From assembly GCF_001581005.1 (NCBI RefSeq), contig NZ_LHZV01000058.1, forward strand, positions 1 to 64,000: 64,000 nt of DNA, written 5' to 3'. The translations under genes and the position numbers were made by a program. Positions 1 to 64,000 of the stretch are shown here, one piece after another. The stretch comes from Acetobacter orleanensis. GTDB taxonomy: Bacteria; Pseudomonadota; Alphaproteobacteria; Acetobacterales; Acetobacteraceae. Numbering within the stretch: position 1 is the stretch's first letter; every line of letters starts with the position of its first letter. Under the pieces are notes generated by a model. The model was not told where the DNA came from. It ran no database searches and worked only from the letters and a program-made list of their open reading frames with translations.

Positions 1-138
1 ATCACACTTCAGCGAATTTCCAAACAGGCTCTGAGATACTGGCTTACCGTCACGAGACCTCTTTCTGCTCTGGCTGATACTGTGTCTGGTGATGTAGGGC
101 ATAAGATGCCGGCACCGGGATCGGAAAGGTTTTTCTGA
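1..138 (+). CDS. Possible 3' end of an upstream gene cut by the window edge
   Basis: Frame 1 is open from the first base to a TGA at 136-138 (45 codons) and lies 37 bases upstream of lpxB on the same strand. I do not recognise the peptide. In alphaproteobacteria lpxB often follows lpxA/lpxI-type genes, so a lipid A gene end would be natural. However, a 45-codon open run is weak evidence and codon bias is not marked. It may be non-coding. Confidence 0.25.
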   Translation: MTLQRISKQALRYWLTVTRPLSALADTVSGDVGHKMPAPGSERFF

Positions 139-175
139 GATTGTGCTCCATCTGGCGCGCCGGTATGGCTGAGAG

Positions 176-1369
176 ATGGCCGAGCAAACTCCCCTTCCTT
201 CTTCCGCATCGTTAATCTGGATTCTGGCTGGTGAGGCCAGTGGTGACGTGCTGGGTGCGCGCCTCATGCATGCGTTGCGCGCCCGTAACCCCGCCATCCA
301 TTTTGCCGGAGTGGGCGGCGTGCGAATGGAGGAACAAGGGCTGCGCAGCCTGTTCCCCATGCGGGATCTGGCTGTGATGGGGCTGGTGGAAATTCTCCCA
401 CGTCTGCGCGCGCTTTCTGCCCGGCTGAATGAGGCTGTGCAGGATATTGAGGCCCGCAGGCCGGACCTAGTCGTGACAATCGACAGCCCCGGCTTTGCCC
501 TGCGTCTGCTCCGTCGGATTTCCGGGTTCGGTATTCCGCGTGTGCATTATGTCGCCCCGCAAGTGTGGGCATGGCGGCAGAAGAGGGTGAAGGAGTTTCC
601 CGGCATGTGGGAGGAACTGCTGTGCCTGCTGCCATTTGAAGAAGCATTTTTCAGTAAACATGGTCTGCTGACGAAATTTGTCGGCCACCCCGTTTTGCAA
701 TCAGGAGCCGAGACCGGCGACGCAACCCGCTTTTACCGCCGGCATGGGCTGCCGGATGGCGCGCGTGTTCTGATTCTAATGCCCGGCAGCCGTCGCTCAG
801 AAGCCCCCCGTCTGCTGCCTGTTTTTGGCAGGATGCTGGCTCTGTTGCAGCGGGATATGCCGGATGTGGTGCCGGTTATTCCGGTCTCGCCAGTTGTGGC
901 GGCTACCGTTGAGCGGGAGACGGCGCGCTGGCCAGTACGCCCCGTGATTGTGACGGACGTGCAAGACAAGCATGATGCGTTTGCCGCAGCCGGAGCGGCC
1001 CTGACAAAATCAGGAACCTCCACGCTGGAACTCGCGCTGGCGGGGGTGCCCATGGCCGTGACGTATCGGGTTAACCCGCTAACGGCGTTTATGGCGCGTC
1101 GTCTGATCCGCGTGCCGTATGTCGCCATGGTCAATCTGCTGGCCGGACGCGCCATTGTGCCGGAACTATTGCAGGAACAATGCCGCCCCTCCGTTCTGGC
1201 CAATGCCGTGCGGGCCTTGTTTGAGGATCCGACTTTAGCCAATGCGCAGAAAGAGGCTTTTAAAACCGTGCTGCATGGTTTGCAGGGGCCGGGCGGTAAG
1301 CTACCAGCAGATGCGGCGGCAGAAGCTGTGCTTGACCTTCTGGCGGGTAGGGCGCGGAAGGCTGATTGA
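176..1369 (+). CDS. lpxB: Lipid-A-disaccharide synthase LpxB
   Basis: Inverting glycosyltransferase (GT19) that joins UDP-2,3-diacylglucosamine to lipid X to make the lipid A disaccharide at the inner face of the cytoplasmic membrane. The 397-residue length matches the family (about 380-400). Visible hallmarks are GEASGD near residues 19-24, VAPQVWAWR at 126-134, FVGHP at 168-172, MPGSRRSE at 202-209 and KSGTSTLELAL toward the C-terminus. The ATG at 176 is preceded by a weak GAGAG. It begins the window's envelope theme and is followed by about 300 non-coding bases. Confidence 0.97.
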   Translation: MAEQTPLPSSASLIWILAGEASGDVLGARLMHALRARNPAIHFAGVGGVRMEEQGLRSLFPMRDLAVMGLVEILPRLRALSARLNEAVQDIEARRPDLVVTIDSPGFALRLLRRISGFGIPRVHYVAPQVWAWRQKRVKEFPGMWEELLCLLPFEEAFFSKHGLLTKFVGHPVLQSGAETGDATRFYRRHGLPDGARVLILMPGSRRSEAPRLLPVFGRMLALLQRDMPDVVPVIPVSPVVAATVERETARWPVRPVIVTDVQDKHDAFAAAGAALTKSGTSTLELALAGVPMAVTYRVNPLTAFMARRLIRVPYVAMVNLLAGRAIVPELLQEQCRPSVLANAVRALFEDPTLANAQKEAFKTVLHGLQGPGGKLPADAAAEAVLDLLAGRARKAD

Positions 1370-1674
1370 TTAAAAAATATTCTGGTTACAAGGATTTTTA
1401 AAAATTCTGTGGTGTTCGTGGGGGTTTTTACCAACGGGACTGATAAGTGTGGCAAGGTCTGTTTGGCGTGCTTTTGTGCGCTTGAAGCTGTTGTCTTTTT
1501 ACCCCAGATTCTACCGAATCCGGACAAAAAGCCTGTTCAGGTCATGGATTATAAAGGTTCCGTCAGTTCTTGATTCTGAACGGTTGAATTTAATTTTTCG
1601 GTAAAATTGGACAGTCTAATCGCGTAAGGTAGGGCCGGGGGCAGTTGATGTTGCCTCCCGGCCAGACCGTCTGG
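1370..1674. other. Intergenic stretch between lpxB and hisI (convergent)
   Basis: About 305 bases between two convergent stop codons. It is AT-richer than its surroundings near 1370-1620. I see no credible gene. The only clear structure is the G+C-rich hairpin at 1633-1663 and a short palindrome CCAGAC-c-GTCTGG at 1662-1674 that abuts the hisI stop codon. Confidence 0.5.
1633..1663 (-). terminator. Hairpin downstream of hisI, possible terminator
   Basis: GGCCGGG-GGCA (1633-1643) pairs with TGCC-t-CCCGGCC (1652-1663), leaving one bulged base and an 8-base loop. It lies 11 bases past the hisI stop codon in the hisI direction. There is no T-run after it, so it is not a canonical intrinsic terminator. 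Confidence 0.35.
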
Positions 1675-2094
1675 TTAAGCCTGTTTGCCGTATAAGGCTT
1701 TTGGGTCAATTTCCGGTTTGGTCAGTTCCACCAGCCCATCCGGGCCGAAGGCACGGTAGAAACAACTACGGCGGCCAGTGTGGCAGGCAACGCCTATCTG
1801 ATTGACCAGCAGCAGCACCGCATCGCCATCACAATCCAGACGTGCTTCGTGCAGATGCTGAATCTGTCCGGAAGTTTCCCCTTTGCGCCAGAGTTTCTGG
1901 CGGCTGCGAGAGAAATAGCAGACGCGGCCAGTTTCAAGCGTTTCCTGAAGGGCTTCGCGCGTCATCCACGCAATCATCAGCACTTCGCCAGTGTCATGCT
2001 GCTGGGCGATGGCGGCAATCAGGCCGGAGGCGTCAAATTTGACGGTATCCAGCATGGTGGAAAGGGCGGAGGGAGTGGGAGCCTGATAGGTCAT
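1675..2094 (-). CDS. hisI: Phosphoribosyl-AMP cyclohydrolase HisI
   Basis: Third step of histidine synthesis: opens the adenine ring of phosphoribosyl-AMP; a Zn/Mg enzyme of the cytoplasm. The 139-residue product has the family length. It shows the signature run AWMTREALQETLETG (residues 42-56), YFSRSRQKLWRKGETSG (60-76) and the metal-binding D-x-D and Cys segments DCDGDAVLLLV and GVACHTGRRSCFY. An upstream in-frame extension exists but lacks homology. The ATG at 2094 overlaps the ygfZ stop (ATGA, 2091-2094), arguing for translational coupling. No other his gene is in the window. Confidence 0.95.
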   Translation of the reverse strand: MTYQAPTPSALSTMLDTVKFDASGLIAAIAQQHDTGEVLMIAWMTREALQETLETGRVCYFSRSRQKLWRKGETSGQIQHLHEARLDCDGDAVLLLVNQIGVACHTGRRSCFYRAFGPDGLVELTKPEIDPKALYGKQA

Positions 2095-2975
2095 GAGGAT
2101 GCTGACGTGTCCGGGGTAGGAGGAGAAGAAGGCTGCGGCGGCACGAGGGCCGAAGCAAGCCAGACAGGGGGGCGCGGCACAAGAGTATGGTCGCCACAGG
2201 TCAGTGTTTGCGTCACGGCGCTGGTTTTGAGCAGCGCAAGCCCGACATGATCCTGTGAAGAGCAGAGTGTCCCGACTTCGACCCCGTCTGCCAGAACCGG
2301 CGTACCGGGGGCCGGGAGCGGTGCGGCGCTGGCAACCGGAACCATGCGTTTTTTGACAAGTGTGCGGTAGTGCATACGGGCTGTGACTTCCTGCCCCATA
2401 AAGCACCCCTTGCTCCATGAAACGCCGCCGAGCAGATCCATATTGGCTTCCGCCGCCAGTGTGCGGCCCACTTCGCAATCCTGCATACCATCAGGCAGAC
2501 CCAGAATGAGCCGGTGCAGGTTGTAGTCTTGTGGGGTATCCGTTGGCTGGGTGTCTTCCGGCACATCCAGTAAGCGCCATCCGGCAGCAGGCAGGCGTGG
2601 GTCTGCAAAGCTGATGCTGTTTTCCATCAGGGCAGCATCTGGCGCGTTGCCCCATGCGACCATAACGCGCATGCCGGTTGGCTCCATCTGCACATCAGCC
2701 CGCAGGCGGAAGCGTAGCAGTTGCTTGCATAGACCCTCAGCCTGCTCGCTGGCGCAGTCCAGCAGCAGGCAGGTGTCATCCGGGTCAGACACCAGAAAGA
2801 AATCCGCCTGCCAGCGGCCTTGCGGCGTCAGGCAGGCGGACCATGTGGCCTGTCCGGGCGCGAGGGCCGCGACATCCGCCGTAACCAGCCCTTGCAGGAA
2901 CTTCACCCGGTCCGCGCCGGAGAGTTTCAGAACAGTTCGGTTTTCCAGCAGGGCACTATGAGAAGAGGTGGGCAT
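2091..2975 (-). CDS. ygfZ: YgfZ/GcvT-family folate-binding Fe-S repair protein
   Basis: Folate-binding protein that helps make or repair certain Fe-S enzymes, including the tRNA thiomethylase MiaB in E. coli. The 294-residue product carries the diagnostic motif SKGCFMGQEVTARMHYR with its conserved Cys. The N-terminal GcvT-like fold is seen in LSGADRVKFLQGLVTADV. The C-terminus has a Pro/Ser-rich tail of about 25 residues. It sits 44 bases downstream of asnB and overlaps hisI by 4 bases, so the minus-strand run appears to be one transcription unit. Confidence 0.92.
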   Translation of the reverse strand: MPTSSHSALLENRTVLKLSGADRVKFLQGLVTADVAALAPGQATWSACLTPQGRWQADFFLVSDPDDTCLLLDCASEQAEGLCKQLLRFRLRADVQMEPTGMRVMVAWGNAPDAALMENSISFADPRLPAAGWRLLDVPEDTQPTDTPQDYNLHRLILGLPDGMQDCEVGRTLAAEANMDLLGGVSWSKGCFMGQEVTARMHYRTLVKKRMVPVASAAPLPAPGTPVLADGVEVGTLCSSQDHVGLALLKTSAVTQTLTCGDHTLVPRPPVWLASALVPPQPSSPPTPDTSASS

Positions 2976-3019
2976 GAGAGGTGCTCCCGGTGATGGTGCA
3001 GATGTTGGGATGGCAGATT

Positions 3020-4792
3020 TTATGACGAGAGGCGCAGCGTTTCAAAAACATCCCCCGCCGGGGCCAGTCCACGGATATGTGTCCGGTGCCACAGGGCATA
3101 GAAGAGTAACGTCCATGCCGCCGGGCCGGTTTTACGGCCTGCTGCGGCCTGAAAAAGTGCACGCACACGCTCAGGTTTGGCAATTTCCTGAATGCAGTCC
3201 TGCTGCGCAACAAGCTGGCCCAGACGGGCGCCGTCCTCCGCAATCCATGTTCCGATGGGCACGGTAAAGCCCTGTTTGGGGGCAAAGGGGCGGGCTGCGG
3301 GGCAGTGCTGTTCCAGCCAGCGGCGGAGCAACCATTTGCCTTTACCATCCCGCACACGCAGCGTGTCTGGCAAGCGCCATGCCAGAGTCGCGATGACCGG
3401 GTCCAGCAAGGGAGTGCGGCCTTCCAGCCCGTGCGCCATCAGGCAGCGGTCCAGCTTGAGCAGCAGGTCATTGGGTAGCCATTCAGCAAGATCGACCGCC
3501 TGTGCGGCAGAAAGGCGTGTGGGGGCGCCTTCCGCACACATCTCAGCGGCCATAATGCCATCCCGCCAGCCTGTCGGGCGGGTGCGGAGGATGTCCAGCG
3601 TGTCAAACATGCCGTGCCGCCACATGCGGCGTCCCCCCTGCCACCATGGACGCACAGCCGAGCGATAGCGGCCATAGCCTGCAAACAGTTCATCCCCGCC
3701 CTCACCAGAGAGGATAACGCGCACGTCCTTCGCGGCTTCACGCGCGAGGAACCATGTGGGGATAATGGCGTAATCGGCTGCGGGGTCATCCATGCAGGCC
3801 ACAATGGCGGGCAGATGGTGCCAGACCATGGCGGATGTAATGCGGACAGTCTGATGCTCCGCCTGTGCGCTGCGGGCAAGGGCTTCAGCGGCTTCGGCTT
3901 CATCCGCCGTGTTACGGGCATCAAAAACCGCTGTCCATGTCCGCAGTTTTTCGGGGTGCTGTAGTCGGGTCATGGCCGTCAGCAGGCTGGCGCTGTCAAT
4001 GCCGCCTGACAGGAACAGGCCAAAGGGTACGTCCGCTCGTTCATGCGCCCGCACGCTGTTCATCAGCGCCTCATCCAGACGGGCGAGTGCGGTGTCCTCC
4101 GTCAGAAGCGGCGCAGTGTCGGGCGATGATGGCAGCGGGGATAGACGTTGGCGGTCCAGAATACGGCCCTGCACAATGCGCAGCGTTTCACCGGGCAGCA
4201 CGCGGGAGATACCTTTAAAAATAGTTTCCCGCCCGGTGGTGAACTGGAGTTGCAGCAGTTCGTCTCGCCTTGCGGCAGAGGCTGCGCGGGGTGTGAGATT
4301 GGCGGCAAGCAACACAGCGGGTTCGGACGCAAAGGCTACTCCGCCGTCAAACTCCGTGAAATAGAGCGGCTTTATGCCAAACGGGTCACGGCACAGCAGC
4401 AGCTCATCCTGCGCGCTGTCATAGAGTGCAATGGCGTACATGCCGCGCAGATGGCGGGGGAAATCCGCGCCATGGCGCTCCCACAGCCGCAGGGGGGATT
4501 CGCAGTCACTGCCGGTCTTGAAATGTTCGGGGCCGATCTGGGCGCGGATGTCCGGGTCATTATAAATTTCGCCATTGGCAATCAGCGTGCCGGTCCCGGC
4601 GGAAAGGGGTTGGTCACCCCCTGCAATATCAATAATAGAAAGGCGTGTATGGATCAGGTCCGCATGCGGAAAGCGGGCGAAGTGCGCCCCATCCGGCCCG
4701 CGATGCTGCAAAGCTGCGGCCATGCGGTCCAGCACATCCTGCCCGCAGGGCGGGGTGCCGCGTGTGTAAACCAGACCGCCAATGCCGCACAT
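3020..4792 (-). CDS. asnB: Asparagine synthase-like glutamine amidotransferase
   Basis: Class II glutamine amidotransferase (N-terminal Ntn domain) joined to an ATP-pyrophosphatase synthetase domain; 590 residues. The start is fixed by the catalytic Cys, which must be residue 2: M-C-GIGGLVY. HRGPD and RLSIIDI follow, and LFLSGGIDSAS marks the ATP-binding loop. The start codon overlaps the stop of the upstream glycosyltransferase (TGATG at 4790-4794). The family makes asparagine from aspartate, but many relatives inside polysaccharide loci amidate sugars or act on other carboxylates. Being fused in an operon with two glycosyltransferases, either role is possible. Confidence 0.9.
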   Translation of the reverse strand: MCGIGGLVYTRGTPPCGQDVLDRMAAALQHRGPDGAHFARFPHADLIHTRLSIIDIAGGDQPLSAGTGTLIANGEIYNDPDIRAQIGPEHFKTGSDCESPLRLWERHGADFPRHLRGMYAIALYDSAQDELLLCRDPFGIKPLYFTEFDGGVAFASEPAVLLAANLTPRAASAARRDELLQLQFTTGRETIFKGISRVLPGETLRIVQGRILDRQRLSPLPSSPDTAPLLTEDTALARLDEALMNSVRAHERADVPFGLFLSGGIDSASLLTAMTRLQHPEKLRTWTAVFDARNTADEAEAAEALARSAQAEHQTVRITSAMVWHHLPAIVACMDDPAADYAIIPTWFLAREAAKDVRVILSGEGGDELFAGYGRYRSAVRPWWQGGRRMWRHGMFDTLDILRTRPTGWRDGIMAAEMCAEGAPTRLSAAQAVDLAEWLPNDLLLKLDRCLMAHGLEGRTPLLDPVIATLAWRLPDTLRVRDGKGKWLLRRWLEQHCPAARPFAPKQGFTVPIGTWIAEDGARLGQLVAQQDCIQEIAKPERVRALFQAAAGRKTGPAAWTLLFYALWHRTHIRGLAPAGDVFETLRLSS

Positions 4793-5844
4793 CAGGGCGC
4801 CTCCACAGTGGAAAGGAAGTCCGCCCAAGCGTTCAGCACCGGGGTTGTGGCAAAGGTCTGGTCATACTCCGCGCGGCCCGCGGCGGCCAGGGCGCTGGCC
4901 CGTGCCGGGTCTTCCAGCACAGCGGCGAGTTGCTGCGCGAGGGCGCGGTCATCCTCCACAGGGGCCAGAAGGCCGTTTTCCCCCGAGCGGATGAGTTCCG
5001 TTGGCCCTTGAGACGCTGCCGCAACCACGGGCTTCTGCGCGGAAAAACCCTCGATGACGACATTCCCCAGCGGTTCATGCCGGGAGGGGCAGACAAGGGC
5101 CGTGCAGGCGCGGATGAGGCCGCCGGGGTGGGTGGCCCAACCGGGCATCAGCACGCGGTCCGCAACGCCTGCTTTCCGGGCGAGGTCTTCCAGCGCAGCC
5201 CGTTCCGGGCCTTCTCCCGCAATGACCAGCCATACGCCGGGGAGATGCGCCATGGCGCGGATCAGCACATCAAACGCTTTGTTGGTATGCAGGCGGCCCA
5301 GTGCGAGCAGGAAAGGTACTCCGGCGGGCACGCCTTTTGGCCGAACCGGCGGCGTGTGTGCGAGTTCCGTCGCAAAGTTGGGCAGGTAATGCACACGGTC
5401 CTGCGGCCAGCCCTGTTCCCGCATCCAGCGTACCAGCCCATGCGTGTTGCCAATAAGGTGCGAGCAGCGGCGGTAATAGGACAGATCATAAAACCCGCCC
5501 AGCCGCCCGGCCAGAATCCAGTCGCCTTGCGGTGTGAATCGCGCGGCGCGGTTCATCCACGCGACCGTCACGCGGGGGGCGAACTGTTTGAGCTGTGTGC
5601 GGAGTTGCGGGCGTGTGCGCCAGTCGGTCAGTCCGCCGAATTTAAGGGCATGAGGTCTGGCGCCTCCTGCCTGCATCCGCTCCGCGCGGGCTGCATCCTG
5701 CCGAATGATGGGGAGAACGGACAGGCCAGACGCCGCCTGCGCCATGCAGAGTCGCTCAAAAAACAGTTCGGCCCCGCCGGTGGGGGCCCCCGCCATAACG
5801 TGGGCCACGCGGAGCGGAGCGAGGGGCGAGGAGGGGGTAGTCAT
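4792..5844 (-). CDS. Glycosyltransferase family 4 (GT-B), LPS/polysaccharide type
   Basis: 350-residue retaining glycosyltransferase. Domain order: N-terminal acceptor domain starting RVAHVMAGAPTGGAELFFERL, then the GT4 donor domain with LLALGRLHTNKAFDVLI, AGEGPERAALEDLA and the catalytic-loop segment CPSRHEPLGNVVIEGFSAQKPVVAA. The ATG at 5844 overlaps the stop of the upstream gene (ATGA, 5841-5844). A longer frame to 6072 exists but overlaps the neighbouring gene. Context with a heptosyltransferase-like gene suggests LPS core or capsule assembly; the sugar and acceptor cannot be read from sequence. Confidence 0.9.
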   Translation of the reverse strand: MTTPSSPLAPLRVAHVMAGAPTGGAELFFERLCMAQAASGLSVLPIIRQDAARAERMQAGGARPHALKFGGLTDWRTRPQLRTQLKQFAPRVTVAWMNRAARFTPQGDWILAGRLGGFYDLSYYRRCSHLIGNTHGLVRWMREQGWPQDRVHYLPNFATELAHTPPVRPKGVPAGVPFLLALGRLHTNKAFDVLIRAMAHLPGVWLVIAGEGPERAALEDLARKAGVADRVLMPGWATHPGGLIRACTALVCPSRHEPLGNVVIEGFSAQKPVVAAASQGPTELIRSGENGLLAPVEDDRALAQQLAAVLEDPARASALAAAGRAEYDQTFATTPVLNAWADFLSTVEAP

Positions 5845-6749
5845 GATTTGGTCTCCGCCAGCACAGTCAAGGCGACCTGTGTGACACGCTCCAGAGAGAG
5901 CCCGGCAATGGGCGCCTCTCCTTCCGGGCCGGGGGCTACAACCCATGAGGTGCTGCGGCCGGAGGGCGCGTATTCCGAGGCACGGGAGGGGCCGAATAGC
6001 CCCAGAGTAGGGGTGCCAGCGGCGGCGGCCAGATGCATCAGGCCGGAATCGTTCCCGATAAACAGGCGGCATTGAGCCAGCATGGCAGCAACCTGTGTCA
6101 GGGAGAAATGGCCTCCCGCATCAATAGCATTTGGCAGGGCATGCAGCACGGGCAGGGCAAGAGCACGTTCCTGTTCTCCGGGGCCATAAAAAATAGCCGG
6201 ACGGGCCGAGGGGATCTGGCGCGAGAGCTCTGCCCAGAGCGGCAGATAGCGGTCTATGGGCCAGATTTTGCCGGTCCAGTTTGCGGTGGGCCCAAGGGCG
6301 ATAATCGGGCCGCCGTCCGTAGGGATCATCTGGCTTGCAAGGGTTTTATCAGCCTCGGATAGCCAGACCGTGGGCATGGGGGGCGGTGAGAGGTGCAGAA
6401 GCTGCCCGAGATGGTTGAGCCGCAGGCCGGGGCGACGCCCCCCACGCATAATCAGCCGTTTGCGGCTGCGCAGGAAGAACGTGGTGGCTGACCCGCGCAG
6501 GTCAATCGTGAGGTCCCATGTCTGGCCGATGCAGGCTTTCCACAACTCCAGCCAGTGTCGGTCATACGTACGCTTGGTCATGACAAGCACGCGCTCGAGT
6601 CCGGGCAGGTTCTGAAATAGTCCGGCGGCCACAGGCCCGCAGGCAATGGTGAAACGCGCATCGGGGTAGGTGCGGACAAGATGGGCCAGAAGGCCGGTCG
6701 AGAGCACGGCATCGCCAAGGCGTGTGGCCGTGATGAAGAGAATGCGCAT
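5841..6749 (-). CDS. Glycosyltransferase family 9 (heptosyltransferase-like)
   Basis: 302 residues beginning MRILFITATRLGDAVLSTGL, the classic ADP-heptose:LPS heptosyltransferase N-terminus. Later segments are TIDLRGSATTFFLRSRKR, ALGPTANWTGKIWP (GT9 donor loop) and FIGNDSGLMHLAAAAGTPTLGLFGPS. It transfers a sugar, probably a heptose, to the inner LPS core at the cytoplasmic face. An alternative in-frame ATG at 6779 has a GGA four bases upstream; I prefer 6749 by family fit. It is the first gene of the minus-strand operon with the GT4, asnB, ygfZ and hisI. Confidence 0.9.
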   Translation of the reverse strand: MRILFITATRLGDAVLSTGLLAHLVRTYPDARFTIACGPVAAGLFQNLPGLERVLVMTKRTYDRHWLELWKACIGQTWDLTIDLRGSATTFFLRSRKRLIMRGGRRPGLRLNHLGQLLHLSPPPMPTVWLSEADKTLASQMIPTDGGPIIALGPTANWTGKIWPIDRYLPLWAELSRQIPSARPAIFYGPGEQERALALPVLHALPNAIDAGGHFSLTQVAAMLAQCRLFIGNDSGLMHLAAAAGTPTLGLFGPSRASEYAPSGRSTSWVVAPGPEGEAPIAGLSLERVTQVALTVLAETKS

Positions 6750-6952
6750 TGAAGAGAGTTTATACGGCTCTCGGTCCATTTTTCCAAGTGTGCGCGGTAG
6801 TTGGGCAGTCCTGTGCCGTATTCTGGCCCATAAGCGGGTGCAGAAGGCGTGGGGCTAGACATTTATACGGCCTGTGTCATGAACCCGCAGGCACTCAGAC
6901 ATCCGCCCGAAGGTTCGGGCCGGATAGCACGTGCAGAACAGGGAAATTGGGA

Positions 6953-7345
6953 ATGAGGAAAGGTTTTTTTCTGGTTTTGGGTGGTCTGCTGGCCGGGGCG
7001 GCTGTGACAGACTCCGGGGTGGCACACGCCGCAACCGGTGGCTGGGGCGCGCCTGCCTGTGGGGCAGAGCCTGCTGCGCCGTCTGTCGATGTGTCTTCCG
7101 TTGAGCGGTATAATGCCAGCGTGGACAAGGTGACGGCGTATGAAAAGGCAGCCCGCGCCTATAATACCTGCGTGGCCCGCACGGCCAACAAGGAAGAGAC
7201 CGCTATCAGCAATGAGGCGCGTGAGAAAATTGCCCATATTCATGAAGGCAGTTCCGCCGTGCAGAAGCGGATTGCGGGGAATTTTGTGCATCTGACAGCC
7301 TCGCTGAAGGCCGCCAGCGCCAAATTCGGCGGCGGCGCACACTAA
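6953..7345 (+). CDS. Small secreted protein of unknown function
   Basis: 130 residues with a clear Sec signal peptide: MRKGFFLV start, hydrophobic core to about residue 18, and likely cleavage after AHA at residue 26. The mature part has two cysteines (36 and 73), which could form a disulfide, and a charged helical C-terminal half. I do not recognise a family. It runs divergently from the glycosyltransferase operon and about 100 bases ahead of the TPR-bamB-der run. An upstream in-frame extension exists but would bury the signal peptide. Confidence 0.75.
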   Translation: MRKGFFLVLGGLLAGAAVTDSGVAHAATGGWGAPACGAEPAAPSVDVSSVERYNASVDKVTAYEKAARAYNTCVARTANKEETAISNEAREKIAHIHEGSSAVQKRIAGNFVHLTASLKAASAKFGGGAH

Positions 7346-7447
7346 GCGCCTTTTGGAGCGCCCCTTCTGTCACGTCATGTTAAGGGGTGTCTTTCTCGCA
7401 GGTGGCTTGTATGATGGGTGTGCATAGGGCAGAAGTGCCGATTACAC

Positions 7448-8173
7448 ATGCATCATAGTCAGAACGGGAACCAGCCAGACGTGGCAGAAGATGTTTTCAA
7501 GGAAGTTGATGACGAATTGAAGGCTGAACGCCTACGTCAGACGGCTCGCCGGTATGCCGGGCTGGGTGTTGGCGTGATTGCCGCTGTCCTGATTGGGGCT
7601 GGTGCGTGGTCATGGCATGTGTCCAGCCTGAAATCCGCCTCTCTCGCCGCAACAGGGTCTTACCTGACTGCGCTGCGTGAGACCGATCATCTTCCGCCCG
7701 CCCCCGCGACACAAACTCCGCTGCCGGAAACGGCTCAGACAGGTCTGGCTACCTTGCAGAAGCTTGTGGCAACCGGCCCCAAAGGCGTTGCAACGCTTGC
7801 CCGCCTGCAAGAAGGCGGGGTGCAGGCCGCGCATGGTGATGTGACGGCCGCCCTTGCCGCATGGGATGCCGTGCAGAATGACCAGAGTGCTGACCCCGTC
7901 CTGCGGCAGTTAGCGACACTTTTATGGTGCCAGAAGCAGCTTGATGCGGGAGACCCGGCAACGCTGCGGTCCCGCCTTTCCCTGCTGACCGGCAACGGTA
8001 AGCCATGGAATGGTCTGGCGACAGAGGCTCTGGCTACGCTGGATATCCGTGAAGGGCATCTGGATGAAGCCCGTAAGAAATTTGCCGTGCTGGCCGCGGC
8101 GCAGGACGTTCCTTCGGGCGTGCGGAACAGGGCGCAGGCGCTGTCCCAAGCTCTTGATCCGTCGGCAGGGTAA
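7448..8173 (+). CDS. YfgM-like membrane-anchored tetratricopeptide protein
   Basis: 241 residues with a short cytoplasmic N-terminus, a single membrane segment near residues 40-60 (GLGVGVIAAVLIGAGAWSW) and a periplasmic helical-repeat region. The position directly before bamB and der mirrors E. coli yfgM-bamB-der, where YfgM is an ancillary SecYEG/chaperone contact protein. By context it is the alphaproteobacterial counterpart. The ATG at 7448 is chosen over an upstream in-frame start at 7418 because MHHSQNGNQPDVAEDVF resembles family N-termini. It ends 6 bases before bamB. Confidence 0.85.
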   Translation: MHHSQNGNQPDVAEDVFKEVDDELKAERLRQTARRYAGLGVGVIAAVLIGAGAWSWHVSSLKSASLAATGSYLTALRETDHLPPAPATQTPLPETAQTGLATLQKLVATGPKGVATLARLQEGGVQAAHGDVTAALAAWDAVQNDQSADPVLRQLATLLWCQKQLDAGDPATLRSRLSLLTGNGKPWNGLATEALATLDIREGHLDEARKKFAVLAAAQDVPSGVRNRAQALSQALDPSAG

Positions 8174-8179
8174 GGCACC

Positions 8180-9577
8180 ATGAATAGCAAAACACGTTCC
8201 GGTTTTTTTGGTCGTCCGTCTGTTGCGCGCAGAAAACTGCTGACCGGTGCAGCCATGATGCCGCTTCTGGCGGGCTGTAGTCTGTTTGATGAAGATGAAA
8301 AGCCTGTTCTGGCAGGGCACCGTACCAATGTGCTGTCCTCCGGGGCCGGGCTGACGGTGGATAAGGAAGACCATACGGCTATTACCCTGCCGGAGCCGGT
8401 CTCTGTGTCCGACTGGCCGATCGTGGGCCGCATCACATCGCATGTCGGCAGTAATTACCGTTGGGGCGGGCTGCATCCGCGCTGGACGAAAGATATCGGC
8501 GCAGGTATTTCCGAGCCTGATCTTCTGGCGTGGGCTGCGCTTGGTGATTTCGGGCGTGGATTGATCCAGTCGCCGCCGGTGGTGCATGATGGGCGTCTGT
8601 TCATCATGGACGCGCAGTGCGTGGTGCGGGCCTTTAGCTGGCCGCATATGTCCCATCTGTGGACGCTTAACTCCAAGCCAAAAAAGCTTCAGTCCAGCAA
8701 TGTGGGTGGAGGCCTCGGTGTTGATGGGGATACGCTCTATGTTGTGGACGGTATTTCAGAGGCGCTGGCGGTCAATGTTACCACTGGTAAGGTGAAGTGG
8801 CGTTCCGACTTTGGAACACCGGGCCGCTCCGCGCCGACCATTGCCGATGGCCGCGTGTTTTTCGCCACCATTGATGAACGGCTGTTTGCGCTTGACGCGG
8901 CAACCGGCAACCAGCTCTGGTCTTACACAGCTACGGCGGCGGAAACGACGGTGTTCGGCCAACCTGCTCCGGCTGTGGTCAATGGCGTGGTTATTGCCGG
9001 GTTTGGTGGGGGTGATTTGGTCGCGTTCCGTGCGGAAAGTGGCGAGGTTGTCTGGAGCGATATGCTCGGGAATGTCGGCAGTCAGGCCAGCACCTTGAAT
9101 CTGACCTGCGTGCGTGGCTTGCCGGTTGTGGTCGATAGCACCGTTTACGCCATCAGCATGGCGCAGGTCATGGCCGCGGTGGATATCCGTACAGGCCGCC
9201 GCCTGTGGGAGCGTGCTGTTGGAAGCCAGAACAGTCTGCTATGTGTTGGGGACTGGCTCTATGTGCTGTCTCAGGATGACCAGTTAGCCTGTATTGACCG
9301 TCTTTCTGGCCATGTCCGCTGGATTACACAGCTCCGCCGGTTTGTGCGCGTGGATGTCAGCAAAAACATCGTGACATGGATTGGCCCTGTCATGGCGGGT
9401 GGTCAGTTGGTCTGTGTCAGCACCATGCCGGGCAATGGCATTGTGCGCGTGAACCCGACCAATGGCGCCATTATCTCCGTGGATTCCATGGATCAGGTTT
9501 CTTTTGTTCCCCCTATTGTTGTTGATGAGCAGATGCTGATTGTCACCAACGACGGAAAGCTTCGCTCTTATGGCTGA
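8180..9577 (+). CDS. bamB: Outer membrane assembly lipoprotein BamB (PQQ-like beta-propeller)
   Basis: 465-residue lipoprotein: basic N-terminus, hydrophobic stretch and lipobox LAGC at residues 30-33, so Cys33 is the lipidated residue. The rest is an eight-bladed PQQ-type propeller with blade motifs such as DGDTLYVVDGISEALAVNVTTG and ADGRVFFATIDERLFALDAATG. It is a scaffold of the BAM complex that inserts beta-barrels into the outer membrane. It overlaps der by 8 bases. It is longer than E. coli BamB (392), as usual in this class. Confidence 0.93.
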   Translation: MNSKTRSGFFGRPSVARRKLLTGAAMMPLLAGCSLFDEDEKPVLAGHRTNVLSSGAGLTVDKEDHTAITLPEPVSVSDWPIVGRITSHVGSNYRWGGLHPRWTKDIGAGISEPDLLAWAALGDFGRGLIQSPPVVHDGRLFIMDAQCVVRAFSWPHMSHLWTLNSKPKKLQSSNVGGGLGVDGDTLYVVDGISEALAVNVTTGKVKWRSDFGTPGRSAPTIADGRVFFATIDERLFALDAATGNQLWSYTATAAETTVFGQPAPAVVNGVVIAGFGGGDLVAFRAESGEVVWSDMLGNVGSQASTLNLTCVRGLPVVVDSTVYAISMAQVMAAVDIRTGRRLWERAVGSQNSLLCVGDWLYVLSQDDQLACIDRLSGHVRWITQLRRFVRVDVSKNIVTWIGPVMAGGQLVCVSTMPGNGIVRVNPTNGAIISVDSMDQVSFVPPIVVDEQMLIVTNDGKLRSYG

Positions 9578-11027
9578 TCGCCGGCGGCCCATGCGGCCTG
9601 TTGCGCCTGTACCTTCTGCTGATCTCCCTCTTGTGGCCATTGTTGGCCGCCCAAATGTTGGGAAATCGACTCTGTTTAACCGCCTTGTTGGCCGTCGTCA
9701 GGCGCTGGTGGCGGATACCCCCGGCGTTACGCGGGACCGGAAGGAAGGTCTTGCCGTCATGCGTGGTCGGACCATTCGGCTGGTGGATACGGCGGGGCTA
9801 GAAGAGGCAGCACCTGACACACTGTTCGGGCGGATGCGTGCGTCGTCCGAAAGTGCTGTGCGTGACGCCGTTCTGGTCCTGTTCTGTATTGATGCCCGCG
9901 CGGGTATTACCCCGGCGGATGAGCATTTTGCCGCTTGGGTGCGCAAGCAGGGGCGGCCAGTCATGCTGGTGGCTAACAAGGCCGAAGGGCGCGGGGGCGC
10001 TGCCGCCGCGATGGAAGCCTATTCTCTGGGGCTTGGGGAGCCGGTTGCGGTCTCCGCTGAGCATGGGGAAGGTCTGTCCGACCTGATGGGCGAGATTGTG
10101 GACCATCTGCCGCCCGAACCCGAGCCAGAAGACGTGTTTGAGGAAGAGGATGAGTTCGAGCCTGATGTGGAAGCGCAGGACCCGGACGCGGAAATTGTTC
10201 TTCCCGCCCGTCCGCCGGGCCCGATCCGCATTGCGATTGTTGGCCGCCCGAATGCTGGGAAATCAACGCTGCTGAATTGCTTGCTGGGTGAAGAGCGGAT
10301 GATTACTGGCCCGGAACCGGGCCTGACACGGGATTCTGTAGCGGTGACGCTGCATGATGAAGGTGACGTGTTCGAGGTTGTGGACACCGCCGGTCTACGC
10401 CGGAAAGCGCGGATTGATGAAGCACTGGAAAAAATGTCGGTCTCGGCCTCCATTGAAGCTCTGAAAATGGCGGAAGTCGCTGTGCTGGTGCTGGATGCCA
10501 CGCTGGGTGTGCATGAGCAGGATTTGCAGATCGCCCGCCTGATCGAGCGGGAAGGCCGCGCCTGTGTGCTGGCCCTGAACAAGTGGGATGCGGTGGAAGA
10601 CAGAAACGCCACCCGTCAGGCTATTCTGGACCGTCTGAGCATTTCTCTCGCGCAGATGCGCGGTGTGCCGGTGGTGACATTCTCTGCCCTGACGGGTGCC
10701 TCCGTGCAGCGGCTGCTTCCTGCCGTGCGGGAAGCCTGTGAGGTGTGGAACGCCCGAGTACCAACGGGCGCGCTGAACCGCTGGTTTGAAGCCGCCTTGG
10801 AACGCCATGCGGCACCGCTGGTGGATGGTCGTCGCCTGAAGCTGCGGTATATGACGCAGGTTAAGGCGCGCCCGCCGACCTTCGTGATTTTCGGCACCCG
10901 CGCCGAGCAGACACCGGAAGACTACAAGCGGTATCTGGTGAATGGCCTGCGTGAGACGTTTAACCTGCCGGGCGTGCCGATTCGCCTGCAAACGCGTGGC
11001 ACGAAAAACCCGTATTCCAAATCCTGA
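9570..11027 (+). CDS. der: Ribosome biogenesis GTPase Der (EngA)
   Basis: Double GTPase needed for 50S subunit maturation; 485 residues. First G-domain P-loop is GRPNVGKS at 26-33, second is GRPNAGKS at 225-232; DTPG and DTAG switch motifs are present, with NKAE and NKWD as the two G4 motifs, followed by the KH-like C-terminal domain. The two G domains are joined by a strongly acidic linker (about residues 182-208). The ATG at 9570 lies inside the end of bamB, suggesting translational coupling. Confidence 0.97.
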   Translation: MADRRRPMRPVAPVPSADLPLVAIVGRPNVGKSTLFNRLVGRRQALVADTPGVTRDRKEGLAVMRGRTIRLVDTAGLEEAAPDTLFGRMRASSESAVRDAVLVLFCIDARAGITPADEHFAAWVRKQGRPVMLVANKAEGRGGAAAAMEAYSLGLGEPVAVSAEHGEGLSDLMGEIVDHLPPEPEPEDVFEEEDEFEPDVEAQDPDAEIVLPARPPGPIRIAIVGRPNAGKSTLLNCLLGEERMITGPEPGLTRDSVAVTLHDEGDVFEVVDTAGLRRKARIDEALEKMSVSASIEALKMAEVAVLVLDATLGVHEQDLQIARLIEREGRACVLALNKWDAVEDRNATRQAILDRLSISLAQMRGVPVVTFSALTGASVQRLLPAVREACEVWNARVPTGALNRWFEAALERHAAPLVDGRRLKLRYMTQVKARPPTFVIFGTRAEQTPEDYKRYLVNGLRETFNLPGVPIRLQTRGTKNPYSKS

Positions 11028-11031
11028 GGAG

Positions 11032-11064
11032 GTCAGCAGTCCTGTCAGGCGGCGGGCTGCTGAC
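11032..11064 (+). other. Inverted repeat after der
   Basis: GTCAGCAG at 11032-11039 and CTGCTGAC at 11057-11064 form an 8-bp stem with a 17-base loop, 5 bases past the der stop codon. There is no T-run, so termination is uncertain. The following 11070-11250 holds small hairpins (for example CGTTC-gcag-GAACG) but no gene that I can support. Confidence 0.35.
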
Positions 11065-11252
11065 ACGTGGATTGTGTGTATCCCCGGATTATGAGCGCAT
11101 GAATGCCTAGTTATGCGTTCGCAGGAACGTATGGGGTGTATTCCGGGTACGAAATACCCATCGGGCCTTATCCAGACAGGGATGAGGAACCGGCGGTCTG
11201 AGAGAGAAGACAGGCTAGGATTAGTCGAGCAACTCTGGTGCAGGATTTATGG

Positions 11253-11282
11253 AAAAGGGGCCATGGCAACATGCGCCCCTTT
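11253..11282 (-). terminator. Probable intrinsic terminator of the gntP-type gene
   Basis: On the minus strand AAAGGGGC (11282-11275) pairs with GCCCCTTT (11261-11254), with a 13-base loop and a further T at 11253. It lies 8 bases past the permease stop codon. The T-run is only four bases long. Confidence 0.55.
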
Positions 11283-11290
11283 CTGTTGAG

Positions 11291-12634
11291 TCAGTGAATG
11301 ACCCATGAGAGCGGCAGGCAGATCAGCAGGCCGAGAACGGCAATAATCGTCTCGATCATCGTCCAACTCCGCAGGGTCTGGGAGAGGTTCATTCCCAGAT
11401 ATTCCTTCATCTGCCAGAATCCGGCATCATTCATCAGGCTTAGACCGACGGAGCCAGCCCCGGTAACCAGCACCAGCAGTTCGGGCGAGACAGAGTGTGA
11501 TGTTGCCAGAATCGGGCCAACAATGCCGGAGGCCGTGGTGGTGGCGACTGTGGCGGAGCCGGTGGCAATGCGGACCAGCAGGGCCAGAACCCATGCCAGA
11601 ACCAGCAGTGGCACATGCGCTCCCAGCGCCAGATTTGTGATGGAGTGGGACAGGCCGCTGTCAATCAGCTCCCGCCCGAAACCGCCGCCCGCCCCAATCA
11701 GCAGCATGATGGTGGCGGTGGGGGCCAGACAGTCATTGCTGAAACGGAGAATGGTCTCGCGAGAAAGGCCGCTCAGGCTGCCCATCAGCCAGAAGGACAT
11801 CAGGGTGGCAACCAGCAGGGCGACATCCGTGTTGCCCAGAAAATGCATGATCCGGTAGGGCAGGGCGGTTGCGGGCCAGATCAGTTCCGCCAGCGCGCCC
11901 CCCAGCATCAGCACAACGGGCATCAGCAGGGTTGCGCAGGAAAGCACAAAAGACGGGAGCTTCTCGTGCTTGGCCTGTGTGGTAAACTGGTCTTCCAGCG
12001 CAGTTGGCGCCAGAGAACCAATGCGCGGCGCAATGTACCAAGCGTAAATTGGCCCCGCGATGGCCGCGATTGGCGTGCCAATGACAATCCCCCAGAACAG
12101 GGTGTACGCCGTATTGGCGTGGTAGGCCGTAATGGCCAGCAGGGTGGCCGGGTGCGGCGGCACCATGGCGTGTGTTACGGAAAGAGCTGCGGCCATAGGA
12201 AAAGCTAGCGCGGGGAGGGGCAGATCATTCCGGCGGGACAGGATAATGGCCAGCGGGATGAGTAGCACAAACCCGACTTCAAAAAACACGGGCAGGCCAA
12301 CCAGCAGGCCGATAACCATCATGGCCCATGGTAGCCGCTTTTTTCCCGCAATGCGGGAAATAGTCAGGGCAATCTGATCCGCGCCGCCAGTTTCAGCCAG
12401 AATTTTCCCCAACATGGTGCCCAGTGCGACAACCCCGGCCACATGGCCCAGCACGTGGCCCATTCCATTTTCAAAAGAGGAAATGGCCTGCTCTGTCGGC
12501 ATGCCAGTAACCAGAGCCAGCCCGATAGACACGATAAACAGCGTGACAAAGGGGTTAAGGCGTACGATCCCGATCAGGAGCATCAGCACGACAATGGCGG
12601 CGGCTGTCAGGCCAGAGGCAAGTAAGGGTGTCAT
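11291..12634 (-). CDS. gntP: GntP-family gluconate:H+ symporter
   Basis: 447-residue polytopic inner-membrane permease with about 12-14 hydrophobic segments. Family features include RLNPFVTLFIVSIGLALVTG near the N-terminus, GLPVFFEVGFVLLIPL, and THAMVPPHPATLL, which is a conserved GntP re-entrant segment. It imports gluconate or a related aldonate, a logical substrate for a bacterium that oxidises glucose in the periplasm. It is a lone gene with its own terminator; no gluconate kinase or regulator adjoins it. Confidence 0.92.
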   Translation of the reverse strand: MTPLLASGLTAAAIVVLMLLIGIVRLNPFVTLFIVSIGLALVTGMPTEQAISSFENGMGHVLGHVAGVVALGTMLGKILAETGGADQIALTISRIAGKKRLPWAMMVIGLLVGLPVFFEVGFVLLIPLAIILSRRNDLPLPALAFPMAAALSVTHAMVPPHPATLLAITAYHANTAYTLFWGIVIGTPIAAIAGPIYAWYIAPRIGSLAPTALEDQFTTQAKHEKLPSFVLSCATLLMPVVLMLGGALAELIWPATALPYRIMHFLGNTDVALLVATLMSFWLMGSLSGLSRETILRFSNDCLAPTATIMLLIGAGGGFGRELIDSGLSHSITNLALGAHVPLLVLAWVLALLVRIATGSATVATTTASGIVGPILATSHSVSPELLVLVTGAGSVGLSLMNDAGFWQMKEYLGMNLSQTLRSWTMIETIIAVLGLLICLPLSWVIH

Positions 12635-12949
12635 TCTTAAAGGATGGAGCGGGGCGGGGTGCGAATGTCAACCATTATTAGGTGCAGCATGGCAGGCGTA
12701 GCCTGTGTGTTGAGACAGGCGAGGAAAACCTTAAATCAGTCGGGAAGACGTGATTTCTTGTATTTGCAAAATAGAGAGGTCGCGTTTCAGGGCTTAAGCA
12801 CAAATTCGTGTGCGTATGAGACGTTTTACTATTTTCGTGGTCTGTTATGACAACTGATGCTGCCAGTCCGGCCTTTCCCTTCGGGGTTCAGGATGGCACA
12901 GAAGCTCCAGCGCAAGATGTTGCAGGTCAGAAAAGGAGTGATCGGGCCG
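12635..12949. other. Divergent intergenic region, gluconate permease / MFS exporter
   Basis: About 315 bases between two divergent starts, so it must carry both promoters. The clearest structure is an inverted repeat GCACA-aattcg-TGTGC at 12798-12813. An upstream in-frame extension of the MFS gene to 12857 lies here; I treat it as leader. No regulator gene is encoded. Confidence 0.5.
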
Positions 12950-14371
12950 ATGAATGAACTTGCGCAGATAACAGGCGGGTCAATTGACGGGTCTTCCCAG
13001 TCCTCTGTCCCCACTGGCCTGTTTGGTCGGGCCAGAACGCTGGCCATGCTGGCGGTTTCTCTGTCCGTGCTGATGGCGTTGCTGGATTACGCCATTGCCA
13101 ACGTGGCCCTGCCGGATATTGCGCAGGACCTGCATGCGTCTTCTTCTGCATCTATCTGGGTGGTGAATGCGTATCAGTTGGCCAGTCTGGTCTCTCTGCT
13201 GCCTCTGGCGGCGTTGGGCGGCAGGGTTGGGTTTTCCCGCATGTGCCAGTTTGGCATTATCCTGTTTATGGTGGCGTCGGTCCTGTGCGCCATGGCCACG
13301 ACGCTGCCGGCTCTGGCCGCAGCCCGCGTGTTGCAGGGGATTGGCGGCTCCTGCATTCTGAGCGTGAATATCGCGCTGGTGCGCTACATTTATCCGCACG
13401 CGGAAATCGGCAAGGGTATTGGCCTGAATGGCGTTGTGGTGGCCATTGGTGTTGCGCTGGGACCAACGGCTGCGGCTGCCATTCTGACGGTTGCGTCATG
13501 GCCATGGCTGTTCTGGATCAATTTGCCGCTGGGGGCCGCAGCGCTTTTCATGGCCTTTACGGCGCTCCCTGTAACACCGCGCGCCGATACGCGGCCTGAT
13601 CTGGTGGGTAGTCTGCTGTGCATGCTGGCGTTTGGCGCGCTGGTTATGGGGGGGGATGGACTGGCGCATCACTCCGGCAAGGCTCTGTCCTGCACGTTGA
13701 TTGGGGTGGGGCTGATTTCCGGCATGCTGCTCATGCGGCGGGAGAGCGGGCAGCCGCAGCCCATCCTGCCCGTGGATATGCTGGCAAAGCCTGATTTTGG
13801 CATTGCCTTCGTCACAGGTTTTTGCGGCTTTGTGGCGTCCAACTTCTACATTGTTTCCATGCCGTTCATGCTGCATGACGTGCTGGATATGGGCGCGGCG
13901 GCGACAGGCCTGCTGATAACGCCGTGGCCGATTGGCATCATGTTTGCAGCCCCTCTGGTGCGGCGGCTTTCAGATACGGTGTCCGCCGGTGTACTGTCCT
14001 CCATTGGACTGCTGCTCACGGCAACGGGGTTTTTCCTGCTATGGAGTATGCCCGCACATCCTGCCGCTTTTGAGGTCGTCTGGCGGACATGGGTGGCCGG
14101 GTTTGGGTTTGGGTTGTTTCAGCCCCCCAATAACCGCGCCATGATGGTTTCGGCGTCACACGCACGGGCCGGAGGGGCCAGCGGCATGGTGCAGGTGGCG
14201 CGTCAGGCTGGGCAGACCTGCGGGGCGACGGGGGTTGCGGCGTTTTTCTCCCTGTTTGGGGAGGGAGCCGCCGTAAAATGCCTGCTGACGGCCACCTGTA
14301 TCGCGGTCTTCGCGGCTTTGCTGAGTTCCAGCCGGTTGCTTGTCGGCGGACGGTCAGACGGAAAAGCCTGA
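12950..14371 (+). CDS. MFS multidrug exporter, DHA2 (14-TM) family
   Basis: 473-residue proton-driven exporter. The first helices read LMALLDYAIANVALPDIAQDL, the DHA2 motif D1, followed by WVVNAYQLASLVSLLPLAALGGRVG (motif A region) and ARVLQGIGGSCILS (motif B/C region). About 13-14 hydrophobic segments are visible. The start at 12950 has AGGAG at 12934-12938; starts at 12857 and 12892 are possible. No membrane-fusion protein or TetR gene adjoins it, so the substrate cannot be guessed. Confidence 0.9.
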   Translation: MNELAQITGGSIDGSSQSSVPTGLFGRARTLAMLAVSLSVLMALLDYAIANVALPDIAQDLHASSSASIWVVNAYQLASLVSLLPLAALGGRVGFSRMCQFGIILFMVASVLCAMATTLPALAAARVLQGIGGSCILSVNIALVRYIYPHAEIGKGIGLNGVVVAIGVALGPTAAAAILTVASWPWLFWINLPLGAAALFMAFTALPVTPRADTRPDLVGSLLCMLAFGALVMGGDGLAHHSGKALSCTLIGVGLISGMLLMRRESGQPQPILPVDMLAKPDFGIAFVTGFCGFVASNFYIVSMPFMLHDVLDMGAAATGLLITPWPIGIMFAAPLVRRLSDTVSAGVLSSIGLLLTATGFFLLWSMPAHPAAFEVVWRTWVAGFGFGLFQPPNNRAMMVSASHARAGGASGMVQVARQAGQTCGATGVAAFFSLFGEGAAVKCLLTATCIAVFAALLSSSRLLVGGRSDGKA

Positions 14372-14401
14372 GCGGCTTTAAACGTCACGCAGCCCGGTTA
14401 C

Positions 14402-14433
14402 AAAAAAGGCTGGCACGCAGGAAGCGGCCAGCC
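14402..14433 (-). terminator. Intrinsic terminator of gshA
   Basis: On the minus strand GGCTGG (14433-14428) pairs with CCAGCC (14413-14408), with an inner CGC/GCG pair, followed by six T residues (14407-14402). It lies 13 bases after the gshA stop codon. Confidence 0.78.
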
Positions 14434-14446
14434 CGGAGAGGCGGGA

Positions 14447-15874
14447 TCAGATCTCGCTTTCTCCAAAAATGCGGGTCACATCGCCCATCCATGCGCCATA
14501 ATAGCGCTCCAGCCAGCGTTCCGCCTGCGTGGGGCCACCTGCGGCCATGGCGGTCAGCGGGGCGAGGTATGCCCACTCCTCCCGCTCATTATCATCCACA
14601 AAACCACGCGCCTGAAGGCCGTCCATGGCAATGCCAATGACCTGTGCCGCAAGGTCTCGCACGGTGCCGTCACCCCACGGTGTGTTCAGCGCCTGAGACG
14701 GCACCAGAGCGCGCAGCTTGAGGTAGTCTTCCCACGGGCGTTCACGCACCAGTTCGTAGGCGGCTTCCAGCGCGGCGTCATCATACAGCAGGCCAACCCA
14801 CAGGGCGGACTGGGCCAGCATCATCTCCGCAGAGCCAGCATCGGCCCCGCGCATTTCCAGAAACTGTTTGAGACGGACATCCGGGAAGGCGGTAGAGATA
14901 TGGTTTTCAAAATCAGCCAGCGTCGGGGTGACATCCTCCAGTCCGTCCTGTCGGTCCCCATTCATCCATGCGCGGAAGGAGCGTCCGGTCACGTCACGCA
15001 TCTTGCCATTACGCATGATGAAATACATGGGGACATCCAGCATCCATTCCGCATACCGCTCAAACCCGAAGCCCTCTTCAAACACGCAGGCGGGCATACC
15101 CGCGCGGGCATTGTCCGTGTCCGTCCAGATGCGGGCACGGTTGGAGAGGAAGTTGTTCGGCTTGCCTTCAAAGAAGGGGGAATTGGCAAACAGGGCGGTT
15201 GCGACCGGTTGCAGGGCAAGGGACACCTGCATTTTGCGCACCATGTCCTGCTCGGACCCGAAATCCAGATTGACCTGCACGGTGCAGGTGCGCTGCATCA
15301 TATCCAGACCCAGCGTGCCAACCTTGGGCATGTAATTGCGCATGATGGCGTAGCGGGATTTGGGCATCCACGGCAGGTCCGCACGTGTTGCGGTGGGGTG
15401 GAAGCCCAGCGGGCTGAAGCCGAGCCCAAGCTTGCGAGCCAGCGGGCGCACGGACTCATAATGGGCAGCCAGTTCTTCCGCCGTTTCATGCAGCGTCTGC
15501 AGGGGCGCGCCGGAGAGTTCAAACTGCCCTGCCGGTTCCAGAGAAATGCCTGCGCCCTTCGCCTCTTCAATGCCTTTCAGGCCGATCACCTTGCCTTCGT
15601 CCAGAATGGGCTGCCAGTCATCCGGCTCAACTTCCTGAAGGCCGTTCAACAGGTCTTCTATCCCTGCGGGGCTATAAGGCGGGGTGGCATAGGCCGGGCG
15701 GTCTGCCTGCGGGCCTGCGCTCTCTGCTGCGGCTTCCGGCCGAACCCAGCCAAATTTTTCATGTTCTGTGCCGATACGCCATGAATCGCGGGGTTTGCAT
15801 CCTCTGGCAAACACTTCGGCAAGCTGAAAAACGGACCGAACGGGTGTGTCGTCGTGGGCATCGGCGTGAGACAT
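14447..15874 (-). CDS. gshA: Glutamate--cysteine ligase (GCS2/plant-like type)
   Basis: First step of glutathione synthesis: ATP-dependent joining of glutamate and cysteine. The 475-residue sequence is of the alphaproteobacterial/plant type: IGTEHEKFGW near the N-terminus, GAGISLEPAGQFELSGAP, MPKSRYAIMRNYMP and MMQRTCTVQVNLDFGSE. The start at 15874 has AAGGAA about 10 bases upstream; an upstream in-frame start lacks homology. The partner gshB is also in the window (58098-59099) but 42 kb away. It is followed by a strong terminator and preceded by rsmE on the same strand with a 70-base gap. Confidence 0.95.
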   Translation of the reverse strand: MSHADAHDDTPVRSVFQLAEVFARGCKPRDSWRIGTEHEKFGWVRPEAAAESAGPQADRPAYATPPYSPAGIEDLLNGLQEVEPDDWQPILDEGKVIGLKGIEEAKGAGISLEPAGQFELSGAPLQTLHETAEELAAHYESVRPLARKLGLGFSPLGFHPTATRADLPWMPKSRYAIMRNYMPKVGTLGLDMMQRTCTVQVNLDFGSEQDMVRKMQVSLALQPVATALFANSPFFEGKPNNFLSNRARIWTDTDNARAGMPACVFEEGFGFERYAEWMLDVPMYFIMRNGKMRDVTGRSFRAWMNGDRQDGLEDVTPTLADFENHISTAFPDVRLKQFLEMRGADAGSAEMMLAQSALWVGLLYDDAALEAAYELVRERPWEDYLKLRALVPSQALNTPWGDGTVRDLAAQVIGIAMDGLQARGFVDDNEREEWAYLAPLTAMAAGGPTQAERWLERYYGAWMGDVTRIFGESEI

Positions 15875-15944
15875 TAAAATCACTGTTCCTTGAAAAATTG
15901 CCCGGCAACAGGGGCGGGCCACAACGAGGGTAAAGGTATTCTGA

Positions 15945-16715
15945 CTAATCCTGAGCAGAGCGCAAGCTCTGACCCATCAGGGCGAGGCCCGCCGCGACCG
16001 CTGTATCAGCCCGTAAAACCAGCGGCCCCAGAGAGATGGGGGCGATGGCCGGACGTGCAAGGAGGGCACGGCATTCCGTATCGGAAAAACCGCCTTCCGG
16101 GCCAATCAGCAGGCCATCACCCGCCCGCGCCTGCTGAAGAGAGACGTTGAGCGTGACGCCACGATCTTCCGTGCGCTCCATGGCCGTAAACAGGCGGGCC
16201 CCCTCCGGCCATGCGCCCAGCAGGCTGGCCAGAGGGCAGGGTTCGGCAATGGTGGGAATGTCCAGACGTTCGCACTGCTCGGCGGCTTCGGTCGCGATGG
16301 CTTCCAGCCGCTCCGGGTTGGTGCGGTGGGTATTGGTGCGCTCCGTAATGACTGGCAGAAAGTGCGTAACCCCCAGTTCCGTGCCCATGCGCAGGACCAT
16401 ATCGGTCGCATCGCGTTTCAGGAGCGCGAACGCCAGAACGAGGTCCGGTTGGACGGAAGGCGCGCGAAGTTGCTGCGTGAGCGTCAAGCTACCGCGATCC
16501 TTGCGAATCTCGCCCAGACTGGCCAGCCACTCCCCGATGCTCGCGTTAAAGACGCGCACAGGGTCTCCGGCCTTTTTCCGCATGACGGTGCCCAGATAGC
16601 GGGCCTGTGCCGGGCTGAGCGTGCAGGACGTGCCAGCCTCAGCGGGACCCGGTGTGGCGTCCAGCGGAATAAAAAGGCGGGGGAGATGCTCGGGCGAACT
16701 CATGACATTCAGCAC
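15945..16715 (-). CDS. rsmE: 16S rRNA m3U1498 methyltransferase RsmE
   Basis: SPOUT-class methyltransferase modifying U1498 of 16S rRNA. 256 residues with an N-terminal PUA-like domain (RYLGTVMRKKAGDPVRVF) and the trefoil-knot SAM-binding end LIGPEGGFSDTE and LGPLVLRADTA. A second in-frame ATG at 16703 is equally possible; the first has GAG six bases upstream. It is divergent from ubiA. Confidence 0.93.
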   Translation of the reverse strand: MLNVMSSPEHLPRLFIPLDATPGPAEAGTSCTLSPAQARYLGTVMRKKAGDPVRVFNASIGEWLASLGEIRKDRGSLTLTQQLRAPSVQPDLVLAFALLKRDATDMVLRMGTELGVTHFLPVITERTNTHRTNPERLEAIATEAAEQCERLDIPTIAEPCPLASLLGAWPEGARLFTAMERTEDRGVTLNVSLQQARAGDGLLIGPEGGFSDTECRALLARPAIAPISLGPLVLRADTAVAAGLALMGQSLRSAQD

Positions 16716-16880
16716 TCAGGCGGGTTGCTGCGGAAGGAGAGGCCCGATCCGGCGGATCGGTCTCGGAATGACACTGGTGTGTAGGCGGTAATGCGGCTGT
16801 GCGCAAAGAGGTTCATGCCGGAGGGCAATGTATGGCATACCCCCGGCACTGCTGTGTTTGTTTAAAGGATTGCCTGTATC

Positions 16881-17798
16881 GTGTCAGCGTCTTCCGGTCA
16901 TACCGATATCCGGGTAACGGGCTGGATTGCCCGCCTGCCTCCGGCGTTGCGCCCTTATGCCCTGCTGGCGCGGCTGGATCGGCCCATTGGCACATGGCTG
17001 CTTTTCCTGCCGGGGGTCTGGGGGATTCTGCTGCCTCAGGGTGTGCCGGTAGCGGAACGGGTGCGGCTGATCGTGCTGTTTGGTGTTGGCAGTCTCGTCA
17101 TGCGGGCCGCTGGCTGCGTGGTGAATGATATGTGGGACCGGGATATTGACCGGCAGGTGGCCCGCACGGCAGGCCGCCCGCTGGCCTCCGGCGCGCTGCG
17201 GATGCGGCATGCGGTGCTGTTTCTAGCTGTTCTGCTGGTCATCGGCCTGTCCATCCTGCTGCAATTGAACGGCTTGTCCCGGATTCTAGGTGCGTCCTCG
17301 CTAGTGCTGGTGGCGCTGTATCCTCTGGCCAAGCGGTTTACGTGGTGGCCGCAACTGGTCATGGGCTTTACCTTCGGGTTCGGAGCGCCGCTGGGCTATG
17401 CGGCAGCGGCGGGGCATCTGTCCTTCGCGCAGATCGCCCTGTACGCAGCAACCATCGTCTGGCAACTCGGGTTTGATACCATTTATGGGTTTCAGGACAT
17501 GGAAGATGACGCCCGGATTGGCGTGAAATCCACCTCACGGCTCATGGCCGGGCGGGCAAAGGCTTTTATTGGCACCTGTTACGCGCTGACGGGGGTGTTG
17601 CTGGCGGTGGCCGCAGGCCTTGCGGGCACTGGGCATCTGTTCTGGCCGGTTCTTCTGCTGCCGTTGTTCCTGTTATGGCGGCAGGTGCGGGCACTGAACC
17701 CAATGGACCCGGCTTTGTGTCTGGCGCAGTTCCGGGCCAACCGGGAAGTGGGGCTGGCTGTTGCATTGGCGTTTCTGGCGGGGCTGATTGCTGTCTGA
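16881..17798 (+). CDS. ubiA: 4-Hydroxybenzoate polyprenyltransferase UbiA
   Basis: Attaches the polyprenyl tail to 4-hydroxybenzoate in ubiquinone synthesis; an inner-membrane enzyme with about 8-9 helices. The 305-residue protein shows both Asp-rich motifs: NDMWDRDIDRQVARTAGRP (NDxxDxxxD) and the second, DMEDDARIGVKSTSRL. LARLDRPIGTWLLFLPG is the usual N-terminal signature. The start codon is GTG with AAAGGA 11 bases upstream. It is a single-gene unit closed by the terminator at 17896-17930. COQ9 (36858) is the other ubiquinone gene in the window. Confidence 0.95.
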   Translation: MSASSGHTDIRVTGWIARLPPALRPYALLARLDRPIGTWLLFLPGVWGILLPQGVPVAERVRLIVLFGVGSLVMRAAGCVVNDMWDRDIDRQVARTAGRPLASGALRMRHAVLFLAVLLVIGLSILLQLNGLSRILGASSLVLVALYPLAKRFTWWPQLVMGFTFGFGAPLGYAAAAGHLSFAQIALYAATIVWQLGFDTIYGFQDMEDDARIGVKSTSRLMAGRAKAFIGTCYALTGVLLAVAAGLAGTGHLFWPVLLLPLFLLWRQVRALNPMDPALCLAQFRANREVGLAVALAFLAGLIAV

Positions 17799-17895
17799 CG
17801 TTCAGAAGTGTGCGCAGAAATGCAGAAGTGCGCCCATAAATGCGTCCAGAAATCACAGAGGCTGAGAGTCTGTTTCTGTCAGGAAAGTAATGATG

Positions 17896-17930
17896 CAGGC
17901 AGGACCAGGTTATGATCCTGCCTGTTTTTT
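17896..17930 (+). terminator. Intrinsic terminator downstream of ubiA
   Basis: CAGGCAGGA (17896-17904) and TCCTGCCTG (17916-17924) form a perfect 9-bp stem with an 11-base loop and a run of six T (17925-17930). Confidence 0.9.
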
Positions 17931-17966
17931 ATTTGTATGGAAAACGGTCAGAACAAAGTGTCTGAA

Positions 17967-17985
17967 AATGAGAAATATTCTCATT
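17967..17985 (+). promoter_or_regulatory. Fur-box-like operator upstream of mbfA
   Basis: The 19-base dyad AATGAGAA-ata-TTCTCATT lies 49 bases before the mbfA start. Against the 19-base Fur consensus form AATGATAATnATTATCATT it differs at three of 18 scored positions (by-eye count). Iron control of mbfA is known in other alphaproteobacteria (via Irr or Fur), so an iron regulator binding here is a reasonable inference. Confidence 0.6.
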
Positions 17986-18034
17986 ATTTAAGAATAAATT
18001 GAAATTTGTCCTGAAAATCTATAGAGCAACAAAA

Positions 18035-18991
18035 ATGCGTAAATTTTCCGCCCTGACTGAACAGGAAATTCTTGCTCTGGCCATTTCCAATGAGGAAGAG
18101 GACGGGCGCATCTATGCAGATTTTTCTTATGCCTTGCAGGAAAACTATCCGGATACCGCGAAAATTTTTGCCGATATGGTGCATGAGGAAGATGATCATC
18201 GGCGGCATCTGATTGATGTCTATGTCCGGCGGTTTGGCTCCCATATTCCGCTTGTGCGCCGCCAGGATATTGCAGGCTTCATGCCGCGCAAACCGGCATG
18301 GCAGATTCAGGGGCAGGGGATTGAGGTTGTCCGGTGCTATGCGGAGGATATGGAGCGTGATGCCGCACGGTTTTACCGGCAGGCCGCTCTCCGCACCAAT
18401 GATGCCGAAACACGCAAACTACTGGGTGATCTTGCAACAGCAGAAGACCAGCATGGCCGCACTGCCAGTGACATCACATCCCGCCACCTGACAGACGATA
18501 AGCGGGAGGATGAGGACGAAAACGCCCGGCGGCGTTTCGTGCTCCAGATTGTCCAGCCCGGTCTGGTGGGGTTGATGGATGGGTCCGTCTCCACACTGGC
18601 CCCGGTTTTTGCCGCGGCTTTCGCTACGCATGAGTCGCATAGTGCGCTGCTGGTCGGGCTTGCGGCCTCGCTGGGGGCGGGGATTTCCATGGGGTTTGCC
18701 GAAGCACTGTCTGATGATGGCACGCTGTCCGGTCGCGGCAAGCCGCTTATTCGCGGGCTGGTGTGCGGTGCCATGACCATGGCGGGCGGCATTGGCCACA
18801 CCCTGCCATTCCTTATTGAGTCGTTCAGCGGCGCAATGATGGTGGCCGTTGCCGTTGTGGTGGTCGAACTGTTCCTGATTTCATGGATACGCTGGCGGTA
18901 TCAGGATACGCCGTTCGGCTCAGCCATTGTGCAGATTGTTTTTGGCGGGGCGCTGGTTTTTCTGGCTGGCGTGCTGATAGGCAGTTCCTAA
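18035..18991 (+). CDS. mbfA: MbfA-type ferritin-like/VIT1 fusion, iron exporter
   Basis: 318 residues in two parts. Residues 1-160 form a rubrerythrin-like diiron helical domain with ligands visible as E20/E21, E51-E52-x2-H55, E104 and E137-x2-H140. Residues about 168-318 form the VIT1/CCC1 membrane domain, with PGLVGLMDGSVSTLAPVFAA and about five helices. In Agrobacterium and Bradyrhizobium MbfA is a membrane-bound ferritin-like protein that exports iron and protects against iron/peroxide stress. The start at ATG 18035 is chosen over a TTG at 17999. A Fur-like box precedes it, and the gene stands alone. Confidence 0.92.
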   Translation: MRKFSALTEQEILALAISNEEEDGRIYADFSYALQENYPDTAKIFADMVHEEDDHRRHLIDVYVRRFGSHIPLVRRQDIAGFMPRKPAWQIQGQGIEVVRCYAEDMERDAARFYRQAALRTNDAETRKLLGDLATAEDQHGRTASDITSRHLTDDKREDEDENARRRFVLQIVQPGLVGLMDGSVSTLAPVFAAAFATHESHSALLVGLAASLGAGISMGFAEALSDDGTLSGRGKPLIRGLVCGAMTMAGGIGHTLPFLIESFSGAMMVAVAVVVVELFLISWIRWRYQDTPFGSAIVQIVFGGALVFLAGVLIGSS

Positions 18992-19086
18992 ACCCGCCCC
19001 CTGTTATCCGCCTGCCACAAATGGCATACTGGATGTGCCATAATAAAGGCCCGCGCAGGATGTTTGCTGGCGGCTTATGGTCACCA

Positions 19087-19812
19087 ATGGGAATGACAGC
19101 GCGTATGACATCACGTTCCAGCAAATTTTCAGCCCTGTGTCTGGCTCTGTCCGTGGGGGGCGGCGTGAGTGCGTTCGCGCATGCTGCTCCGGCTCTGGCG
19201 CAGGGGGCAGCAGCCCAGAGTGTGCCCCAGAGCGGGGGGCAGAGCGCCACACCGGCGGAGGCACCGGAGGGCATCACGCTGTCTGCGTCTGACAAGATGT
19301 GGCTCGGGAAGATTGAAAAGGCGCTCAACAGCGTCACAACATTTCAGGCGCATATGCAGCAGTTGGATACGGATGGAAAACGTACCACCGGCGTAGTCTG
19401 GATGCAGCGCCCCGGCCAGATGCGGCTGGCGTATGACCCGCCAACGCCGCTCCTGCTGGTTGCCAATCAGGGCAAGGTGGTGTTCCGGGATAACCAGCTT
19501 GACCAGACAACCGTTATTCCTATGGAGCGTACGCCGCTGGGGCTCTTGCTGCGGCAGCATGTCAGTCTGAAAGAGGATGTGACGATCACCGGCTTTCAGC
19601 ATGAAGGCGGCTTGGTGCAGGTTACAGTCGTGCGCACGTCTTCTCCCGGAGATGGCAGCCTGACACTGGTATTTTATGATAATCCGGTCTCACTCCGCTC
19701 ATGGAGCGTGGTGGATGCGCAGGGGCGCGAGACGCGTGTGACCCTGTTTGATGTCAAGAGCGGGGTTGCCATTCCCGCAGGCACCTTCACGCTCCCCGCG
19801 CAGCCGGATTAA
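19087..19812 (+). CDS. lolA: LolA-like outer membrane lipoprotein carrier protein
   Basis: About 241 residues with a Sec signal peptide (SKFSALCLALSVGGGVSAFAHA) and a Gln/Ala/Pro-rich linker before the LolA fold. LolA-type features: a helix followed by TTFQAHMQQLDTDGKRTTGVVWMQRPGQMRLAYDPP, then LLLVANQGKVVFRDNQLDQTT and the late FDVKSGVAIPAGTFTL. It ferries lipoproteins such as BamB and BamE through the periplasm from LolCDE to the outer membrane. Several in-frame ATG codons (19087, 19093, 19105) could be the start. Nothing adjoining belongs to the Lol system. Confidence 0.88.
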   Translation: MGMTARMTSRSSKFSALCLALSVGGGVSAFAHAAPALAQGAAAQSVPQSGGQSATPAEAPEGITLSASDKMWLGKIEKALNSVTTFQAHMQQLDTDGKRTTGVVWMQRPGQMRLAYDPPTPLLLVANQGKVVFRDNQLDQTTVIPMERTPLGLLLRQHVSLKEDVTITGFQHEGGLVQVTVVRTSSPGDGSLTLVFYDNPVSLRSWSVVDAQGRETRVTLFDVKSGVAIPAGTFTLPAQPD

Positions 19813-20091
19813 AGCGGCGCAGGCCGGGAGGCTGGATGGCCGTCTGCCCCTGAACTGTTGTTTTTGCGGTTGTCTCAAATGTTCAGGGATGTGACTGGCT
19901 GGGCCTGCTTGTGTGGTGGAACAGATGGTTTTGTAGGTGCGATACCGTCGCCCCGGCGCAGAAAAATAGCGTGTCTCGATGCGAAAATGGGCGCCGACTA
20001 ATCCTGACGGCTTTTGAAAACAGTCCTTAAGGGTGGCAAAACGGCAGCGGCGGCCCGATATCAGGGGCGGATAGTTTCAGGACAGGCGGGT
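19813..20091. other. Intergenic region before rarA
   Basis: About 280 bases without a recognisable gene. A TTG-initiated in-frame extension of rarA from 20014 falls here but lacks a good ribosome site. I see no strong terminator. Confidence 0.4.
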
Positions 20092-21471
20092 ATGGCGGCA
20101 CGGCGCACGACACCTTCGGGCACGACGATGGGGGAAGATCTTTTTGGGGGGCAGGCTCCGCCGCTGGAGCGTGAGCCTTCCACGATGCATCCCACGCGCC
20201 CTGCGCCCAACCAGCCGCTGGCGGATCGCCTCCGCCCCAACAGGCTTGAGGATGTGGTGGGGCAGGCGCATCTGCTCGGGCCGGATGGAACGCTGACGCG
20301 TATGCTTGAGCGTGGCTCCCTTGCCAGCCTGATTCTCTGGGGTGGCCCCGGCGTTGGGAAGACGACCATTGCACGGTTGCTGGCGCAGGCCGCAGGGCTG
20401 CGGTTTGTCCAGCTTTCCGCAGTTTTTTCCGGTGTTGCGGATCTGAAAAAAGCCTTTGAAAATGCGCGCAGGCAGGCAGAAGCCGGAGGCGGCACGCTGC
20501 TGTTTGTGGATGAAATCCATCGCTTTAACCGCGCCCAGCAGGATGGCTTTCTGCCGGTGGTGGAAGATGGCACCATCGTGCTGGTGGGGGCGACCACGGA
20601 AAATCCCTCCTTCGCGCTGAATTCGGCCCTGCTGTCCCGCTGTCAGGTCATGGTGCTCAACCGGCTGGATGATCCGGCGGAAGAAGCGCTGCTGGCGCGG
20701 GCGGAAGAAGAAACCGGGCGGCCTTTACCGCTGACTGAGGAAGGACGCGCGACACTTCGCGCCATGGCGGATGGGGATGGCCGCTACCTGCTGAACATGG
20801 TGGAGCAGATTCTCAGCCTGAAAACGGATGCGCCGCTGGATGCGCAGGCTCTGGCTCGTCTGCTGGCCAAGCGTGCCGTGCTATATGACCGGGACCGGGA
20901 AGAACATTACAATCTGATTTCAGCATTGCATAAATCCCTGCGCGGGTCAGACCCGGATGCCGCGCTCTACTGGTTCGCCCGGATGCTGGAAGGTGGGGAA
21001 GACCCACGCTACCTCGCACGGCGTATGACCCGTTTTGCGGCGGAAGATGTGGGGATGGCGGACCCCCATGCGCTGCCGCTGGCTATTGCCGCGTGGGAGA
21101 CGTACGAACGTCTTGGCTCACCGGAGGGGGAACTGGCGCTGGCGCAGCTTGTGGTGCATCTGGCGACCGCTCCCAAATCCAACGGTGTTTATAAAGCCTA
21201 TGGGGCGGCCCGCCGTGCCGCAAAGGCCACGGGCAGCCTGATGCCGCCTGCGCATATCCTGAATGCGCCCACAAAGCTGATGAAGGATATCGGCTACGGG
21301 AAGGGCTATCAGTATGATCATGATGCGGAGGAAGGCTTCTCTGGACAGAATTATTTTCCGGACGGAATGGGCCGCCAGACCTTTTATAATCCGAGCGGAC
21401 GGGGCTTTGAGCGGGAGATAAGCCACCGTCTGGAAACATTGGCCCGCTTGCGGGATCGGCGTCAGTCGTGA
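20092..21471 (+). CDS. rarA: Replication-associated recombination protein A (RarA/MgsA)
   Basis: AAA+ ATPase acting at stalled replication forks, related to the clamp-loader family. Markers: LADRLRPNRLEDVVGQAHLL, Walker A GGPGVGKTTIARLLA, Walker B LLFVDEIHRFNRAQQD, sensor 1 GATTENPSF, and the RarA-specific C-terminal tetramerisation region with APKSNGVYKAYGAARRA and FPDGMGRQTFYNP. The start is uncertain: 20092 has AGGCGGG just upstream, while 20128 (MGEDLFGGQ) is nearer the family N-terminus. It ends 10 bases before the pseudouridine synthase. Confidence 0.94.
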   Translation: MAARRTTPSGTTMGEDLFGGQAPPLEREPSTMHPTRPAPNQPLADRLRPNRLEDVVGQAHLLGPDGTLTRMLERGSLASLILWGGPGVGKTTIARLLAQAAGLRFVQLSAVFSGVADLKKAFENARRQAEAGGGTLLFVDEIHRFNRAQQDGFLPVVEDGTIVLVGATTENPSFALNSALLSRCQVMVLNRLDDPAEEALLARAEEETGRPLPLTEEGRATLRAMADGDGRYLLNMVEQILSLKTDAPLDAQALARLLAKRAVLYDRDREEHYNLISALHKSLRGSDPDAALYWFARMLEGGEDPRYLARRMTRFAAEDVGMADPHALPLAIAAWETYERLGSPEGELALAQLVVHLATAPKSNGVYKAYGAARRAAKATGSLMPPAHILNAPTKLMKDIGYGKGYQYDHDAEEGFSGQNYFPDGMGRQTFYNPSGRGFEREISHRLETLARLRDRRQS

Positions 21472-21481
21472 ATATCGTCGC

Positions 21482-22465
21482 ATGAGTGTTGTGATTCTGA
21501 CTGTGAGCGAAGACGAGGCGGATATTCGCCTTGATCGCTATTTTCGTCGCCATTACCCGCATCTGACGCAGGGGGCGTTGCAAAAGCTGTGCCGTACCGG
21601 GCAGATACGGGTGGATGGCAAACGTGCCGAAGCGTCCACCCGCCTGCAACCGGGCCAGTCCGTGCGCGTGCCGCCTATCCCCATGGCCGCAAAACCGGCA
21701 AAGGATGCCCCGCGCCCGCTGGATGAGCGTCTGGTGCGGGAAATTCAGGGTATGGTGCTGTATCAGGACAAGCATCTGATTGTGCTGAATAAACCGGCAG
21801 GTCTGCCGGTGCAGGGTGGCCCCGGCATTACCAAACATGTGGATATGATGCTGGACGGCCTGCGGGGCGAGCCGGATGATCCACGCCCGCGTCTGGTTCA
21901 CCGGATTGACCGAGATACGTCCGGCCTGCTGCTGCTTGCCCGCACACCCGGCGTGGCCGCCAAACTGGCGGAAGCTTTCCGTGGGCGGGATGTTAAAAAG
22001 ACGTACTGGGCTGTGGTGGTCGGGCGTCCTGACCCGATGGAGGGTGAGATTGACCAGCCTCTGGCGCGGCTTGGCGTAGGGGCTAACGCTATTATGGTGG
22101 CGGCGGACCGCAAGGACCCGGACGGCCAGTATGCACGCACGACCTATGAGGTTCTAGATTCGGCAGCCCGTAAATTCTCATGGCTGGCTCTGTCTCCGCT
22201 GACAGGCCGGACGCATCAGTTGCGCGTGCATTGTGAATCGCTCGGCACCCCGATTCTGGGGGACCCGAAATATGGCGGGGCCACCGCGCATGTTGAGGGG
22301 TTTACGGACCAGTTGCATCTGCATGCTCGCCAGTTGGATATGCCCCATCCGGCCGGGGGGCGGCTGACGGTCACTGCCGAACTCCCGCCGCATATGCGTG
22401 AGACCTTCCGTGCTCTGGGCTTTACACCGGGGGTAACGCCCAAACCGTCCCGTCGCGGCGGATAA
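21482..22465 (+). CDS. rluC: RluA-family 23S rRNA pseudouridine synthase (RluC-like)
   Basis: 327 residues. The N-terminal S4 RNA-binding domain (DIRLDRYFRRHYPHLTQGALQKL) is followed by the RluA catalytic domain with HRIDRDTSGLLLLAR, whose first Asp is the catalytic residue, and LTGRTHQLRVHCESLGTPILGD. By size and the S4 domain it matches RluC, which modifies U955/2504/2580 of 23S rRNA in E. coli; RluD is a less likely alternative. It lies close downstream of rarA and 30 bases before the AsmA-family gene. Confidence 0.9.
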   Translation: MSVVILTVSEDEADIRLDRYFRRHYPHLTQGALQKLCRTGQIRVDGKRAEASTRLQPGQSVRVPPIPMAAKPAKDAPRPLDERLVREIQGMVLYQDKHLIVLNKPAGLPVQGGPGITKHVDMMLDGLRGEPDDPRPRLVHRIDRDTSGLLLLARTPGVAAKLAEAFRGRDVKKTYWAVVVGRPDPMEGEIDQPLARLGVGANAIMVAADRKDPDGQYARTTYEVLDSAARKFSWLALSPLTGRTHQLRVHCESLGTPILGDPKYGGATAHVEGFTDQLHLHARQLDMPHPAGGRLTVTAELPPHMRETFRALGFTPGVTPKPSRRGG

Positions 22466-22495
22466 TAGCGACTTCTGGAACGCGGGAGGAAGCCG

Positions 22496-24694
22496 ATGCG
22501 GCTGAAATGGAAAATTGGTTTGGTCGCCGGGGCTGCCGTGCTGCTGGTGGGTGGCGGTAGCGTTGTCTCCGCCATGCAGGATGCAAACTGGCTGCGGGTG
22601 CGGCTGGTGGCCGCTGTGGAAGAACAGACGGGCCGTCATCTGACGATCGACCAACTCCATGTCTGGATTCTGCCCTTCCCGTGGGTGGAAGCGCGTGGCG
22701 TGCGTCTGTCCGGGGTCGCAGATGCAGAGGCGGGAGCCGGGATTGGAGCAGGGGAGCAGGGGCAAGTGGCTCCCGCGATGCTGGAGGCGGCGGAAGTTCG
22801 TGCCCGGCTTGGTCTGTTGCCGCTCTTCCAGCATCGCATTGTGTTTAATGATGTCAGCCTCATTCAGCCGCATGTGGCGCTGCGTCGTCTGCCGGATGGG
22901 CGGGCCGACTGGCTGTTTGAACCGCCTGCGCGCCCGGATACGGGGGCAGGAAGCGCGTCCTCCGGCCAGATGCATTGGGATGTGAGTGTTTCTACACTCC
23001 GCATTTCCAAAGCGGATGTGCAGTGGGATGATCAGGTTCGGCACAGAACCGGCCAACTCGCTTTTGGCCATATTCAGGCCAAGGATCTGGACGGCGCGAC
23101 GCCCAGCTTTGACGTGCAGGGTGAAAAAGGAAAAGGCCAGTTTGTGCTCACCGGCCAGACCGGCCGCCTGTTGCCGCAGCGGGCCAAAGAGTTTCCTGTG
23201 CAGTTCAAGCTGGCACTGACTATTGCCGGGCATCCTGCGGGTCTGGCGCATGTGGATGGCAAGGTGACGGACCCGGACGGCGCACGCGTTTATGCGCTTC
23301 AGGTCGGCGGCTCTCTTGGGCAGGTGCGGGACCTTGAACAGTTTTTCCCGCGGGCGCAGTTGCCGGATGGGCAGAATATTTCAGTCGATGCACAGATAGC
23401 AGGCTCTGGCGCGCAGCCCGTCGTGCAGGGGCTGCATGTGCATACCGGGCAAGTTGAACTGGGCCGTTTTGTGCCCGGCAGCAAACTGACCCGCGCCATG
23501 CTGGACGCCGCAAAGCCGGATGATCCGCTAACGGTGCAAAGTGACGGCCAGCTTGGCGCGCAGGCGCTGGGGTTGCGAGGCACGCTCGGCACACTGGCGC
23601 AGATAACAGCTCTCGCACAGGCCCCGGAAAAGATGGAAATTCCGGTGGGCCTGACGCTTGTGGACGGGGCCTCCAGCCTGAAAATGGCGGGCACGCTGGG
23701 CGGTGGTCACTCCTCGGTGGACGTGCATGGTGTGCTGGACCAGTTGGCTCCCGGCGGCACGTTCCCCACGGCGGAAAGTGTCAAGGTGGATGGACACGTG
23801 GAAACAGCGTCCACACTGGCACTGGTGAAAAAGCATGACCTGCCTGATCTGGTGCGCGGCCTGACGCTGACAGCCAATGTGGAAAGCCCGCATGTGGTCT
23901 GGCGTGATCTCGCATGGTCGCAGGTGACGAGTCATGTCTCCGTGCAGGGTGGCCGCTTGGTGGCGGACCCTGTGCAGGCGGAAGGTTCCGGCTCAGCCCA
24001 GTCTGCCCGGTTTGTTTATGATGCGTCCGGCAACGCCCCTGCTTACGAAATTGCGATGCATCCCGTTGTGCTGCCGGTGGCGGCTGTGCAGGGCTGGATG
24101 GGCGCACCCTCTTTGATGCAGGGGGCGTTGATGCTTGTTGGCACCGTCAGCCTGCAAGGGGATGATGCGGCAGCCCGGAAGCGCAGTTTGACCGGGCATA
24201 TTGGCGCATCCGTAGTGGATGGCTCTATTGGGGGCGCGGCCCTCCGCACCCTGCTGGGGCCAGATGTTCCGCTGAAGGGTAAAATGCCGGTCCGGTGCTT
24301 TGGCACACACATGCAGTTTGCGGATGGGGTCGCGCAGATTGACCTGCTGGCCATGGAAACCCCGTTCCTCTCCCTGCACGGTCACGGCACGGTTGGTCTG
24401 GGCACAGAGGCGCTGGACCTGCATCTCTCACCGCGTGTCCTGCTGGGTGGTGCATCGGCCTCGTCCGACCTGCGGGTGACGGGCACGCTGACAGCGCCGG
24501 TGCCTAAAATGGAGCCCACGTACGGCGGCCGCTACGGGCTGAATATCGGTGGGGATGACAGCGGAAATGATAATTGCCCCACAATGCTTTCCGCCGCGCG
24601 GGAGGGCGGGGCGGGTCCCGCGCCGTCCACCCCCAAGGCCGGTAAAGAGGGGAAGGTCATGAACATGCTGCGTGGTCTGGGGTTGTTTAAATGA
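22496..24694 (+). CDS. AsmA-family envelope protein
   Basis: 732 residues with one N-terminal membrane helix (WKIGLVAGAAVLLVGGGSVVSA) and a long periplasmic beta-rich region. The N-terminus LRVRLVAAVEEQTGRHLTIDQLHVWILPFPWVEA and the C-terminal part (VVDGSIGGAALRTLLGP, LLAMETPFLSLHGHGTVGLGTEALDLHLSP) are AsmA-like. Family members are bridge-like proteins linked to phospholipid transport to the outer membrane. The stop overlaps the next start (ATGA at 24691-24694). Confidence 0.88.
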   Translation: MRLKWKIGLVAGAAVLLVGGGSVVSAMQDANWLRVRLVAAVEEQTGRHLTIDQLHVWILPFPWVEARGVRLSGVADAEAGAGIGAGEQGQVAPAMLEAAEVRARLGLLPLFQHRIVFNDVSLIQPHVALRRLPDGRADWLFEPPARPDTGAGSASSGQMHWDVSVSTLRISKADVQWDDQVRHRTGQLAFGHIQAKDLDGATPSFDVQGEKGKGQFVLTGQTGRLLPQRAKEFPVQFKLALTIAGHPAGLAHVDGKVTDPDGARVYALQVGGSLGQVRDLEQFFPRAQLPDGQNISVDAQIAGSGAQPVVQGLHVHTGQVELGRFVPGSKLTRAMLDAAKPDDPLTVQSDGQLGAQALGLRGTLGTLAQITALAQAPEKMEIPVGLTLVDGASSLKMAGTLGGGHSSVDVHGVLDQLAPGGTFPTAESVKVDGHVETASTLALVKKHDLPDLVRGLTLTANVESPHVVWRDLAWSQVTSHVSVQGGRLVADPVQAEGSGSAQSARFVYDASGNAPAYEIAMHPVVLPVAAVQGWMGAPSLMQGALMLVGTVSLQGDDAAARKRSLTGHIGASVVDGSIGGAALRTLLGPDVPLKGKMPVRCFGTHMQFADGVAQIDLLAMETPFLSLHGHGTVGLGTEALDLHLSPRVLLGGASASSDLRVTGTLTAPVPKMEPTYGGRYGLNIGGDDSGNDNCPTMLSAAREGGAGPAPSTPKAGKEGKVMNMLRGLGLFK

Positions 24695-25452
24695 GCGATC
24701 AGGAAAAAACGCCAACCGCCGCCCCAGTGCCAGCTGGAGCGCGCAAGCGGTTCTGGAAACAGGCCAGTGTTGTGCCGGAGCAGGATGGGTTTGCCGTGCA
24801 GCTTGATGGCAGGCCGGTCCGCTTGCCCGAGCGCACGGCGCTTTCTGTGCCGTCCCGTGCTTTGGCGGAGGCTCTGGCGGCAGAATGGCAGGCGGCAGGC
24901 CTGACGGTGGGCGGCTATTTCCGGCCGGAAGATCTCCCGCTGACCCGTATTGCCGGGTCCATGCTGGAGCGAGTGCCGGGCGCGCGGGCCGGTGTGATCG
25001 ATAGTCTGCTGGCTTATGCCAGTAGTGACCTGCTGTGTTACCGCGAGGCCGGAAATTCCAGACTGGCACGGCGGCAGCGCGAACTCTGGGGGCCATGGCT
25101 CGATTGGTGTCAGGATACCTTCGGGATGGAACTGCGCACGACGGAGGGGGTAATGCCCATCACCCAACCGGACGCTACCCTGCACACGTTACGCGCCCTT
25201 CTGGAGTCCCTGTCCGATGCGGAACTGGCGGCACTCGGTGTTGCGGTTCCGGCTCTGGGCAGTCTGTATCTCGGGTTGGCTCTGGTCAAAGGGCAGGGCA
25301 CACCGGAAGAACTGCTGGCCTGCGCGACGCTGGATGAGAGCGAGCAGATGGCGCGCTGGGGGGAAGATACGGATGTGACCGACCGTATCGCCTCGCGGCT
25401 GCGGGATGTGGCGGATGCGGCTCTTTTTCTGGATTTCTTACGTAAGCCCTAA
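24691..25452 (+). CDS. ATP12-family F1-ATPase assembly chaperone
   Basis: 253 residues. Homologue of mitochondrial Atp12, which binds the F1 alpha subunit before hexamer assembly; alphaproteobacteria carry it too. Recognised by KRFWKQASVVPEQDGFAVQLDGRPVRLPERTALSVPS, LAEALAAEWQAAG, PLTRIAGSMLERV, and SDLLCYREAG followed by the LxxRQRELWGPWLDW segment. It overlaps the AsmA-family gene by 4 bases. No atp operon gene is nearby. Confidence 0.92.
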   Translation: MSDQEKTPTAAPVPAGARKRFWKQASVVPEQDGFAVQLDGRPVRLPERTALSVPSRALAEALAAEWQAAGLTVGGYFRPEDLPLTRIAGSMLERVPGARAGVIDSLLAYASSDLLCYREAGNSRLARRQRELWGPWLDWCQDTFGMELRTTEGVMPITQPDATLHTLRALLESLSDAELAALGVAVPALGSLYLGLALVKGQGTPEELLACATLDESEQMARWGEDTDVTDRIASRLRDVADAALFLDFLRKP

Positions 25453-25462
25453 TTCTTCCTGC

Positions 25463-25584
25463 CGCATGTGATGCGTGTTTTGTGTCGGATAGACACGTCC
25501 GTGCCATGAATTTGCCCCTGTCTGCATGCAGACAGGACCTTACAGACTGATGAACCTGAGCGTTCTCTCAGCCTGAAATACAGG
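25463..25584 (+). other. Cluster of five short inverted repeats
   Basis: Between the ATP12 gene and the small protein at 25612 lie five successive dyads: CGCAT-gtg-ATGCG (25463-25475), GTGTC-ggata-GACAC (25482-25496), a perfect 20-base palindrome with half-site CCTGTCTGCA (25517-25536), CTGAG-cgttct-CTCAG (25556-25571) and CCTG-aaata-CAGG (25572-25584). No T-run follows any of them except TGTTTT after the first. They could shape a structured leader, a small RNA or an operator array. Confidence 0.5.
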
Positions 25585-25611
25585 TCTTGTCACCGGATGA
25601 GGAGCATTCAA

Positions 25612-25782
25612 ATGCACTATGAATCGACAGGTGGAGAACCTCAGCGTCAGGTTCTGTCGGGGGCTGCCGCACGGGCACGGTTGCAGGGGCGGGTTGCCCA
25701 TGCTGTCGCAACGTGCGCCATGGGCTCATGGTTTTTGCTGGGGCTGATCCCGGTTGTGGTCATTGTCTATTCCATGAGCTGA
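25612..25782 (+). CDS. Small single-pass membrane protein, unknown function
   Basis: 56 residues: a polar, basic N-terminal half and one hydrophobic helix about residues 34-55 (VATCAMGSWFLLGLIPVVVIVYSM). The ATG at 25612 has AGGAG at 25599-25603 at proper spacing, which favours it over an in-frame ATG at 25597. I recognise no family. It is preceded by the inverted-repeat cluster, and followed by a Spy/CpxP-like stress protein gene about 100 bases on. Confidence 0.6.
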   Translation: MHYESTGGEPQRQVLSGAAARARLQGRVAHAVATCAMGSWFLLGLIPVVVIVYSMS

Positions 25783-25884
25783 GATGAACGCTGCGGTATG
25801 ACAGTGTGGTGAGCGCCTTGTGTCCGCGTACCGTCTTGGCGGATAGTATTCAGGACGTAGAATTTTCAGGAGTTGTCAGAGTCC

Positions 25885-26406
25885 ATGAACTACAGAAATG
25901 GTTTCCTCGCCACAGCGGCGGTCATCGGTCTCTCCCTTGCTGCTCTGCCTGCCTCAGCGCACCCCGGTAAGGGGGAGTTTCCGCCGCCGGGTGGCCCCGG
26001 CGGGTGCATGATGGGCGGTGGTCACGGCCATGCCATGAGCATGCTGGAAGGGCTGGATCTGACCAAACAGCAGCGCAAGCAGGTTGATACTATCCTGCAT
26101 GACGCGCGCGATCAGGATCACGCCGATGACATGCGGGGTGAGTTTTCCAAAATTCACCAGCAGATTCAGGATATCCTGACATCGCCCGGCCCAGTCGATA
26201 AAGACAAGATTGCCGCCTTGCAGCAGCAGCAGGCGACTCTGCGTGCGCAGGCTGAAGCACGCCATCTGGACGTGGCTTCCCGCATCCATGATGTGTTGAC
26301 ACCGGACCAGTTGGCGCAGGTCAAGGCGCGTCAGACCAAAATTCATGACCTGATGGAGCAGCTGCGCGAAGCTGAACACCCCGCTCCGCCGCCGTCTGAC
26401 AAGTAA
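25885..26406 (+). CDS. Spy/CpxP-like periplasmic protein (LTxxQ motif)
   Basis: 173 residues with a signal peptide (cleavage likely after ASA, residue 25), a Gly/Met/His-rich stretch (GGCMMGGGHGHAM) and a helical body with the motifs LDLTKQQRKQVDTIL and LTPDQLAQVKARQTK, typical of Spy/CpxP. Family members act as periplasmic chaperones or envelope-stress sensors, some metal-responsive; the Met/His run would suit metal binding. The ATG at 25885 has AGGAG at 25868-25872; a TTG at 25873 is too close to that site. Confidence 0.8.
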   Translation: MNYRNGFLATAAVIGLSLAALPASAHPGKGEFPPPGGPGGCMMGGGHGHAMSMLEGLDLTKQQRKQVDTILHDARDQDHADDMRGEFSKIHQQIQDILTSPGPVDKDKIAALQQQQATLRAQAEARHLDVASRIHDVLTPDQLAQVKARQTKIHDLMEQLREAEHPAPPPSDK

Positions 26407-26522
26407 AACACAGACGTTTCTTGACTCGGTGAGAGTGGGGTTGTAACTCCCTCTCACAAATCAGGACCGCCACTCCGCGAGTGTTCGCGCAGTGGCGCGT
26501 CTCCTTTTGGGGTAATAGGCTT

Positions 26523-27917
26523 TTGTTCGAGGCACTTTCAGGCAGGCTTTCCGGGGTTTTTGATGGGCTCGCCAAACGTGGCGCGCTGTCAGAAGCTGAC
26601 GTTATGGAGGCAATGCGCGAAGTCCGTCTGGCGATGCTGGACGCAGACGTTGCGCTGCCTGTGGTCAAGGACTTCGTTAATAAGGTGAAGGAACGCGCCG
26701 TGGGTGCGGAGGTGCTGGAAAGCATTTCCCCCGGTCAGGCCGTTGCGAAAATTGTTAATGACGCGCTGATTGATGCCCTTGGGGGCGCGGGCGCTGTCCC
26801 GCTGAACCTGAGTGCTGTGCCGCCTGTGCCGGTGCTGATGGTGGGTTTGCAGGGGTCTGGTAAAACCACAACCTCTGGTAAAATCGCCCTGCGCCTGTCC
26901 ACGCGTGAGCGCAAGAAGGTGCTGCTGGCCTCGCTGGATACCCAGCGCCCCGCCGCCCAGTTGCAGCTTGCCCAGTTGGCGGAGCAGGCGCATGTCGCCT
27001 CCCTGCCGATTGTTGCGGGCCAGACTCCGGTTGAAATCGCGCAGCGCGCGATGGATGTCGGGCGTCGTGAAGGCTATGACGTTGTTATTCTGGATACCGC
27101 AGGTCGTCTCTCCATAGACGAAGCGCTGATGGAAGAGGTCCGGCAGGTTCGCGCCGTGACCCAGCCTGCGGAAACCCTGCTGGTTGTGGATGCCATGACC
27201 GGGCAGGACGCCGTCAATACAGCCAAGGCGTTTAATGACGCCGTGGGTGTGACCGGCGTGGTGATGACCCGTATGGATGGTGACGCCCGCGGTGGCGCGG
27301 CCCTGTCCATGAAGGCTATTACCGGTGCGCCCATCAAGCTGACCGGCTCTGGTGAAAAGCTGGATGCGCTGGAGGAATTCCACCCCGAGCGTGTTGCGGG
27401 CCGTATCCTCGGTCTGGGCGATATCGCCGGGCTGGTGGAAAAAGCGGCTGATACCCTTGATCATGAAGAAGGGGAACGGCTGGCCAAGAAAATGATGGCC
27501 GGCAAGTTCGATCTTGATGATTACGCATCGCAGATCAAACAGATCAGCAAGCTGGGGTCCATTTCCGGAATTGTCGGCATGTTGCCGGGTATGGGGAAGA
27601 TCAAGGAAGCCCTTGGTGACAAGGATCTTGATACCTCCATCCTCAAGACGCATCTGGCCATTATTTCTTCCATGACCAAAGGTGAGCGCAAAGCGCCTGC
27701 CGTTATCAAGGCCTCCCGCAAGAAGCGGATTGCAGCCGGGTCAGGGACGAGTGTTCAGGAGGTCAACAAGCTGCTCAAGCAGTTTGATATGATGTCCTCA
27801 ATGATGAAGCGCTTTAACAAGCTCGGCGTGAAAGGTCTCATGCGCCAGGGTATGTCCGCGCTCATGCCTAAGGGAATGGGTGGAGGGCCGCCGGGTGGTG
27901 GTTCTCCCTTCCGCTAA
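26523..27917 (+). CDS. ffh: Signal recognition particle GTPase Ffh
   Basis: 464 residues. Order: N domain (FEALSGRLSGVFDGL), G domain with GLQGSGKTTT at 108-117, DTQRPAA, DTAGR and TRMDGDARGGAALS, then the Met-rich M domain that binds 4.5S RNA and signal peptides, ending in a Gly/Pro tail. The family N-terminus requires initiation at TTG 26523, which aligns with the usual M-F-x-x-L start; a GTG at 26481 would add 14 non-conserved residues. First gene of the ffh-rpsP-rimM-trmD-rplS run. Confidence 0.95.
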   Translation: MFEALSGRLSGVFDGLAKRGALSEADVMEAMREVRLAMLDADVALPVVKDFVNKVKERAVGAEVLESISPGQAVAKIVNDALIDALGGAGAVPLNLSAVPPVPVLMVGLQGSGKTTTSGKIALRLSTRERKKVLLASLDTQRPAAQLQLAQLAEQAHVASLPIVAGQTPVEIAQRAMDVGRREGYDVVILDTAGRLSIDEALMEEVRQVRAVTQPAETLLVVDAMTGQDAVNTAKAFNDAVGVTGVVMTRMDGDARGGAALSMKAITGAPIKLTGSGEKLDALEEFHPERVAGRILGLGDIAGLVEKAADTLDHEEGERLAKKMMAGKFDLDDYASQIKQISKLGSISGIVGMLPGMGKIKEALGDKDLDTSILKTHLAIISSMTKGERKAPAVIKASRKKRIAAGSGTSVQEVNKLLKQFDMMSSMMKRFNKLGVKGLMRQGMSALMPKGMGGGPPGGGSPFR

Positions 27918-27965
27918 GCGGCCTGTTTCTATCCGAAGTTTTTTCAGAGTTTTGGAGAAGTCTGA

Positions 27966-28316
27966 ATGAGTCTTAAAATTCGTCTTGCCCGCGCAGGGGC
28001 CAAGAAGCGTCCTTACTACCACATCGTTGTGGCTGACAGCCGTTCCCCGCGTGATGGCCGCTTTATCGAGAAAGTGGGTTCCTACAACCCGATGCTGCCG
28101 TCTGACCACGCTGAACGCGTGCGTCTGGTTGACGAGCGCATCACCCACTGGCTGTCTCAGGGTGCGCAGGCAACGGACCGCGTTGCACGTTTTCTGGGGA
28201 ACGCTGGTCTGGCTCCTAAGCCTGCTTATGCCGAGCAGCCCAAGCAGTCTGCTCCGAAGAAGAAAGCTCAGGAACGCGCTAAAGCTGCCGCTGCCGCAGC
28301 TGCCGCCGCAGCCTGA
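27966..28316 (+). CDS. rpsP: 30S ribosomal protein S16
   Basis: 116 residues, beginning [31 protein letters not shown], the S16 signature; residues 30-80 carry [10 protein letters not shown] and the loop [26 protein letters not shown]. The tail is a Lys/Glu/Ala extension ending in ten consecutive Ala residues, as commonly seen in alphaproteobacterial S16. It lies 48 bases after ffh. Confidence 0.97.
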
Positions 28317-28344
28317 GGCCAGAGCGAGCTAAGCTGACCGGATC

Positions 28345-28887
28345 ATGCGCGCAGACCTTATCCAGATAGGCGTTATCGGCAGGCCGCATGGCGTGCGCGG
28401 GCTTGTGCATGTGCACAGCCACGCTGCCGATGCGTCCGCGCTGGAAGCCTACAAGGTTCTGCTGGATGATAAGGGGCGGGAATGGTCTCTGCGGTGGCGT
28501 GGGGCGGATGGTGTGGCGGAACTGCGTGATGCGCAGGGCAAGCCGCTGGCCGACCGGACCGCAGCGCAGGCGCTAGTCAATGCCCGCTTATATGTGCCGC
28601 GTGATGTGCTGCCCGAGCCTGAGGAAGAAGAGTTCTACCATGCTGATCTGATCGGTATGGAGGCGCGGGAAGGTGACTGCTCTTTGGGGCAGGTTGTCAT
28701 GGTGCATGATTACGGGGGTGGTGCCAGTCTGGAACTGACCGGTGGCGTGCTGGTGCCGTTTACCCGCGCCTGCGTGCCGGAGATTGATCTGAAAGGGCGC
28801 GTGGTTTCCATCGTGCGTCCGGATGAGGTCTCTGGTGAGGAAGGGCGTGGCGTAGGGACAGTCAAAGCAGTGGGACCTGCGGCGTGA
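28345..28887 (+). CDS. rimM: 16S rRNA processing protein RimM
   Basis: Assembly factor for the 30S head, binding S19. 180 residues with an N-terminal barrel ([21 protein letters not shown]) and the PRC-barrel domain ([31 protein letters not shown]). The usual [18 protein letters not shown] segment closes it. It overlaps trmD by 4 bases (GTGA). Confidence 0.95.
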
Positions 28888-29636
28888 GCTGGCAGGCTAC
28901 GGTGCTGACACTGTTTCCAGAGATGTTTCCCGGTCCGCTGGGGCTGTCTCTGGCTGGTCGCGCACTGGAAGGCGGCGTGTGGTCCTGCACGGCGCAGGAC
29001 CTGCGGGAGCAGGGGCTGGGCCGACATCGGGCGGTGGATGATTCCCCGTTTGGTGGTGGGGCTGGCATGGTGATCCGCCCGGATGTGGTGGATGCCGCTC
29101 TGGACGCCACGCAGGTTCCGGCAGACGTGCCGCGGGTGTTTTTAACGCCCCGAGGCCGCCCGCTGCGCCAGCAGGACGTGCAGCGTTACGCACAAGGGCC
29201 GGGTCTGGTGCTGTTGTGCGGTCGGTTTGAAGGTGTGGACGAGCGTGTGCTGCAAAGCCGCCAGATCGAACAGGTGTCCGTTGGAGACTATGTTCTGTCT
29301 GGTGGAGAGACAGCCGCCCTTGTGCTGCTGGATGCCTGCGTCCGGCTGCTGCCCGGCGTGATGGGGAGTGAGGAAAGCGGGGTTGAGGAAAGTTTTTCCG
29401 AAGGCCTGCTGGAATATCCTCATTATACCCGTCCCGCTGTATGGGATGGTCAAAACGTGCCTGAAGTCCTGCTGTCAGGAAACCATGCGGCAATTGCTGC
29501 GTGGCGTCAGACGCAGGCGGAAGAAATCACGCGGGAAAGACGGCCGGACCTGTGGTCTGCCTGGCTGGCTCGCAGGGAGAAAAACGGGGCTGCTGCCAAC
29601 GGGAAAAACGGGCAGACAGACCCAACAGGGGTTTGA
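28884..29636 (+). CDS. trmD: tRNA (guanine-N1)-methyltransferase TrmD
   Basis: SPOUT methyltransferase forming m1G37 and preventing +1 frameshifts. 250 residues, with [52 protein letters not shown] and [10 protein letters not shown] (knot SAM site), plus [15 protein letters not shown]. The start is GTG at 28884 inside the rimM stop, suggesting coupling. Confidence 0.97.
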
Positions 29637-29650
29637 GGAAGGATACCGAA

Positions 29651-30037
29651 ATGAACATTATTCAGCAGTATGAAGCTGCAGAAATCGAACGTCTGACAGC
29701 CGCTCGCGCCGTGCCGGAATTTGCAGCCGGTGATACGCTCCGCGTGTCCGTGCAGGTTGTTGAAGGTGAGCGCAAGCGTCTTCAGGCATTTGAAGGTGTT
29801 GTGATTGCCCGTTCCAACAAGGGCCTGAACAGCAACTTCACCGTGCGCAAAATCTCCAATGGTGAAGGTGTGGAGCGTGTGTTCCCGCTCTATGCTCCGA
29901 CCATTGCTGAAATCAAGGTTGTGCGTCGCGGTAAAGTGCGTCGTGCAAAGCTGTATTACCTGCGTGGCCGTAGCGGTAAGTCCGCTCGTATTGCAGAACG
30001 TCCGCGTGACGTTGCTGCTCCGGCAGTTGCTGGCTAA
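29651..30037 (+). CDS. rplS: 50S ribosomal protein L19
   Basis: 128 residues, with [35 protein letters not shown] and [23 protein letters not shown], the L19 signatures. It sits at the 30S/50S interface. Last gene of the operon, 14 bases after trmD and closed by the terminator at 30081-30115. Confidence 0.97.
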
Positions 30038-30080
30038 AAGCATGATGCAGCAGGGGGCCTTCGGGTTGCCTGCTTCACTT

Positions 30081-30115
30081 AAAAACCCGGTGGGGCTTCG
30101 GCCCGCCGGGTTTTT
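30081..30115 (+). terminator. Intrinsic terminator of the rpsP-rplS operon
   Basis: AAAAACCCGG (30081-30090) pairs with CCGGGTTTTT (30106-30115), and an inner GGGC-TTCG-GCCC forms a UUCG tetraloop. Confidence 0.9.
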
Positions 30116-30217
30116 GGGTGCTGAGAAGATGAAGGCGCGGGTTTTTCGTCTGTCAGACCATGGCTGAGTTCAGGCTGATCTGCGCGAGTCCGTGCCGTTC
30201 CATGAAAGGGGAGGGCG

Positions 30218-31621
30218 ATGGCGCCGCGTACGTTATTCGACAAGATCTGGGACCACCATGTTGTCGAAACCCTGCCGGATGGCACCTCTATCCTTTATAT
30301 TGATCGTCATCTTCTGCATGAGGTGACAAGCCCGCAGGCGTTTGAAGGCCTGCGTCTGGCCGGGCGGAAGCTGCGTCATCCAGAAATGACCATGGCTGTG
30401 GTGGACCATAATGTTCCCACCTCTGACCGCACCCAACCTATCGAAGAGCCGGAAAGCCGGAACCAGATTGAAACGCTGGAACGGAATGTGAAGGAATTCG
30501 GGGTTCCGTATTTCCCGCTGCTGTCCGCCTCTCAGGGTATTGTGCATGTGGTTGGGCCGGAGCAGGGCATTTCTCTGCCGGGTATGACCATTGTGTGCGG
30601 AGATTCCCATACCTCCACACATGGCGCGCTTGGCGCGCTGGCGTTCGGCATCGGCACGTCCGAGGTCGAGCATGTGATGGCCACCCAGACCATTCTGCAA
30701 CGCCCCGCCAAAAACATGCGGGTGACGGTGGAAGGCCAGTTGGCGCCGGGCGTGTCGGCCAAGGATGTGATGCTGGCCATTATCGGGCATATCGGCACCG
30801 CCGGTGGCACCGGGCATGTGATTGAGTTCGCGGGTTCCGCCATTCGTGGTCTGGACATGGCCGGGCGCATGACCATCTGCAATATGTCCATTGAGGCTGG
30901 CGCACGGGCTGGGCTTGTCGCCCCGGATGACACGACCTTTGACTATGTCCGCAACCGTCCGTTTGCCCCCAAGGGCGAGGACTTCGAGAAAGCTGTCTCC
31001 TTCTGGCGCACACTGGCGACGGATGACGGCGCTCATTTTGATAAGGATGTCTCTCTGCGGGCGGAAGATATTGCGCCCAGCCTGACATGGGGCACCAGCC
31101 CGGAAACGGTTCTGCCCATTACCGGCACGGTGCCGGACCCGGCGCAGGAGGCGGACGAGTCAAAACGCGCCCAGATGCAGCGGATGCTGGACTATATGGG
31201 GCTGGAAGCCGGACAGAAAATTGCCGGAACACCGGTGGATGTCGTGTTTATTGGCTCCTGCACCAACAGCCGCATTGAAGACCTGCGCGCCGCGGCTCAG
31301 GTTGCTGCTGGCCGTAAGGTTGCGGAGGGTGTGCGCGCCATGATCGTACCGGGCTCCGGGCTTGTGAAAATGCAGGCGGAAGAGGAAGGTCTGGACCAGA
31401 TTTTTCTGGATGCCGGGTTTGAATGGCGTGAGGCCGGGTGCTCCATGTGTCTGGGCATGAATCCAGATAAACTGACTCCGGGCCAGCGTTGCGCCTCTAC
31501 CTCCAATCGGAATTTTGAAGGCCGTCAGGGGCCGGGCGGACGGACGCATCTGCTTTCTCCCGCCATGGCGGCTGCGGCGGCTGTTACCGGCTGCCTGACA
31601 GATGCGAGGGAGCTGGTCTGA
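30218..31621 (+). CDS. leuC: 3-Isopropylmalate dehydratase large subunit LeuC
   Basis: Aconitase-family [4Fe-4S] subunit of isopropylmalate isomerase in leucine synthesis. 467 residues: [12 protein letters not shown] start, [62 protein letters not shown] (first cluster Cys) and [13 protein letters not shown] (other two Cys). It shares one base with leuD (TGATG). Confidence 0.97.
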
Positions 31622-32244
31622 TGGATAAATTCACCACTCTGTCCGCTGTTGCTGCGGCGCTGCCCGAAGCCAACATTGATACGGACAAAATTATCCCGGC
31701 TCGCTTCCTGAAAACCACACAGCGCACGGGCTTGGGTAAATATGCGTTTGACAGCATGCGCTATCGGCCGGACGGGTCTGAAAATCCGGACTTCATTCTG
31801 AACAAGGAGCCTTGGCGGAAAGCCGAGATTCTTGTCACCTATGACAATCTCGGCTGCGGGTCTTCCCGCGAGCATGCGCCGTGGGCGTTGCTGGATTTTG
31901 GCATCCGCTGTGTGATTGCCCCCTCTTTTGCGGATATTTTCTTCAATAACTGCTTCAAAAACGGCATCCTGCCCATCACGCTACCCCGTGAAATCTGTGA
32001 GCAGTTGATGTCGGATTCCACCATGGGCAGCAATGCCCGGCTGACCATTGACCTGCCCCGGCAGGTGGTGGTTCGTCCGGATGGTGAGGAAGTGCCATTT
32101 GAAATTGACCCGTTCCGCAAGCACATGCTGCTTGAGGGGCTGGATGATATTGGTCAGACACTTCAGCACGAGACTGAAATTAAGTCCTTTGAACAGAAGG
32201 TCGCCGGGGAACGCCCCTGGATGCCCTCAATCACCCTTGATTGA
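31621..32244 (+). CDS. leuD: 3-Isopropylmalate dehydratase small subunit LeuD
   Basis: Swivel-domain partner of LeuC; 207 residues. Markers: [27 protein letters not shown] and [34 protein letters not shown]. It is transcribed with leuC and leuB; the 1-base overlap with leuC makes coupling likely, matching the 1:1 need for the two subunits. Confidence 0.97.
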
Positions 32245-32259
32245 AGAATGGGAAACACC

Positions 32260-33375
32260 ATGAGTGCTCAGCCTGCAAAACTGCTTGTTCTGCCCGGGGA
32301 TGGCATTGGCCCGGAAGTGATGCACGAAGTTGGCCGCGTGATCACTTGGCTTGAAAAGAACCGCGGACTTGCGTTTGAGATTACGGAAGATCTGGTGGGT
32401 GGGGCGTCTCTTGCTGAATATGGCGAGCCAATCCGCAATGAGGTGATTGAAAAAGCCCGCGCGGCAGATGCGGTTCTGTTCGGCTCGGTTGGGGACCCGC
32501 GCTGGGGCCATGTGGGCTTTGAGAAGCGCCCGGAAGTGGCCATTCTTAAACTCCGACAGGAGCTGGAACTGTTCGCCAACCTGCGTCCGGCCAAAGTGTT
32601 TGATGCCCTTGTGGATGCCAGCACACTCAAGCCAGATGTGGTGCGCGGTCTGGACATTATGATTGTCCGTGAGACAGTTGGCGGTATTTATTTTGGTGAT
32701 CCACGCGGGATTGAAACCCTGCCGGATGGTACGCGGCGTGGTATTAACACCGAAGTTTACACGACACCTGAAATCGAGCGTGTGGCACGCGTAGCGTTTG
32801 AAATGGCCCGCAAGCGTTCCAACCACGTCTGTTCCGTTGAAAAATGCAACGTGATGGAAAGCGGCCTGCTGTGGAAAGAGGTTGTGACAGACCTCCATGC
32901 CCGCGAATTTTCGGATGTTAAGCTCACACACATGCTGGCCGATAACTGCGCCATGCAGCTTGTGCGCAACCCGCGCCAGTTTGATGTGATTGTGACTGGC
33001 AACCTGTTCGGGGATATCCTGTCCGATCTGGCCTCCATGCTGACAGGTAGCCTCGGTATGCTGCCGTCCGCCACGCTGGGTGCGGTGCGGGCTGATGGAA
33101 AGTGCGCGGCCCTGTATGAGCCGATCCACGGGAGTGCGCCGGATATTGCCGGGCAGGGCATTGCCAACCCGATTGCGCAGATCCTCTCCTTCGCCATGCT
33201 GCTGCGCTATTCGCTGAACCTTCAGGACGAAGCGAAGATGGTAGAAGAGGCTGTCTCCCGCGTGTTGGAAAGCGGCCTACGCACGGCGGACATCATGAGT
33301 GAAGGCATGGCCCGTGTCGGAACATCCGTGATGGGTGAAGCGATTGTTCGTGAACTGGATAAACTCCAGAACTAA
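32260..33375 (+). CDS. leuB: 3-Isopropylmalate dehydrogenase LeuB
   Basis: NAD-dependent oxidative decarboxylation giving 2-oxoisocaproate. 371 residues with [54 protein letters not shown] and the metal/substrate region [27 protein letters not shown]. The start at 32260 has GGGAA upstream at good spacing; an ATG at 32248 would add four residues. Closed by the strong terminator at 33414-33444. leuA is not in the window. Confidence 0.97.
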
Positions 33376-33413
33376 AAACGGTCCGGGCCGGTGTCTGACG
33401 GTCTGATATAAGG

Positions 33414-33444
33414 AAACCCCCGGTGTCATGCACCGGGGGTTTTT
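33414..33444 (+). terminator. Intrinsic terminator of leuCDB
   Basis: AAACCCCCGGTG (33414-33425) and CACCGGGGGTTT (33431-33442) form a perfect 12-bp stem with a 5-base loop TCATG, then more T. Confidence 0.93.
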
Positions 33445-33547
33445 CTTTGGCCTGTTCCTGTTTGTTTCCCGGTGTGACTGGACTGTTTTTCAATACGGTG
33501 GAAAAACAGTCTGTACGAGAGTGTAGAGATGTCCGGGAGCAGTAAAA

Positions 33548-35704
33548 ATGCGGTTTAAACAGTGGATTCTGACAGGGGCGGCGTCTGCGCTTGTCATGGT
33601 AGGTGCCGCACATAGCATGTTCGCTCAGGCTCAGGCGGCAGAAACACCGTCTGGCAACGCCCCGGTTATTACAGCCCAGACAAACACAGCCTTTCTGGAT
33701 GAAATTCACGGGCCGCAGGCTATGGCATGGGTGCGTGCGCAGAACCAGCACACCACAAGCACGCTGGAAAAAGACCCGCGCTATGCCGGGTTTTATAAAA
33801 AAGTATTGTCTGGTCTTCAGGCGCCAGACCGTCTGGCCATGCCGTCGCTCATGGGCGGGAAGGTCTGGAATTTCTGGCAGGATGCCGCGCATCCTCATGG
33901 TCTCTGGCGGGCAACCAGTCAGGCCTCTTACCTGAAAAAAACGCCTGACTGGACTGTTAGGCTCGATGTTGACGCTCTTGCAAAACAGGATGGGGTAAAC
34001 TGGGTCTTTAAAGGCCCTAACTGTCTGGCCCCTGCGGATGAGCATTGCCTTGTGGCGCTCTCTAATGGCGGGGAAGATGCCGAAACTCTGAGGGAGTTCA
34101 ATACCAGAACCGGGCAGTTTGTGCCGGGTGGTTTTGTGTTCTCGCGCTCCAAGCAGACCGCTGCATGGGTGGATGACAACACGATTGTGCTGGCGCGGGA
34201 CTGGGACGGTAAAGGCACAACCCTGACACCTTCGGGCTACCCGTTTGTGGTAAAAACCATGGTGCGTGGGCAGCCTGCCGGACAGGAAAAAGACCTCTTC
34301 CGGGGGGAGCCATCTGATATGGCCGTCACGCCTATAGTGTTGACGGATGGGGATGGGCATCAACTGGTCCTTATCCAGCGGAGCCTTAACTTTTTTGAAA
34401 CGCGCTATGCCGTTGTGGAGGCTGGGCACACTTTGCGTTGGTTGGCCCTACCGGCAAAAAGTGAAATTCAGGGGCTGCTGAAAGGGCGTCTGATTGTCTC
34501 GATTGAAGAAGACTGGCACCCAGACGGACAGCCTGTAATTCCGGCGGGGAGCCTGCTTTCTGTTGACCCAACCGGGGTGGAGCACGGTGTACAGGCGCTC
34601 TTCACACCCGGTCCGTCTCAGTCGATTGATCAGGTGGGTGTCACGAAAAACACAGTTCTTGTTACGCTGTTTGATAATGTTCGGGGCAGGGCTATTCGCT
34701 TTACACCCGCGCAGGCCGGGCAGCCTTGGAAGGCGACCCCTCTGGCGCTGCCGGATATGACCTCTATCCATATCGTGGATACAGACCATGCTTCGGACAC
34801 GGCTTTTCTGAGCGTTGAGGGCTATCTGGAACCGTCGCAGCTCTGGCTGTTGGAGGGAGCCGCCCAGCCGCGTAAGGTCAAGTCTGCTCCGGCGCGGTTC
34901 AAGACGGATAATCTGGTGACGGAGCAGTTCTGGGCGACCTCCACGGATGGCACCCGTATTCCCTATTTCATCGTGCATCGGCGCGACATGGCGCTGAATG
35001 GGGCCAACCCGACCCTGCTGACGGGCTATGGTGGTTTTCAGGTGTCCTACACACCGCTTTACACGCCGGAAATGGGCCAGCTCTGGCTGGACCGGGGTGG
35101 CGTGTATGTGGTGGCTAATATTCGCGGTGGCGGTGAATTTGGCCCGGCATGGCATGAGGCAGGCAGGAAGTCCGGGCGGCAGAAAGTGTATGATGACTTT
35201 GCCTCTGTCGGGCGCGATCTGATCAGTCGCAAGATCACCTCTTCGCGCCATCTGGGTATTCGCGGGAGGTCCAATGGGGGTCTGCTGTCCGGTGTGGAAA
35301 TGACACAGCACCCGGACTTGTGGAACGCGGTGATTATTGGGGTGCCGCTGCTGGATATGGAACATTTTGAAACGATGTCCGCCGGGGCCTCATGGGCTGC
35401 GGAATATGGCTCCATGTCTGTTCCGGCGGAGGCTGAGTTCCTACGCTCCATTTCCCCGGTGCAACATCTGAAAGCGGATGTTTCCTACCCGGAGCCATTC
35501 ATTTTTACAGCCACCAGTGATGACCGCGTGGGACCCGTGCATGCGCGTCGCTTTGCGGCCCGGCTGGAAGCATTGGGTAAGCCTTTCTTCTATTATGAAG
35601 ATATTGAAGGCGGCCATTCCGGTACCGTGAACGCGCCGGAAGTCGCGCATGAGCGGGCACTGGAGGCGGTCTATCTGTCACACCGTCTGATGGACGCTCA
35701 CTAA
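33548..35704 (+). CDS. Secreted prolyl oligopeptidase-family serine peptidase (S9A)
   Basis: 718 residues. A signal peptide is visible (MRFKQWILTGAASALVMVGA... with likely cleavage near AQAQA, residue 30), then a beta-propeller of about 400 residues and an alpha/beta-hydrolase domain. Catalytic residues by motif: Ser575 in G-R-S-N-G-G, Asp658/659 in TSDDRVGPVHA and His690 in EGGHSG. It cleaves short proline-containing peptides. Secretion to the periplasm is unlike the classic cytosolic enzyme but known in some bacteria. It is a single-gene unit between terminators. Confidence 0.92.
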   Translation: MRFKQWILTGAASALVMVGAAHSMFAQAQAAETPSGNAPVITAQTNTAFLDEIHGPQAMAWVRAQNQHTTSTLEKDPRYAGFYKKVLSGLQAPDRLAMPSLMGGKVWNFWQDAAHPHGLWRATSQASYLKKTPDWTVRLDVDALAKQDGVNWVFKGPNCLAPADEHCLVALSNGGEDAETLREFNTRTGQFVPGGFVFSRSKQTAAWVDDNTIVLARDWDGKGTTLTPSGYPFVVKTMVRGQPAGQEKDLFRGEPSDMAVTPIVLTDGDGHQLVLIQRSLNFFETRYAVVEAGHTLRWLALPAKSEIQGLLKGRLIVSIEEDWHPDGQPVIPAGSLLSVDPTGVEHGVQALFTPGPSQSIDQVGVTKNTVLVTLFDNVRGRAIRFTPAQAGQPWKATPLALPDMTSIHIVDTDHASDTAFLSVEGYLEPSQLWLLEGAAQPRKVKSAPARFKTDNLVTEQFWATSTDGTRIPYFIVHRRDMALNGANPTLLTGYGGFQVSYTPLYTPEMGQLWLDRGGVYVVANIRGGGEFGPAWHEAGRKSGRQKVYDDFASVGRDLISRKITSSRHLGIRGRSNGGLLSGVEMTQHPDLWNAVIIGVPLLDMEHFETMSAGASWAAEYGSMSVPAEAEFLRSISPVQHLKADVSYPEPFIFTATSDDRVGPVHARRFAARLEALGKPFFYYEDIEGGHSGTVNAPEVAHERALEAVYLSHRLMDAH

Positions 35705-35867
35705 GGCGGGACAGGCGCAGCGGTGATGCGTGTGAAGGTAGGACGCGAAGGGGAGGGCTTTCCTTTCCGTCCTGTCGCCATGGAGGGTTGTGAATAAATC
35801 TCGGGTGTTGGCTTTTCTGGTCTCAGCTTTTGGTCTGGCAAAGGTGAGGTTGCCACGTTGAGAATAA

Positions 35868-35904
35868 AAAAAGGGCGGGACACGCGATGTGTCCCGCCCT
35901 TTTT
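35868..35904. terminator. Bidirectional intrinsic terminator, peptidase / rpsU
   Basis: AAAAAGGGCGGGACAC (35868-35883) and its exact complement (35889-35904) form a 16-bp stem with loop GCGAT. T-runs occur on both strands, so it serves the plus-strand peptidase and, more closely, the minus-strand rpsU. Confidence 0.92.
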
Positions 35905-35925
35905 GGCGTAGTCAGTGCGGAAGCT

Positions 35926-36129
35926 TTAGAAGCCTTCGCGCTCAATACGCTTGCGTTCCATCTTGCGGGCGCGGCGCACGGCCTCAGCAGACTCACGCGC
36001 TTTACGCTCGGAAGGCTTTTCGAAATGACGACGCAGCTTCATTTCACGGAAGATGCCTTCACGCTGCATTTTTTTCTTGAGCGCTTTGAGAGCCTGATCG
36101 ACATTGTTGTCACGGACGAGAACGTGCAC
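35926..36129 (-). CDS. rpsU: 30S ribosomal protein S21
   Basis: 67 residues if it starts at GTG 36129: [13 protein letters not shown], then [40 protein letters not shown], a nearly invariant S21 sequence. A longer in-frame reading to 36201 would prepend 24 residues unlike any S21. Transcribed alone with its own terminator. S21 aids initiation by base pairing between mRNA and 16S rRNA. Confidence 0.95.
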
Positions 36130-36330
36130 TTGGCCACTAACCCCTGTTTCAGAAAACCCGGATAACCCCGGTTTTAACGTGATATGGAAAAGACTCGGCA
36201 AAGCAACTGCGTGCCACCGATTCCTCTATTGGCGGCGTCTATAGCACGGGCTTGCGCAAAGACACAATTCGTTCTTGCTTCCGGGTCACAAACTCTTGTG
36301 AGTAGTCCATAGAACAATAAGGAGGCGGGT

Positions 36331-36861
36331 ATGGCGGTCTTGAAAGTTGCCCGGATGGGGCATCCTGTTCTGCTCGGGCGGGCGGAAGAGGTTGAAGAGA
36401 TCACCGCGCCAGACACCCAGCGCGTGATTCAGGATATGATAGAAACCTTAAAAGATGCTGGTGGGGTTGGGCTGGCGGCACCGCAGGTCCATGTTTCAAA
36501 ACGGATTTTTCTTTATTGTGTGCCGGAAAGCCGGAGTGAGGGGGAGGAAGATCCACCCTGTGCGGTACAGGTGCTGATCAACCCCGTTCTGGAGCCGGTG
36601 GGAGAGGAGCAGGTACCGCGTCTGGAAGGTTGCCTCTCCATTCCCGGCCTGCGTGGGGAAGTCCCGCGTTACAGACGGGTCCGTTATGCGGGATATGACG
36701 AGATGGGGCAGCGCGTGGAAGGCGTAGCGTCAGGTTTTCGCGCCAATGTCATGCAGCATGAAATGGATCATCTGGACGGGATTCTTTATCCCATGCGAAT
36801 GGATGATCTTGGAAAGCTCGGATTTGACGCCGAGATAACGCGATACGGAGTGCGGACATGA
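36331..36861 (+). CDS. def: Peptide deformylase
   Basis: Removes the formyl group from nascent proteins. 176 residues with the three motifs GGVGLAAPQ (44-52), EGCLSIPG (99-106, metal ligand Cys101) and QHEMDHLDG (142-150, metal ligands His143 and His147, catalytic Glu144). AAGGAGG lies 5 bases before the ATG. It overlaps the COQ9 gene by 4 bases. No methionyl-tRNA formyltransferase gene follows. Confidence 0.96.
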   Translation: MAVLKVARMGHPVLLGRAEEVEEITAPDTQRVIQDMIETLKDAGGVGLAAPQVHVSKRIFLYCVPESRSEGEEDPPCAVQVLINPVLEPVGEEQVPRLEGCLSIPGLRGEVPRYRRVRYAGYDEMGQRVEGVASGFRANVMQHEMDHLDGILYPMRMDDLGKLGFDAEITRYGVRT

Positions 36862-37523
36862 CCACAGTTTGGGGCCGGGTCGAGCAGGCTATTTCTCTTG
36901 CGGTGGCGGGCCTTGCCACAGGCAGCATGCCACATCCCATACAACGGGACGCGGTGCGGGATGCAGCGCTTCACAAGCTGGCCGCTGTGGCGGGAGAGCG
37001 TGGCTGGAGTGTCCCTGTGTTGCGGGATGTTGCCGGACCGGAAGCAGACCTGTTTTTCCCCGGCGGGGCTGTGGAAATGGTTGAAGCGTGGTCCGACCTG
37101 TGTGACCGCGAGATGGTCATGGCCATGCAGGATACGGCTGAGCCACGGCTGAGCCAGCGTGTCAGGCAGGCGATTCTGCTACGTCTGCCAACCGATTCTG
37201 CTATGCGGATGGGGGCGAGAAGCGGGTTTGCGACACTGGCCACGCCGTGCGCACGTGGTGCGTTGCGGCGGTCTTTGATGCGGACCATCAATGCGATCTG
37301 GCAGGCTGCGGAGGATGAGTCGTCTGGCATGACATATGTCACCAAACGTCTGACACTCGGCGCAGTCTATGGCGCAACGTTGCTATATTGGCTGGCGCGC
37401 GGACAGAATGAAGCCGCTCTCGCGGCATTTGTTGATCGCCGTCTGGCGGGTGTGCTGCGTCTGGGCAAATTGCGGGCGCGGTTGAGCGGGCGGCGTCCGG
37501 CTACCAGTCCGGCCCCGGTCTGA
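36858..37523 (+). CDS. COQ9-family protein
   Basis: 221 residues. Alphaproteobacterial relatives of mitochondrial COQ9, a lipid-binding helper of ubiquinone synthesis (COQ7 partner). Recognised by RDAALHKLAAVAGERGWSVPVLRD, FFPGGAVEMVEAWSDLCDREM, and the helical C-terminal segment SGMTYVTKRLTLGAVYGATLLYWLARG. Start overlaps the def stop (ATGA). Confidence 0.88.
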   Translation: MTTVWGRVEQAISLAVAGLATGSMPHPIQRDAVRDAALHKLAAVAGERGWSVPVLRDVAGPEADLFFPGGAVEMVEAWSDLCDREMVMAMQDTAEPRLSQRVRQAILLRLPTDSAMRMGARSGFATLATPCARGALRRSLMRTINAIWQAAEDESSGMTYVTKRLTLGAVYGATLLYWLARGQNEAALAAFVDRRLAGVLRLGKLRARLSGRRPATSPAPV

Positions 37524-37557
37524 GGGTGCGGGTTATGCAGCAAAATGACAGGTGCTG

Positions 37558-38088
37558 ATGAATACCGTCTATCGCCCGCATGATGAAGCCGGTGCGGGCC
37601 TCCTGTTCCTGCGGGAAGAGCAACTCCGTCTGGCTCAGGCCATGATGTTTCTGGCAGGGCGCGATATGGCCGCGGCGCTGGAGCCGATTCTGACGGAAGA
37701 ACGGTTGGGCAGTGCCCACTATCGCGTGTTGCAGGTGCTGGCATTTAGTCCCGGTATCCCCGTCAGCCGCCTTCAGGAGACACTGGGGGTGACGAAACAG
37801 AGCCTTGGGCGCACATTGGGCGAGTTGCAGGATCGTGGCTACCTGAAGAGCGAAACCAGTCTGCGGGACAAGCGGCAGAGGCTGTTGCATCTGAGCAAAG
37901 AGGGGCAGGCTGTGGAAGCCCGACTGTTTGCCGTTGTGCGCCAGTGTCTGAGTGCCGCCTACAGAGAAGCAGGCGGAGCCGCAGTGGAAGGGTTTCGGCG
38001 TGTCATGCATGGTATGCTTTCGGAAAGCAGTCGCGCGATGATTGCGGATGATGCCGCAGGACGGAGAAAGAGACGCAATGGACCCTAG
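37558..38088 (+). CDS. MarR-family transcriptional regulator
   Basis: 176 residues. A winged-helix core is readable: LGSAHYRVLQVLAFSPGIPVSRLQETLGVTKQSLGRTLGELQDRGYLKSETSLRDKRQRLLHLSKEG. The residues D-x-R-x-R at the wing are typical of MarR. It runs before a two-component system and its end overlaps the response-regulator start (ATG 38078 inside the MarR gene), so the three are probably cotranscribed. The ligand is unknown. Confidence 0.9.
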   Translation: MNTVYRPHDEAGAGLLFLREEQLRLAQAMMFLAGRDMAAALEPILTEERLGSAHYRVLQVLAFSPGIPVSRLQETLGVTKQSLGRTLGELQDRGYLKSETSLRDKRQRLLHLSKEGQAVEARLFAVVRQCLSAAYREAGGAAVEGFRRVMHGMLSESSRAMIADDAAGRRKRRNGP

Positions 38089-38809
38089 CCACCGCGATCT
38101 TGTGCCCGAAGAGGGCATGGCCCCGCATGTGATTGTAGTGGATGATGACCCACGCCTGAGGCGGCTGCTGCATCGCTACCTATCCGAGCAGGGGTTTCGC
38201 ATCAGTGTGGCGGCCAGTGCGGCAGAGGCGCGGCAGACTCTTCAAAGCATCCAGCCCGACGCGATGGTTCTGGACGTAACCATGCCGGGAGAAAACGGGC
38301 TGGAACTCACCCGCGCTCTGCGGGAGGCGGGGCAGGATTTGCCGATTGTGCTGCTTACGGCGCGGGGCGAACCGGCCGACCGGATTTCCGGGCTGGAAGC
38401 GGGGGCCGATGATTATCTTGGTAAACCGTTTGAACCGCGAGAACTGCTATTGCGGCTCAAGGCGCATTTGCGGCGGCTGGCACCGGCTCCGGCGTCGGAC
38501 AATCTGCGGATTATCCGGTTGGGTGAGAAGGAGTTTGACCCGGTACGGGCCTTGCTGTCTGGCCCGGAGGGCAATGTGCATCTGACAGGTGGCGAGGCAG
38601 CCCTTTTGTCCGTGCTGGCGCGTCGTCCGAATGAAATTTTTTCCCGCGAGGAAATCGCCCGTGCGTTGGATATGGCGGAAATCGGGGAGCGCGCGGTTGA
38701 TGTGCAGGTCACACGGCTACGGCGCCGCATTGAGCCGGACCCGCGTGAACCGCGCTTTCTGCACACTATTCGCGGGCGTGGCTATGTGCTCAAACCCGGC
38801 GTGCAGTAA
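38078..38809 (+). CDS. ompR: OmpR-family DNA-binding response regulator
   Basis: 243 residues. Receiver domain with VDDDPRLRRLLHRYL, phospho-acceptor Asp66 in VLDVTMPG, and LLTARGE plus the KPFEPRELLLRL lysine site. The C-terminal winged helix is LTGGEAALLSVLARRPNEIFSREEIARAL and VQVTRLRRRIEPDPREPRFLHTIRGRGYVL. The best start is ATG 38078, preceded by GGAGAAAGAG. It pairs with the kinase 24 bases downstream. The gene symbol marks family, not proven function. Confidence 0.92.
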   Translation: MDPSHRDLVPEEGMAPHVIVVDDDPRLRRLLHRYLSEQGFRISVAASAAEARQTLQSIQPDAMVLDVTMPGENGLELTRALREAGQDLPIVLLTARGEPADRISGLEAGADDYLGKPFEPRELLLRLKAHLRRLAPAPASDNLRIIRLGEKEFDPVRALLSGPEGNVHLTGGEAALLSVLARRPNEIFSREEIARALDMAEIGERAVDVQVTRLRRRIEPDPREPRFLHTIRGRGYVLKPGVQ

Positions 38810-38833
38810 GAGCTATCTGTCCGTGTTGCGGGT

Positions 38834-40213
38834 ATGAAGAGGCGAACACTCCGGCTTTTCCCCTCAGGGGTTTTAAAGTCCCGCAGTATGGAAAAATCCG
38901 TACGGCGCGTGCTGCCGCGCTCGCTGCTGGGGCGCTCTTTGCTGATTGTGCTGATCCCGCTGCTGGTCACACAGGCTATTTCGCTGGAACTGTTTTACGG
39001 GAATTTTCTCAAGGTTGTATCCCGTCGGCTGTCTGACAGCGTGACATCTGACATTGTGCTCTCCCTCAACGCGCTGGAACATTTGCAAAAGCAGAGCGAT
39101 AAGGCGTGGTTTGTCGCGCAGGCGCGGGACCATTTGCAGCTTGTGGAAACATGGCACCCCGGCGCACGGCTGCATCGTTTTGGCTCCAACCATATTACCG
39201 GCCCGATGGATGATGATCTGGCACATGCGCTGGATACAGCCATTGATTATCCGTTTTTTGTAAACTGGAAGAGCGACCCGCATACCGTAAAAATTGCCAT
39301 TCAGTTGCCCGATGGTGTGCTGGATGTGGATGCACCGCGCAAACGGCTGGATATGGGGCAGATCTGGTTGTTTGTGGTCTGGGCGTTCAGTAGTTCCGTT
39401 CTGCTGTTTGTGGTGGCCAGTCTGTTCATGCGCAATCAGATCCGCGCTATCCGCCGTCTTGCGCGGGCGGCGGAGCAGTTCGGGTTGGGGCGGGACATTG
39501 GCCCCATCAAGCTGGAAGGCGCGCAGGAAGTGCGTAAGGCCGCTGTGGCCTTCAACCGTATGCAGGACCGGATTTACCGCTTTGTCTCACAGCGGACGGG
39601 CGTTCTGGCTGGTGTCTCGCACGACCTGCGCACACCGCTCACACGGCTGCGGCTTTCTCTCGCCATGGTGCCGCGTACCGGCACGATTAAAGGGGAAGAG
39701 CTGAGCGCGGATGTGGATGACATGATCGGCGATATCGCCGAGATGGAACACATGATCGGCAGCTATCTGGCCTTTGCGCGCGGTGAGGGGGCGGAAACGC
39801 CCGAGCATGTCGAGATGGCGCCGTTTATCGAGGATGTCGTGGCTGCGGCGCGCCGGTCCGGAGCAACCGTTGCGTCTGTTACGGTGCAGCCGGGTTTAAC
39901 CGCCCATATGCGGCCGGACGCCATGAAGCGCGCCCTGACAAACCTGCTGGATAATGCGCGCAGGCATGGCGGAGCGATTGCCATTACGGCTTACGCCATA
40001 CAGGACGGTGTCTGCCTGCTGGTGGACGATGACGGGCCGGGTATCCGCCCTGAGCGGCGGGAAGCCGTTTTTCGGGCGTTTGAAAGTGGGCGAGGTGGAG
40101 GTACAGGGCTGGGCCTGACCATTTCTCGTGACATTGTGCGTGCCCATGGGGGAGACATGGAACTGGATGCCTCGCCCGCCGGTGGGCTACGTGTCAAATT
40201 GGTCCTGCCCTAA
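38834..40213 (+). CDS. envZ: EnvZ-like sensor histidine kinase
   Basis: 459 residues. Two membrane segments (about 34-54 and 178-200) flank a periplasmic sensor domain, followed by HAMP, the HisKA box VSHDLRTPLTRLRL with His263, and the HATPase domain with N box NLLDNARRH, and G boxes DDDGPGI and GGGTGLGL. Architecture is that of EnvZ, partner of the OmpR-type regulator. A shorter start at ATG 38888 is possible, since the first 18 residues look poorly conserved. It ends 16 bases from the convergent bamE. Confidence 0.92.
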   Translation: MKRRTLRLFPSGVLKSRSMEKSVRRVLPRSLLGRSLLIVLIPLLVTQAISLELFYGNFLKVVSRRLSDSVTSDIVLSLNALEHLQKQSDKAWFVAQARDHLQLVETWHPGARLHRFGSNHITGPMDDDLAHALDTAIDYPFFVNWKSDPHTVKIAIQLPDGVLDVDAPRKRLDMGQIWLFVVWAFSSSVLLFVVASLFMRNQIRAIRRLARAAEQFGLGRDIGPIKLEGAQEVRKAAVAFNRMQDRIYRFVSQRTGVLAGVSHDLRTPLTRLRLSLAMVPRTGTIKGEELSADVDDMIGDIAEMEHMIGSYLAFARGEGAETPEHVEMAPFIEDVVAAARRSGATVASVTVQPGLTAHMRPDAMKRALTNLLDNARRHGGAIAITAYAIQDGVCLLVDDDGPGIRPERREAVFRAFESGRGGGTGLGLTISRDIVRAHGGDMELDASPAGGLRVKLVLP

Positions 40214-40228
40214 GGGGCGGGGAAGATA

Positions 40229-40795
40229 TTAGAGCGTATTACCCGCGCCGAAGTGGCCCGGACCGTTGTTGCCGCCCATCATACCCGAGCCGCCGCCACC
40301 CATACCATTCGCGCCACCCATCATGTTCTGCATTGGGTTGTAACGGCCCACGTTGCCCAGAATCTGCTGAAGGATATTGATGCTCGTGCCCGGTGTCGGG
40401 GTGACCTTGCTGATCATGGAGACAGGGCGGCTGTCTTTACGGTTCAGCGTCCGCAGGCTTTGCAGCATGCCAGCGTTATCAAACTTCAGAACCACGAGCT
40501 GCTGCTTGTCGATCCCCGGAAAATCCATGGGCTTCATGTAGGTGGTCATGGAAATGTAAATCCATGTGTTGTCATCAAAGGCACCCTTTGTGGTTGGGGA
40601 GCCGAGAAGATCCACCGCATCGGCGCGGGTGCTGGTGCCCGGTGTAAGCTGATTGTAATCATCCGCTTCCACCAGAGAACCGCGCGGGATAGGCGTGGGG
40701 GCGAACACGGAGCAGCCGGAAATGACAAATGCCGCAGCCAGCGCACCACAGGCGGTGCCGAAGCGCGTCATGCTTTTCTTGCGGTGCGGTGTCAT
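40229..40795 (-). CDS. bamE: BamE/SmpA-type outer membrane assembly lipoprotein
   Basis: 188-residue lipoprotein with lipobox ISGC (Cys28). The conserved core is GSLVEADDYNQLTPGTSTRADAVDLLGSPTTKGAFDDNTWIYIS, the SmpA/OmlA domain, followed by a Gly/Met/Asn-rich tail (GGANGMGGGGSGMMGGNN) not found in E. coli BamE. It helps beta-barrel assembly with BamB, BamD. The second in-frame start (40771) is an alternative. It is divergent from the yceD-rpmF operon. Confidence 0.9.
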   Translation of the reverse strand: MTPHRKKSMTRFGTACGALAAAFVISGCSVFAPTPIPRGSLVEADDYNQLTPGTSTRADAVDLLGSPTTKGAFDDNTWIYISMTTYMKPMDFPGIDKQQLVVLKFDNAGMLQSLRTLNRKDSRPVSMISKVTPTPGTSINILQQILGNVGRYNPMQNMMGGANGMGGGGSGMMGGNNGPGHFGAGNTL

Positions 40796-41053
40796 ATCAG
40801 TAAGGCGTCCCCAAATCTGTAACAGGTCACTCTGAGAAGGTTTGATCTTTCAGGCTACGGCATGAAGGAAGACCTACTCTGTCGGATGCCCCAACGGGCT
40901 CTGTGCGTCAATTCCTGAATTATGTGGCGGTCCGGTTTAGGCGGGATGATGGCACCGGTGGCGCTTTATGTTAGGGCTGCTGAAGGCGCTTCCGCACACT
41001 GGCGGCGGGAGGGCTGTCTGTTTTTTCAGAAGCTAGAATTTCAGGAGGTTTCC

Positions 41054-41608
41054 ATGCCCCATAAGCCGGAATTTTCCCGTCCCGTTGCCGTGCGTCGAAT
41101 CGGCGCGGCCGGGTTGGATCTCATGGTCGAGGCAACGCCTGCGGAATGCAGGCAGGTTGCTGAGCGGCTCGGGCTGCCTGAAATCAGCATGTTTCGCTGC
41201 AAATATACGCTCTCACTTGGTCGGCGCGATATTGTGTCCGCCCACGGGGCGCTGGCTGTGCGGTTCAAGCAGACGTGTGTGCGCACGTTAGAGCCATTTG
41301 AGGATATGCTGGCTGGCTCCTTTGTTGTGGAGTTTGTGCCCGAGGAGCATTTTGAGGAAAAGGCGGTTCCTGATCTGGAAGCCGTGGATGAGATTCCCTA
41401 TGCGGGGGAATCGATAGACCTTGGGGAAGCTGCGGTGGAGCAGTTCGCACTGGATCTTGAGCCATACCCCCATGCTCCGGATGCTAGTCTGCCCGCAGGG
41501 CTTGTCATAAGTGAGGAAGAGGCGGAAAAGCTGGCAGAGCAGGACGCCGCAGAGAAAAAAATGAATCCGTTTGCTGATCTCGCACGGTTGCGCCGCAAAG
41601 ATAGCTGA
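41054..41608 (+). CDS. yceD: DUF177/YceD-family protein
   Basis: 184 residues. YceD-family protein implicated in 23S rRNA accumulation; typically next to rpmF. Recognised by the DUF177 core: MFRCKYTLSLGRRDIVSAHGALAVRFKQTCVRTLEPFEDMLAGSF, and an acidic C-terminal half with NPFADLARLRRK. The start ATG 41054 has AGGAGG at 41043-41048, 5 bases away. A longer in-frame reading from 40922 is not supported. Confidence 0.9.
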   Translation: MPHKPEFSRPVAVRRIGAAGLDLMVEATPAECRQVAERLGLPEISMFRCKYTLSLGRRDIVSAHGALAVRFKQTCVRTLEPFEDMLAGSFVVEFVPEEHFEEKAVPDLEAVDEIPYAGESIDLGEAAVEQFALDLEPYPHAPDASLPAGLVISEEEAEKLAEQDAAEKKMNPFADLARLRRKDS

Positions 41609-41648
41609 CGTGTCAGCGCAGGTTTTATTGCGCTCTTGCTTGCGAAAG

Positions 41649-41674
41649 GGGCGGCTCTCTGCTAGAGGCCGCCC
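41649..41674 (+). other. Hairpin between yceD and rpmF
   Basis: GGGCGGC and GCCGCCC, with an inner CTCT/AGAG pair and one bulged T, form an 11-bp stem-loop 40 bases after the yceD stop. No T-run follows, so processing, attenuation or stabilisation is more likely than simple termination. Confidence 0.45.
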
Positions 41675-41764
41675 TCAATCTGGTGATTAACCTGTTTTGT
41701 CTTTCGGTATGTGGATTGTCCACGATGCCGGTAGTCTTAGATCTGTTTGGAGGGGCTCGGTCCC

Positions 41765-41968
41765 ATGGCTGTACCCAAAAGAAAAACTTCGCCTTCACGT
41801 CGTGGCATGCGTCGCAGCCATCAGGCTCTGCGTGTGGAGGCTCATGCTGAATGCTCCAACTGTGGTGAGCTCAAGCGCCCGCACAACATCTGCAGCCACT
41901 GCGGCCACTACGATGGTCGTGAAGTGATTGCGGCTGGCAAGGCACTGAAAGTCGCTGTTCGCGCCTGA
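41765..41968 (+). CDS. rpmF: 50S ribosomal protein L32
   Basis: 67 residues, [22 protein letters not shown] start. Both zinc-ribbon Cys pairs are present: C-x2-C at ECSNCGE and C-x2-C at ICSHCGH, so this is the zinc-binding form. It sits between yceD and plsX as in most proteobacteria; TTGGAGGGG lies upstream. Confidence 0.96.
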
Positions 41969-41980
41969 GGGCAAGCGGCT

Positions 41981-42002
41981 CGCATTACCATGAGGTAATG
42001 CG
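41981..42002 (+). other. Perfect hairpin between rpmF and plsX
   Basis: CGCATTACC and GGTAATGCG form a perfect 9-bp stem with loop ATGA, 13 bases after the rpmF stop and 45 bases before the plsX start. With no T-run it may modulate expression of plsX relative to the ribosomal protein gene. Confidence 0.5.
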
Positions 42003-42046
42003 GTTGTACGGGAGTAAGGCATCTGCGGCATGGCAGAGAAGCAGGC

Positions 42047-43153
42047 ATGAGCGATAGAGAGATTTCCGAGAATTCCCCCGTTGAACAGAGCGAGGTTTTT
42101 AGCCTTGCGGTTGATGGGATGGGGGGGGACGGAGCTCCCGACGTGGTCGTTGCCGGGCTTGCCATCGCAGCTGATCGCCATCCCGGCATGCGTGTGCTTT
42201 TGACGGGTGATGAAGCCTGTCTGCGTCCGCTTTTGGCAAAATATCCTAAAGCGGAAGCAATCTGCACCATCTGGCATACGGATGCTGCCATCCCCATGGA
42301 CATGAAGCCCACCGCTGCCCTGCGGGTGCGCCAGTCTTCCATGCGTCTGGGGATGGATGCCGTTGCAAGCGGTCGCGCCAAAGGCGTGGTCTCTGCGGGC
42401 AATAGTGGTGCCATGCTTGCTCTGGCAAAAATTGTCGTTAAGACCATGCCCGGTATTTCCCGGCCCGCCATGGCCGCCATCAGTCCGACGGTTAAGGGTG
42501 ACGTTGTCATGCTTGATCTTGGGGCTAATGTGGCGTGTGACTGGCGCAATCTGGTTGAATTTGCCGTGATGGGCGAGGCCTTTGCCAAAGCTGTGCTGGG
42601 CCTGCCTGCTCCCCGCATCGGGCTTCTCAACATCGGCTCGGAAGAGTTGAAGGGTGATGAGAAGCTGCGCGTAGCGTCTGAAGCCCTGCGCGAAAGCCCG
42701 CTTGCGGCCCAGTTCCACGGATTTATCGAAGGTCATGACATCACGGCGGGTACAACTGACGTGGTGGTGACGGACGGTTTTACCGGGAATGTGGCGCTCA
42801 AGACAGGGGAAGGGGCGCTGAAAATGGCGTCTTCCCTGCTGCGTCAGGTCTTTAATCGCGGCATTATTTCTAAAATTGGCTATCTGCTTGTAAAGCCCGG
42901 CCTTGAACGCATGAAGGAATGGCTTGATCCGCGCCGGTATAACGGCGCGGTTTTTGTCGGTCTGAACGGCGTTGTGGTGAAATCCCACGGTGGAACAGAT
43001 GCTGAGGGCTTTGCCGCGGCTGTGGATGTGGCCATGGATATGGTTACGCATGGATTTAATGATAGTATTCGCGAGCGCCTGACCCATATGGGGGCGCTTC
43101 TCTCCCGTCAGCAGGCCGCGCTTGAGCGTGAGCCTGAGACGACGGCTTCCTGA
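42047..43153 (+). CDS. plsX: Phosphate acyltransferase PlsX
   Basis: Makes acyl-phosphate from acyl-ACP for phospholipid synthesis; peripheral membrane enzyme. 368 residues with LAVDGMGGDGAPDVVVAGL, SAGNSGAMLALAKIVVKTMPGISRPAMAA, MLDLGANVACDWRNLVEFAVMG, GLLNIGSEELKGDE, FHGFIEGHDI and VVTDGFTGNVALKTGEG. First of the lipid genes in the operon. Confidence 0.96.
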   Translation: MSDREISENSPVEQSEVFSLAVDGMGGDGAPDVVVAGLAIAADRHPGMRVLLTGDEACLRPLLAKYPKAEAICTIWHTDAAIPMDMKPTAALRVRQSSMRLGMDAVASGRAKGVVSAGNSGAMLALAKIVVKTMPGISRPAMAAISPTVKGDVVMLDLGANVACDWRNLVEFAVMGEAFAKAVLGLPAPRIGLLNIGSEELKGDEKLRVASEALRESPLAAQFHGFIEGHDITAGTTDVVVTDGFTGNVALKTGEGALKMASSLLRQVFNRGIISKIGYLLVKPGLERMKEWLDPRRYNGAVFVGLNGVVVKSHGGTDAEGFAAAVDVAMDMVTHGFNDSIRERLTHMGALLSRQQAALEREPETTAS

Positions 43154-43224
43154 TCAGACACAGGTTCAGGGCACTGGTTGTCAGGCCGTCCTGAGTGCTG
43201 GTGTTTGACAATGAAAGAACGGTA

Positions 43225-44190
43225 ATGGCGAGACGTTCGCTTCTGGTAGGGTTTGGCGGGTTTCTGCCGGATCGGGTCGTGTCTAACGATGAACTGGCAG
43301 CCCGGCTTGAAACGTCCGATGACTGGATAAAAACCCGCACCGGCATCACCCAGCGGCATATTGCGGGTGAGCACGATACGGCAACCAGCATGGGGGCCGC
43401 CGCAGCGCGCAAGGCACTGGATTACGCCGGTCTGAGCGCTGATGACATTGATGCCGTGATTGTTGCGACATCCACCCCGGATCAGGCTTTTCCGGCAACA
43501 GCCGTGCGCATTCAGGCGGAGTTGGGCATGAAACAGGGCTTCGGGTTCGACCTCGCCGCGGCCTGCTCTGGCTTCATTTACGCTCTTTCCACAGCGGATG
43601 CCTTTATCCGGGCCGGGCAAGCGCGGAACATTCTGGTCATCGGGAGTGAAGTCTATTCCCGGATTATCGACTGGTCTGACCGTGGCACCTGTGTGCTGTT
43701 TGGCGATGGTGCTGGTGCCGTTGTGCTCTCCGGTTCCGATACGCCGGGCGAGCAGGGACTTTTGTCCACGCATCTTCATTCCGATGGCACTGCTGGTGAT
43801 CTCCTGTATGTCGATGGTGCGGTCGGTCGCCGTGATAAAAGCGGCTACCTGAAAATGAACGGGCGTGATGTTTTCCGCCATGCGGTCGCAAAGCTTTCCT
43901 CCTCCGTGGATGAAGCCCTGAAAGCCGAAGGTCTGGATTATTCAGACGTCGCATGGCTTGTCCCACATCAGGCCAATATCCGTATTATCGAAGGGGTGGC
44001 CAAAAAGCTCGCCCTTCCGGCCGAACAGGTTGTGATTACGGTGGACCGCCACGCGAATACCTCCGCCGCGTCCATTCCTCTGGCGCTGGATGAGGCTGTG
44101 CGGGATGGCCGTATCAAAAAGGGTGATCTGGTGCTGATGGAAGCGCTGGGTGGCGGCCTGACATGGGGTTCCGCACTGGCCCGCTTCTAA
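43225..44190 (+). CDS. fabH: 3-Oxoacyl-ACP synthase III FabH
   Basis: Initiates fatty acid synthesis by condensing acetyl-CoA with malonyl-ACP. 321 residues; catalytic triad visible as Cys114 in AAACSGF, His in PHQANIRI and Asn in HANTSAAS. The motif TSDDWIKTRTGI confirms KAS III. It starts at ATG 43225; an upstream frame adds non-conserved residues. It follows plsX and precedes ihfA. Confidence 0.97.
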   Translation: MARRSLLVGFGGFLPDRVVSNDELAARLETSDDWIKTRTGITQRHIAGEHDTATSMGAAAARKALDYAGLSADDIDAVIVATSTPDQAFPATAVRIQAELGMKQGFGFDLAAACSGFIYALSTADAFIRAGQARNILVIGSEVYSRIIDWSDRGTCVLFGDGAGAVVLSGSDTPGEQGLLSTHLHSDGTAGDLLYVDGAVGRRDKSGYLKMNGRDVFRHAVAKLSSSVDEALKAEGLDYSDVAWLVPHQANIRIIEGVAKKLALPAEQVVITVDRHANTSAASIPLALDEAVRDGRIKKGDLVLMEALGGGLTWGSALARF

Positions 44191-44222
44191 CGCTTTTACC
44201 GAGATTTTAATGACAGGATGGT

Positions 44223-44256
44223 GGGTGGCCTCACGAGAGAATTGACGAGGCCGCCC
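44223..44256 (+). other. Hairpin between fabH and ihfA
   Basis: GGGTGGCCTC (44223-44232) pairs with GAGGCCGCCC (44247-44256), with one G-T wobble and a 14-base loop. It lies 32 bases after fabH and overlaps the putative -35 of ihfA. Confidence 0.4.
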
Positions 44257-44269
44257 AACATGTTACTTT
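44242..44269 (+). promoter_or_regulatory. Candidate ihfA promoter
   Basis: TTGACG (44242-44247), 16-base spacer and TACTTT (44264-44269). The -10 is poor. If used, the start point would fall at about the ihfA ATG (44277), giving a leaderless or nearly leaderless mRNA; no Shine-Dalgarno is visible before that ATG. Confidence 0.3.
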
Positions 44270-44276
44270 CCATAGT

Positions 44277-44597
44277 ATGGAAACTGTCACGCGCGCCTCT
44301 CTGGTTGAGCAGATTTATCAGCAGGTCGGGTTGTCCCGCAAAGAATCGGCCGTGCTTCTGGAAGATATTCTGGAAACGCTCATGCAGGCGCTGGAGCGCG
44401 GCGAAAGCGTCAAGATTAGTGGTTTCGGCACGTTTTCAATAAGACAAAAAGGCCAACGCTGCGGACGCAACCCGAAAACGGGTGAGGAAGTCCCGATTCT
44501 TCCGCGTTCCGTGCTGGTTTTCCGCCCGAGTCAGCTGCTCCGTGCAGCCATTAATCACGAGCCGCTCGAAGGTGGCGAGGCGTACGATGATGAGTGA
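44277..44597 (+). CDS. ihfA: Integration host factor subunit alpha
   Basis: DNA-bending nucleoid protein, partner of IhfB (49868-50158). 106 residues with [58 protein letters not shown] and the C-terminal [12 protein letters not shown]; the DNA-intercalating beta-arm Pro is in the GRNPKTGE segment. Its 3' end overlaps the MerR gene. No clear ribosome site precedes ATG 44277. Confidence 0.95.
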
Positions 44598-45369
44598 AGC
44601 CGACCAGTCTCCTTCTATTACAGATGTTTCCGACCTGCCGGACGAAGACGGCGGTGGTCTGGCACGTTCAGAAAAAGGGCCGCACGCCTTTCGTACAATT
44701 AGTGAGGTTGCTGACGAACTGCATGTTCCGCAGCATGTGCTCCGATTCTGGGAAACGCGCTTTGAGCAGGTTCGCCCTTTAAAAAGAGGCGGTGGCCGAC
44801 GGTATTACCGTCCGGCTGATGTCGATCTGCTTCGGCATATTTCCGATCTTCTTTACGCTAAAGGCTACACGGTAAAAGGTGTGCAGCGGCTTCTGCGTGA
44901 AGGAAATACGGACACAGGGCATCAGGCTGACGCAGATGTCCCGGTTGTGACTGACGCTCTTGAGGCGGACACGTCTTCCTCTACGCGTGACAGCGCAAGC
45001 GAACCAGTGGCTACTGTTGCAGTGTCGGCTCATGGCGTTGCCTCTAATGACGTCGCGTCCGATGTAACGCCAGAAGACGAACAGCGGGAAGAGACCGCAG
45101 CGACGACGCTGGAGGCACAGAGCGCGCTGGATCAGCCTCACGCAGAGGTTGCACAGCAGCCCAAAAAGGTTGTTGAGGCTGCACCTGCACCTGCACCTGC
45201 ACCTGCACCTGCACCTGCACCTGCACCTGTATCGGAATCAGCATCAGTCGTGAACGCTGGCTCTGGTGACGTTGTGCGGCGGCTGGAAAAGCAGACTGTC
45301 CGCCTGAAAAGCGAGCTGGCCGATATTCTGGTGGAGCTGGAATCGTTCCGTAACCGCCTGACAGCCTGA
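44587..45369 (+). CDS. MerR-family transcriptional regulator with repetitive linker
   Basis: About 260 residues. An N-terminal MerR helix-turn-helix is readable: [71 protein letters not shown]. Then comes a low-complexity acidic/Ala region with an (Ala-Pro)8 run, and a C-terminal coiled coil ([26 protein letters not shown]). No effector domain is visible. Location after ihfA is conserved in alphaproteobacteria. ATGs at 44587 and 44590 are both inside ihfA. Confidence 0.88.
45181..45228 (+). repeat. Perfect hexanucleotide tandem repeat (GCACCT)x8
   Basis: Eight exact copies of GCACCT inside the MerR-type gene encode alternating Ala-Pro. Any change of whole units stays in frame, so length can vary without breaking the gene. 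Confidence 0.95.
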
Positions 45370-45433
45370 AAAAATCCGCAAGGTGACTTGTGCGGTGTGA
45401 AAGGGACTGCTAAAGACCCTTTCACCAAATGGA

Positions 45434-45507
45434 CGGGCAGTAGCGCAGTCTGGTAGCGCATCAGTCTGGGGGACTGGGGGTCGTGGGTTCGAATCCCGCC
45501 TGCCCGA
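45434..45507 (+). tRNA. tRNA-Pro (anticodon GGG)
   Basis: 74 bases. Acceptor CGGGCAG pairs with CTGCCCG, discriminator A. The D arm has AGCGCAGTCTGGTAGCGC, the anticodon loop is CTGGGGG between TCAGT and ACTGG, and the T arm is GTGGG-TTCGAAT-CCCGC. CCA is not encoded. Confidence 0.95.
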
Positions 45508-45581
45508 TATTTGTCCAGTTGGTTCTCTAAAAATGAGAGCAGTTTATAGGGTGTCCGGAAACGGAACACCCTTTTTGCTGT

Positions 45582-46703
45582 TTAGGCCTCTATTGCATTG
45601 TTGCCCGCGGTCCAGCGGCGCCAGAGCAGGTTGAGTGCGGCCATGGCCGCCGGGCCAACAAACAACCCCAGCAGGCCCCATGTTTCCGCGCCACCCAGAA
45701 TTCCAAGAAGAACCCACAGGAAGGGAAGTTGGGTGCTGCCGCCAATAAGTACCGGGCGGATAAAATGGTCTGCGACAAAAATCACGACAGCGCCGATGCA
45801 GAATGTCACGATCGCGGCAATTGAAGCGCCTTTGACAAGGATCAGCAGGGAGACAAGCCCCACGGCAATCATGGCGCAGAAAGGGATCATGGCGGCAACA
45901 GCCGTAATCACACCAAACAGGGCAGGGTGGGCCGCACCGGCAAAACTGTAGACAATGCCCATCAGCGCGCCTTCGCCAATGCCGACCAGCACAAGGCCGA
46001 GCACGGTCCCATGCACGGAGGCAACAATCTGGCGCGCAATGGTTTCGCCTCGCTTACCGAATGCCCGGCGAGAGGCCACGCGGCATTGGCGAATAACCGA
46101 CGTGCCATCCTTATAAAGAAAAAACAACGTGATGATTGAAAAGCAGAAGAGCGTGCCTCTGTGCGCAATCTGAGAGCCAAGGGCTTTTGTGATCGACATG
46201 CCCTTGCTGTCCAGAGCACCTGTCAGGTTGGAAACGTCTTCCGGGTTGGACAGATGTGCCTGCCACCAGTTTGTCAGAGTCTGGCTGCCAAAGGGCAGGC
46301 GGCTGAGGGCATCAGGCACGGGCACACCGTTCTGGCGCGCCTGCTCCAGCCAGCTTAGGGCGCTTTTCGCTTCACCAACCGCTTCCAGTGTAATGAGCAT
46401 CATGGGAATAACAAAAATCAGCGCCATAGCTGCGGTAAAGAGAAAGGGCAGCATTGTCCCCTGTGCCGCCTTAGGCCATGCGGCTTGGGCGCGCGTGTAA
46501 AGGGGCCACGTTGCAATGGCGAAAACGCCGCCCCACACCAAAGCCGGTAAAAAGCCATGGATGGTATAAAGTGCTATGGCGAAGATAAAAAATGCCAGAA
46601 CGTTACGCGCTGTTTCCTGCCCATTTCTTGAGCGCTGGCTTGGCTTGACCAGAACACAGCGAGGGTGCCCGGAAATGATGGGCTGGCTTGTCGTGTCTGG
46701 CAT
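45582..46703 (-). CDS. AI-2E (PerM) family permease
   Basis: 373 residues. Polytopic membrane protein with about 7-8 helices: ARNVLAFFIFAIALYTIHGFLPALVWGGVFAIATWPLY at the start, VLVGIGEGALMGIVYSFAGAAHPALFGVITAVAAMIPF in the middle and the signature DHFIRPVLIGGSTQLPFLWVLLGILGGAETWGLLGLFVGPAAMA at the end. Family members are assigned roles in solute or quorum-signal export or Na+/H+ exchange; the substrate is unknown. AAGGAG sits upstream of two in-frame ATGs (46712, 46703); spacing favours 46703. Confidence 0.88.
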   Translation of the reverse strand: MPDTTSQPIISGHPRCVLVKPSQRSRNGQETARNVLAFFIFAIALYTIHGFLPALVWGGVFAIATWPLYTRAQAAWPKAAQGTMLPFLFTAAMALIFVIPMMLITLEAVGEAKSALSWLEQARQNGVPVPDALSRLPFGSQTLTNWWQAHLSNPEDVSNLTGALDSKGMSITKALGSQIAHRGTLFCFSIITLFFLYKDGTSVIRQCRVASRRAFGKRGETIARQIVASVHGTVLGLVLVGIGEGALMGIVYSFAGAAHPALFGVITAVAAMIPFCAMIAVGLVSLLILVKGASIAAIVTFCIGAVVIFVADHFIRPVLIGGSTQLPFLWVLLGILGGAETWGLLGLFVGPAAMAALNLLWRRWTAGNNAIEA

Positions 46704-46886
46704 ATGGGGCATTTCTCCTTGGTCGACCGGACAAAATATGAAGTTTGGTAAGTTTGCGCGCTCATTGGCTTGCGGTCGAGCAAAATATAGAGCCACAACG
46801 TCGCTGCACAGCGGCGGTTTTATTTGAAGTTTAAGGCTTTATCCCTCTATCTCTAAAGGGAGCGCTGCCCGTATAAGCAATCTGTC

Positions 46887-48437
46887 ATGCTCAAAAATTT
46901 CCTTACTGTTGGCGGCTGGACCATGCTCAGCCGTATTCTTGGTCTGGTGCGGGATCAACTCCTGGCCGCCTTTATGGGTGCTGGTCCGCTGCAGGATGCC
47001 TATCAGGTGGCGTTCCGCCTGCCGAATATGTTTCGGCGGCTGTTTGGAGAGGGCGCGTTCAACGCGGCTTTTGTGCCGCTCTTTTCGTCTGTCCTGACCA
47101 AAGAGGGCAAGGATGAAGCCCGCACCTTCGCGCGGCGCGCGTTGGGCGTCATGCTGCTCTGGCTGCTGTTTCTGTGTGTGCTGGGTGAAATTTTCATGCC
47201 GCAGGTGTTGCGGCTGATTGCCCCCGGCTTTTTGCAAACGGGTGAACGGTATGCACTGGGCGTCAGCCTGAGCCGCATCACCTTTCCCTACCTCGTGCTT
47301 ATCTGTGCCGCAGCCCTTGTGGCGGGCGTGCTCAACGGGCTGCATCGGTTTGGCATCGCTGCGGCTGCGTATCTGGCGTTCAATGTGGTGGGGATTGCCG
47401 CCATTCTTTTTGCCTCACCGTTTTTGCCAAATGTGGCTTATGCGGCAGCATGGGGCGTGACGGCTTCTGGCGTGGCGCAGCTTGGCCTGCTGTTATGGGC
47501 CGCGCATCGTGCGCAGTTTGGCCTGATGCCGCTCTGGCCTGCGCTGACGCCGCGTATTCGTCTACTGGTGCGTCGCATGGTGCCGGGGCTGGTGGGAAGT
47601 GGCGTAGGGCAGATCAACCTCACGGTTGATACGATTATCGGCACGCTCCTGCCCCCCGGCAGCGTCTCGCTGATGTATTTTGCAGACCGGATCAATCAGT
47701 TGCCTTTGGGGGTGCTAGGTGCTGCGGCGGGTACAACCCTGCTGCCTGTGTTGACGCGCTATCTCGCGGCCGGGGAGCATGATGCAGCACATGCCGCCCA
47801 GAACCGCGCCATGAGCTACGTCCTGCTGCTCACGCTTCCTGCTGTAGCTGGATTACTGGCGCTGGCCGGCCCGATTATGATCGTGCTGTTTGGCCACGGC
47901 TCTTTTACGGAGCATGATGCACTGCTCTCCGCGCAGGCTCTGAGAGCCTATGCGATTGGTCTCCCGGCTTTTGTGCTGGTGAAGGTTTTTTCCCCAGCCT
48001 TTTTTGCGCGCGGCGATACCCGCACTCCGGTTTATATCGGTATTGGCGTTCTGGTGCTGAATTTTCTCCTGAACCTGCTGTTTATGAAGCCTCTGGCCCA
48101 TATGGGGCCGCCGCTGGCCAGTAGTCTTGCGGCCTGCGCCAATGTGGCCTGTCTGGCAATTCTGCTCATGCGGCGTGATGCTTTGCAGGTCTCCGGGCGT
48201 GAGCAGTTCAGAATGGTTAAAACAGCCTGTGCCGCGATTTTGATGGGAGTAGTCCTGTTGGGCGTGCAGGCGCTGCTAGCGTTCCCGTCTGGTCTGAGCC
48301 TGCGGATTCTGTGGCTTGGGAGCATGGTTGGGCTTGGCGCGGTTCTCTATGCGGTGCTGCTGCATGTGTTTGGCATCATGAACGGCGCGGATCTGCTGGC
48401 GCGTGTGCAGCAGCGGTTGCGTAAACGACGGGCCTGA
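46887..48437 (+). CDS. murJ: Lipid II flippase MurJ
   Basis: 516 residues, 14 helices of the MVF/MATE-like superfamily. N-terminus MLKNFLTVGGWTMLSRILGLVRDQLLA and AYQVAFRLPNMFRRLFGEGAFNAAFVPLF are diagnostic. It flips lipid II across the inner membrane for peptidoglycan. A single gene ahead of the UdgX-type gene, with which it may be cotranscribed (95-base gap containing a weak AGACC/GGTCT stem). Confidence 0.96.
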   Translation: MLKNFLTVGGWTMLSRILGLVRDQLLAAFMGAGPLQDAYQVAFRLPNMFRRLFGEGAFNAAFVPLFSSVLTKEGKDEARTFARRALGVMLLWLLFLCVLGEIFMPQVLRLIAPGFLQTGERYALGVSLSRITFPYLVLICAAALVAGVLNGLHRFGIAAAAYLAFNVVGIAAILFASPFLPNVAYAAAWGVTASGVAQLGLLLWAAHRAQFGLMPLWPALTPRIRLLVRRMVPGLVGSGVGQINLTVDTIIGTLLPPGSVSLMYFADRINQLPLGVLGAAAGTTLLPVLTRYLAAGEHDAAHAAQNRAMSYVLLLTLPAVAGLLALAGPIMIVLFGHGSFTEHDALLSAQALRAYAIGLPAFVLVKVFSPAFFARGDTRTPVYIGIGVLVLNFLLNLLFMKPLAHMGPPLASSLAACANVACLAILLMRRDALQVSGREQFRMVKTACAAILMGVVLLGVQALLAFPSGLSLRILWLGSMVGLGAVLYAVLLHVFGIMNGADLLARVQQRLRKRRA

Positions 48438-48532
48438 CGCGTTAAGACCATTAAGGTCTGGTGGTCCGGCTTGCGTGTTCGCGGTGTCGCTGAAGAGACG
48501 ACCGGATGGGGTGCGTCCGGAAAGGGAAAATC

Positions 48533-49801
48533 GTGACGGAAATTCTTCTGGCTCATCAGGTTGACTTCAAAACATGGCGGAACGCGGCGCGTGAGCATGC
48601 TTTGGCGGGTACACTCCCGGATGCTCTGACATGGCGCGTCGCGCAGTCGGCTGAGGACGTGCAGAAGGCTCTTCAGGCTATTCCGACCGAGCAGACGTCT
48701 CCTGACCATACGCTGCATCTGCCACGCAGACTTGTGGAATGGATTTTACTAGCCTTTCAGGCGCCCCAGCCTGAGCGGTTTAGCGCGCTATATCGCCTAC
48801 TCTTTCGCGTGGTACACGAGCATCTGGATCTGACGACAACAGATGATGACCCGGACGTTCGGAGGGTTGTTGCTCTTGTGGAGGCCGTGAAAGCGGAAAC
48901 CGAACGCTTCCGGTTTGAGTTTGCGCGGCATTTTGCGGACACAGAGCAAAATATCTGGATCGCGACGCCCTCAGCCTACGTGGTGGAAGGCAATGCCGCC
49001 TACTGCATGGCGCGTTATGCACGGGCTTGGGAAGTCCGCACCGCGTATCGCAGCATGAAGTGGGACGGTAAGACGCTGTGGTTTGGTCGGGGAAAAGCAG
49101 AAAGCGGCAGCGGTTCGCCGGTGGACTGGCAGCAGGCTGGGCAGGGTATGTGGCAGGATTGGCCTCGTACAGTTCTGGTGCCGGAGTCTGAGGACATTGC
49201 AGACACGACATCGCTGACGGCTTTGGGGGCGGAGGCGATGGATTGCCGCGCCTGCGCGCTCTGGCGTCCGGCGTCTCGCACAGTTTTTGGCGAAGGAACA
49301 GCCGAAGCCCGTGTCATGCTGGTGGGTGAACAGCCGGGGGATCAGGAAGATCTCGCCGGGCGACCGTTTGTCGGCCCTGCTGGTCAGGTGCTGGATCGGG
49401 CGCTGGAAGCAGCCGGGTTGAGTCGGAGCAGTGTTTACGTAACAAATGCCGTCAAACATTTCCGCTTTACTTGGCGGAATGGTCGCAGACTGCATCAGAA
49501 GCCCGAACAGGAGTCCATGCAGGCGTGCCAGATGTGGCTGGATGCTGAACGACGGCTGATTAAACCGGCTTTGATTGTCATGATGGGTGTTACGGCGGCG
49601 CAAAGTTTGCTGCATCGACCCGTGACGATTTCTCGTGAACGGTCTCGGATTTTCCCATTAGTGGACGGAAGTCAGGGACTGGTGACGGTTCACCCGTCCT
49701 ACCTGCTGCGTCTGCCCAGCGAGGCAGATAAGGAGCGGGAATATGCACGTTTTGTAGAAGATTTGCGGCAGGCCAAACTCTTTATGGACAGTCAGCCCTG
49801 A
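48533..49801 (+). CDS. udgX: DUF4130-UdgX fusion, uracil-DNA crosslinking protein
   Basis: 422 residues. Residues 1-215 match the DUF4130 region often fused to or found beside UdgX (DFKTWRNAAREHALAGTLPD, LYRLLFRVVHEHLDL). Residues about 225-422 are a family-4-like uracil-DNA glycosylase with LVGEQPGDQEDLAGRPFVGPAG (motif A), the UdgX loop GRRLHQKP with His321, and VTVHPSYLLRLP. UdgX proteins covalently link to uracil in DNA through that His. Cluster ligands by position: Cys238, Cys241 and Cys332, with His309 where classic family 4 has the third Cys. GTG 48533 has AAGGG upstream; ATG 48506 is the alternative. Confidence 0.9.
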   Translation: MTEILLAHQVDFKTWRNAAREHALAGTLPDALTWRVAQSAEDVQKALQAIPTEQTSPDHTLHLPRRLVEWILLAFQAPQPERFSALYRLLFRVVHEHLDLTTTDDDPDVRRVVALVEAVKAETERFRFEFARHFADTEQNIWIATPSAYVVEGNAAYCMARYARAWEVRTAYRSMKWDGKTLWFGRGKAESGSGSPVDWQQAGQGMWQDWPRTVLVPESEDIADTTSLTALGAEAMDCRACALWRPASRTVFGEGTAEARVMLVGEQPGDQEDLAGRPFVGPAGQVLDRALEAAGLSRSSVYVTNAVKHFRFTWRNGRRLHQKPEQESMQACQMWLDAERRLIKPALIVMMGVTAAQSLLHRPVTISRERSRIFPLVDGSQGLVTVHPSYLLRLPSEADKEREYARFVEDLRQAKLFMDSQP

Positions 49802-49867
49802 CGGGTATTCGGGAGAGGGGTACGCGGCAGCGCGAGCAAAAAGCTCATGGCAAGCCCAACCGGACTG

Positions 49868-50158
49868 TCAGGCCTTGCGTGCTTTATTGATCCGCGCGTG
49901 TAGGTCTTTCCCGGTTTTAAAAAATGGAATGTATTTTTTAGAGACCTGAACCTGCTCGCCGGTTTTTGGGTTGCGTCCAATGCGCGGATCTCTTTCCTTG
50001 ATGGAAAAAGTGCCAAAGCCACGTAATTCCACACGATTATTGTCTGCCAGACTGCTGGAAACAGACTCGAAGACAGTATTGACGATCAGATTGATGTCTT
50101 TGAGTTGAAGATGCGGATGTTTCTGCATAAGCGCGGCAATGAGCTCAGACTTAGTCAT
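49868..50158 (-). CDS. ihfB: Integration host factor subunit beta
   Basis: 96 residues: MTKSELIAALMQKHPHLQLKDINLIVNTVFESVSSSL start, [31 protein letters not shown] and VPFFKTGKDL-like end (IPFFKTGKDLHARIN). The TKSELIxxL start and FFKTGK distinguish it from IhfA and HU. Both IHF subunits thus lie within 6 kb. An upstream extension to 50263 is not supported. Confidence 0.92.
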   Translation of the reverse strand: MTKSELIAALMQKHPHLQLKDINLIVNTVFESVSSSLADNNRVELRGFGTFSIKERDPRIGRNPKTGEQVQVSKKYIPFFKTGKDLHARINKARKA

Positions 50159-50240
50159 GGTCCACCTTCCAAATTCCGGGTTGGCCGCTTGCTGGACGAA
50201 GAGCGCCGACGGATATGCGTGACAAAAAGGGACGCCAAAA

Positions 50241-50282
50241 TAAAAAAAGTGCGTACCTGCCACAGTGGGCTGATACGCACTT
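50241..50282 (-). terminator. Intrinsic terminator between mucR and ihfB
   Basis: On the minus strand AAGTGCGTA (50282-50274) pairs with TACGCACTT (50255-50247), with an imperfect inner GCCCAC/GTGGC helix, followed by a run of T (to 50242). Confidence 0.75.
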
Positions 50283-50323
50283 CAAAATTCACTAAGCCGA
50301 TATGATCCGTCAATACATAAATG

Positions 50324-50358
50324 ATCTGACAGTACGAACCAGAGGAATACTGTCAGAT
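50324..50358. other. Inverted repeat downstream of mucR
   Basis: ATCTGACAGTA (50324-50334) and TACTGTCAGAT (50348-50358) form an 11-bp stem with a 13-base loop, 8 bases after the mucR stop. A T-run is lacking on the minus strand; it may add to termination or bind a regulator. Confidence 0.45.
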
Positions 50359-50366
50359 TTTAAAAA

Positions 50367-50834
50367 TCAGGCTGTTGCTTTTTTGCTGCGGCGGCCACGT
50401 GCACCGGACTCTTCACCGTCCGGGGTTGCATGGATTTTGCGGCCCAGACCGATTTCACGCGCCAGCGTGGAGCGGCGTTCTGCATAGTTCGGCGCAACCA
50501 TGGGGTAATCAGCCGGCAGGCCCCAGCGCTCACGATACTGTTCCGGCGTAATGCCATAGGCGCTCTGTAGGTGGCGCTTGAGCATTTTCAGCTTTTTGCC
50601 GTCTTCCAGGCAGACAATATAGTCAGGGAACACGGAACGCTTGACCGGCACGGCGGGCTGAAGCTTTTCCGGTTCGTTCTGCGGCTGATCAGCTGTTTTC
50701 AGAGCCTGATAAATATCACGGATGAGCGTGGGGATCAGGGCAGGATCAGTCTGGTTGTTGGACACATGAGCCGAAACAATTTCTGTGGCGAGCTCAAGGA
50801 TGTTGGGATAGCTCTGGTTCTCTGACATCGACAA
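50367..50834 (-). CDS. mucR: MucR/Ros-family transcriptional regulator
   Basis: 155 residues. The Ros/MucR core is YIVCLEDGKKLKMLKRHLQSAYGITPEQYRERWGLPADYPMVAPNYAERRS and IGLGRKI. Of the usual zinc ligands it has Cys75 and His88, but Asp78 replaces the second Cys and Tyr93 stands where the last His should be, so zinc binding is doubtful; such zinc-free members are known. MucR proteins are H-NS-like regulators of exopolysaccharide and virulence genes. A second in-frame ATG (50828) is possible. It lies 390 bases from manC, a sugar-nucleotide gene and a plausible target. Confidence 0.9.
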   Translation of the reverse strand: MSMSENQSYPNILELATEIVSAHVSNNQTDPALIPTLIRDIYQALKTADQPQNEPEKLQPAVPVKRSVFPDYIVCLEDGKKLKMLKRHLQSAYGITPEQYRERWGLPADYPMVAPNYAERRSTLAREIGLGRKIHATPDGEESGARGRRSKKATA

Positions 50835-51226
50835 TTCCGTTTATTTGTGAAGATGAATAAGCCACCCATACTATTCCAGTTCTTGTTTGGGAATAGAGAA
50901 TATAACAATGTGATTGAATAAAATCGAATTTCTCATGAAAAAAGACATATCAGGAGAATGAAAGAGGCAATGTATGCAAGTAAAATAAATATTTGGTAAT
51001 CTGTTTTAGGAATGATTTGTCTCGTTCTCTTCGTCTTCAGGTTAAGGGAATGTATTGGAGAGAGTTGGTTTTTGAGACAAAGGTATATGGAAATGTTAGA
51101 GGTGGATGTACGGTCTGGCAGACCAGCCGAAGCCATTGGCAGTCTACCAGCACGCCTCTTAACAGATAGGTATGGCTGGAATAATTCTTTAATATTTGTA
51201 AGATATCAGAATAAGGACTGTTGGAA
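50835..51226. other. AT-rich divergent intergenic region, mucR / manC
   Basis: About 390 bases that are strikingly AT-rich (16 G or C in the 60 bases from 50881, by hand count) compared with the G+C-rich genes around. Short open frames exist on both strands (50933-51136 minus, 51012-51230 plus) but lack coding character and convincing ribosome sites. It resembles a regulatory region bound by MucR/H-NS-like proteins. Confidence 0.6.
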
Positions 51227-52666
51227 ATGACTTCATGCCACACTGCCGGTAAGATGATCGTGCCTGTTGTGCTGTCAGGCGGCACGGGCAGTCGGTTGTG
51301 GCCCATGTCACGTGCCAGCTTTCCCAAACAGTTGTGGTCTCTTGTCAGTGCGCGGAGCATGCTTCAGGAAACCGTCCTGCGAGGGCAGGTGGCCGGGTTT
51401 GCTCCACCTGTTATTGTTTGCAATGAAGAACACCGTTTTTTAATTGCGGAACAACTGCGTGAAGTCTCGGTCACAGGGGCCAGTATCATGCTGGAGCCAG
51501 TTGGTCGGAACTCTGCACCGGCCATTACCGCGGCGGCCCTTCTTGTCGCGCAGACGCATCCCGAGGCTGTACTGTGGATGATGGCCGCAGATGCCGATAT
51601 CAAGAAATCCGACGCTCTTGGCGAGGCTATGGCGAAAGCTGTGCAGGCGGCGGAGCAGGGGCGTATCGTGACCTTCGGGATGGCCCCCACCCGTCCGGAA
51701 ACGGGTTATGGCTATATTGAAAAAGGTGATCTGCTCCCCGGTGTGGACGGAGTTTTTACCATCCGCTCTTTCCGTGAAAAACCAGTACAGGCTGTTGCGG
51801 AAGAATTTGTAAAAGACGGCAATTATTTCTGGAATTCTGGCATGTTTGTTTTTCGGGCGGATGTGCTGCTTGCCGAAATGCAGCATTACGCGCCGGAGGT
51901 TTTGCAAAACGTGCAGGAGGCTTTTGCAAAGCGAAAGACAGACCTTGATTTTATCCGGCTGGATAAAGATGCTTTTGCGCAGGCCCCCGATATTTCTATC
52001 GATTATGCCATTGCGGAGCCTACGCAGGTTTCAGCGGTTATCCCGGCCGATCTCGGCTGGTCGGACGTAGGAAGCTGGGACGCGCTGTGGGACATCAGCC
52101 CTAAGACGGCAGAAGGCAACGTGCTGTTGGGCGATGTTCTGGTGGAAGACGCACACGGCTGTTACGTGCGCTCCGAAGGCCCGTTGACGGCGGTATCGGG
52201 TGTGGATGACGTGGTGGTTGTCGTCACAAGTGATGCTGTGCTGGTAACCCGTAAAGATCGTGCGCAGGATGTAAAAAAAGTGGTGGACCGTCTTAAAAAA
52301 GATGGTCGGACAGAGGCCTCAGCGCACCAGAAGAATTATCGCCCGTGGGGATTTTATGAGGGGCTGATCCGCAATGAGCGGTTTCAGGTGAAACGCATTG
52401 TGGTCAATCCGGGCGGGAAACTGTCTCTCCAGAAGCATTTTCATCGGGCTGAGCATTGGGTGGTTGTGGAAGGCGTTGCTCTGGTAACGCGTGGGGAAGA
52501 CCTGATGCTGGTGCGAGAAAATGAGAGTGTTTATCTGCCGCAGGGCTGTGTGCACCGTCTGGAAAATCCGGGAAAAATCCCTTTGACGCTGATTGAGGTT
52601 CAGTCGGGTGCTTATTTGGGGGAAGACGATATTATAAGGCTGGAAGACAGTTATAATAGAAATTGA
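51227..52666 (+). CDS. manC: Mannose-1-phosphate guanylyltransferase / mannose-6-phosphate isomerase
   Basis: Bifunctional type II enzyme making GDP-mannose; 479 residues. N-terminal nucleotidyltransferase with VVLSGGTGSRLWPMSR, FPKQL, and SFREKP; C-terminal cupin isomerase with RPWGFYEGL and GGKLSLQKHFHRAEHWVVVEG and HRLENPG. AAGGA lies 9 bases before ATG 51227; a start at 51254 is possible. GDP-mannose feeds exopolysaccharide (acetan-like) or LPS. No polysaccharide gene cluster follows here. Confidence 0.95.
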   Translation: MTSCHTAGKMIVPVVLSGGTGSRLWPMSRASFPKQLWSLVSARSMLQETVLRGQVAGFAPPVIVCNEEHRFLIAEQLREVSVTGASIMLEPVGRNSAPAITAAALLVAQTHPEAVLWMMAADADIKKSDALGEAMAKAVQAAEQGRIVTFGMAPTRPETGYGYIEKGDLLPGVDGVFTIRSFREKPVQAVAEEFVKDGNYFWNSGMFVFRADVLLAEMQHYAPEVLQNVQEAFAKRKTDLDFIRLDKDAFAQAPDISIDYAIAEPTQVSAVIPADLGWSDVGSWDALWDISPKTAEGNVLLGDVLVEDAHGCYVRSEGPLTAVSGVDDVVVVVTSDAVLVTRKDRAQDVKKVVDRLKKDGRTEASAHQKNYRPWGFYEGLIRNERFQVKRIVVNPGGKLSLQKHFHRAEHWVVVEGVALVTRGEDLMLVRENESVYLPQGCVHRLENPGKIPLTLIEVQSGAYLGEDDIIRLEDSYNRN

Positions 52667-52691
52667 TAAATAAATAAGAATAAAACCATAA

Positions 52692-52719
52692 AAAAAGCTC
52701 CCACAAAGGGGAGCTTTTT
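52692..52719. terminator. Bidirectional terminator, manC / LysR gene
   Basis: AAAAAGCTCCC (52692-52702) pairs with GGGAGCTTTTT (52709-52719), loop ACAAAG; T-runs on both strands. It separates the convergent manC and lysR-type genes. Confidence 0.88.
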
Positions 52720-52781
52720 CATGGAAACAGGCCGACTCGTTTTAAGCGAGGGACCTATAACCGAGTCTGAAACGCCTGATG

Positions 52782-53663
52782 TTAGCGAATGCCGAGCTCG
52801 CTCATCAGGAAATCCCGGAAAACGGCAACGCGCTTGGAGCTGCGCAACTCTTCCGGATAGACAAAATAGGCGTCTACGGTCGGGGTGGTAATTTCCGGCA
52901 GGATCTGCACAAGATCAGGAAATTCAGTCGCGGCATAGGTCGGGATGGATCCGATACCGAGCCCTGCGCCAATGGCACAGGCCATGGCGGCCATGCTGTT
53001 CACTTCCAGACGTGCGTTCTGCTTTATCGGGTTGCTGCGGATATGTTCAGCCAGCCAGTTAATATGGGCGACCGGCGGGTGATGCTCCCCGAATAAAACG
53101 AGCTGATGCTTTGAGATTTCCTCAATGCTTTTCGGCATGCCGTATTTTTCGATATAGAGCGGTGCGGCAAAAATCGGCAGATGGAAATCTGCCAGATGCC
53201 GCTGGATGAGGTCTGGCTGGCGCGGCGCATGCATACGCACGGCAACGTCTGCTTCTCTCATACCGAGGTCAAGGTCACTGTCTTCCATAATAAGACAGAT
53301 ATCGATGTCGGGGTTGGCCGCCATAAACTTGTGCAACCGCGGCATAAGCCAGCAATTGCCAAAGCCTGTGGTTGTTGTAACCCGCAGACGCCCTGCGGCT
53401 TTTTCCTTACTCTCGGTTAAAAGCGTCTGGGTCATTTCAAGTTTTGAAAAGACCTCGCGCACCGTTTTGTGCAACGTCTCGCCCTGTTCGGTGAGGATCA
53501 GTCCTCGGGCGTGGCGATGAAAAAGCGGAACCTGAAGGACGTCCTCCAGCGCGGAAATCTGCCGTGAAACAGCAGATTGGCTTAGATTAAGCACATCTCC
53601 CGCGTGGGTAAAGGAACCGGCTTCCGCCACAGCATGGAATACCCGGAGTTTGTCCCAGTCCAC
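52782..53663 (-). CDS. LysR-family transcriptional regulator
   Basis: 293 residues from GTG 53663. Helix-turn-helix: WDKLRVFHAVAEAGSFTHAGDVLNLSQSAVSRQISALEDVLQVPLFHRHARGLILTEQG. The effector domain follows (GRLRVTTTTGFGNCWLMPRLHKFMAANPDIDI). The true start is decided by AGGAGG 5 bases upstream of GTG; a TTG at 53678 lies upstream of that site. Ligand and targets are unknown. It points away from trxB's downstream end. Confidence 0.9.
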   Translation of the reverse strand: MDWDKLRVFHAVAEAGSFTHAGDVLNLSQSAVSRQISALEDVLQVPLFHRHARGLILTEQGETLHKTVREVFSKLEMTQTLLTESKEKAAGRLRVTTTTGFGNCWLMPRLHKFMAANPDIDICLIMEDSDLDLGMREADVAVRMHAPRQPDLIQRHLADFHLPIFAAPLYIEKYGMPKSIEEISKHQLVLFGEHHPPVAHINWLAEHIRSNPIKQNARLEVNSMAAMACAIGAGLGIGSIPTYAATEFPDLVQILPEITTPTVDAYFVYPEELRSSKRVAVFRDFLMSELGIR

Positions 53664-53668
53664 GCACG

Positions 53669-53674
53669 CCTCCT
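53669..53674 (-). promoter_or_regulatory. Ribosome binding site deciding the LysR start
   Basis: AGGAGG on the minus strand, 5 bases before GTG 53663. It is internal to the longer TTG-initiated frame, so that longer frame is wrong. Confidence 0.8.
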
Positions 53675-53765
53675 GCAAATTGAATGAAGTTATCTAGAGC
53701 ATAATTATCATGCTTCGGATTTCATTACGTGCAGTAATTGGCGGGACTGGTCAAGGGATGAGCTG

Positions 53766-54719
53766 TTATTCGGCGCTCAGTTCGGCCAGATATCGTTCCG
53801 CATCCAGAGCGGCCATGCAGCCGGTGCCAGCAGCGGTTACGGCCTGACGGTAAATTTTGTCCTGCACATCGCCCGCAGCGAAAACACCGGGAACGGAGGT
53901 GCGGGTGGTGCCGGGCGTGGTCTCAATATAACCTTCCGCATCCAGCGCGACCTGCCCGTTGAAAAGGCCTGTCGTGGGGCTGTGCCCGATAGCGATAAAA
54001 ATGCCGTCAGCCGGAATGTCCTGCATGACACCGTCCTGCGTATTGCGCACACGAATGGCGCTGACAGTCGGCGGCGTGCCGGTGGCCAGAATATCCTCCA
54101 CCGTCGTATTCCACAAAATGGAGGTCTTCGGGTTTTTGAAAAAACGGTCCTGCAAGATTTTCTCGGCCCGCAGGGTGTCTCGGCGGTGGATAAGAGTCAC
54201 ATGCGCTGCGTGGTGGGTGAGGTACAAAGCCTCTTCCACAGCCGTATTGCCGCCGCCCACCACAACCACGTTCTTGCCGCGATAAAAGAAACCATCACAC
54301 GTGGCACAGGCGGAAACGCCAGCACCCTGCAAGGTTTTCTCCGCAGGCAGGCCGAGCCATTTGGCCTGAGCGCCAGTGGCGATAATCACGGATTTTGCAA
54401 GATACTCTGTGCCGGAATCGCCTGTCAGACGAAACGGGGAGCCGGATTTGAAATCCACGGTGGTGATGATGTCATACTCAATCCGCGTGCCAACATTTCT
54501 GGCTTGGGCTTCCATCTGTTCCATCAGCCACGGGCCTTGCACAGCGTCTGCAAAGCCGGGGTAGTTTTCCACGTCAGTGGTGATGGTCAACTGGCCACCC
54601 GGCTGAAGCCCTGCCACCAGAACGGGCGCAAGGTTTGCGCGCGCGGCGTAAATGGCAGCGGTATAGCCAGCCGGGCCTGCGCCAATAACAAGCAGATCGG
54701 TGAGGATGGTTTCTGTCAT
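53766..54719 (-). CDS. trxB: Thioredoxin reductase
   Basis: 317-residue FAD/NADPH enzyme. FAD motif VIGAGPAGYTAAIYAAR, redox pair CATC at 138-141, NADPH motif VVGGGNTAVEEALYL, and the C-terminal FAD segment GVFAAGDVQDKIYRQAVTAAGTGCMAALDAERYL. The start at ATG 54719 fits the family; an upstream extension does not. It is divergent from the Lrp-type gene. Confidence 0.96.
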   Translation of the reverse strand: MTETILTDLLVIGAGPAGYTAAIYAARANLAPVLVAGLQPGGQLTITTDVENYPGFADAVQGPWLMEQMEAQARNVGTRIEYDIITTVDFKSGSPFRLTGDSGTEYLAKSVIIATGAQAKWLGLPAEKTLQGAGVSACATCDGFFYRGKNVVVVGGGNTAVEEALYLTHHAAHVTLIHRRDTLRAEKILQDRFFKNPKTSILWNTTVEDILATGTPPTVSAIRVRNTQDGVMQDIPADGIFIAIGHSPTTGLFNGQVALDAEGYIETTPGTTRTSVPGVFAAGDVQDKIYRQAVTAAGTGCMAALDAERYLAELSAE

Positions 54720-54899
54720 GGGGCAGACCTTTGCGTGCTGGAAGTCAGGATGCGCTAGACGCACTTTGCATATGTTGCGATATGGCGGGTGTATGCGGCG
54801 AGAGCAAGAGCGGAAGCCGTTTGCGGCGCGTGCGCGTGCGTGGCATATACGCCCCATACTCTTTGGAAAAAGGCTACGGCGAGAAATGGATCAGGCAAG

Positions 54900-55385
54900 G
54901 TGACGGAACTAGACGCTGTTGACCTTCGTATTGTGGCGGAACTTCAGGAAGACGGGCGCATGACCAACGTCGAGCTGGCCCGCCGCGTTGGAATTTCTGC
55001 CCCACCCTGCCTGCGGCGTGTGCGGCGGCTGGAAGAGCTGGGTGTGATCCATGGCTATCATGCGGAGCCGGACGCGAGTGCCTTGGGCTGGCCCATCACT
55101 TTTTTTGCGTTGATTGGCCTTGATAGCCAGAAGGAAGCTGTCCTGTCCGCCTTTGAGGCAGAGATGGCCCGCTGGCCGGAAGTCCGCGAGTGCCACATGA
55201 TTCGGGGCGGTGGTGATTTTCTGGCGCGCCTGATTGCGCGTGATGCCGCGCATGAAAACGCGCTGACCCGTCGGCTGACTGAAGGCCCGCACGTGATTCG
55301 CGTGCAGACCCTGCAAACCATCCGCACCAGTCTGGATCGCACGGGTGTTCCGATTTTTCCGGGTAGCGAGGGCGGCATAGCGTGA
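54900..55385 (+). CDS. Lrp/AsnC-family transcriptional regulator
   Basis: 161 residues from GTG 54900. DNA-binding part: LDAVDLRIVAELQEDGRMTNVELARRVGISAPPCLRRVRRLEELGVIHGYHAEPDASALG; the RAM effector domain follows with ECHMIRGGGDFLARLIARD. Family members sense amino acids. The stop overlaps the next gene's GTG (GTGA, 55382-55385), so the regulator and the glycosyltransferases behind it are translationally coupled. The ligand is unknown. Confidence 0.9.
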   Translation: MTELDAVDLRIVAELQEDGRMTNVELARRVGISAPPCLRRVRRLEELGVIHGYHAEPDASALGWPITFFALIGLDSQKEAVLSAFEAEMARWPEVRECHMIRGGGDFLARLIARDAAHENALTRRLTEGPHVIRVQTLQTIRTSLDRTGVPIFPGSEGGIA

Positions 55386-56503
55386 GCGAGGCGGCGGCAG
55401 AAGCGGCCGCAGACGGGCAGGCTGGTCCTGAGATCAGCGTGATTGTGCCGTGTTACAATGAGGTCGGGAATGTTGGCCCGCTTGTCGCCGCACTGGAGCG
55501 CGCGCTGGCAGGGAGGCGGTGGGAAGTCATTTTTGTGGATGATAACTCACCGGATGGCACAACCGAGGCCGTGCGTGCGCTTGCCCGCGAAAATGCCCGC
55601 GTGCGTGGCCTCTGTCGTGTTGGCCGCAGGGGGCTTTCTTCCGCTGTTATTGAGGGCGCGCTTTCTTCCTCCGCTCAAATTGTTGCCGTCATGGACGGGG
55701 ACATGCAGCATGATGAAAGCCGCCTTGGCGCACTGGTTGATGCCGTGCGGAGCGGCGTGTGTGATGTTGCCGTGGGCAGCCGCCATGTGGAGGGCGGGGA
55801 TAATTCCGGTCTCGCCAATGCTTGGCGGCATGCCTTGTCAGATGGCGGTATCAAACTCGCGCAGATGCTTCTGCCCGTAAAGCTGGGCGACCCGATGAGC
55901 GGTTTTTTCGCGCTAAGGCAGGAGACATTCGCCCGCATTGCGCCGCATCTGTCAGGCACGGGTTTTAAAATTCTGGTCGATCTGCTGCTGTCTTCCCCAC
56001 ACCCTTTGCGTGTGCAGGAAATTGCCTGCGGTTTCCGTGCGCGGCTGGCGGGTGAAAGCAAGCTTGATGCGCTGGTTATGCTGCAATTTGTCGCCCTGCT
56101 GCTGGATAAGCTCTGCCGTGGTTGGCTGCCTTTGCGGTTTGTGGCGTTTGCGCTCGTCGGTCTTGTCGGGATTGGCGTTAATCTGCTGGTCATGCAGTGT
56201 GCTCGTGCGCTGGGGTTCGATTTTCCTGTGGCGCAGGGCATTGGTACGGTTGTGGCCATGATTATCAATTTCCAACTGGATAATAACCTCACCTATCGGG
56301 ATAGACGCCTGCGTGGTGTGCGCTGCGTATGGGGCCTGCTGCTGTTCATGCTGGTCTGCTCCGTCGGGGCGCTGGCCAATGTGGGTGTGGCGGATATGGT
56401 TTATCACCAGAGCCGGGAGTTTAATGAGGCCAGCGTGGCCGGAGCTGTCGTGGCGGTCGTCTGGAATTATGCCATGTCCTCCACCATTGTCTGGCGGCGG
56501 TGA
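55382..56503 (+). CDS. GT2 glycosyltransferase fused to a GtrA-like membrane domain
   Basis: 373 residues. Residues 1-250 are a dolichyl-phosphate-mannose-synthase-like GT-A domain: ISVIVPCYNEVGNVGPLVAALE, VIFVDDNSPDGTTE, VMDGDMQHDE (metal site), VGSRHVEGGDNSGL. Residues about 255-373 are a four-helix GtrA-like domain (LRFVAFALVGLVGIGVNLLVMQ, FQLDNNLTYRDRRLRG). It likely makes and flips a polyprenyl-phosphate sugar. GTGA overlaps with both neighbours. Confidence 0.92.
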   Translation: MSEAAAEAAADGQAGPEISVIVPCYNEVGNVGPLVAALERALAGRRWEVIFVDDNSPDGTTEAVRALARENARVRGLCRVGRRGLSSAVIEGALSSSAQIVAVMDGDMQHDESRLGALVDAVRSGVCDVAVGSRHVEGGDNSGLANAWRHALSDGGIKLAQMLLPVKLGDPMSGFFALRQETFARIAPHLSGTGFKILVDLLLSSPHPLRVQEIACGFRARLAGESKLDALVMLQFVALLLDKLCRGWLPLRFVAFALVGLVGIGVNLLVMQCARALGFDFPVAQGIGTVVAMIINFQLDNNLTYRDRRLRGVRCVWGLLLFMLVCSVGALANVGVADMVYHQSREFNEASVAGAVVAVVWNYAMSSTIVWRR

Positions 56504-57984
56504 TACACCGCATGGTGCGTGGGCGTGCTCTGTGGGCTTGGTCCGCTGCTCTGGCGGGTCTGACGCTTGTGCGCCTCTTGATGGCCGCATGGGTGCCGCT
56601 CACGCCGGATGAAGCCTATTATCGTATCTGGGCCTTAGCGCCTGCTACTGGCTATTTGGATCACCCGCCTCTGGTGGCGGTTTGGATCTATGCTGGCATG
56701 GCCGTGTTTGGTGATACGGCTCTGGGCGTGCGCGCGATGGGGCCGGTTTCCGCTCTGGCTGGCACGGTTCTGCTGGCTCTTACGGCACGGGACTGGCTAC
56801 GGAGCCGCGCACAGACTGCACAGATCAGCACGTCTCTGACGCCTGATGCGGGTATGGTTCGCACCGGGCTGCTGCTGAATGGAACCGTGGCGCTGGGTGT
56901 CGGCACGCTGATTATGACACCCGACACGCCGCTTCTACTCTTCATGGCGTTGCTGGTCTGGAGCCTCGGGCGAGTCTGTCTGCGCGGGCAGGGAGCAGCA
57001 TGGCTTCTGGTTGGAGCCGCTGTTGGGCTGGGTTTTGAAAGCAAATATACGGCTGTGCTGCCCGTTGGCGGGATGCTGGTCTGGCTTTTTCTAACGCGCG
57101 CAGGCCGGGGCTGGCTGAAAACGCCGTGGCCGTGGATGGGCGGGGGTGTCGCGTTACTCTGCGCAGGGCCTGTCATCTGGTGGAATGCCACACATGGCTG
57201 GGTGAGCTTTCTCAAGCAGGGGGGGCGCACGGGTGACTGGCATCCGGCGAAGATGGTTACCTATTTTGGTGAATTGCTCGGCGGGCAAATCGGGCTGGCC
57301 TCTCCGGGTGTCTTCGTATTTTTCGTCGGTGGCGTCTGGCTGCTGTGGCGACAGAAAGATGCGTTTTCCCGGCTTTTACTTCTGATGATTTTGCTGCCTG
57401 CGGTCGTGTTCATCCAACATGCGTTTGGAGCCCGTGTGCAGGCCAATTGGCCGGTTGTGCTATATCCGGCTCTTGCCTTGGCGGCGGTTCTGCCTGTCTG
57501 GAGCGGTGCGCTGGCTTCCAGCCTGCTGGGTATGGCGCTGGTTGGGGTGATTGTGGTGCAGGCCGCGTTCTCACCCGTAACACTTTCCCCGCATTTTGAT
57601 ATGACTTTACGGCAGATGGGCGGCTGGCAGGCATTTGCACAGACCGTTGTGGCGCGCACGCCTGAATCGTCTTTGCTGATTGCGGACGAATATGGTCTGG
57701 CCGCCGAGCTTTCCTTCTATAGCCCTCGTGGCCGGAAGGTCATGGCGGTCGAGCCGCGTTGGCTGTTGTTTAATCTCCCGCACGCGCGGTGTGGTGAAGG
57801 CTACTTGATTCGTAGCCATAGGCGGCATGATCAGCCCGATACGACTCACTTTATAGTGCTGGGTGAGGAGCTACCGCTCGTGCGTGCGCGGCACGGTGCG
57901 GTAGCTGATACATATTCGGTTTTTCATGTGCGGATGCGGTGTGATGCCGCAGGACAGGGGCTAGATGCTGTCCTGCTGCCCTGA
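56500..57984 (+). CDS. ArnT-like glycosyltransferase family 39 protein
   Basis: 494-residue polytopic protein with about 10-12 helices. The first loop carries the acidic catalytic motif [31 protein letters not shown], characteristic of GT39/PMT-2 relatives such as ArnT that transfer a sugar from a polyprenyl phosphate donor in the periplasm. The C-terminal periplasmic part begins near residue 360. It starts at GTG 56500 in the stop of the GT2 gene; ATG 56512 is an alternative. The GT2-GtrA protein would supply the donor; acceptor could be lipid A, core or a protein. Confidence 0.9.
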
Positions 57985-58097
57985 AACCGGGCGGAAAAGG
58001 TGTGTTCTGTGCTGATAGCGGATGTGTTCGTTTGGACAGGCGCACGGAACAGGATTACGGTGCTAAAAGAGAAATGAAATTAGGAAAGCGGGGGCGT

Positions 58098-59099
58098 ATG
58101 TCATCTCCACTGAATGTGGCCGTCCAGATGGACCCTCTGGAGCACATCAATATTGATGGTGATTCCACATTCGCCATGATGCTGGAAGCGCAGGCCCGTG
58201 GGCATGCGCTGTTTGTGTATGAAGTCGGCTCCATGGCGCTGGGTGAGGGCGTGACCGAACCCGGTGGCGTTGCCAGAGCGCAGGTGAGTGCTGCGGTACG
58301 CCCGGTGACGGTCCAGCGGGAAAAGGGGCGTCATGCCAGCTTTGGTCCTGTAACCCGGCGTTCTCTGGGCGAAATGGACGTGGTGCTGATGCGTCAGGAC
58401 CCGCCATTTGATATGGCTTATATTACGGCAACCCATCTGCTGGACCATGTGCATGGCATTGGTCCGGGCAAGGCGCTGGTGGTGAATGATCCGCGCTGGG
58501 TGCGGGATTCCCCGGAAAAACTGCTGGTGACCCATTTCCCCGGCTTGATGCCGCCGACACTGGTGACATGGGACGTCGGGGAAATTCGCGCGTTCCGTCG
58601 GAAATGGCGTGACATTATTGTTAAGCCGCTCTTCGGCAATGGCGGCAGCGGCATCTTCCGCATTCGTGAGGATGACCAGAATCTGAACGCGCTGCTGGAG
58701 ATGCATTTTGCCCGCTCCCGCGAGCCATTGATGATCCAGCGTTATGAACCCGCTGTCAAAGCCGGGGATAAACGGATTATTCTGGTGGACGGCAAGCCGG
58801 TAGGGGCCATTAACCGCGTACCATCCGGTGAAGACCATCGCTCGAATATGCATGTCGGAGGGGTTGCCCGCAAAGTCGGGCTGACAGCGCGTGATGAGGA
58901 CATCTGTGCCGCTATTGGGCCGTTCCTGAAAGAGCACGGCCTGATTTTTGTCGGGATTGATGTGATCGGGGATTACCTCACGGAAATCAACGTGACATCC
59001 CCGACGGGTCTTCAAGAGTTGGAGCGCTTCGACGGCCTTAATGCGGCAGGGCTGATCTGGGACTGTATTGAAGGGAAACTGGCAGGAAAACTGTCCTGA
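58098..59099 (+). CDS. gshB: Glutathione synthetase
   Basis: ATP-grasp enzyme completing glutathione synthesis; 333 residues. N-terminal [35 protein letters not shown], then [36 protein letters not shown] (ATP-grasp loop), [20 protein letters not shown] and [27 protein letters not shown] 58098 with AGGAAA upstream is chosen; ATG 58074 is possible. Convergent with the small gene at 59101. Confidence 0.96.
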
Positions 59100-59100
59100 C

Positions 59101-59313
59101 TTACTGAACCTTGTCAGTCGGAGGTGATGCGGGTGCAGCGGTCGGAGCGTGATCGCCCTGATGGGCTACGTCTGCGTCGTCTTCAGGGACTGGAAGAACG
59201 GTGTCTTTGCCAAAGCGGTTGTCAAACCAGTGCATCAGAGGCGTGCGGAAATAATAAACCACGATTGATGACCAGATGATGAGCGCAATGATGGCAATAA
59301 CCAGATTCAGCAT
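59101..59313 (-). CDS. Small membrane protein, unknown function
   Basis: 70 residues: one N-terminal membrane helix (LNLVIAIIALIIWSSIVVYYF), a short basic/aromatic segment and an acidic, Pro/Ala-rich C-terminal tail. No family recognised. A longer frame to 59529 overlaps the pmtA gene on the other strand. Its stop codon is one base from the gshB stop, convergent. Confidence 0.55.
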   Translation of the reverse strand: MLNLVIAIIALIIWSSIVVYYFRTPLMHWFDNRFGKDTVLPVPEDDADVAHQGDHAPTAAPASPPTDKVQ

Positions 59314-59465
59314 GACAGTTTTCTTTTCAACCCGTTCTTTCAAGGCGGAAGGTAAGGGCACAATGGGGCCGAAGACAAGGGCGCTTTTATGGCGGCCATT
59401 ATTTAATACAGGGAAGATACGTTGTGGCACTTGAAGAAATGACGGCGAGCAGGCAGAGAGAGAGC

Positions 59466-60155
59466 ATGAGTGACGTTCTCCATGAATGCCCGCCCGGTCA
59501 GGGTGAGGATCCGGTGCCTCCTCCTTCACGCTCGGCGCTGGATGCAGAGGCTGTCAAACTTGCCTACCGTCGGTGGGCTGGCGTCTATGATACCGTTTTT
59601 GGCGGTATTTCTGGCGTTGGTCGCAAGCGCGCGGTGGAAGCTGTCAACGCGCTGCCCGGTACCAAAGTGCTGGAAGTCGGCGTGGGAACAGGGCTTGCTT
59701 TGCCCTGCTACACTCAGAGCAAGAAAATTACCGGCATTGATCTCTCGGGTGACATGCTGGCCCGTGCGCGGGAACGTGTGCAGAAAGAGAATCTGACTAA
59801 CGTTGAAGCGCTTCTGGAAATGGATGCGGAAGAGACCAGCTTTGCTGATGCGTCTTTCGATATTGCCGTGGCCATGTTTGTCGCCTCTGTCGTGCCGCAT
59901 CCGCGCAAGCTGCTGCGTGAGCTCAAGCGCGTGGTGCGCCCCGGTGGCCATATTCTTTTTGTAAACCATTTCCTTGCGCCCAACGGCGTGCGGGGTGTTG
60001 TGGAACGGGGTATGGCACGGGCGTCCCGCTCTCTGGGCTGGCATCCGGACTTTGCCATGGAATCCCTTCTGCCGCCGGATGATCTTGCCCGCGCCCGTAT
60101 CCAGCCGGTGCCTCCCTTGGGGCTTTTTACATTGGTGACACTCGACCGGACGTAA
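59466..60155 (+). CDS. pmtA: Phosphatidylethanolamine N-methyltransferase PmtA
   Basis: SAM-dependent methyltransferase, 229 residues, converting phosphatidylethanolamine toward phosphatidylcholine. It has AYRRWAGVYDTVFGGISGVGRKRAVEAVN at the N-terminus, SAM motif I VLEVGVGTGLALP and ITGIDLSGDMLARARERV, which match rhizobial/Rhodobacter PmtA; acetic acid bacteria are known to contain phosphatidylcholine. Three in-frame starts (59424 GTG, 59439, 59466) exist; the last has GAGAGAG upstream. Confidence 0.9.
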   Translation: MSDVLHECPPGQGEDPVPPPSRSALDAEAVKLAYRRWAGVYDTVFGGISGVGRKRAVEAVNALPGTKVLEVGVGTGLALPCYTQSKKITGIDLSGDMLARARERVQKENLTNVEALLEMDAEETSFADASFDIAVAMFVASVVPHPRKLLRELKRVVRPGGHILFVNHFLAPNGVRGVVERGMARASRSLGWHPDFAMESLLPPDDLARARIQPVPPLGLFTLVTLDRT

Positions 60156-60362
60156 AACTACGCCCTATCCGCTTCCGTCGCCCTTTCCGCACAAGGCAGG
60201 GCAGACGGCGGCGCGGGACTTAACGGGTCGTCTCTCAGTATAAAAATCGTTATTATACGCTTTTTACAGAGTCCGCAGAGCGTGAGTGCTGTGGGGCTTG
60301 TGGCGATACAGGTTACGAGCAATGGCCTTTACCGGGCAAAAAGCCGGAACGGAAAGAAAAGC

Positions 60363-61622
60363 ATGAACAAGCAGGCTGCATCGGGTACGGGTGTGGGGGC
60401 AGGGTATCTGCTCATCGCCACGATTGCGGGGCTGCTTGGTGGAGGAGCCTCTGTGCTGCGTCAGGCAGGCATTATGCCAGATGCAGGACTCTGGCCTGTT
60501 CTCGAACAGATCCATGCTCCGCTGATGCTTCTTTTTGTTGTTATTCCGGCGTTAGTTTGCGGCTTTGGCAACCTCTGGTTGCCGAGGGCTCTTGGGCGTT
60601 CCGGGGGTGTGCTGCCAAGCCTGAACTATGCTGGTCTCGGGATGGTTGCTGTTTCTGGTGGTCTGACCGTCACGACGGGCGCGCAGGCTCCGGCTGTTCT
60701 GCTCTGGAGTGTCGGGCTACTCTGCGCCGTGATGGTCCTGCTGGCCACGATTTTTGACAGCCGCGCGGATTATGAAGAGCAAAAGCCGTTTTCTCCGTTT
60801 GTTTGGGGAGAAATGCTGGCTTCTGCCGTTCTGCTGGTGACTGTGCCTGTGCTGGCCGCCGTGATGACGCATCAACTGCTCTCCGGTGCCTCAACATCAA
60901 TCCTTCCGCTTTTGGATGGGCTGACGGAGCCTGTTACCCTTGTCTCTCTGCTGGCCGGGTTTGGACTGGTGTTTGAAGTCGGTGCGCGGGGAAGTCATTT
61001 TTCTGAAAAACCGGTTATCGCGATCATGGCGACAACGGCTGCGGCCTCTGTCATCATCTGGACCCGTGGCGTTTTCGCGCATGGACTGGTCGCCACTGTG
61101 CAGCAGCCGGGCGTTCTGACCTCTCCTGAAAACGCAGTGCTGTTCGCGTCCACGCTGGCCTCTGTTCTGCTGGCGGGTCTGTGGATGGCCGGCGCATGGC
61201 GCAGCCGCCTTTCCCTGCGTGTTCCCATGCTATGGGGCCTTGGTTTTCTGGCTGTTGTCTCCACAGGTTGGGTTGCACAACTGATGCAGGGAGAAGGTCT
61301 CCATTCCGCTCTTCAGCTTGCAGCCGTTTATGCTGCCTTCTGCGGCCTTTACCTGTGGCGCGGAGAAAATGGCGGATATTGGTATCCGCGCGCCCCGGTT
61401 ATTTTGCAGTTTGTGCTGATGGCGACCGCAACTGGGCTGTCCTTCTCTCCGCTTTCCGCCACAACGCAAATCTGGAGTGGGAGCCTGCTGGGCGTGTCTC
61501 TCTTCTGCTTTCTGCTGACTATGGGACTGAGTTTCCTGCAGAACCGGAAAGAAGAAGAGGTTAGTTCTGTGACAACACAACCCGTCATGGTGTCTGTTTC
61601 TAAGGGAACGGTGCAGTCATGA
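60363..61622 (+). CDS. Degenerate heme-copper oxidase subunit I-like membrane protein
   Basis: 419 residues, about 11-12 helices. It aligns with cytochrome c oxidase subunit I by eye: EQIHAPLMLLFVVIPALVCGFGN matches the helix-II region and GEGLHSALQLAAVYAAFCGLYLW matches helix X. His51 and His314 fit the low-spin heme ligands. The high-spin heme His is Gly312, the three CuB His are Glu189, Arg235 and Gly236, and the cross-linked Tyr is Leu193. It therefore cannot reduce oxygen; a single-heme membrane protein is possible. It overlaps ctaB by 4 bases. The start at ATG 60363 has GGAAAG upstream; GTG 60282 is unlikely. Confidence 0.8.
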   Translation: MNKQAASGTGVGAGYLLIATIAGLLGGGASVLRQAGIMPDAGLWPVLEQIHAPLMLLFVVIPALVCGFGNLWLPRALGRSGGVLPSLNYAGLGMVAVSGGLTVTTGAQAPAVLLWSVGLLCAVMVLLATIFDSRADYEEQKPFSPFVWGEMLASAVLLVTVPVLAAVMTHQLLSGASTSILPLLDGLTEPVTLVSLLAGFGLVFEVGARGSHFSEKPVIAIMATTAAASVIIWTRGVFAHGLVATVQQPGVLTSPENAVLFASTLASVLLAGLWMAGAWRSRLSLRVPMLWGLGFLAVVSTGWVAQLMQGEGLHSALQLAAVYAAFCGLYLWRGENGGYWYPRAPVILQFVLMATATGLSFSPLSATTQIWSGSLLGVSLFCFLLTMGLSFLQNRKEEEVSSVTTQPVMVSVSKGTVQS

Positions 61623-62578
61623 GCGAGACCGTAGCCAGCGCTGCTCAGGCAGAGCGTATCCGTTTTAAGGCGGACCGGGTCGGCACGACAGCGAAAGACT
61701 GGGTTCTGCTGCTCAAACCGCGCGTGATTTCACTGGTGGTGTTCACGGGTGCTGCCGGGATGATTATGGCGCCGGGGCACCTGAACCCGTTTGTGGCAGC
61801 TGTTTCCATTCTCTGTATCTGTCTGGCGTCAGGCGCTGCCGGGGCTATCAATATGTGGTATGACCGCGATATTGACGCGGTGATGCAGCGCACCATTACC
61901 CGGCCTATTCCCGGTGGCCGTATTCCGCCACAGGAAGCGTTGGCTTATGGCGTTGGGTTGTCCTGCCTTTCGGTCTGCCTGATGTGGATGGCAACCAATG
62001 CGCTGGCCGCCGGTATTCTGGCCTTCTCGATTTTCTTCTATTCCGTCATTTATACCATGTGGCTCAAGCGCTCGACGCCGCAGAATATTGTGATTGGTGG
62101 AGCCGCCGGGGCTTTTCCACCCATGATTGGCTGGGCTGCGGCAACCGGCCATATGGCCGTGCTGCCCGTGGTGATGTTCGGGATTGTTTTCTTCTGGACC
62201 CCGCCGCACTTCTGGTCACTCTCCCTTTATGCCTGCAAGGATTATGGCCGCGCTGGAATCCCCATGCTGCCGGTTGTCAAAGGGGCGCGGCATACGCGGT
62301 GGAATATCTTTGTTTATACGCTGGTGCTGTTGGCGGTCTCGCTGATTCCGTCTTTCCTGCGTCTGAGCGGCTGGCTTTATACCGGCACGGCTTTGGTGCT
62401 GGGGCTGGGTTTTGTCGCGTGTGCCGTGCGGGTGCTGCGTGAACCGCAGGATGCAACAGGCATGAGCTTGAATGGTGACAAGGCGGCCCGTCTCTCATTC
62501 CGCTTTTCTCTGGCCTATCTGTTCCTGCTGTTCTGCGGGCTTCTGGCTGACCATATGCTGATGGGGTGGATGATCTGA
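61619..62578 (+). CDS. ctaB: Protoheme IX farnesyltransferase (heme O synthase) CtaB
   Basis: 319 residues, UbiA-superfamily prenyltransferase adding a farnesyl tail to heme b. Markers: LLKPRVISLVVFTG, NMWYDRDIDAVMQRTITRPIPGG (first Asp motif), YTMWLKRSTPQNIVIGGAAGAFPPMIGWAA and HFWSLSLYACKDYGRAGIPMLPVVKG (second motif). In acetic acid bacteria heme O serves the bo3 ubiquinol oxidase. It overlaps both neighbours (ATGA and TGATG). Confidence 0.96.
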   Translation: MSETVASAAQAERIRFKADRVGTTAKDWVLLLKPRVISLVVFTGAAGMIMAPGHLNPFVAAVSILCICLASGAAGAINMWYDRDIDAVMQRTITRPIPGGRIPPQEALAYGVGLSCLSVCLMWMATNALAAGILAFSIFFYSVIYTMWLKRSTPQNIVIGGAAGAFPPMIGWAAATGHMAVLPVVMFGIVFFWTPPHFWSLSLYACKDYGRAGIPMLPVVKGARHTRWNIFVYTLVLLAVSLIPSFLRLSGWLYTGTALVLGLGFVACAVRVLREPQDATGMSLNGDKAARLSFRFSLAYLFLLFCGLLADHMLMGWMI

Positions 62579-62715
62579 TGACACATCTGAGCGCGCTCAA
62601 CCCGCAGGAAGTTGCGGAGAAAAAGCGCCGCCAAAAAGACCGGCTGCGTGCCATGGTGGCCTTTATGGTGCTCATTGCCGGTGTAATGTACGGCCTGACA
62701 CTGACGCATTTCTAA
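62578..62715 (+). CDS. CoxF-like 45-residue membrane protein
   Basis: 45 residues: a Lys/Arg-rich start (EVAEKKRRQKDRLRAM) followed by one helix (VAFMVLIAGVMYGLTLTHF). The ATG lies in the ctaB stop codon (TGATG). Size, topology and place right behind ctaB match the small CoxF-type proteins in alphaproteobacterial cta operons. No ctaG or ctaE follows. The sequence similarity is only topological. Confidence 0.7.
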   Translation: MTHLSALNPQEVAEKKRRQKDRLRAMVAFMVLIAGVMYGLTLTHF

Positions 62716-62826
62716 TTTTATCGCGCTGGCAAGAGTAGGCGCGAGCTTCTTATAAAATACGTGAATGTAGTAGGACGTGCCTTTCCGCTGGCTCTTTTAG
62801 CGAGATGGGGGGGACGACCGTGCTAT

Positions 62827-63021
62827 TCAGGCTTCTTCCTGCCGCGTCGTGCGGGCTGAGTGCAGCAGGCTGTCCATCTGTATGGAAACGCCCTTTTCCT
62901 TAAGCTTGAGAATATCCGCTTCCAGATCAGCCATTTTGCGCTTGCTCCAGAAATGCAGAAACAGGCCAAAGACTGAGGCAGAGACGCCAAGTGTCACAAC
63001 GGCGATTTCCAGAAACAACAT
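62827..63021 (-). CDS. Small membrane protein with coiled segment, unknown function
   Basis: 64 residues: an N-terminal helix (FLEIAVVTLGVSASVFGLFLHF), then an amphipathic charged stretch (KMADLEADILKLKEKGVSI) likely to coil on the cytoplasmic side. AAGGA lies 9 bases before the ATG. I recognise no family. It follows the Tim44-like gene, from which the terminator at 63047-63084 separates it. Confidence 0.6.
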   Translation of the reverse strand: MLFLEIAVVTLGVSASVFGLFLHFWSKRKMADLEADILKLKEKGVSIQMDSLLHSARTTRQEEA

Positions 63022-63046
63022 GGCGTCTATCCTTGCGGAAAAGGCT

Positions 63047-63084
63047 TAAAAAAAGCCTGCATGCCGGTTGCAGACATGCAGGCT
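63047..63084 (-). terminator. Intrinsic terminator of the Tim44-like gene
   Basis: AGCCTGCATG (63084-63075 on the minus strand) pairs with CATGCAGGCT (63063-63054), 11-base loop, followed by a run of T to 63048. Confidence 0.88.
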
Positions 63085-63107
63085 GACAAAAACGAGAGCG
63101 GTTGCTG

Positions 63108-64000
63108 TTACGCGCCGCGCCCTTGCTGAATGGCGGAGAGCAGCCAGCGCCCACCGCGGGAGGGTCGGGTAAAGGTCCAGAGTTCCGTTACCGTTATCGG
63201 AGCGGTCGAACTGCCTTCAATCACCTGACCGGTCGCGTTGGTCGTCAGGTCAATCAGGCTGTAGCGCATGGCAACAGTTGCATAATCCATGCCCGCTTCC
63301 TGCCAAGCTTCCGCCAAATCACCCTGAATGAAGTGAACGTCAGACACCACATTGCGGGCTCCCTGACTAGCCAGAGCGGCAAGCTGCTGGTTGAAGTAGG
63401 AAACCATTTCCGGCGTCGCCATCTGCTGGAGAGCCGGAATGTTCTGCTGGTTCCATGCTGTCTGGACATCCAGCAGCGTTTGCTGGAAGGCCTGATAGTC
63501 ACCACTGGTAATGGTCAGCGCAGCACCGCTGCTTGCGGGGAAGCCAGCAGGGGGAGTTGTGGGGGCCGGGCCGGATGCACCGGGATTAAGCGCAAAGCCA
63601 GACCCACCGGAGCGGGAACTGCTATTGCCGGAAAAACGGCGGACGAGCCACATCACGACCATGACAATCAGCCCGATCTGGATCAGCAGGCCGATAAAGC
63701 TGAACAGCCCGTGTACACCGCCCATAAAGCCGTGCCCGCTCAGTAAGCCAAACAGGCCAGCGCCCAGCATCCCCCCGGCAAAGCCAGACAAGAAGGGATG
63801 GCGAGCCACTGCGCCCCCCATCATGCCCCGGTTATAGGGCGCGCCATAAGTATTCTGGCCAGTAGACCCATTATAGCCCGGCGCGGCACCGCGCGGCGTG
63901 ATGGAGCGGTCCATGGGGGACGCACCATAAGGCGTGGTGCTGGTGGAGGGAGGTGCGCTCCACGTCCGGCTGCCACGGCTGCCCATGGAGCCTCCCTGAC
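63108..64000 (-). CDS. Tim44-like domain protein (N-terminus off window)
   Basis: At least 292 residues to the window edge. The frame stays open past the ATG at 63986 to 64000, and the Gly/Ser/Arg-rich segment here (QGGSMGSRGSRTWSAPP) is usually preceded by a signal peptide in this family, so the true start is probably beyond the edge. Gly-rich linker, membrane helices (FLSGFAGGMLGAGLFGLL and FSFIGLLIQIGLIVMVVMWLV) and a C-terminal Tim44 fold (WNQQNIPALQQMATPEMVSYFNQQL, ELWTFTRPSRGGRWLLSAIQ) are visible. Function in bacteria is poorly known. Confidence 0.85.
   Translation of the reverse strand, partial: QGGSMGSRGSRTWSAPPSTSTTPYGASPMDRSITPRGAAPGYNGSTGQNTYGAPYNRGMMGGAVARHPFLSGFAGGMLGAGLFGLLSGHGFMGGVHGLFSFIGLLIQIGLIVMVVMWLVRRFSGNSSSRSGGSGFALNPGASGPAPTTPPAGFPASSGAALTITSGDYQAFQQTLLDVQTAWNQQNIPALQQMATPEMVSYFNQQLAALASQGARNVVSDVHFIQGDLAEAWQEAGMDYATVAMRYSLIDLTTNATGQVIEGSSTAPITVTELWTFTRPSRGGRWLLSAIQQGRGA

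Follow-up and report, generated by a model that had tools for sequence, protein, structure and literature searches.

Acetic acid bacteria are described as having no aa3-type cytochrome c oxidase (PMC4007555, in its accessible part). Why, then, does Acetobacter orleanensis keep a gene resembling ctaD, for subunit I of that enzyme, directly before the heme O synthase gene ctaB? The window analysed here, a stretch of 64,000 nucleotides (positions 1 to 64,000 of contig NZ_LHZV01000058.1), contains such a gene, to which we refer as the reduced ctaD. The accessible portion of PMC10715153, citing Matsutani et al. 2014, speaks of a "deranged COX1-like protein" of Acetobacter that is clustered with ctaB and lacks all metal-binding residues, and that of PMC5158111 lists ctaD (APT_01775) of A. 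pasteurianus SKU1108, beside ctaB (APT_01774), as a cytochrome c oxidase subunit. We match both to the reduced ctaD by their descriptions alone. The ctaA and ctaB of A. pasteurianus reportedly work in E. coli, and Matsutani and colleagues are said to have judged ctaD non-functional in 2014, likely through accumulated mutations. The accessible parts of PMC4013037, PMC6431628 and PMC8239418 contain nothing on the reduced gene. An initial annotation of this DNA, made from the sequence alone, proposed instead that the gene had kept only its low-spin heme site and was selected for a new role. The features that bear on this question are as follows, in window coordinates.

59424 to 60155, forward strand: methyltransferase gene (Methyltransf_11, E 8.4e-23), the recurring left neighbour
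60363 to 61622, forward strand: reduced CtaD/COX1-like membrane protein of 419 aa, with 12 predicted long helices and matches in Pfam, PDB, AlphaFold and Foldseek
60513 to 60515, forward strand: codon of His51, a low-spin heme ligand position at the start of helix 51-76 (TM2 of the model)
61302 to 61304, forward strand: codon of His314, the second low-spin heme ligand position, at the start of helix 313-336 (TM10 of the model)
61619 to 62578, forward strand: ctaB, heme O synthase (TIGR01473, E 4.1e-97), the sole place over the cut-off in this genome (G000)
62578 to 62715, forward strand: CoxF-like 45-mer

The 419-aa protein is a descendant of CtaD/COX1 and belongs to the evolutionary family of heme-copper oxidase subunit I. 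COX1 is the sole Pfam family that it matches (E 2.4e-11, 43.6 bits against a curated cut-off of 34.8), with no further domain, and its score against the NCBIfam model for CtaD (TIGR02891) is 38 bits, far below the cut-off of 670.75. Its nearest solved relatives in a phmmer search of the PDB are subunit I of the Paracoccus and Rhodobacter aa3 oxidases (1e-13). The AlphaFold model, for which the input alignment held 29 proteins, has a mean pLDDT of 79 and a pTM of 0.82 and consists of 12 long helices, as in the COX1 fold. All 50 Foldseek matches listed for it carry titles of terminal oxidases or of supercomplexes containing one (TMq 0.64-0.77); Paracoccus aa3 (1ar1_A), for example, was found with an E-value of 2.0e-9 and a TM-score of 0.75 by query length. 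Profile search and structure prediction, both suggested as checks in the initial annotation, thus place the protein with subunit I.

In canonical subunit I the ligands of the low-spin heme lie in helices II and X. H51 and H314 align with these ligands both in the phmmer alignments to Paracoccus and Rhodobacter aa3 and in MAFFT alignments, bearing out the earlier by-eye assignment. The replacements that had been read at the other metal sites are likewise the residues found in the alignments: Gly312 at the high-spin heme His, Glu189, Arg235 and Gly236 at the CuB ligands and Leu193 at the active-site Tyr. Among 76 reduced rows the ligand is retained in about 1% at the high-spin position and in 0, 43, 4 and 0% at E189, R235, G236 and L193, respectively. 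The family therefore has the low-spin His pair of a heme-copper oxygen reductase and lacks its high-spin His, full CuB set and Tyr. These rows are not all separate organisms (L075 and L007, for example) and leave out L058, whose frame is broken and whose N-terminus is missing, as well as L004, which is the window itself again; L024 was trimmed to its last 450 residues here and in the tree, as its open frame extends upstream.

Loss on this scale is what would be expected if the gene were a decaying remnant, retained solely through the translational coupling of ctaB to it: mean retention of the 223 columns that are invariant among ten canonical CtaD proteins is 28% in the 76 reduced rows. However, the losses have spared the ligand pair. 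Only 4 of the 223 columns are kept in 76/76 rows, namely His51, His314, Trp148 and Trp233, and of the ten remaining canonical-invariant His, one at a CuB position persists in 43% of rows, the other nine in at most 8%. The chance of finding the pair among four retained columns is 6/24753, or about 2.4e-4, a rough figure that assumes exchangeable columns and takes no account of His and Trp being slow-evolving generally. With the pair among a mere 4 of 223 columns surviving in every row, we reject chance conservation. Trp115, which is common to 72 of the 76 reduced rows and is Ala in the canonical protein of locus L072, also argues against decay. The invariant low-spin pair corrects the published statement that all metal-binding residues are lacking; a literature search drawing largely on sources other than subscription journals returned no earlier report of it.

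Moreover, the reduced gene is under purifying selection, which again differs from the published description. The Ka/Ks comparison that had been asked for across relatives gave dN/dS values (Nei-Gojobori) of 0.06-0.26 in 24 within-group pairs, which share sequences and hence are not independent, and of which the 5 with dS > 1 give the least reliable ratios. The same pairs gave 0.02-0.28 for ctaB, with the ctaB value below that of the reduced gene in 21/24; therefore, the constraint is moderate and weaker than that on ctaB. This faster evolution speaks for decay, as do the absence of the gene from its locus in one genome (G001) and a broken frame in one other (L058). Against it, the dN/dS stays at 0.06-0.26 in all 24 pairs (dS above 1 in 5), when a pseudogene should approach 1 and have relatives with interrupted frames, and the reduced frame is uninterrupted in 66 of 67 loci. 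Together with the invariant ligands, these data largely refute decay, which we regard as very improbable, and the proposal of selection for a role, to which the linkage with ctaB also lends support, stands. The data suggest that the reduced protein may carry or position heme and is not a dead gene.

The one broken frame among the loci examined is that of L058 (positions 3560-4000; genome G327), where the N-terminal part lies in another frame. The assembly is 85% complete, and the break may reflect either an error or decay. Internal stops were also flagged in the searches. For G131 and G378, flagged in the search with the window protein, the stop is best taken as the natural end, since the frames of the loci examined there measure 401 aa (L041) and 391 aa (L045), and for G030, G085, G362 and G214, flagged in the profile search, the corresponding loci (L006, L053, L016 and L038) carry a full frame; the rows of G444, G472, G228 and G408 bear such flags as well. 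In the locus alignments, dN/dS calculations and tree the row of L004 starts at an upstream GTG and is thereby 27 residues longer at its N-terminus.

The surroundings of the gene are strongly conserved. In all 67 reduced loci ctaB lies directly downstream and the methyltransferase gene upstream. The open 419-aa frame shares four bases of its stop with the start of ctaB (61619-61622), as had been noted, and an ATGA-type overlap of this kind is present in 52/67 loci. Where the stretch examined reaches far enough, gshB, a small opposite-strand gene and a Tim44-like opposite-strand gene recur as neighbours. In the window the small gene lies between gshB and the methyltransferase gene (59101-59529, reverse strand, with its likely start within the listed frame); it recurs in many loci and matches no Pfam family at E 1. 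Following ctaB, the 45-mer gave no convincing match in Pfam or NCBIfam. Its description as CoxF-like is nevertheless upheld by position and pattern, as 4 of the 8 canonical-type loci with ctaB have an ORF of 42-56 aa that starts 4 bases or fewer from the ctaB stop and combines one hydrophobic stretch with an Arg/Lys cluster. No such ORF was seen at that place in the remaining 4 loci, and some of the reduced loci have frames resembling the 45-mer after ctaB.

The rest of an aa3 operon is missing, as the initial annotation held for ctaC, ctaG and ctaE. The Cox11/CtaG profile has no match in this genome, and COX2 and COX3 match once each, both next to the cyo-type COX1 of contig C18; searches with these three profiles thus found no gene for aa3-type subunits II and III or for the CuB chaperone.

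The company of ctaB need not mean that heme is handled. The protein might instead be a structural scaffold that keeps CtaB stable or in place within the membrane, its heme serving folding only and never being passed on. This is the nearest rival to a role in heme handling and accounts for the same linkage and selection data. Canonical-invariant residues are also better retained in the cytoplasmic half of the protein (0.39 vs 0.20, or 0.27 excluding deleted columns), which could be a surface facing CtaB. However, a pure scaffold has no obvious need for a complete low-spin ligand pair, and the alignment contradicts the published view that all metal-binding residues are gone. CtaB/CyoE in other bacteria is not known to need such a partner, which counts further against a scaffold, and we consider it unlikely. 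The linkage itself goes back to the old operon and does not count as independent evidence of function.

Proteins of this kind are widespread among acetic acid bacteria, and the 419-aa protein represents them in Acetobacter. With the window protein as query, 351 of 397 genomes of the family Acetobacteraceae gave matches, reduced and canonical forms mixed, from which 70 loci were examined: 67 reduced, including the window's own L004, and three canonical (L056, L072 and L073). In a profile search of 395 genomes of the same family, at least 119 rows of 262-506 bits stood above the first long canonical frame, and among these listed rows at least 117 had open frames of 404-504 aa. Named carriers include Acetobacter cerevisiae, malorum, tropicalis, indonesiensis, senegalensis and orientalis as well as Gluconacetobacter, Novacetimonas and Komagataeibacter species. 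The closest named relatives of the window protein, from A. cerevisiae and A. malorum, are 81-83% identical to it; reduced proteins are often merely 25-30% identical to one another. We built a maximum-likelihood tree from 68 rows, after setting aside nine that were partial or nearly identical to others. In it a 100/100 branch separates the ten canonical CtaD proteins from all reduced rows, with many long branches and an unsure inner order. This split fits a single origin of the reduced form. Some genera keep the C-terminal tail of canonical CtaD (NYWG, TLEW) in their reduced proteins.

The reduced gene occupies the former place of ctaD, given that in G144 (L056, L159) the methyltransferase gene lies upstream of a canonical ctaD-ctaB pair. 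The order there is methyltransferase, a 283-aa frame, canonical ctaD, ctaB, Cox11 and, further on, SURF1, the 283-aa frame being a candidate ctaC by place alone. In G001 (L154) the methyltransferase gene is followed by ctaB directly, with no reduced gene between them, a possible natural deletion. No reduced form turned up in this genome in searches with the window protein or COX1, and its COX1 match lies in a CyoB-sized frame of 676 aa. The role of the reduced protein is therefore not strictly essential, as G001 keeps ctaB and a CyoB-sized oxidase without the reduced gene at the locus.

We then compared gene content in 66 chosen genomes: 57 with the reduced gene; G144, G031 and G077, which lack it and have ctaB close to Cox11 or to a COX1, canonical or otherwise; G001; and five without either the reduced gene or heme O synthase. 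As genomes were picked for having or notably lacking the gene, these counts speak of consistency and not of rate, and the pattern of presence and absence reflects few independent events. Heme O synthase was over the cut-off at one place each in 61/66, including all 57 with the reduced gene, and every one of the 57 also has a full-length COX1 match with a best E of 2.9e-136 or better. In the five genomes without heme O synthase the reduced gene was not found, and COX1 matches did not exceed 145 bits. SURF1 and Cox11 had no match in any of the 57 (0/57 each, G000 included for SURF1); each was found in only two of the 66, G031 and G144, close to ctaB. Heme A synthase (CtaA) was matched in 29/57 and had no match in 28/57.

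Six small genomes (1.5-2.1 Mb; G210, G449, G029, G066, G070 and G116) gave no match to the reduced-ctaD profile, and the five of them examined for it (all except G449) also had no heme O synthase over the cut-off. In G029, G066 and G116 the sole COX1 match lies in a frame of 785-833 aa, by length perhaps a quinol NO reductase.

Which heme might the protein hold? Either heme B or heme O would suit the ligand set, and heme O is thus a candidate, as the earlier suggestion of a heme O donor implies. The 28 genomes with no heme A synthase match would not be expected to contain heme A, which is rejected as an obligatory ligand. The position of the Arg that we take to bond the heme A formyl group holds Gln in 25/67 and Arg in 11/67 reduced rows.

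The reduced protein differs from CtaD in a further respect. If the sides of the membrane are assigned according to the topology of CtaD, median lengths match those of CtaD in all five cytoplasmic segments between helices, whereas five of the six periplasmic segments are shorter. Canonical and reduced medians, the latter excluding L069, which is displayed separately, are 53 and 25 residues for TM3-4, 41 and 27 for TM9-10 and 48 and 26 for TM11-12. Fold, low-spin bis-His site and the ctaB neighbour are thus shared with CtaD/CoxA, and the high-spin ligand, a complete CuB set, the Tyr and much of this periplasmic length are not. The shortened segments could leave a bound heme less covered.

From these comparisons we infer that heme O or B may be bound at His51/His314, exchangeably, and delivered to the quinol oxidase. 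On this reading, a quinol oxidase would have taken over from the aa3 cytochrome c oxidase in an ancestor of today's acetic acid bacteria; ctaC, ctaG and ctaE would have been lost from the old locus, ctaB retained as the source of heme O, and ctaD retained and reshaped. The product would be a 12-helix membrane protein with one heme at the old low-spin bis-His site, and neither CuB nor a second heme. It would act beside CtaB, whose reading frame overlaps its own in most loci, and would hold heme (O, or B as substrate) in transit between CtaB and subunit I of the bo3/ba3 oxidase, the trimmed periplasmic side rendering the heme exchangeable. That it is a single-heme partner of CtaB, binding heme in transit to the quinol oxidase, is our tentative preference, with a little less than an even chance of being right. 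Against this preference, bo3 assembly in E. coli relies on CyoE and is not known to involve such a partner; G001, the moderate constraint and the CuB position that is still His in 43% of rows count against it as well.

Of the roles first suggested, a heme partner or chaperone to bo3 fits best, with heme O synthase adjoining and no SURF1, and nothing specific was found in favour of a quinol sensor. More broadly, the protein could be a redox or regulatory cytochrome with a single heme, one that accepts electrons from quinol, for example, or that adjusts CtaB or the oxidase in response to the redox state; a single-heme cytochrome and a quinol sensor were among the proposals of the initial annotation. 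A buried bis-His low-spin heme is a typical electron-transfer site; however, the protein offers no second heme site for transfer across the membrane and no extra domain, and in the sampled genomes its gene goes with heme O synthase. We regard such a function as improbable.

The job of the CtaB partner for heme O may resemble the supposed job of SURF1 for heme A. According to the accessible text of PMC9145763, how heme A enters subunit I is not known, and SURF1 (Surf1c and Surf1q in Paracoccus) has two TM segments and a large extracytoplasmic domain and binds heme A. As a heme-binding membrane protein near heme synthases that is thought to aid the loading of subunit I, it is our proposed analogue, as far as that text describes it. 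The reduced protein is unrelated to it: membership of the SURF1 family is rejected, as COX1 alone was matched in Pfam and no SURF1 match exists in G000. A bolder version, that ancestral CtaD, stripped of its copper and high-spin sites and its periplasmic cover, became a heme O carrier that loads the very quinol oxidase that displaced it and so replaces SURF1, we consider possible and rather doubtful. If true, the heme-delivery factor would be a fossil of its former customer. The locus is in any case a natural experiment on heme movement, with the binuclear centre removed and the low-spin site kept in a protein beside heme O synthase, and the question is testable in laboratory strains of Gluconobacter and Acetobacter.

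Lastly, one genome (G071; L069/L158) carries at the same locus a form of 520 aa, in which the catalytic ligands are gone and the TM9-10 and TM11-12 segments are of canonical length within one residue. This form is perhaps an early stage of the reduction.
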